22,712 nt of DNA, from contig DHZF01000019.1 of NCBI GenBank assembly GCA_002414505.1, positions 1-22,712 on the forward strand, in the 5' to 3' direction. Shown here piece by piece: positions 1 to 22,712 of this stretch. The notes under the pieces are model-generated. The model had not been told where the DNA came from, made no database searches, and saw nothing but the letters and a program-made list of their open reading frames with translations. This DNA is from Hyphomonas sp. UBA5111. Lineage in GTDB: Bacteria; Pseudomonadota; Alphaproteobacteria; Caulobacterales; Hyphomonadaceae. Positions within the stretch are counted from its first letter, which is position 1, and each line of letters begins with the position of its first letter. A program made the position numbers and the translations under genes.

Positions 1-1958
1 TCGGTGATCGCATGCACGCCGTCCTTGAAGCTGGCTGTCTGGAAATCCGGCCGTGGATCGCGGCCGGGTTTTTCCAGTTCGGCGATGACGTCCCGCACGG
101 TCGGGATCCCGAAGACCTGATCGGCAAAATCCTCTGGCTTGAGCCGCGACAGGACAGGCTTGTTGCCAATCAGGGATTTGACCGTTTGCCCGGTCGCCTT
201 CGCAATCTTTTCCACAAGGGGGTAGGATTCCGGGTGGACGGCGGAGCCGTCGAGCGGATCCCTGCCATCCACAATCCGCAGGAAGCCGGCCGATTGTTCG
301 AAGCTCTTGGCGCCCATGCGGGCCACTTTCATGAGCTGCCTGCGGGTCTGGAAGGGCCCGTTCTGGTCACGGAAGGCGACGATATTGCTGGCCAGGGTCG
401 CGTTGAGGCCGGAGACATGGGTGAGCAGGGGGGCAGAGGCGGTGTTGACGTCCACCCCCACCGCATTCACGCAATCCTCGACGACCGTGTCCAGGGAGCG
501 GGCCAGGGCGTTTTGGTCGACATCATGCTGGTACTGGCCCACCCCGATGGCCTTGGGATCGATCTTGACGAGTTCCGCGAGCGGGTCCTGCAGACGCCGG
601 GCAATCGAGACCGCGCCGCGCAGGCTGACATCAAGGCCCGGAAATTCGTCGGCGGCCAGCTGTGAGGCAGAATAGACCGAAGCCCCGGCTTCGGACACCA
701 TGAGGCTTGCGAGCCTGAGGTCAGGGGCCGTCTTGCCCAGTTCGGCCATAAGCGCATCGGTTTCCCGGCCTGCCGTGCCGTTTCCGACCCCGACAAGATC
801 GACCCCATGCTTGGCGGCGAGCCGTGCCATCACAGCCAGGGCGCCGGCCCGGTCATTGCGCGGTGCATGAGGATAGACCGTGGCGGTGTCGAGCAGTTTT
901 CCGGTCGCATCAACGACGGCAATCTTGCACCCGGTGCGGATGCCCGGATCGATGCCCATGACGGTCTTCTTCCCGGCCGGCGCGGCCAGGAGCAAATCCT
1001 TCAGATTGCCGGAAAAGACCTGGATGGCCTCGGCCTCGGCGCGGGCCTTCAGCCTTGCCAGGGAGTCAGACGCGCCGGATTTGGCGAGCTTGGTCGACCA
1101 GGCTTTTTCCGCCGTGTCCTGCATCCAGCGATGCCCCGCACGGCCAGACGCAGGCAGGCTGAATTCCTGACAGATGCGGGCGATGGCCTGACGCGGCGTA
1201 TCCGCCTTGCGCGCCTGGAGTCCGACGCCCACTTTCAGCACGCCCTCCTTTTCCCCGCGCAGCATGGCGAGCGCGCGGTGCGAGGGCATTTTCTCGAGGG
1301 GTTCGGCAAACTCGGCATAGTCCCGGAATTTCTCCGCCTGCTTGCCCTTGACGAGGCGCGATCTCAGCTCCCCTGCGGTCCAGATTGTCTCGCGGGCATG
1401 GCGCGCCAGGCTCGGCGTCTCGGCCATCCGTTCAATGAGGATGTCGCGGGCGCCTTCCAGCGCCGCTGCCACGGTCGCGACCCCTGTCGCGGAGTCCATG
1501 AAGGCAGCCGCGAGGGTTTCCGGATCGCCTGCGCCGGCGAGCAGCTTGTCCGCCAGGGGCTCAAGTCCCTGTTCGCGGGCGATCATCGCCCGGGTCCGGC
1601 GCCTCGGCTTGTAGGGGCGATACAGGTCTTCCAGCTCGACCTTCGTCTCGGCCGCCCACAGGGCGCGTTCCAGGGGCGGCGTCAGCTTTCCCTGTTCGGA
1701 AACAGACGCCAGAATGGTCTCGCGCCGCGCCTGCAACTCGGTCAGATAGGCAAACCGTTCGGCCAGCGTTCGCAATTGGGTATCATCCAGGCCGCCCGTA
1801 CGTTCCTTGCGGTAGCGGGCGATGAAGGGAATGGTCGCGCCCTCCTCGATCAGGGCAATGGTGGCCTCGACCTGCGCCGCGCGCACGCCGAGATCGCGCG
1901 CAATGATCTGCGCCAGAGGGAAGGAAACAGGCAAGTCAGGCAGCTTCACGGCAGGCAT
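1..1958 (-). CDS. tex: Tex-family RNA-binding transcription accessory protein, C-terminus cut by window edge
   Basis: The minus frame is open from an ATG at 1958 to the window edge, giving 652 residues. Tex proteins are cytoplasmic nucleic-acid-binding factors of about 770 residues, with an N-terminal helical/HTH part, a YqgF/RNase H-like domain, helix-hairpin-helix motifs and a C-terminal S1 domain. Seen here are the N-terminal segment with 'TIPFIARYRKE' and 'LEDLYRPYKP', the YqgF-like region with 'MGIDPGIRTGCK' and 'VGVGNGTAGRETD', the HhH region with 'VGVDVNTASAPLL', and the linker 'FKDGVHAIT' that normally leads directly into the S1 domain. The S1 domain itself lies off the left edge. An AAGGA sequence 12 nt upstream supports the start. 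The 416-bp region upstream has no gene, so tex appears to be the first gene of its transcript. Family assignment is very secure. The precise cellular role of Tex in this group is not shown by the sequence. Confidence 0.95.
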   Translation of the reverse strand, partial: MPAVKLPDLPVSFPLAQIIARDLGVRAAQVEATIALIEEGATIPFIARYRKERTGGLDDTQLRTLAERFAYLTELQARRETILASVSEQGKLTPPLERALWAAETKVELEDLYRPYKPRRRTRAMIAREQGLEPLADKLLAGAGDPETLAAAFMDSATGVATVAAALEGARDILIERMAETPSLARHARETIWTAGELRSRLVKGKQAEKFRDYAEFAEPLEKMPSHRALAMLRGEKEGVLKVGVGLQARKADTPRQAIARICQEFSLPASGRAGHRWMQDTAEKAWSTKLAKSGASDSLARLKARAEAEAIQVFSGNLKDLLLAAPAGKKTVMGIDPGIRTGCKIAVVDATGKLLDTATVYPHAPRNDRAGALAVMARLAAKHGVDLVGVGNGTAGRETDALMAELGKTAPDLRLASLMVSEAGASVYSASQLAADEFPGLDVSLRGAVSIARRLQDPLAELVKIDPKAIGVGQYQHDVDQNALARSLDTVVEDCVNAVGVDVNTASAPLLTHVSGLNATLASNIVAFRDQNGPFQTRRQLMKVARMGAKSFEQSAGFLRIVDGRDPLDGSAVHPESYPLVEKIAKATGQTVKSLIGNKPVLSRLKPEDFADQVFGIPTVRDVIAELEKPGRDPRPDFQTASFKDGVHAIT

Positions 1959-2374
1959 AGACAGTCAATCCTTGCAGGAGACAGGTTCAGGAAGACATGC
2001 AGCCCGCCGGAGCGTCACTGCAAGCCCCGCATCTTGAAGATCAAGGTTAACCAAGTCTTGCGACAGCCCTGCCGACTCCCAGAAACTCTCCTATCTCTCT
2101 CAGCTCGTGTCGGATATCGGGGTGAAACCAGACAGAGGAACAAGAGCCTGACGATGCCACGACTTCCGCCCGAACGGCAGCAAAAATGTGAGACATATTG
2201 GCGATATTCTCCTGAAAGCCGGTGCGTGACACAAAGAGAATGGGTTGGCTAAAAATTCCCTGTAAACCAAAACAGGTCTGACCTGAGGCCAAATTCTCAA
2301 GCCCGGTTTCGGTTGACATAGGGTCGCCTATTTTTGTTGAGTAATTTTCGACTCTTGGTGGGGGAGATTGTGAG
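1959..2374. other. Intergenic region between divergent tex and a membrane protein gene
   Basis: This is 416 bp without a convincing gene. A plus-strand open frame runs through it from inside tex, but its codons are antisense to tex and it has no family resemblance. A perfect TTGACA lies at 2313-2318, about 57 bp before the plus-strand gene at 2375, but no good -10 hexamer sits at 16-18 bp. A small palindrome (CTTGA-N3-TCAAG, 2033-2045) lies upstream of tex. Both promoters presumably lie here, but I cannot place either firmly. Confidence 0.5.
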
Positions 2375-2773
2375 ATGATCCGGCTATTGCTTGCGCTCTT
2401 CTTTGTGGTCGCCATTCCCACTGTCGCGCGCTTTCTGTTTCTCGGTATCGATACGAGCATAGACGGGTTCATGGACATCAGCCCCATTTTGCGCGGTATA
2501 GCCTTTCTTCTGTTGATTATCAGTGGCACAGCGCTTGGCGTATTCGGATCGCTCACCATACCCCGGCTGCTTGGAAAGCCGGATATCTCCTGGTCTGAAG
2601 CCCTGCGCGACCGACATGCTGTCATTGGCTCGTGTATATTGGCGCCACTGATTGTGAGCGGGTTCTATCCGGATATCGCAAAAATCGAGTCGGAAACGAT
2701 TGTTTTCCTCCTGTGTTTCCAGAACGGGTATTTCTGGGAGAATGTGACATCTCTCATATACAGGCGGGCATGA
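2375..2773 (+). CDS. Small multi-pass membrane protein of unknown function
   Basis: This encodes 132 residues starting at an ATG with a good Shine-Dalgarno (GGGGAG, 8 nt upstream). I do not recognise the family. Hydrophobic segments are visible at about residues 2-19, 38-60, 80-97 and 104-120, suggesting three or four membrane spans. A short polar loop 'LLGKPDISWSEALRDRH' lies between the second and third. The stop codon is separated by one base from the GTG of the following metalloprotease gene, so the two are almost certainly co-transcribed and translationally coupled. This makes the protein a plausible membrane partner of that protease, though nothing in its sequence proves interaction. 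Confidence 0.75.
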   Translation: MIRLLLALFFVVAIPTVARFLFLGIDTSIDGFMDISPILRGIAFLLLIISGTALGVFGSLTIPRLLGKPDISWSEALRDRHAVIGSCILAPLIVSGFYPDIAKIESETIVFLLCFQNGYFWENVTSLIYRRA

Positions 2774-2774
2774 C

Positions 2775-4631
2775 GTGCCGCGCTGGATACCCGTCCTCGC
2801 CTTGATCGCCTGCGCGGCGGCCTTTTTTGTATACCGCTATTCGACTGCGCCCGATCGGTTCTCGGATGAGTATGCCGCGCAGGCTCAATCCTTGATCCAA
2901 ACACCGGCGGTTGATGCGCACTATACCGCTCTTGTCGAAGAAGCTGTTGCAGCGCTTGCGTCTATCGACGGCGACTTTGCCCGGTTTCGGGTGAATGAAA
3001 TGCCGCAGCCCGGCGAAATCGGCCTTCTGGTCATTGATACAACGCGAAGCGACGCGCCGCTTGCCCAGGCAGCGAAGGGGAATTTCCTATCGGTGTCAGG
3101 CCGTTTCGTCCTTGTCGACAGGCGTTTCATCGATCTTCTGCTCCTGAATTCGACAGTCGCAGGAAATGCCCGGATGTCATCGGACATCGAGATGTATGGC
3201 AACGCGCAAGATGAGGGCCTCCTGCGTGTCTTTATGGAGCAGATGCGCATTCGGCAGCTTGCAAACACCCAAGGCTGGATCAATGGGGCGCTATCGGGTG
3301 AGGGCGAAGAACTCGTCCGTGTCCATCGTGAATTGACCGACCCTGATTTTCGCGAAGAGATCTTCGTGAAGATGGCGACGATCTTCACAAATCCGGAAGC
3401 TGCGGTCCTGATGAGAGAGTATAACTCCCATCTTGTCGGTCCGATAAAATTTCTTGAAGCCGGGACAAGCAAAGGCCCGCGAGACTACCCCATGCAGGCT
3501 GGCGTGTCCTTGCCGCTGGCAGGATATTTGTACGGACCCCTGTCTCACGAACTGTATCATATCAACCGGGGTGGGGTCAGCGCATTCATCGATGGGGCAT
3601 TTGATGACGACCGGCTGGGATCTGCTCTTCAGGAAGAGCGGGATGCCGATGAATTTGCAGCTCACAAGATCGATGCCGCGATCAGAACCGGGCGGGACCT
3701 CGAGCTTGAAGGGGCGCGCGAGGAATTTGTTCTTTACCAGGAGTTTGCGCGCCGGTTCTTTTCAGATTTCACCCTGGCGAAGCGCCTCGACAATTTGCGC
3801 GGCGTCTTTCCGTACGCTCATGCTATTCAGATAGATTATGTTCCCAACAGGGTGTGTGGCGATGGCGGCGTGGAAGGCTTCTTCGATTTCGAAGACATCC
3901 TGGACATTGCGCCGGCGCGGCCTCCGCTCCTGTCTCGCAAAGAGGTCGAGAATTTATCGCAACGCATTGCAGCGGAATTCGAGATCACACACCCGCATGC
4001 GCTCAGTCGGCGGGCGATTTTCCAGGACCTGAAAGTCGGTCCGGCAGCGGTCGGGCTCACGGCTCCCTCCGCATTGGACACTGCCTTGTTCTGGCTGATC
4101 GGCAATGCGCGCGCGCCAATTGATCGGGCAGATCTCGAAGCCGTCTACATATCATGGCGCGACGGGTTGGCAGCGGGTGATGGACTCAGCCGCAGCAAGT
4201 TCGATACATTCTTGAGAAACGCCAGGCTGGATGCCCAAGCTGTCGCGGTCTGTCCCTTCGACGCATGCGCCCTGTATTCGTTTGACGGCGCATGGCTGGA
4301 AGTCGGCTATCAGGACAACCGGATTGTCCATTTTGTATTTCTGTCTCCGCATTTCCGAAGCGGTGAGACCCTCTCGGTGGTGCTCAATGGAGAGACTGTC
4401 GCCCTCAGTCGGGAACGCCAGGCGACCCAGTTTGCCATGCTTCAATTCTTTATAGGTGAGCTTGCTGCCCAGACCGGTTTGCCAGTGGATGAGCAGGCCG
4501 GGCGCTTCATCAGGGATCTGGCGCAATGTGGTGGCGGCAGCCTGAAACTTTCCGGGGATCGTCATCATATTCAGGCGACGACCCTGGATGAGTATTTCAC
4601 ATTCCGCCTGACTTACCGGGCCGGGAAATAA
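2775..4631 (+). CDS. Membrane-anchored putative zinc metalloprotease (HExxH, M48-like motif arrangement)
   Basis: The protein has 618 residues from a GTG start one base after the preceding stop. An N-terminal hydrophobic stretch (about residues 4-20, 'WIPVLALIACAAAFFVY') looks like an uncleaved signal anchor, placing the rest in the periplasm. The motif HELYH at residues 258-262 fits HExxH. About 25 residues later 'EERDADEFA' (287-295) matches the E-x-x-A-D element that supplies the third zinc ligand (here probably E288) in M48-type gluzincins. Outside this core I recognise no domain. The C-terminal ~300 residues are unassigned and contain several cysteines (for example in 'VCPFDACALY' and 'AQCGGG') that could form disulfides. 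Zinc peptidase activity is therefore an inference from motif order. Family membership is uncertain and the substrate is unknown. An inactive or regulatory relative cannot be excluded. Confidence 0.75.
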   Translation: MPRWIPVLALIACAAAFFVYRYSTAPDRFSDEYAAQAQSLIQTPAVDAHYTALVEEAVAALASIDGDFARFRVNEMPQPGEIGLLVIDTTRSDAPLAQAAKGNFLSVSGRFVLVDRRFIDLLLLNSTVAGNARMSSDIEMYGNAQDEGLLRVFMEQMRIRQLANTQGWINGALSGEGEELVRVHRELTDPDFREEIFVKMATIFTNPEAAVLMREYNSHLVGPIKFLEAGTSKGPRDYPMQAGVSLPLAGYLYGPLSHELYHINRGGVSAFIDGAFDDDRLGSALQEERDADEFAAHKIDAAIRTGRDLELEGAREEFVLYQEFARRFFSDFTLAKRLDNLRGVFPYAHAIQIDYVPNRVCGDGGVEGFFDFEDILDIAPARPPLLSRKEVENLSQRIAAEFEITHPHALSRRAIFQDLKVGPAAVGLTAPSALDTALFWLIGNARAPIDRADLEAVYISWRDGLAAGDGLSRSKFDTFLRNARLDAQAVAVCPFDACALYSFDGAWLEVGYQDNRIVHFVFLSPHFRSGETLSVVLNGETVALSRERQATQFAMLQFFIGELAAQTGLPVDEQAGRFIRDLAQCGGGSLKLSGDRHHIQATTLDEYFTFRLTYRAGK

Positions 4632-4758
4632 ATATGCACCGGAAGTGAGCAAATCCGCACTGGACGTAAAACCGGACCTGGATCCCCAAGACGATCCTTT
4701 TGCGGGTCGCAATATGCACCCCGTGTGACATGCCTCACCTGGCCATGAATTTCGGGAA

Positions 4759-4784
4759 GGGCAGCCCGGCTTCCCGGGCTGCCC
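4759..4784. terminator. Strong hairpin between convergent genes, candidate bidirectional terminator
   Basis: An 11-bp perfect GC-rich stem (GGGCAGCCCGG / CCGGGCTGCCC) with a CTTC tetraloop lies between the convergent metalloprotease and TonB receptor genes, 12 bp beyond the receptor stop. On the plus strand it is followed by TGAATTCAGTTTTAG, a weak T-rich tail. On the minus strand there is no T-run. It probably ends or protects both transcripts. Confidence 0.6.
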
Positions 4785-4795
4785 TGAATTCAGTT

Positions 4796-7714
4796 TTAGT
4801 TGAAGGCGAACCGGACTCCGACACGGAAAGTCCTGCCAAGATAGTCGTAAAGTCCCTGATTGGTGGACGGATTGCCATACGCGCTTCCGCCGGGTCCATA
4901 GGCAACCGTGGCCGGATCTTCGTTCAGGAGATTTGTCACCTGGAAGAAGGGGTTCAGGTCTGCGCCCGCAATCTGCATCTGATAGTTCATGGACAGGTCG
5001 ACATAGAAGGCGCCATCAATCTGATTGCTGTTGATGGTGCGATTGTCCGAGGTCGATACCGGGCATGATGTGGTGCAGACAATATAGGCATTGTTGTAGA
5101 CGCCCTCACTGATTGCGCGACCGGTCAACTGGATCCGCCAAGGGTCGGCATCATAGGTCATGCTCATGCGATAGAGCCAATCCGGAGGGCCATCGCCGAT
5201 ATTCTGCCCAACTGAATCTGTTGGGGTATCGATCCCGTTATTGACGTAATTCTCCAGATAGTGCGTTCCCATGATGCGGAAGGTCAGGTCGCCCTCCCAG
5301 GCATCTACAAGACTGTTCAAGGGAAGATTATATGTGGCTTCCAGATCAATCCCCCGCGCCTGTACCGTGGCGAAATTGAACGGACTGACACTGATGGATT
5401 CGATAACATCCGCGCCGCCGGCCGACACGCCCCGAATGATTGCCGCGCAGTATTCCTGAGCCCCATCATAACAGCGGTCGACAATGGTCTGGGCATCAAC
5501 CGAGCCAATAGAGCCATTGATATCAATTGTATAATAGTCAGCCGAAATGCTCAGACCGGGGATGAACCGGGGGCGCATGACAACGCCCAGATTCCACTGA
5601 TCCGCTTCTTCCGGATCGAGCGCGAGATTGCCCGTTGCCGTTTCGCGGAACTGCACGACCTGATTGCCATTGAAGGGGTCGATCAGATTGTTCGTGCGGG
5701 TGGAGCCAGCCTGGAAGAGCTCGGCGAGATTGGGCGCACGAATGTCCCGGGACCGGGTGACCCGGAAGAGCAGGTCTGGAACAGGCTCATAGGTGAGGCC
5801 GGCCTTCCAAGTTGTCACGAGACCGGACGTACTATAGTCGGTTCCCCGAACAGCGCCGTTGAAATTGAGGCCTTCAGCGAGCGGAACCAACGCTTCGATA
5901 TAGGCTTCCGTCACATCATAGCTGCCGAAATTGGGTTTGTAGTTTCCGACAAACCAGCCGGATTGGTACTCATCGGGGACATAGCCGGAGACTTCTTCCC
6001 GGCGATGCTCGATGCCCGTCGCGACCGAGACGGTTCCGGCCCAGATATCCATGAGATCGCCGGAAATGTTTGCTGCGAACACGTCCTGCGTGAAATGGTC
6101 CTCACGATAGGGATTGCCGACTATGTAATCGACAGCGGCCTGCGTGTTCACGCCAATGCCCATTCGGTTGAAGGGGATACAGCCATTGCCCGGATCGGTC
6201 AGGGTCGACCGACAGACAATGTCTCCCGTGCCCGGATCGACGACCGCATCCTGCGCCATGGACAGTCGGGAATTATTGGTAATGTCCCGGGCGGTCACGG
6301 TCGTATCTGTTTCGCCGCGCTGGAAATATGCGTCCCAGTTCCAGTTCCGTTCAAGGAAATCGAAGTCGCCATCGGCGCCCACGACATAGCGGGTCACCTC
6401 GCGTTCATTGTCGGTCTTGCGCAGCGGCAGATCAGCATTCGTCGTGCCCAGCCGGAACGAGGTCACACCCAGGGCGTCGAGTTCCGTGCGCACGGAGTCT
6501 GGCAGGAAGGCATTGTCCGACTGGATCACCACATTGCCCTGATTGGCCTGGACGCCGGTCCAGCCAAGCGAAGCGTGCGTGTTGTGGGAGGCCTGGGCAT
6601 AGATCTCGACCGAGTCGGTCAGCTCCCAGCTTACCCGGCCAAACAGGCCCTTGCGGCGTTCATCGGCGTGAAGGGATTGCTTGTTGTTTGTCTGCGTGTA
6701 CTGCCAGTCCCCGCCGATCATCCAGGAGCCGTCGGTTTCACCATAGGCGAGTTGGTTCACGCTGCCGCCCACACCGAAATAGGTGCCCCGCAGGTCAGTA
6801 TCGACGATCAGGCCGCCCGGCGTGGCCAGGGCCAGTCCGGCGCCGCTGACGAGCAGGCGTTCGGGGAGCCCGTTGCCGGAGACATAATCGGGGTTGTTGA
6901 CAATGTAATTGCCCTGATTGTTCCAGTCACGCGGGATGCCGTAAATGCCTTCACGGTCGGTATATTCCGCATTGAAGATGGCATGACCGCGGCCCTTGCC
7001 GAAGGATTTGCCTGCTGTCAGGTTCACGCGATAGCTTGTGTCATCTCCATAAGTGGTCTCGCCGCCCTCAATTGAGCCTTTGAACCCCTCATATTCCTTG
7101 TCCAGAATGAAGTTGATGACGCCGGATACGGCGTCAGAGCCATAGGCGGCTGAGGCGCCACCCGTGACGATCTCGACATTCTTGATCAATCCCTGAGGGA
7201 AGGTATTCACGTCCACTGCACCCGTGATGATGGAGCCAACGGAGCGTTGTCCATCCAGCAGGACCAGGGTTCGGTTCTCTCCAAGCCCTCTCAGATTGAT
7301 GCTGTTGACCCCGGCCGTCCCGGAACTGATTGAGAGGTTTGAGGTTGCGGGCGTTGCACTTCCGACCACGGAAGGAATCTCGTTGACGAAGTCAGCCACG
7401 TTGGCAGGAGCGCGTGCATCAATTTCATCCTGGCCGAGTACGGTCAGAGGGGTCGGGGATTCATATCCGCTGCGGGCGATGCGTGACCCCGTCACGGTGA
7501 CCGCCTCGAAGGTCCTTTCGCTGTCGCCGGCAGGCTCAGGCGCCGAGAGGCGGGCGGGGTCCTGCGCGACAGCTGCGGTTTGGGCAGTCGCAATGCCCCC
7601 AAGCCCGAGGGACAAGATGATGGCGGATGCCGATACGCTAGCCGTCAGGCATAGGCGACGCGCATTGTGACATATGTGCTGCGCTGTCAGGCACGGTCGT
7701 GGAAAAGATGACAT
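4796..7714 (-). CDS. TonB-dependent outer membrane receptor
   Basis: The protein has 972 residues from the ATG at 7714. That start is preferred over the ATG 17 codons upstream (7765) because AAGGGGGT lies just before it and because it gives a normal signal peptide: a basic N-terminus, then a hydrophobic 'SVSASAIILSLGLGG' ending in ATAQT. The mature N-terminus has 'TFEAVTVTGSRI', typical of TonB-box/plug proteins. It is followed by a plug with 'NSINLRGLGENRTLVLLDG' and 'VEIVTGGASAAYGSDAVSGV', then a long beta-barrel region ending in '...GVRFAFN' with 'PFFQVTNLLNEDP' before it. It lacks an N-terminal FecA-type signalling domain. Such receptors import siderophores, oligosaccharides, peptides or other large ligands using TonB. 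Its divergent position next to the LysR/dgcN/dgcA/deacylase/symporter genes suggests a ligand related to D-amino-acid-containing or N-acylated compounds. This is context only. The sequence alone does not name the substrate. Confidence 0.95.
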   Translation of the reverse strand: MSSFPRPCLTAQHICHNARRLCLTASVSASAIILSLGLGGIATAQTAAVAQDPARLSAPEPAGDSERTFEAVTVTGSRIARSGYESPTPLTVLGQDEIDARAPANVADFVNEIPSVVGSATPATSNLSISSGTAGVNSINLRGLGENRTLVLLDGQRSVGSIITGAVDVNTFPQGLIKNVEIVTGGASAAYGSDAVSGVINFILDKEYEGFKGSIEGGETTYGDDTSYRVNLTAGKSFGKGRGHAIFNAEYTDREGIYGIPRDWNNQGNYIVNNPDYVSGNGLPERLLVSGAGLALATPGGLIVDTDLRGTYFGVGGSVNQLAYGETDGSWMIGGDWQYTQTNNKQSLHADERRKGLFGRVSWELTDSVEIYAQASHNTHASLGWTGVQANQGNVVIQSDNAFLPDSVRTELDALGVTSFRLGTTNADLPLRKTDNEREVTRYVVGADGDFDFLERNWNWDAYFQRGETDTTVTARDITNNSRLSMAQDAVVDPGTGDIVCRSTLTDPGNGCIPFNRMGIGVNTQAAVDYIVGNPYREDHFTQDVFAANISGDLMDIWAGTVSVATGIEHRREEVSGYVPDEYQSGWFVGNYKPNFGSYDVTEAYIEALVPLAEGLNFNGAVRGTDYSTSGLVTTWKAGLTYEPVPDLLFRVTRSRDIRAPNLAELFQAGSTRTNNLIDPFNGNQVVQFRETATGNLALDPEEADQWNLGVVMRPRFIPGLSISADYYTIDINGSIGSVDAQTIVDRCYDGAQEYCAAIIRGVSAGGADVIESISVSPFNFATVQARGIDLEATYNLPLNSLVDAWEGDLTFRIMGTHYLENYVNNGIDTPTDSVGQNIGDGPPDWLYRMSMTYDADPWRIQLTGRAISEGVYNNAYIVCTTSCPVSTSDNRTINSNQIDGAFYVDLSMNYQMQIAGADLNPFFQVTNLLNEDPATVAYGPGGSAYGNPSTNQGLYDYLGRTFRVGVRFAFN

Positions 7715-8130
7715 GTGACCCCCTTGGTTACATCTGGGTGAGGCGATTGCCTCAAATTTGGGCATGGATCTGCCCGATCTGGACTCGGGACAGACCTGTC
7801 CCTTGGATGAAGTGACGCAGGCGGCATCCTTTGAGATACTTCGAATATCAAATAATGAAGACGCTCATCATTCGAAAATGAAGTCAAAGGTCGCAACCTA
7901 GCGACGAATATTGTAGTAATCCTCCCCGAGGACCCCGTAGTATTTTCTCAAGACCAGCTGTATATTGTTTTTTGCTTGTGCTAGTCGGTTCTACGCTAAC
8001 CAGAAGCCCCTCTCCGTCAATGGATGCAACATTTCCGAGGCTTTGTTCACCCATAGCCTAAAGTCATGGGTTGTTCTTGAGGGAGGGAATTCTGGGACGG
8101 ATCTGATCATGTTTCTCCGGGAGGTACAGT
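7715..8130. promoter_or_regulatory. Divergent control region between TonB receptor and LysR genes, with symmetric elements
   Basis: This 416-bp region is distinctly more AT-rich than its surroundings and holds the promoters of two divergent genes. Visible elements are two TTCGAA palindromes at 7840-7845 and 7871-7876 (31 bp apart, in similar contexts), an inverted repeat GTCGC-N6-GCGAC at 7890-7905, and two GTAGTA direct repeats at 7913-7918 and 7937-7942. LysR regulators usually bind such divergent regions at T-N11-A type symmetric sites, so these are candidate operators. None can be assigned with certainty and I could not place clear -35/-10 boxes. An open frame from 7965 overlaps the LysR gene in another frame and looks spurious. 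Confidence 0.45.
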
Positions 8131-9057
8131 GTGGCGAATGCCCGACAAATAATGAGCTTGCGGCATGTGGAAGTGTTCAATGCTGTTTATCAAACAGGCT
8201 CGGTCAGCGGAGCTGCCAGGGCGCTGAATGTTTCACAGCCATCCGTAAGCAAAGTACTCCGTCATGCGGAGAGTCGGATAGGATTTGTTCTGTTCCGCAT
8301 AGTAAAAGGGCGCCTGGTGCCAACTGACGAGGCCCATATCCTGTTCCAGGAGGCTCGGGAGCTCTATGCGCGGGTGGAATCCTTGCAGGAGACCGCGAAG
8401 AATCTGCGACTCGGAGCCGGCGGCAGCTTGCGTCTTGCGGTCCTGCCATCGCTCGGGCTCGAAATCGCGCCGGATGCAGTCGCACGGTTTCATGCAGACA
8501 ATCCCACCGTCGCATTCGAGATTCAGACGCTTCACAATGGCGATGTGCTGCGGTCCCTCTATGAACGAAACAGCGACTTGGCGCTCGCGCATGATGCCCC
8601 CCATCATCCCCGGCTTGTTTCCTCGAAGGTCGGGTCCGGTGAACTGGTTTTGCTGTTTCGAAAGACGGACCTTCCAGATCCGCCTGACCTCGTTCCACTC
8701 GACATGTTGAAACGGCATAATCTCATCCGCCTGTCGGGGACCGGCGCAATTGGTACATTGTTCACGAATAATATTGCTGGCGGGCAGGGGGCCCCGGCCA
8801 GTATTGCGGTCCAGACCTATTATATCGCAGCCTCATTGGCCCGGAGGGGGGCTGGTATAGCTGTGGTGGATGAGTTCACTGCGCGGGCAAGCCTGTCGCC
8901 AGACATGGATTTCCGCCGGCTGGAGCATCGCCCGGCCTTTGATATCCATTGCGTCCATCTGGAAGATCGGCCGCTTTCCGGTTCTGCCAAGAAATTCATG
9001 TCCGTGCTTCAGGCGACCATCAAGACCGCCAGGCAGGCCAACGGCGCCGAGGCATAG
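8131..9057 (+). CDS. LysR-family transcriptional regulator of the D-glutamate locus
   Basis: The protein has 308 residues, starting at a GTG with a strong Shine-Dalgarno (GGGAGG, six bases upstream). An ATG seven codons downstream is a weaker alternative. The N-terminal winged HTH spans about residues 8-66, with 'FNAVYQTGSVSGAARAL' followed by 'VSQPSVSKVLRHAE', the classical LysR signature. The C-terminal effector-binding domain begins near residue 93 ('GSLRLAVLPSLG'). It is divergent from the TonB receptor and 103 bp upstream of dgcN in the same direction, so it probably controls both sides. A LysR-type D-glutamate-responsive regulator (DgcR) is known with dgcN/dgcA in marine bacteria. This protein could be its counterpart, but that is a context-based guess, so no symbol is given. 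The inducer is not visible in the sequence. Confidence 0.92.
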   Translation: MANARQIMSLRHVEVFNAVYQTGSVSGAARALNVSQPSVSKVLRHAESRIGFVLFRIVKGRLVPTDEAHILFQEARELYARVESLQETAKNLRLGAGGSLRLAVLPSLGLEIAPDAVARFHADNPTVAFEIQTLHNGDVLRSLYERNSDLALAHDAPHHPRLVSSKVGSGELVLLFRKTDLPDPPDLVPLDMLKRHNLIRLSGTGAIGTLFTNNIAGGQGAPASIAVQTYYIAASLARRGAGIAVVDEFTARASLSPDMDFRRLEHRPAFDIHCVHLEDRPLSGSAKKFMSVLQATIKTARQANGAEA

Positions 9058-9160
9058 ATGAAGGTTATATCAGACCTCTACCTTTGACCTTTTCCCGAGA
9101 CGGCAGACCCGCGATCATGGCGGAAACAGACCACAATCACTTCATCCGAGCGAGTGTTCC

Positions 9161-10183
9161 ATGATCCCCTCTCCCTACCTCCTGTATCTCGGCAATTCGA
9201 CAGAAGCGCTATCTGTCAAAACCTCGCGCGGCGTGGCGGCCTGGCGACCCGAACTCTGTATTGGCGAGTTTCGCGGCGAGGCGTGTACGCTGACCGTCGG
9301 CCTGGATCATCTGTCATTTGCGCAAGCCTATGCGCAGGGCGCAAAAACACTGATCATCGGGGTCGCCAATGCGGGCGGCGTGCTGGGCGAGGCGACCGTA
9401 TCCCATGTCGTCGAGGCGTTGAAGGCGGGCCTGAATGTGGCGTCCGGGCTGCATGAACGACTGATGTCCCATGCAAGTGTGCGAGAGGCCGTTGCGGAGA
9501 CGGGCCGGCAAGTGTTCGATGTGCGCGAGCCCCCGGCAAACCTGCCCGTCGGCAATGGTCGCCCGCGCGCCGGGCGTCGTTTGCTCACGGTGGGGACAGA
9601 CTGTTCGGTGGGCAAGATGTATACGACTCTCGCTTTGGAGCGCGCGCTGGTGAAGCGGGGCGTGTCTGCCAGCTTTCGCGCCACCGGCCAGACCGGCATA
9701 TTCATTGCCCAATCGGGCGTGCCGGTTGATGCCGTCATAGCCGATTTTATCTCGGGGGCCGCTGAGTGGATTTCCCCCGCACGCGAAGATGGGGGCTGGG
9801 ACCTGATCGAGGGGCAGGGCTCCTTGTTCCACCCTTCCTATGCGGGTGTGTCCATGGGGCTGCTGCATGGTTCGCAGCCGGATGCGCTCGTCCTGTGCCA
9901 TGAAGTCGGTCGATCCCATATGCGCGGACTTCCCGGCAGGTCACTTCCGGATCTCAGGACATGTCTTGAGACGAACCTCCAGGCTGCCCGCCTGACCAAT
10001 CTTGACGTGAAACCCATCGGCGTCGCGCTGAACACGTCCAATGTGGACCGGGACGAGGCGCGCCGTGTGTGCGAGCAAGTTGAGGCCGAACTGGGACTGC
10101 CCTGCCAGGACCCGGTCGCCATGGGTGTGGACAAGATTACAGACAGGCTGCTGGAATGCTTCGAGACATGCGAATACGTCTAG
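9161..10183 (+). CDS. dgcN: DgcN, DUF1611-family D-glutamate N-acetyltransferase
   Basis: The protein has 340 residues. DUF1611 proteins have a P-loop-like motif, seen here as 'LTVGTDCSVGKMYTTLAL' (about residues 142-159). It is followed by 'ATGQTGIFIAQSG' and 'LIEGQGSLFHPSYAGVSMG', all typical of this family. In the described marine pathway DgcN acetylates D-glutamate to N-acetyl-D-glutamate, which DgcA then racemises. The reading frame overlaps the start of dgcA, so the two are translationally coupled. The Shine-Dalgarno of the ATG at 9161 is weak, but the N-terminus (PYLLYLGN...) fits the family length. The assignment rests on the family motifs plus the dgcA neighbour. The acetyl-donor specificity and activity are carried over from the family, not shown here. 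Confidence 0.88.
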   Translation: MIPSPYLLYLGNSTEALSVKTSRGVAAWRPELCIGEFRGEACTLTVGLDHLSFAQAYAQGAKTLIIGVANAGGVLGEATVSHVVEALKAGLNVASGLHERLMSHASVREAVAETGRQVFDVREPPANLPVGNGRPRAGRRLLTVGTDCSVGKMYTTLALERALVKRGVSASFRATGQTGIFIAQSGVPVDAVIADFISGAAEWISPAREDGGWDLIEGQGSLFHPSYAGVSMGLLHGSQPDALVLCHEVGRSHMRGLPGRSLPDLRTCLETNLQAARLTNLDVKPIGVALNTSNVDRDEARRVCEQVEAELGLPCQDPVAMGVDKITDRLLECFETCEYV

Positions 10184-11151
10184 AAAGATTTCCCCTGGCG
10201 GCGCCGTTCCGGATATCCAGAGGGATCCGGACCGTTGCCGAAATCGTGGAAGTCGAGCTCCAGGTCGATGGTGTCACGGGACGCGGAGAATCTGTTCCCT
10301 ATACCCGGTATGGGGAAACGCTCGACAGCGTCGTCGACCAGATTGAAGAGATCCGGTCTGCCGTTCAGACGGGACTGGACCGGGCCGGGTTGCAGGCATT
10401 GCTGCCCCCGGGCGCGGCCCGCAATGCCGTGGACTGCGCGCTTTGGGACCTAAATGTCAAACAAGGCCTGGACGTCGACCTGTTGTCTGCCCCGCAGCCC
10501 GTTGCAACGGCGCTGACGATCGGGGTCGACACGCCGGCTGCGATGGAACGCGAAGCGGCCAAGCTGGCAAATGTGCCGGTGATCAAGGTGAAGGTCGCAG
10601 CCCAGCAGGTGGAAGAGAGCCTTTGCGCTGTGCGCCGCGCTGCGCCGCTGCCCCGCATGATCGTCGACCCGAATGAAAGCTGGGATATTGGCATGCTGCA
10701 GGACTTGCAGCCCCTGCTGGAAGACCTGGACGTCGCCTTTGTCGAGCAACCCCTGCCGAGTACTGAGGATGGAGCCCTGGCTGGCCTGGTCCGGCGTGTT
10801 CCGGTTTGCGCAGACGAATCCTGCCACACAGCCGACGATCTGGACCGGCTTGAGGGCCTCTATGACATAGTGAACATCAAACTGGACAAGACAGGTGGCC
10901 TGACCGAAGCGTTCAGCCTGCTTGAGGCGGCCCGAAACACGGGGTTTGGTGTCATGGTCGGCTGCATGATCAGCAGTTCGCTTTCCATCGCGCCGGCACT
11001 CCAGATTGCCGCGCAGGCCGACTTTGTCGATCTGGATGGTCCTGCCTGGCTGAAGCATGATCGACGGGGAGGCATTTCCATAAGAAATGGCCAATTGATC
11101 CCACCGCGCGCCGGGTTCTGGGGCTCGGGCGCTATAGTGCAACCTGTCTAG
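10168..11151 (+). CDS. dgcA: DgcA, N-acetyl-D-glutamate racemase (enolase superfamily, dipeptide-epimerase type)
   Basis: The protein has 327 residues from the ATG at 10168. An ATG four codons earlier (10156) is possible, but family members usually begin at 'MRIRLERF'. It overlaps dgcN by 16 bp. Enolase-superfamily epimerase features are present in order: the capping domain with 'FRISRGIRTVAEI', the K-x-K catalytic pair in 'IKVKVA' (about 140-142), metal ligands in 'IVDPNESW' (D167), 'FVEQPLP' (E193) and 'CADES' (D216), and the second catalytic lysine segment 'NIKLDKTGG' (about 237-245). Dipeptide epimerases (L-Ala-D/L-Glu) share this architecture. Adjacency to dgcN favours N-acetyl-Glu racemisation over muropeptide dipeptide epimerisation. 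The enzyme acts in the cytoplasm and is Mg-dependent by family. The alternative is an Ala-Glu epimerase acting in peptidoglycan recycling. Confidence 0.88.
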   Translation: MRIRLERFPLAAPFRISRGIRTVAEIVEVELQVDGVTGRGESVPYTRYGETLDSVVDQIEEIRSAVQTGLDRAGLQALLPPGAARNAVDCALWDLNVKQGLDVDLLSAPQPVATALTIGVDTPAAMEREAAKLANVPVIKVKVAAQQVEESLCAVRRAAPLPRMIVDPNESWDIGMLQDLQPLLEDLDVAFVEQPLPSTEDGALAGLVRRVPVCADESCHTADDLDRLEGLYDIVNIKLDKTGGLTEAFSLLEAARNTGFGVMVGCMISSSLSIAPALQIAAQADFVDLDGPAWLKHDRRGGISIRNGQLIPPRAGFWGSGAIVQPV

Positions 11152-11196
11152 CTGATTGTCTCGATGACAAAGGCCACACATATGAAAGGAAAGAAA

Positions 11197-12834
11197 ATGC
11201 AGAGACTTTCACGCTTGAGAACGTGCCGCTCCTGGGGGGCGACCTATGCGATCCCGGTGGCTTTGTGTGTCGGGTGCGCTGCACCGGTCGAACAATCTGT
11301 CGAGGTGCCTGTCCAGAAAGCGGATATCCTGCTCCTGAACGGCACCGTATATGATGGCAGCCTGAGCGATCCGGTGGTCACCGATGTCGCGATCCGCCAG
11401 GACCGGATCGTTTTTGTCGGAGATGCCGAAGCGGCGGGATACACGGCCCCCATATCTCTGGATGTCACGGGGCAGGTTGTCGCCCCGGGTTTTATCGATC
11501 CGCATACGCATTATGACAGGGACATTGTGCCATGGTCGCAGGATCCGGAGAAAAGCCTGATCCTTCCCGCGCTCATGCAGGGCGTCACGACCGTATTTGT
11601 CGGCGTCGATGGGTCCGGACATCCAGCGATCGACCAGACGCTTTCAAATGCGGACAAGAAAGGCATCGGTCCCAATGTCGCCGCCTATGTCGGCTTCGGG
11701 GCCGTCCGAAGCATGGTGCTGGGATATTCGGACAAGGCGCCGGATACTGACGAGCTCGAGTCGATGAAACACATGGTCGGCCAGGGCATGTGTGAAGGAG
11801 CGTTCGGGTTCTCGACGGGCCTGTTCTATTCGCCGCAAAGCTATTCCGCCCAGGACGAAGTCATCGCGCTGGCCAAGGAGGCCGCGGTTCGGGGCGGCCT
11901 TTATGACTCCCATCTGCGCGACGAGTCTTCCTATACGGTGGGTCTGCAGGGCGCTGTCCAGGAACTCATCGACATCGGCCATGCGACGGGCATGCCCGTC
12001 CATATTGCTCATATCAAGGCCCTGGGAGTCGATGTGCATGGCGAGAGCCAGGAGGTCATCGGGCTTGTTGAATCTGCCCGGGCGTCAGGACTTGCGGTGA
12101 CAGCCGATCAATATCCGTGGATCGCGTCCGGCACCAGTTTTTCTGCCGCCTTGTTGCCGCGCTGGGCGCAAGTGGGCGGGGAAGACGCGATGCTGGAAAG
12201 ACTTCAGGATGCTGAGCAGGGGCCGAAGATCCGCGAGGCCATGGCCGAGAATCTCAGGCGCCGGGGCGGGGCGGACTCTCTTCTCCTGTCCAATCGCGTC
12301 CAGCAGGATCTGATTGGCAAAACCCTTCAGGATCTGAGCGATGAATGGGCGCTTGATCCTATTGATGCAGCCGTGAAGGTTCTGGAAATGGGCGGGGCAG
12401 GCGTTGCCTCGTTCAATCAGAGCGAAGAGGATGTCAAACGCTTCATGCAAGAAGACTGGGTGATGACCTCGTCAGACGCGTCTCCTGGCCATCCTCGCAA
12501 ATATGCAAGCTATGCCACCAAATACGCCAAATATGTCAAACAGGAAGGCACGATCACGACCGCCCACTTCGTGCATTCCAGCACAGGACTGGCCGCAGAC
12601 GCGCTGGGACTGGTGGATCGCGGATATCTGAAGGCAGGATATTTTGCAGACATTGTCGTGTTCAGTCCCGAAGACTATGCGCCGCGTGCCACCTTCCTGG
12701 AGCCGGAAATCCTGTCAGTCGGGGTCGTGGATGTGCTCGTGAATGGTGACTTCGCCGTGCGCGACGGCGAACCGACGGGCGCGGCGCCCGGTCGCGGTCT
12801 GAAGCATGTCCCGCTGCGAGGAACTTGCGACTAG
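11197..12834 (+). CDS. Secreted N-acyl-D-amino-acid deacylase (amidohydrolase), predicted lipoprotein
   Basis: The protein has 545 residues from the ATG at 11197, chosen over ATGs at 11164 and 11182 because AAAGGAAAG lies directly before it. The N-terminus is a basic stretch, then a hydrophobic segment ending 'ALCVGC', with C27 a plausible lipidation cysteine. The -3 residue is Cys instead of the usual Leu, so this is not ideal. The catalytic domain is an amidohydrolase: 'GFIDPHTH' (H103, H105), 'SHLRDES' (H239), 'HIAHIKALG' (H272) and 'TSSDASPGHP' (D427), in the order seen in D-aminoacylases. The usual metal-binding Cys in a GNCG segment is replaced by Asp (D138 in 'VGVDGSG'), a variant found in part of the family. 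The likely role is removing acyl groups from N-acyl-D-amino acids in the periplasm, feeding D-glutamate to the neighbouring symporter and DgcN/DgcA. It starts 45 bp after dgcA and is probably in the same operon. Exact substrate is inferred. Confidence 0.85.
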   Translation: MQRLSRLRTCRSWGATYAIPVALCVGCAAPVEQSVEVPVQKADILLLNGTVYDGSLSDPVVTDVAIRQDRIVFVGDAEAAGYTAPISLDVTGQVVAPGFIDPHTHYDRDIVPWSQDPEKSLILPALMQGVTTVFVGVDGSGHPAIDQTLSNADKKGIGPNVAAYVGFGAVRSMVLGYSDKAPDTDELESMKHMVGQGMCEGAFGFSTGLFYSPQSYSAQDEVIALAKEAAVRGGLYDSHLRDESSYTVGLQGAVQELIDIGHATGMPVHIAHIKALGVDVHGESQEVIGLVESARASGLAVTADQYPWIASGTSFSAALLPRWAQVGGEDAMLERLQDAEQGPKIREAMAENLRRRGGADSLLLSNRVQQDLIGKTLQDLSDEWALDPIDAAVKVLEMGGAGVASFNQSEEDVKRFMQEDWVMTSSDASPGHPRKYASYATKYAKYVKQEGTITTAHFVHSSTGLAADALGLVDRGYLKAGYFADIVVFSPEDYAPRATFLEPEILSVGVVDVLVNGDFAVRDGEPTGAAPGRGLKHVPLRGTCD

Positions 12835-12850
12835 ACATCCAGGGATCATG

Positions 12851-12887
12851 GCCCCCAGCCGGAGACAGGGCTGGGGGCTGTTTCTGG
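12851..12887 (+). terminator. Intrinsic terminator after the deacylase gene
   Basis: A 10-bp perfect stem GCCCCCAGCC / GGCTGGGGGC with an 8-nt loop lies 16 bp past the deacylase stop and is followed by TGTTTCTGG, a modest U-rich tail. It likely ends the dgcN-dgcA-deacylase transcript, or attenuates read-through into the symporter gene. Confidence 0.7.
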
Positions 12888-12954
12888 TCCTGTTCCGGTC
12901 GGATTTCATCCAGCGCGTTCACAAGCGATATTCATTCTCATTGGGAGCTCGGTC

Positions 12955-14208
12955 ATGAGCAAAGCCTTGTCATTCTGGGTCGGTATCGTGCTGTGGAAGC
13001 GAATTCTGCTGGCCCTGCTACTCGGGGCCGCCCTTGGCGGTGTTGTCGGCGAGTCCATCGAGGGGATTGCCTGGGTCGGAGACTTGTTCATTCGGCTGAT
13101 CAAGATGCTGATCGTCCCGCTCGTCTTTGTGACCCTGGTGTCCGGCGTGGTCTCGATGCATGACCCCCGCCGACTCGGCTCAATCGGCGGGCGCGCCATC
13201 CTTCTCTACCTGGTCACCACACTTGCGGCGATCATGATCGGTCTGGTCCTGGCCGTTATCGTGGAGCCTGGCACGGGGATTGATCTGAGGGGGGCAACGC
13301 CGATTGAGTTGCAGGCGCCGATTGCCCTGAAGGACCGATTGCTGGCCATTGTGCCGGTCAATCCGTTCGCGGCCTTTGCGCAAGCCGACTTGCTGGCGAT
13401 CATCTTCTTTGCCTTGCTGACCGGGACCGGCCTGCTCCTGATCGGGGACCGGGGAACGCCGCTTGCCGATGCCTTTCAGTCCGGTTCGGACCTGATGCTC
13501 AAGATTACCGGGCTCGTGATGGAGTTTGCGCCGTTTGGCGTGTTTGCGCTGATTGCGGTCGTCATGGGCACGAATGGCCCGAAGACATTCGTCTATCTGT
13601 TCTTCCTTGCGCTGGTCGTTGTGCTCGGTTGCTTCCTGCAAATCGTCCTGACCCAGGCCGTCCTGGTCAAATTGCTCGCGCGTCTTCCCGTCTTGCCCTT
13701 CCTGCGCGGGGTCAGGGAAGCTCAGCTCGTCGCCTTCTCGACCTCATCAAGTTCGGCAACCTTGCCGGCATCCCTGTCCGTGGCCGAGCACAATCTCGGC
13801 ATTCAGCCCGCGGTCGCATCCTCTGTGCTGCCGCTCGGGGCCACCATCAATATGGATGGCACTGCGCTTTATGTGTGTGTGGTCACGATCTTTGCAGCGC
13901 AGGCCTTCGGCATTCCGCTCGAATTGAGTGACTATCTCCTGATTGGACTGACCACGACCCTGGTCTCGGTCGGGACCGCTTCGGTCCCGTCTGCCTCCCT
14001 GTTCCTCCTGGCCGCCGTACTGGACACAATCGGCATGAGCCCCGAGCAGACAGCGCTGGTGGTCGGCTTCATCCTTCCGTTCGACCGTATCCTGGACATG
14101 ACCCGGACCGTTGTGAACATCACGGGCGATCTGAGTGTGGCGACCGTCGTCGCCAAATGGGAGAAGGACATAGACGAGGATCTGTACAAGGCTGCGCCGA
14201 CGGAATAA
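12955..14208 (+). CDS. DAACS-family dicarboxylate/amino acid:cation symporter, probably for acidic amino acids
   Basis: The protein has 417 residues with GGGAG seven bases before the ATG. It is a multi-span inner membrane transporter of the GltP/DctA type. Signatures are the serine-rich hairpin motif 'FSTSSSSATLP' (261-271), 'NMDGT' (299-303) and the substrate-binding helix 'DMTRTVVNITGDL'. In that helix D381, R384 and N388 occupy the positions of D394, R397 and N401 of the archaeal aspartate transporter GltPh. The arginine at this site contacts the side-chain carboxylate and is expected for Asp/Glu transport, whereas neutral-amino-acid relatives replace it. Placement immediately after the D-glutamate genes therefore fits uptake of glutamate, possibly including the D-isomer. 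A terminator lies between it and the deacylase, so it may have its own promoter. Stereospecificity is not predictable from sequence. Confidence 0.9.
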   Translation: MSKALSFWVGIVLWKRILLALLLGAALGGVVGESIEGIAWVGDLFIRLIKMLIVPLVFVTLVSGVVSMHDPRRLGSIGGRAILLYLVTTLAAIMIGLVLAVIVEPGTGIDLRGATPIELQAPIALKDRLLAIVPVNPFAAFAQADLLAIIFFALLTGTGLLLIGDRGTPLADAFQSGSDLMLKITGLVMEFAPFGVFALIAVVMGTNGPKTFVYLFFLALVVVLGCFLQIVLTQAVLVKLLARLPVLPFLRGVREAQLVAFSTSSSSATLPASLSVAEHNLGIQPAVASSVLPLGATINMDGTALYVCVVTIFAAQAFGIPLELSDYLLIGLTTTLVSVGTASVPSASLFLLAAVLDTIGMSPEQTALVVGFILPFDRILDMTRTVVNITGDLSVATVVAKWEKDIDEDLYKAAPTE

Positions 14209-14365
14209 GGCGTGCGGCGCGCCAAGTGACCGTTTCCGCACCCAAGGAAGACCGGAGCGCCTGGCTCCGCTCCCCGAAGACCAAAGCGAGCATCCTTAAC
14301 TCGTCACATTCAAGAATTTCACGACTTCTGCAACGGGCGCAGATGCTTTCATCAAATCCAGGCAC

Positions 14366-15367
14366 TCACAATCTGAACAAGCCGAGCCCGTCATAAATCT
14401 CGGATCTTGTCTGTTCTGTCAGGCTACGAGCCTTTTGCGTTCCGTCTCGAACGATGTCGCGAATATAGTCCGGATCCTGTTCAAGCTGGGAGCGCCGGTC
14501 TCGTACAGGTTCCAGAAAGGTCTGCAAGATCCCATCAAGGCGCTTTTTCAGCGTCACGTCTCCAAGGCCGCCGCGGCGGTAGTGAGCCTTCAGCGCTTCC
14601 ACTTCCTCGGCATCAGTGTGGAAGGCATCAAGATAGGTGAACACCACATTTCCTTCGACTTGCCCGGGATCCTGCACCCTGAGGTGATTTGGATCTGTGT
14701 ACATCGCCGTCACAGCCGCTGAAATTTCAGCCGGGCTTGCCGACAGCCTGATGGCGTTGCCGGCGGACTTGCTCATCTTGGAAGCCCCATCCACGCCCGG
14801 CAACCGTCCTGCCTTCGGCACAATGGCCTCGACCTCTTCGAGCAGGGGGTGACCGGCAACCGAATTTACTCTCCGAATGATTTCGTTGGTCTGCTCGATC
14901 ATCGGGACCTGATCTTCGCCCACCGGCACGAGGGTCGCCCTGAACGCCGTGATGTCAGCCGCCTGAGCTGCGGGGTAGCAGAGAAATCCTGCCGGGATGC
15001 TCTTCTCAAAGCCCCGCGCGCGAACTTCTTCCTTGACGGTGGGGTTTCGTTGCAATCGCCCGACCGAAACGAAATTGAGATAGAGCAGTGAGAGCTCGGC
15101 AAGTGCGGGCAAATGCGACTGAACGCAGATTGTCGTCTTCTGAGGATCAATACCGACGGCGAGATAGTCCATCACCACGTCCAGAACGCTCTCCCTGACT
15201 TTGCCGATACTCCCGATATTGTCGGTCAGGGCCTGAGTGTCTGCGAGCAGCACGAATTGCCTGTGGGTGTCCTGGTATTTCAAGCGGTTTCTGAGGGATC
15301 CGGCATAATGCCCCAGATGAAGCGGGCCGGTCGTGCGATCGCCGGTGAGGATGATGGGGTGTGACAC
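14366..15367 (-). CDS. trpS: Tryptophanyl-tRNA synthetase of the Firmicutes-like type
   Basis: The protein has 333 residues from a GTG at 15367, chosen because AGGAG lies six bases upstream and because 'SHPIILTGDR' is the usual N-terminus. The ATG nine codons upstream has no such support. Class I synthetase signatures are HLGH (17-20) and KMSKS (197-201). Other conserved segments are 'LADTQALTD', 'RNPTVKEE' and 'PAAQAADITAF'. The N-terminus 'PIILTGDRTTGPLHLGHYAGSLRNR' resembles the streptococcal/lactobacillal enzyme more than the common proteobacterial form ('...SGIQPTGNLHLGNYLGA'). This may therefore be a second or substitute TrpRS. It charges tRNA-Trp in the cytoplasm. Its mRNA leader contains a tryptophan-codon attenuator, so expression should rise when charged tRNA-Trp is scarce. 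Whether another trpS exists in the genome is not known. Confidence 0.95.
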   Translation of the reverse strand: MSHPIILTGDRTTGPLHLGHYAGSLRNRLKYQDTHRQFVLLADTQALTDNIGSIGKVRESVLDVVMDYLAVGIDPQKTTICVQSHLPALAELSLLYLNFVSVGRLQRNPTVKEEVRARGFEKSIPAGFLCYPAAQAADITAFRATLVPVGEDQVPMIEQTNEIIRRVNSVAGHPLLEEVEAIVPKAGRLPGVDGASKMSKSAGNAIRLSASPAEISAAVTAMYTDPNHLRVQDPGQVEGNVVFTYLDAFHTDAEEVEALKAHYRRGGLGDVTLKKRLDGILQTFLEPVRDRRSQLEQDPDYIRDIVRDGTQKARSLTEQTRSEIYDGLGLFRL

Positions 15368-15409
15368 TGTATTCTCCTGGATGTGTGGGGCCACCGCAGG
15401 AGAGGAAAC

Positions 15410-15477
15410 AAAAAAGGCCGCTCATGCGGCGACCCAATGTGGAATATGAAAGCTGGGCCACCCGATTATCGGATGTG
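15410..15477 (-). promoter_or_regulatory. Transcription attenuator in the trpS leader (alternative RNA pairings and U-run terminator)
   Basis: On the minus-strand RNA, GGUGGCCCA (15462-15454) can pair over nine positions, two of them G-U, with UGGGUCGCC (15436-15428). This would be the antiterminator. The latter segment can instead form the terminator: GGUCGC (15434-15429) with GCGGCC (15421-15416), or GCCGC with GCGGC around an AUGA loop. It is followed by UUUUUU (15415-15410) and lies 43 bp before the trpS start. A third, protecting hairpin CAC-AU-CCGA / UCGG-GUG (15477-15459) overlaps the Trp codons' downstream side and blocks the antiterminator strand. A ribosome stalled on the two Trp codons would cover this region and free the antiterminator. 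This is the classical trp-type attenuation layout. I paired bases by hand and did not compute energies. Confidence 0.85.
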
Positions 15478-15513
15478 CCACCACGCGAAGTTCGTGTTGC
15501 TTCGTTTACTCAT
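15466..15513 (-). CDS. Leader peptide with tandem Trp codons upstream of trpS
   Basis: This is a 15-codon ORF, MSKRSNTNFAWWHIR followed by TAA, with two consecutive UGG codons at positions 11-12. Tandem Trp codons are a hallmark of trp operon leader peptides, and the codons sit directly before the alternative hairpins described at 15410-15477. No good Shine-Dalgarno precedes the ATG, and the predicted promoter (TTGACG-N17-TAGGCA) would start transcription at the A of this ATG. Leaderless trpL mRNAs of this kind are known in Sinorhizobium. The peptide is thus a regulatory sensor of tryptophan supply, possibly with no product function. Identification rests on tandem UGG, position and attenuator fit. 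Confidence 0.85.
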   Translation of the reverse strand: MSKRSNTNFAWWHIR

Positions 15514-15548
15514 GAATGCTGCCTATCGCGCGAGAATAAATGCGTCAA
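15513..15548 (-). promoter_or_regulatory. Predicted promoter for the trpS leader transcript
   Basis: On the minus strand TTGACG (15548-15543) is followed after 17 bp by TAGGCA (15525-15520). The -35 matches 5 of 6 consensus bases and the -10 is weak. The expected start, seven bases after the -10, falls on 15513, the first base of the leader ATG. This agreement with a leaderless leader is notable but not experimental. Confidence 0.6.
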
Positions 15549-15772
15549 CGCTCGCGTCGTGTCTCGTTCACGAACAGCCCAAGATCATCCCTTGCAACAA
15601 GCTAAAACAGTCTGCTGCGGGCGCAAAAGCGGTCATAAGCAAGTCGACCATTCCCGCCAAAGGCCTGGATTCTGATCCAATTAGAATAAGACGCTCGACC
15701 TTCGCAAACCCTCAGCTTCAGATTCTCACTCTCTTTCCGCAATCTTGCCGTTAATAGGTATTTTCCCGCGCT
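15549..15772. other. Intergenic spacer between trpS promoter and the GNAT region promoter
   Basis: Part of the 317-bp gap between the trpS leader ATG (15513) and the short ORF at 15831. I see no gene, hairpin, tRNA or repeat here. The stretch is more AT-rich toward its right side and probably only separates two divergent promoters. Confidence 0.5.
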
Positions 15773-15801
15773 TTGACCCTTTCGCTGCTCGCCTGTATTT
15801 C
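15773..15801 (+). promoter_or_regulatory. Candidate promoter for the short ORF and GNAT gene
   Basis: TTGACC (15773-15778), a 17-bp spacer and TATTTC (15796-15801) form a plausible sigma-70 promoter with expected start near 15808, about 23 bp before the short ORF at 15831. The -35 matches 5 of 6 bases and the -10 matches 3. Confidence 0.45.
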
Positions 15802-15830
15802 GAATTGCACACGAAGCAAGGAGCTGGTCC

Positions 15831-15905
15831 ATGGACATCGTCGCACCGACCCGCGACTACCGCCGCTTTTTTTGCAGCGCCGACATAGGGAGATCATATG
15901 TTTGA
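15831..15905 (+). CDS. Short ORF overlapping the GNAT start, possible leader peptide
   Basis: This encodes 24 residues from an ATG with a strong Shine-Dalgarno (AAGGAG, 15818-15823, spacing 7). The peptide begins MDIVAPTRDYRRFFCSADIG and its stop TGA lies inside the first codons of the GNAT gene, overlapping it by 8 bp. This layout suggests translational coupling, where ribosomes finishing the short ORF reload at the GNAT ATG. I recognise no family. It could be a translated regulatory leader or a small protein, or an accidental ORF with a good ribosome site. Confidence 0.4.
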   Translation: MDIVAPTRDYRRFFCSADIGRSYV

Positions 15906-16389
15906 CTATACCGCCCTAGATGGCAAAGACGCGACGCCGAGCGACGTGAATCAATTCGTGCGACTAGTGACGCACGGCGGCGCCGTTAAAGAGCATTTCG
16001 TCCGCCAAGGCGTCCGACACGATGGCGCGAAACTGGTGTTTGCACGGAGCGAAGAAATCACGGTCGGGGTCGCCGCGCTCAAAGTCCCGGTCATGACTTA
16101 CCGTAACGGTATTGCGCACGCCTCCAAGTCCGGCCACCCGCTTCCAGCAGATCAATATCCATTCGAACTCGGTTATGTTGCCGTTTCTGAGGCTCATGGC
16201 CAACGCGGCATTGCAAGCACTTTAATCTCACAGGTCATTGAACTCGCCAAAGGAAGCGGCCTTTTTGCGACCACGTCCAACCCGGCGATGATGGGCACGC
16301 TTTTGCCGCGCGCAGGATTTAAACGGGTTGGAACATCCTGGCTAAATGACGACGATGAACAATTGCATCTATACATTTTAGATCAATAA
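15898..16389 (+). CDS. GNAT-family N-acetyltransferase
   Basis: The protein has 163 residues with GGGAG five bases before the ATG. Motif A of the GNAT fold is visible: 'ELGYVAVSEAHGQRGIASTL' (about 90-109), including the Q-R-G-I-A pyrophosphate-binding loop for acetyl-CoA. Motif B follows with 'SNPAMMGTLLPRAGFKRVG'. The substrate cannot be read from sequence. Candidates include small amines, amino acids or protein N-termini. It is preceded by a short overlapping ORF with its own ribosome site and lies 180 bp upstream of the STAND nuclease gene, in the same direction. A toxin of the TacT type is less likely, because no ribbon-helix-helix antitoxin gene precedes it. Confidence 0.85.
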   Translation: MFDYTALDGKDATPSDVNQFVRLVTHGGAVKEHFVRQGVRHDGAKLVFARSEEITVGVAALKVPVMTYRNGIAHASKSGHPLPADQYPFELGYVAVSEAHGQRGIASTLISQVIELAKGSGLFATTSNPAMMGTLLPRAGFKRVGTSWLNDDDEQLHLYILDQ

Positions 16390-16572
16390 CTACGCCTGGT
16401 TTTCTGGCAGTGGCTAAAACCCAACAAAACGCCATTGAACCGATGGAGCTTGAACTTGCGATGCCTGGAGATCTTTAAGCCGAGGTGGTCACGTTGAAAG
16501 AACGAAGGAGCAACATTATCTCTCGTCTTGATCCAATTTGATATCTGGCAAGAGGTGCCCACCGCATTTTTC

Positions 16573-19500
16573 ATGACGAGCGAGACACAATATCCCCTTT
16601 CCCCTGACCCGAAGCGGCAGGCGGCGCATATTGTCAGCGCGTTTCGCTACCAGCTGATGGAAACCGCCATAGCCTGGATGACCCTGCCGGAAGAGGCGAA
16701 CCTCCTCATCGAAATTTTCGAAGACTTCGATATCGAAACGCCAGACGGCGCGACCGAACTGACCCAAGTCAAACACAGCGTTAGCGATCGCGCCCTAACC
16801 CTTGCCAGCAACGCCGCACGTGACGCCCTGACCAATTATTGGAACACCAGCCGCGCCGGCGAAGTCTCTGGCGTATCGCTCATCGTCCATACCAATATGC
16901 CCATCGGCTCTGAACGCGGCGCCAGCCTGCCGGATGACGCGACCGGTATCTCCTATTGGCAGGCCGTTAAAGACGGCGCAGATAGCGGCCCGCTCAAAGA
17001 TCTCCTCATCGCAAGCCTGCCAGAGGGCGACTTGAAATCCTGGCTCGCAAGCGATCCGCCCGATGCGGCGCTTCGCGCCCGATTGATTGACCGCGTCTCC
17101 TGGAAAACAAGCCAGCCCAGCGGCGCGCCGCAGAACGCGCTTCTGGTGGAACTGATCGCTGGGCGCCTTGCCGCGCTTGAATTGCCAGTCGTCCTGGCGC
17201 CGCGCGTCGCCGGAGCCATTATCGAGCGCATCGGCATGGTCGCCAGCGAAACCGATCCGAGCCTTCGGCGCCTAACCCTCGCCGACCTCCACGCCTTCTT
17301 ACATGAACTGAGCCGCCCCGGTCAGCCAGGCCATGAGCCCGCCTGGGCCCGGGCAAGCTGGACGGTCCCAGTGGACGAGACCGAGCTTCCCGCCCTGTGC
17401 GCTGGCCGCGACTCGCTGGTCAGCGCCTTGTCAGGGACACTAAACGAGACAGGCGCGCTCTGGCTGCATGGCGCCAGCGGGACCGGCAAATCCACGCTTG
17501 CTCAGCAGGCCGCGCGCGCCGGTGCTGACAACTGGCTCGTCATCGAATTCAGAGACCAGGTCAAACCAAGCGACATCCTTCTTCGGCTCGACCGCGCCTA
17601 TACGGACGTTGTACTAACTGATCGGGTTGGCGGCGTCATTCTCGATGATCTGGATGCTGACTTTGTCGCCCAGCACGCCGCCCGTTTTGGACGTTTTATC
17701 AAATGGATGGCGGCGCGCGGCGCCCGCGTGATCGTTACTTCAGCAAGACCCCTCAGCCCGGCGGCGCTCCAGTCCGCCAGTCTCCCACCCGACGCGCTCA
17801 AAGACGCGCCTTATCTGACCCAGGACGACGTCACGCAACTCGTCTCGCAAACCAGCGCGCCGCCCGACATGACCGAGGCTTGGGGCCTCTTCATTCATCT
17901 CTCAACCTCAAGCGGCCATCCGCAATTGGTTGCCGCCAAAGCGGTCTCGCTCGACCATCGCGCCTGGCCCAAAGAGGCCTTAACAGAAGACATGTCCGGG
18001 ACCCCGAGCGATGCCGTCGAGCTCACCCGCACTGAGGCGCGCCGGCGACTTTTAAATGACGCAACCGGTGAGGGCCGCGCGCTCTTAAAACGCCTTGGCT
18101 GCATCATGTTTAAATTTGACCGCGCCTCCGCCATTGCCGTGGCTGCCCTTGACCCGCCCATTGAAGACGCATCGGCCAGCCTTGACCTGCTCACTGGTCC
18201 CTGGATCGAAAAGTCGCCGACCGACCCTGGATATTTACGCCTATCGCCGCTGCTCACCGGTTTGCAGCAGGATCTCGGTGAAGACACCATTCAGCAAATA
18301 CAAACCGGGTATCTGGTCGCTAGGATCAAACGCGGCGCGATCCCCTATGAAGCGCTGGATTCTGTCTTCTGGACCGCTTTTCTCGCCAAGCAGGGCTGGT
18401 TCTTCACCAAGTTCTTCGAAAGCTCACTCTCTTTTGATGAGGAGAAGAGCAAAGCCATTGCGGTGAGGCTCGGCGGCCTTGTCTATCTCACCACCAATCG
18501 CCCTCTGTTCCCGGACGATCCCGGCACGTCGCATATCTTAAGGCTGTTGCAGATCGACACGGCGGCGCTCAATGGCGAGAAAACCCTGTTCCAGCCAATC
18601 GCCATCGCCGCCATGCGCGAAGCCATGGAGATCGAGCATGACGAGCTGAAAGACGCGTTCAGCCTGATGGCGCTGATGAAGATCCTTCTCGCCCAAGGCG
18701 CGAAGCTGGATTGGGGCTTGCGCCTGTCTTACATCGCCTATTTTGAAGCCCTCGCCTATAAAAACCCGGACTTGGTCAATCGACACCGCGGCGCAGTCTT
18801 CGACGCAATGCAGGCGGAATTTGGCGAAGCCGCCGACACACCGGGCTTTATGCTGAATGTCGGCGTCTCAGCGATTGAAAACCCGGCCGAGTTAAGAACC
18901 CTTTTCATCGCGCTCGATGCGCTCGATTCAGCGCTCCGTACGCAGAGATTGGCGCAGCTTAAAGCCTTCTTCAAAACTTACGGTCTGCATATCCAGTCAG
19001 CCTGGGCGCGTGCCTGGTCGGCGGGCAAGCTCGACGCCGAAGCGGCGATCTCAGACTATGAAGAGATGGCGACCCTGGCGGCGCGCTGGTCTGATGAAGA
19101 TCTCATCGCCGAATGCGTCATCGCCCAATCCGTCCTCTGGGATGAAATGCAAGACAACCGTCCAAGGGCCATGCAAGTGGTCGACGCCGCACTTGAGGCC
19201 CTGCCAGATCATCCAGAACTGTTACGGCAAAAGGCTAAAGTCCATGGGCATGACCGTCAATATGACAAAGCCCGCGCTATTCTCGAGCAGATCCGGCCCC
19301 GCACCGATGACGGCTCCGACATTGAGCGCATGTACGCGCTCAAAGAACAGGCCGTCGCGACCGCCAATCTTGGCGATACCGACGCTGCACGCGTGCTATT
19401 TCTGGAGGCGGCCGCCGCCGCAGAAGCGGTAGAAGAAGATGTTGGCTCCATGCGCGCCCATGCCATTGCCCTGCGGGCTGAAGCGGCCATGTGTTCCTGG

Positions 19501-20589
19501 CGAGACGGCGCGTTTGAACCGGCGCTGCGCGAGATCGCGCCGCTGATCAATACTCTGGAGCAGGTGAATCCAGAGGATCATCAAGCAGCGAAGAACCTGC
19601 ATCTCAAATTGCGCTGGCTGGTCGGTTGGCTGCATGAGACCACCGGTGGTCCCACAGGTCTCCGCCGAGAACTTCGCTACGGCGCCCTTGCCGCCCTCGA
19701 CACCGATTATCCAGAACAGGAGGGCGACCGCGCCGCGCGTCACGAAGACATCAAACTCTTACTCCTCATGGTGGGTTTGAGAAAGCGCGTGCCGGACCTC
19801 TTCGCAGACCTCGATTGGTCCGAGACAACCATCGGCTTTCACATCTTCCTCGCCGCAGCAGAGTTTGATCTTGCCGTAGAGGACAGGGATCCGAACCTGC
19901 TCGCTGACGCCGTGTTGCAGCTCACTGGCGCTTTCAATGACGCGCTTAAAAAGAAAAATGACGTCCCCTCCACGCCCACCGAGAAAGTCAAATCCATTGA
20001 CGCCAGCGACATGGAAGAGAAGACCATCAAAGCGGTGTTCGAGCATGCCATCGCGCTCGCCGCCTTCTTTGGCGCTCAGGGTCAAACTGACAAGAAAGCC
20101 TGTTGCGAGACCTTTCTGACGCGCATCAAAGATCGCTTGGGCGATACGACGCCAATGCTTGATAAGTTCAGTGACATCCTCGCTGGAAAGGCGGACGCTT
20201 ACCCAGGCAATCAAGCGGAACTGATCTTCAAATCTGCCTTCGCACCTGGCTCGGAGGTGCTTCACCCCGCCGACATCATCAATCGTCAACTCGCCATCCT
20301 GCAATGCGCCATTGCCTGCGGCTGTGGGGCCCGTCTGGTATTCCGCATCCATCACCTCTTCGCCGATGAGTGGGACTATATTCTGAGCCATCAACGCTTT
20401 TTGCTGACCCAGCCCGCCCTGCACGCGCCCGCCCTTGAAGCCGCCATCGCCTATGCAAGAGAGGTTCAACCGGGATCGCTGCCCAATCTCCTGCAAACCG
20501 GCGCGCGCGCCCTCAACGACCAAGTCCCTGATGCATGGCTCGCCGTTGCAGAGCAGCTCGGCGGAAAAGCTGGCGCTGAAGCCCATTGA
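16573..20589 (+). CDS. STAND-type NTPase with Cap4/DUF4297-like nuclease domain, putative antiphage protein
   Basis: The protein has 1338 residues from the ATG at 16573. A TTG 15 codons upstream (16528) is an alternative, and neither has a well-spaced Shine-Dalgarno. Residues ~10-110 resemble the DUF4297/Cap4 restriction-like nuclease: 'AFRYQLMETAIAW', then 'IEIFEDFDIETPDGATELTQ' followed by VKHS. The acidic residues (E50-D53) and Q-V-K (65-67) fit a PD-(D/E)xK active site. A P-loop NTPase follows: Walker A 'GASGTGKST' (300-308), Walker B 'VILDDLD' (355-361), and a sensor segment 'ARVIVTSARP' (384-393), the order found in STAND/NLR-like ATPases. From about 430 to the end the protein is alpha-helical and repeat-like (TPR-type stretches such as 'PELLRQKAKVHGHDRQYDKA'), a typical ligand-sensing arm. 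Avs-type proteins use this layout to cut DNA after recognising phage proteins. It precedes a DUF3800 gene by 53 bp. The nuclease assignment is by motif only, and the sensor specificity is unknown. Confidence 0.8.
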   Translation: MTSETQYPLSPDPKRQAAHIVSAFRYQLMETAIAWMTLPEEANLLIEIFEDFDIETPDGATELTQVKHSVSDRALTLASNAARDALTNYWNTSRAGEVSGVSLIVHTNMPIGSERGASLPDDATGISYWQAVKDGADSGPLKDLLIASLPEGDLKSWLASDPPDAALRARLIDRVSWKTSQPSGAPQNALLVELIAGRLAALELPVVLAPRVAGAIIERIGMVASETDPSLRRLTLADLHAFLHELSRPGQPGHEPAWARASWTVPVDETELPALCAGRDSLVSALSGTLNETGALWLHGASGTGKSTLAQQAARAGADNWLVIEFRDQVKPSDILLRLDRAYTDVVLTDRVGGVILDDLDADFVAQHAARFGRFIKWMAARGARVIVTSARPLSPAALQSASLPPDALKDAPYLTQDDVTQLVSQTSAPPDMTEAWGLFIHLSTSSGHPQLVAAKAVSLDHRAWPKEALTEDMSGTPSDAVELTRTEARRRLLNDATGEGRALLKRLGCIMFKFDRASAIAVAALDPPIEDASASLDLLTGPWIEKSPTDPGYLRLSPLLTGLQQDLGEDTIQQIQTGYLVARIKRGAIPYEALDSVFWTAFLAKQGWFFTKFFESSLSFDEEKSKAIAVRLGGLVYLTTNRPLFPDDPGTSHILRLLQIDTAALNGEKTLFQPIAIAAMREAMEIEHDELKDAFSLMALMKILLAQGAKLDWGLRLSYIAYFEALAYKNPDLVNRHRGAVFDAMQAEFGEAADTPGFMLNVGVSAIENPAELRTLFIALDALDSALRTQRLAQLKAFFKTYGLHIQSAWARAWSAGKLDAEAAISDYEEMATLAARWSDEDLIAECVIAQSVLWDEMQDNRPRAMQVVDAALEALPDHPELLRQKAKVHGHDRQYDKARAILEQIRPRTDDGSDIERMYALKEQAVATANLGDTDAARVLFLEAAAAAEAVEEDVGSMRAHAIALRAEAAMCSWRDGAFEPALREIAPLINTLEQVNPEDHQAAKNLHLKLRWLVGWLHETTGGPTGLRRELRYGALAALDTDYPEQEGDRAARHEDIKLLLLMVGLRKRVPDLFADLDWSETTIGFHIFLAAAEFDLAVEDRDPNLLADAVLQLTGAFNDALKKKNDVPSTPTEKVKSIDASDMEEKTIKAVFEHAIALAAFFGAQGQTDKKACCETFLTRIKDRLGDTTPMLDKFSDILAGKADAYPGNQAELIFKSAFAPGSEVLHPADIINRQLAILQCAIACGCGARLVFRIHHLFADEWDYILSHQRFLLTQPALHAPALEAAIAYAREVQPGSLPNLLQTGARALNDQVPDAWLAVAEQLGGKAGAEAH

Positions 20590-20642
20590 CGCGGCGCTGT
20601 ATGAGATAATGAGACGCCGACCCCTTCCCCTTCGAGACTGCC

Positions 20643-21758
20643 ATGATCGATATTGACGATATTCGCAGCGCCCACATCAAGATGCATCGCCTCACTGGCA
20701 TGGATGACGCCTACACTTTCTATCATGATGAAACCAACAATATAAAAAAGCTCCGCATCAAGACGGGAGGCTTTAACGTCGCTGAGCCCGGTGTTTTCGT
20801 CCTGGGCGGTGTTGTGCATCCTGGCACGCCCAGGGACTTGGATATCGAAACGCTGCGCGCAGATATGCGCATTCAAAAGAGCGCGAAAGAGATAAAGCTG
20901 GAACACGTCGCCAAGGGGCGGTTTCTAGACGTGCTGCGCTCAACCAAACTGACCGTATTTTTGCGCTGGCTTTCTGAGAACGATTTGAGGCTGCACTATC
21001 ACGCCCTCGATCCTGTCTATTGGGGGATTGTCGATATCTTGGATTCCATTCTCTACCGGCTGGGAGACCCACATCTCGCCCAGGCGCATATCTTCCTCAA
21101 AGCCGATCTTTCCGCCCTCTTGCGCGCGAACCTTTCTGACACTGCCGCGCTCTTCTACAAATACAACTATCCCGCGCTAAGCGCCGCGCACCGCGCGCCC
21201 TTTATCGATGACCTCCTCGCTTTGGTGGAGCGCGATCAAGACAGTCTACCAGACTATAACTCCATGATGCTAAAAGGCGCCCTGCAACGCGCGCGGCGCC
21301 TGCCCAGCTTCGATTTTATCGAAGGCTACACCGCTCATGAACTGCTGGGCACCTTCGCACTGTTTTATCTGACGCGGATCGCGGTGTTCAAACACGCATT
21401 CCATATTCTCGATATGGAAGACACGGTCCGCGACGAGATGATCGCGCTCGCGCCAAGCTCAAACGGCGTCCCCGTTGAAAATTACAAATTCTGCGATTCA
21501 AAATCCGAGACAGGGATTCAGGTCTCGGATGTCATCGTCGGCGTCTTAGGAAAAATGTACACTTACCTCGTTGAAACGCCGCGAGATCAGGTCCTGACCG
21601 ATCAAGCCGCATTGTCAGGCCCAAGCAAAACCAATGCAGATCTGTTGCGTGACTTGATTGATGAAGCCAACGTCGCAAACACCGCTTTCTTGAACCATGT
21701 GATGAGCAACTCAGACGTGGACAAGATGAACCTGTTTCTTGGTATCTCGCGATCGTAG
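20643..21758 (+). CDS. DUF3800-family protein, probable partner of the STAND nuclease
   Basis: The protein has 371 residues starting 53 bp after the upstream gene, same strand, so a two-gene operon is likely. DUF3800 proteins carry an N-terminal D-E-(S/T) motif and a C-terminal D-S-K...Q-x-x-D motif on an RNase H-like fold. Here these are 'FYHDETNN' (D29, E30) with 'FVLGGVVHPG' after it, and 'CDSKSETGIQVSDVIVG' (D285, D296). The four acids could form a metal-binding nuclease-like site. The molecular function of the family is not settled, but members are often found in defence islands and mobile elements. The ATG at 20643 has only a weak ribosome site. ATGs at 20682 and 20700 are alternatives, both still upstream of the D-E motif. 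Role in defence is inferred from the neighbour. Confidence 0.8.
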   Translation: MIDIDDIRSAHIKMHRLTGMDDAYTFYHDETNNIKKLRIKTGGFNVAEPGVFVLGGVVHPGTPRDLDIETLRADMRIQKSAKEIKLEHVAKGRFLDVLRSTKLTVFLRWLSENDLRLHYHALDPVYWGIVDILDSILYRLGDPHLAQAHIFLKADLSALLRANLSDTAALFYKYNYPALSAAHRAPFIDDLLALVERDQDSLPDYNSMMLKGALQRARRLPSFDFIEGYTAHELLGTFALFYLTRIAVFKHAFHILDMEDTVRDEMIALAPSSNGVPVENYKFCDSKSETGIQVSDVIVGVLGKMYTYLVETPRDQVLTDQAALSGPSKTNADLLRDLIDEANVANTAFLNHVMSNSDVDKMNLFLGISRS

Positions 21759-21878
21759 GAACGCACGCAAGGAAAACCCATCCTATGTCTGCTGCTAGGA
21801 ACTTTCGGCCTCGCGGCTTATGTCTTCAATCGGGATATAGCGGACGTTGGTCTTCCTGCGCGAATGCTGATGAAGAGG

Positions 21879-22223
21879 CTAGCGCTTCAAAGTCTTAAGT
21901 GCCTCGATTTGCGCTTTCGCGATTTTCAACTGATCTGACGATAGTGAGCGTACCAGATCAATAATCTCATTCTCGTCTCTTATCCGTGTGCGGGATTTTC
22001 GGTTGGCGGCGGCTGTCTCCAAAAATGAACTGATTGGGACATCCAAGGCTTGCGCGAGTAACATTAAGGTATCCAGGGAGGGGACTGCTTGAGCACGTTC
22101 CAAATTACTCAGACTAGCGGACGTCCGGCCTATTCGTTCAGCCAGAACTTCTTGGGTGAGCCCTCGAGAGCGTCTTGCGGCTCTGATCGCTGCGGCGATT
22201 TGTTCTTTCTGGGCATGGTTCAT
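21879..22223 (-). CDS. XRE/Cro-type HTH transcriptional regulator
   Basis: The protein has 114 residues, minus strand, convergent with the DUF3800 gene. A helix-turn-helix of the HTH_3 class covers about residues 8-66, with 'LTQEVLAERIGRTSASLSNLERA' the characteristic helix pair, followed by 'PSLDTLMLLAQALDVPISSF'. The C-terminal ~45 residues, with 'IIDLVRSLSSDQLKIAKAQI', are helical and may dimerise. The upstream region has a perfect palindrome TGGCAA-N6-TTGCCA (22239-22256) and a cluster of TCCACTT half-sites, so autoregulation and control of the divergent ECF-sigma unit are likely. GGGG lies only one base before the ATG, so the start is not ideally supported. Whether it also controls the defence genes is unknown. 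Confidence 0.9.
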   Translation of the reverse strand: MNHAQKEQIAAAIRAARRSRGLTQEVLAERIGRTSASLSNLERAQAVPSLDTLMLLAQALDVPISSFLETAAANRKSRTRIRDENEIIDLVRSLSSDQLKIAKAQIEALKTLKR

Positions 22224-22238
22224 ACCCCAAGTTCACAT

Positions 22239-22256
22239 TGGCAAAATTAATTGCCA
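22239..22256. promoter_or_regulatory. Palindrome upstream of the XRE gene, candidate operator
   Basis: TGGCAA-N6-TTGCCA is a perfect inverted repeat with AT-rich centre, 16-33 bp upstream of the XRE start. The position suits binding by the XRE protein or another dimeric repressor. Sequence identity of the binder is inferred. Confidence 0.5.
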
Positions 22257-22260
22257 TAAA

Positions 22261-22333
22261 GTCCACTTTATCTTTTGACCAAAACTCGCGCTCCACTTAA
22301 AGTGGACGACGAGAAGCTGTGAAAACTTAAAGT
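22261..22333 (+). promoter_or_regulatory. Promoter and operator cluster for the plus-strand ECF-sigma unit
   Basis: TTGACC (22275-22280), a 17-bp spacer and TAAAGT (22298-22303) form a good sigma-70 promoter on the plus strand. The -10 is embedded in a perfect palindrome TCCACTT-A-AAGTGGA (22292-22306). A further copy of the half-site, GTCCACTTT, lies at 22261-22269, exactly 30 bp from the palindrome's left arm. ACTTAAAGT recurs at 22325-22333, also 30 bp from the matching core at 22295-22303. A similar core ACTTCAAGT lies further on, at 22394-22402. The layout suggests cooperative repressor binding that hides the -10, probably by the divergent XRE protein. Confidence 0.55.
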
Positions 22334-22361
22334 CTGGCTATTGTTCAGGAGGGACCATCGG

Positions 22362-22433
22362 ATGTCTGCGAACCGTCTTCGTGCTTTAGTTGTACTTCAA
22401 GTTAGAACAACAGCGTGGTCGATTTATTCCTGA
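22362..22433 (+). CDS. Short ORF upstream of the ECF sigma factor
   Basis: This encodes 23 residues, MSANRLRALVVLQVRTTAWS..., from an ATG with a near-perfect Shine-Dalgarno (AGGAGGG, 22347-22353, spacing 8). It ends 10 bp before the ECF start, whose own ribosome site is weak, so ribosomes may terminate and restart there. I recognise no family. It could be a leader or small protein, or an artefact of a good ribosome site. The frame is different from the ECF gene, so it is not its N-terminus. Confidence 0.4.
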   Translation: MSANRLRALVVLQVRTTAWSIYS

Positions 22434-22443
22434 AGTGACGCCC

Positions 22444-22712
22444 ATGACCCACCGCGCCCTGACCCCAAACCTCCTCCATCTGCAGGCCGGCCGTCCAGCC
22501 GCGCCCGCCCAGGCCCCGATCCGCCCCCGCGCGCCGGAGACCCCGAACCGCGCCCTCACAGACCTCTACCGCACCTATCGCGCCGAATTGGTCCGCTTCG
22601 CCCGGATCCGCATCCGCCATGCGGCCGACGCCGAAGACCTGGTCCAGGACGCCTTCCTGTCGGCGGCCCGCGCCTATCCGGACCGGCCAGCCACCGAGCT
22701 CAAACCGCTCCT
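22444..22712 (+). CDS. ECF-type RNA polymerase sigma factor, cut by right window edge
   Basis: 89 complete codons from the ATG at 22444 are visible. A proline- and alanine-rich N-terminal stretch of about 38 residues precedes the sigma region 2 signature 'LYRTYRAELVRFARIRI', then 'AADAEDLVQDAFLSAARAYPD', which contains the characteristic DAEDLVQDAF core. Region 4 lies outside the window. The N-terminal extension is longer than in most ECF factors. ECF sigmas direct RNA polymerase to stress or nutrient regulons and are often held by an anti-sigma partner, which would be expected downstream of the window. The start is uncertain because the ribosome site is weak. Confidence 0.88.
   Translation, partial: MTHRALTPNLLHLQAGRPAAPAQAPIRPRAPETPNRALTDLYRTYRAELVRFARIRIRHAADAEDLVQDAFLSAARAYPDRPATELKPL

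Follow-up and report, generated by a model that had tools for sequence, protein, structure and literature searches.

The window analysed here, a stretch of 22,712 nucleotides from Hyphomonas sp. UBA5111, carries on its minus strand a gene for a tryptophanyl-tRNA synthetase (TrpRS), which is preceded by a short open reading frame (ORF) with two adjacent tryptophan codons and by a series of RNA segments able to pair with one another. The genome (3.26 Mb, 83% complete) also contains a housekeeping trpS, a separate gene that adjoins murJ, and the trpS of the window is an auxiliary second copy beside it. The features of the locus, with the pairing segments of the leader RNA numbered 1 to 5, are as follows.

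15522..15548 (-), putative promoter: -35 box TTGACG (15548-15543), 15-nt spacer, -10 box GATAGG (15527-15522)
15466..15513 (-), leader ORF, putatively leaderless: ATG at 15513, 15 codons MSKRSNTNFAWWHIR, TAA at 15468-15466
15483-15478 (-), tandem UGG codons (TGG TGG) of the leader ORF, read from the sequence
15459..15475 (-), 1:2 hairpin CAUCCGA/UCGGGUG: 7 bp, arms 15475-15469 / 15465-15459
15454..15462 (-), segment 2 GGUGGCCCA, antiterminator partner of segment 3
15462-15454 / 15436-15428 (-), putative antiterminator 2:3: 9 bp, two of them G-U
15425..15436 (-), segment 3 and part of the loop UGGGUCGCCGCA, common to the antiterminator (15436-15428), the terminator (15430-15426) and the 3:5 helix (15434-15425)
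15410..15430 (-), intrinsic terminator GCCGC-AUGA-GCGGC followed by C and U6: stem 15430-15426 / 15421-15417, six T at 15415-15410
15389..15398 (-), segment 5 UGCGGUGGCC, pairs with 15434-15425: 10 bp, two of them G-U
15373..15403 (-), hairpin UCUCCUG/CAGGAGA sequestering the Shine-Dalgarno (SD) sequence: arms 15403-15397 / 15379-15373
15378-15374 (-), trpS SD sequence AGGAG
14366..15367 (-), auxiliary tryptophanyl-tRNA synthetase, TrpRS-II type: GTG start at 15367, 333 aa, zero Trp

The auxiliary synthetase

The gene had been read simply as trpS in an earlier note on this DNA; it does encode a synthetase, although an auxiliary one and not the housekeeping enzyme, to which it is 30% identical. 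By sequence comparison it is of the TrpRS-II type, closer to TrpRS II than to the other solved TrpRS: the closest solved structures, 2a4m and 1yi8, which we take to be chains of Deinococcus radiodurans TrpRS II, score 379.7 bits versus 239.9 for the next and are free of W wherever their chains align. The nearest named proteins are from Hyphomonas, with 91% identity to that of H. atlantica. TrpRS II of D. radiodurans is known for its nitric oxide synthase partner, according to the available part of one report (PMC9437257).

The absence of tryptophan extends well beyond the window. No Trp was counted in 54 of the 55 proteins encoded behind a leader with tandem Trp codons (WW leader), while housekeeping TrpRS have two to four in the first 325 residues in all 22 rows examined, two of which (L001 and L137) represent one and the same gene of this genome. 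Relatives that are not preceded by such a leader are also mostly Trp-free (32/37, plus four of five further rows), so that the absence of Trp is a trait of the enzyme type and not of the attenuated copies alone.

The housekeeping motif VVDLHAIT, the His of which is presumably His43 of the B. stearothermophilus enzyme, aligns with LADTQALT of the window enzyme, which places a Gln at the position of the indolmycin-contacting His; Gln45 is invariant in the 17 aligned sequences. Replacement of His43 by Asn confers indolmycin resistance, as stated in the consulted portion of PMC4899734. Like auxiliary indolmycin-insensitive TrpRS, the window enzyme carries no His at this contact, and it may be insensitive as well.

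The leader ORF and its distribution

The elements listed in the earlier note, namely a 15-codon leader ORF with tandem UGG, a 9-bp antiterminator pairing and a GC-rich terminator hairpin with six U (15430-15410), are all present on the minus strand upstream of the trpS GTG. The note had also placed the start of transcription at the leader ATG. The putative -10 box, which ends 8 nt upstream of this ATG and reads TATAGG or TATAGT in the nearest relatives, fits such a start; on the other hand, a consensus scan of the window found no sigma-70 promoter, and the boxes are weaker and of an alpha-type. They were picked by eye and by best score in the comparison with relatives and are accordingly putative, as are the best-scoring -10 boxes of many alphaproteobacterial (alpha) loci, which end 6-9 nt upstream of the ATG. 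Within the Hyphomonas group the DNA is similar from the -35 box onward and divergent upstream of it. A match of at least 4 nt to AGGAGG precedes the leader ATG in one of 32 alpha loci and one of 23 others, compared with 31/32 and 20/23 for the trpS starts; a predicted SD sequence is accordingly absent from the leader starts of 31 of the 32 alpha and 22 of the 23 other loci. The alpha set is a grouping made in this analysis, in which L083, a Proteobacteria MAG, was counted with the beta/gamma group.

The leader peptide itself varies among relatives, and what is kept is mainly the WW near its C-terminal end. For the survey, a tandem-Trp leader was defined as an ATG-started ORF of 10-26 aa containing TGGTGG within 350 nt upstream of trpS. 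Conservation of the UGG codons in relatives, which the earlier note had proposed as a check, was borne out: they were found in front of trpS in 14 of the 15 close relatives (L004-L018, the exception being L016, with one Trp codon) and in 41 of 80 wider named loci (L042-L121), against shuffle-control means of 0.00-0.20 per group, and also in 24 of 29 loci fetched later. In the 350 nt upstream of 21 housekeeping trpS genes and of 23 small-genome relatives none was found; for two of the small-genome loci L020, L027, L032, L038 and L040 the scored upstream sequence was just 290 and 243 nt long. Nor was one found upstream of the housekeeping trpS of the present genome. Tandem-Trp leaders in front of this trpS clade occur in alpha-, beta- and gammaproteobacteria, and among the 80 wider loci a tandem-Trp leader is absent from those of Acinetobacter and Pandoraea and from most of Cupriavidus. 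In six Duganella, Pseudoduganella and Caballeronia loci (L084, L087, L094, L095, L108 and L081) a single Trp codon stands in the place of WW in otherwise similar leaders, for example within YWRRS, NWRRC or TWCRS.

The gene itself is sparsely distributed. It was detected in nine of 105 genomes of the family-level sample (E 1e-60), all of the same genus, in 7/299 of the order sample, in 34/385 of the class sample, many of these genomes being small, in 6/61, 4/40, 2/36 and 1/1 genomes of four other alphaproteobacterial orders (E 1e-125) and in 24/398 of the phylum sample (1e-110). Where the Trp leader is present, a further trpS is nearly always present too: at least two trpS matches were counted in all 26 genomes with a Trp leader (25 with WW and one with a single Trp codon; L045 was left out), compared with a single match in all 13 genomes of the first set that have no Trp leader. 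In the fresh set, at least two matches were found in 23 of 24 genomes with the leader, and one match in three of the five without a WW leader. The exceptions are G1123, with a leader and one copy counted, and G761 and G1009, with two copies and no WW leader. The leader is thus nearly restricted to auxiliary trpS copies. The present genome has two trpE-family matches, one of which scores above the family cut-off; neither is preceded within 330 nt by a comparable tandem-Trp leader, so that the attenuator here serves the spare synthetase.

TrpRS-II-type enzymes are also encoded without a WW leader in small alphaproteobacterial genomes, Acinetobacter and Cupriavidus (L019-L041, L050, L054, L057 and L066). 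Where copies were counted, in nine small genomes (9 of the 23 small-genome relatives), three of Acinetobacter and one of Cupriavidus, the enzyme is the sole TrpRS.

Predicted alternative helices of the leader RNA

The 1:2 hairpin forms with a probability of 0.96 in the window fold when no ribosome is present. It had been described in the earlier note as overlapping the stall site; it starts 3 nt past the Trp codons and excludes them, although a ribosome stalled on these codons would still cover it. The distance of about 20 nt from the Trp codons to segment 2, judged against the geometry of the E. coli trpL leader, suits a stalled ribosome that leaves segment 2 free. The stretch 15400-15516 is more stable than its shuffles (z -2.43, with 2/200 equally good). 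The note had proposed folding the leader and comparing the two alternatives; their mutual exclusion did not emerge from static folds of the window leader: with a stalled ribosome, the 5-bp terminator stem is still likely to form (0.72-0.87) beside a shortened 2:3 helix, because only three bases are common to both, and exclusivity must therefore be kinetic or leaky.

The comparison covered 55 loci with the leader. Segment 3 could be anchored by motif in 51 of these, 39 of which were left after removal of near-identical leaders, and conformers were scored for 47 loci (35 non-redundant). Three alignments were made: A3, with 15 of 17 type A alpha loci (L013 and L046 left out); A4, with 13 of 15 type B alpha loci (L012 and L042 left out); and A5, with 18 of 23 non-alpha loci, which was misaligned and excluded from the pair counts. 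L072 and L078 have a terminator by scan and were placed with type B in A4, while the conformer scoring keeps their scan label. Among the 29 fresh loci, 24 have the WW leader, 19 could be anchored and nine remained after removal of those resembling earlier loci or each other.

An intrinsic terminator lies between leader and gene in the window and in 35 of the 55 loci; the scan used here found no U-tract terminator in the other 20, which it labels type B and many of which keep the leader and segments 2, 3 and 5. When partners were exchanged between the 39 non-redundant loci, the terminator 3:4 showed a clear preference for the native partner (z -9.3) and the antiterminator a small one (z -2.3), which was not found in the beta/gamma group (z +0.8). 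The 2:3 helix is better than shuffles in 20/39 loci over a narrower stretch (Fisher 6.5e-19). When the test takes in the full stretch that begins at the Trp codons, the helix reaches p<=0.05 in just 9/35 loci; these codons are themselves able to pair with segment 3, which partly explains the low count. No compensatory changes in 2:3 were found in the 15 rows of the type A alignment, while in the 13 type B alpha rows two of ten pairs change on both sides (covariation 0.119 versus 0.074, 5/500).

The earlier note had called the attenuator complete. The elements that it listed are there, but it missed a conserved pairing and a hairpin located between the terminator and trpS. Segment 5, the complement of the 5' arm of the terminator plus its loop, is positioned upstream of the trpS SD sequence and starts 27-46 nt upstream of the start codon in most loci, with outliers at -55 (L046), -63 (L100) and -148 (L092). 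In the partner-swap test across the 39 loci the native 3:5 helix gives -20.97 kcal/mol versus -15.88 when swapped (z -11.6, 0/2000), which makes it the best-supported helix by this test, ahead of the terminator and of 2:3. Segment 5 paired with the loop alone, a pairing that cannot derive from segment 4, still gives a swap z of -6.4, with p<=0.05 against shuffles in 9/39 loci. The 3:5 helix is better than within-locus shuffles in 33/39 loci (Fisher 1.7e-38), and of the nine fresh loci, fetched after the hypothesis had been formed, eight pass (swap z -5.5, 0/2000). Stem covariation, a further check named in the note, was found for 3:5 and to some extent for 2:3 in type B alpha loci. In the 13 type B alpha loci, six of 12 pairs of the 3:5 helix change on both sides, 93.4% of cells are paired and covariation is 0.409 versus 0.223 in shuffles (0/500). 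In type A, pairing is kept in 83.3% of cells versus 82.2% in shuffles (5/500), one of the ten pairs fails in 13/15 rows and there is hardly any covariation (0.130 versus 0.117, 57/500), so that support in the group of the window comes from conservation and not from covariation. By comparison across loci, the 3:5 helix is real, and it suggests an added output at the level of translation.

Upstream of trpS, the native sequence forms a better SD hairpin than its shuffles do (Fisher 3.9e-9 overall, 11/39 loci individually). In the window this hairpin encloses the SD sequence and shares two bases with segment 5. In energy, the three conformers differ by some kcal/mol at most, and 3:4 is usually the lowest; the SD sequence of the window is closed in the 2:3 and 3:4 conformers (0.00) and open in 3:5 (0.81 free, 0.37 stalled). 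In equilibrium folds of the window, a stalled ribosome leaves the SD hairpin closed (0.90-0.91), and a ribosome placed on the stop codon, where it covers segment 2, gives an open hairpin and 3:5 at 0.84; induction would require the reverse. The simplest possibility, that segment 5 frees the SD sequence upon stalling, was tested and is unsupported by equilibrium folding. With a stalled ribosome, type B loci expose the SD sequence more in the 3:5 conformer than in the 3:4 conformer (Wilcoxon p 0.002, n=13, median 0.08); no significant difference was seen in type A, to which the window belongs (p 0.50, n=22).

In nine type B leaders (L011, L017, L055, L058, L070, L074, L082, L086 and L098) the SD hairpin stands directly behind segment 5, and the scan found no U-tract after the 3:4 hairpin. 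They are candidates for purely translational attenuators.

Proposed mechanism, alternatives and known systems

What the analysis shows directly is how the leader is built, that it is conserved and nearly restricted to auxiliary copies, and that segments 3 and 5 are complementary. The leader is very probably a ribosome-mediated attenuator that induces a back-up TrpRS when charged tRNA-Trp runs low; leader translation, ribosome stalling, termination and the tRNA signal are what we infer. Attenuation of trpS from a putatively leaderless leader peptide, the central proposal of the earlier note, is thereby well supported by conservation. Transcription would start at or beside the leader AUG, and a ribosome would load on the leaderless end. 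With enough Trp-tRNA it would reach the stop codon, segment 2 would be unavailable and the 3:4 terminator would form, yielding a transcript of about 104 nt that ends upstream of trpS. Upon a shortage of Trp-tRNA, whether tryptophan is low or the housekeeping TrpRS is damaged or blocked, the ribosome would stall on UGG UGG, 2:3 would pair and RNA polymerase would read into trpS, the product of which, having no Trp residue, can be made during the very shortage that induces it. Segment 3 could alternatively pair with segment 5, beside and partly within the SD-sequestering hairpin, and a second, translation-level output of the leader is likely. It is conceivable, and we put it forward tentatively, that a single signal sets both transcription and translation of trpS: segment 3 would have three competing partners (2, 4 and 5), the stall would first keep it from the terminator, and segment 5 would then capture it through the terminator loop as a toehold and open the SD hairpin, in an emergency circuit shared across alpha-, beta- and gammaproteobacteria.

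The data might also be read as a mainly translational attenuator, in which the terminator plays a minor part and the output is set by competition between 3:5 and the SD hairpin, with segment 5 invading through the segment 3 loop as a toehold after 2:3 has formed and so freeing the SD sequence. The 20/55 loci in which no U-tract terminator was found, many of them keeping the leader and segments 2, 3 and 5, speak for this possibility, as do the covariation of 3:5 in the alignment of type B alpha loci (6/12 pairs; 0.409 versus 0.223) and the exposure of the SD sequence in type B loci (p 0.002, n=13). We nevertheless consider it doubtful, since the exposure effect is small even there (median 0.08), is not significant in type A, the window included (p 0.50, n=22), and the SD sequence is not freed by stalling in equilibrium folds. 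An unlikely variant has the terminated leader RNA acting in trans, its segment 3 and loop pairing with segment 5 of the trpS mRNA much as the trp attenuator RNA of S. meliloti acts on another mRNA; rnTrpL is a trans-acting attenuator RNA according to the available part of PMC7298713. The 3:5 complementarity does span the terminator loop, which a short RNA would leave free, but it is also kept in loci with no U-tract terminator, which might make no such RNA, and pairing in cis requires no extra step.

Very improbable is the proposal that the leader ORF is a translation enhancer or encodes a small protein, the hairpins being merely a terminator. Leader genes may work by reinitiation instead of attenuation, as the consulted portion of PMC4833913 describes, but the distance required there is short, compared with 98 nt from the leader stop to the trpS start in the window. 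The alternative helices have one segment in common, and it is mainly the Trp codons near the end that are kept while the peptide varies, which counts against a functional peptide. That the controlled gene is a synthetase would suit a T-box or another tRNA- or ligand-binding riboswitch, to which we assign next to no probability: no Rfam family reached its gathering score in the window, and a lax search of 15350-15580 gave three matches up to E 1, none of them T-box. The best of the three, at 15489-15408, is Trp_leader (RF00513), a family of similar overall layout, with 23.2 bits, below its gathering cut-off of 41.

Attenuation by leader peptide thus remains the preferred reading, and systems that resemble it have been described. 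Vecchione and Sello reportedly described ribosome-mediated attenuation of the auxiliary trpRS1 of S. coelicolor in 2010, and a study by Lopatovskaya, Seliverstov and Lyubetsky from the same year, on attenuation of amino-acid and aminoacyl-tRNA operons, may already predict some such leaders. Attenuators of trpS have been reported in Streptomyces, for trpS2 of S. avermitilis and trpL2-trpS of S. lividans, with a Trp-codon leader peptide upstream of trpS as here (PMC1262725, PMC8079986). In the portions of these papers at hand, the S. lividans leader, MMTRTCTQLWRAA, has one Trp codon and no U-rich run after it, whereas the window has tandem UGG and a U6 terminator; as far as the leaders given there can be compared, the window also differs in the third partner for segment 3 and in phylum. 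The trpL of S. meliloti (rnTrpL/peTrpL) is leaderless from its AUG, as the window leader is presumed to be, with consecutive Trp codons, an antiterminator and a terminator; it controls trpE, and the available text mentions no 3:5 helix (PMC7298713, PMC10117765). In Rhodobacterales, the uORFC-8-2 motif precedes another synthetase gene, cysS; it includes a U run, and its tandem cognate codons mostly occupy positions 14 and 15. The differences, in the extract seen, are Cys codons and a rare third paired region that shows no covariation (PMC8632094). A translated small CDS upstream of trpS is noted in Caulobacter in the part of PMC4117421 consulted. By analogy, the window leader probably works like these Trp- and Cys-codon synthetase attenuators and like leaderless trpL.

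Considering these excerpts (PMC1262725, PMC8079986, PMC8632094, PMC4117421), the suggestion in the earlier note that attenuation of trpS is poorly described in this lineage loses part of its force. What appears to be new, as far as open-licence papers were searched, is the link, seen in three classes, between the leader and auxiliary TrpRS-II-type copies that are free of Trp, together with the 3:5 helix, of which no earlier description was found in the same body of papers. With few exceptions, the combination of a Trp-codon leader and an auxiliary TrpRS free of Trp occurs in genomes that have a further TrpRS, which suggests that a module for emergency charging is widespread in Proteobacteria. 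What TrpRS-II-type duplicates are for can thereby be tested in terms of shortage, damage or natural inhibitors of TrpRS. In the swap test the terminator is less partner-specific than 3:5, which indicates that four segments do not describe this class of leader fully; if the two outputs are indeed coupled, the leader would be a self-sufficient emergency circuit against failure or inhibitors of TrpRS.

The window contains two further gene groups on the plus strand. At 8131-14208 lie genes for a LysR-type regulator, for DgcN and DgcA (both over their cut-offs) and for amidohydrolase-like and dicarboxylate/glutamate-symporter-like proteins, likely to be a D-glutamate catabolism cluster convergent with trpS. 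The region 16528-21758 encodes a protein of 1353 aa, whose N-terminal stretch is LmuA-like (E 5.5e-9) and which has weak STAND/AAA-like matches, and behind it a DUF3800 protein with a match to the candidate defence family PDC-S51 (E 1.7e-100); judged from these matches, the two look like an anti-phage defence pair.
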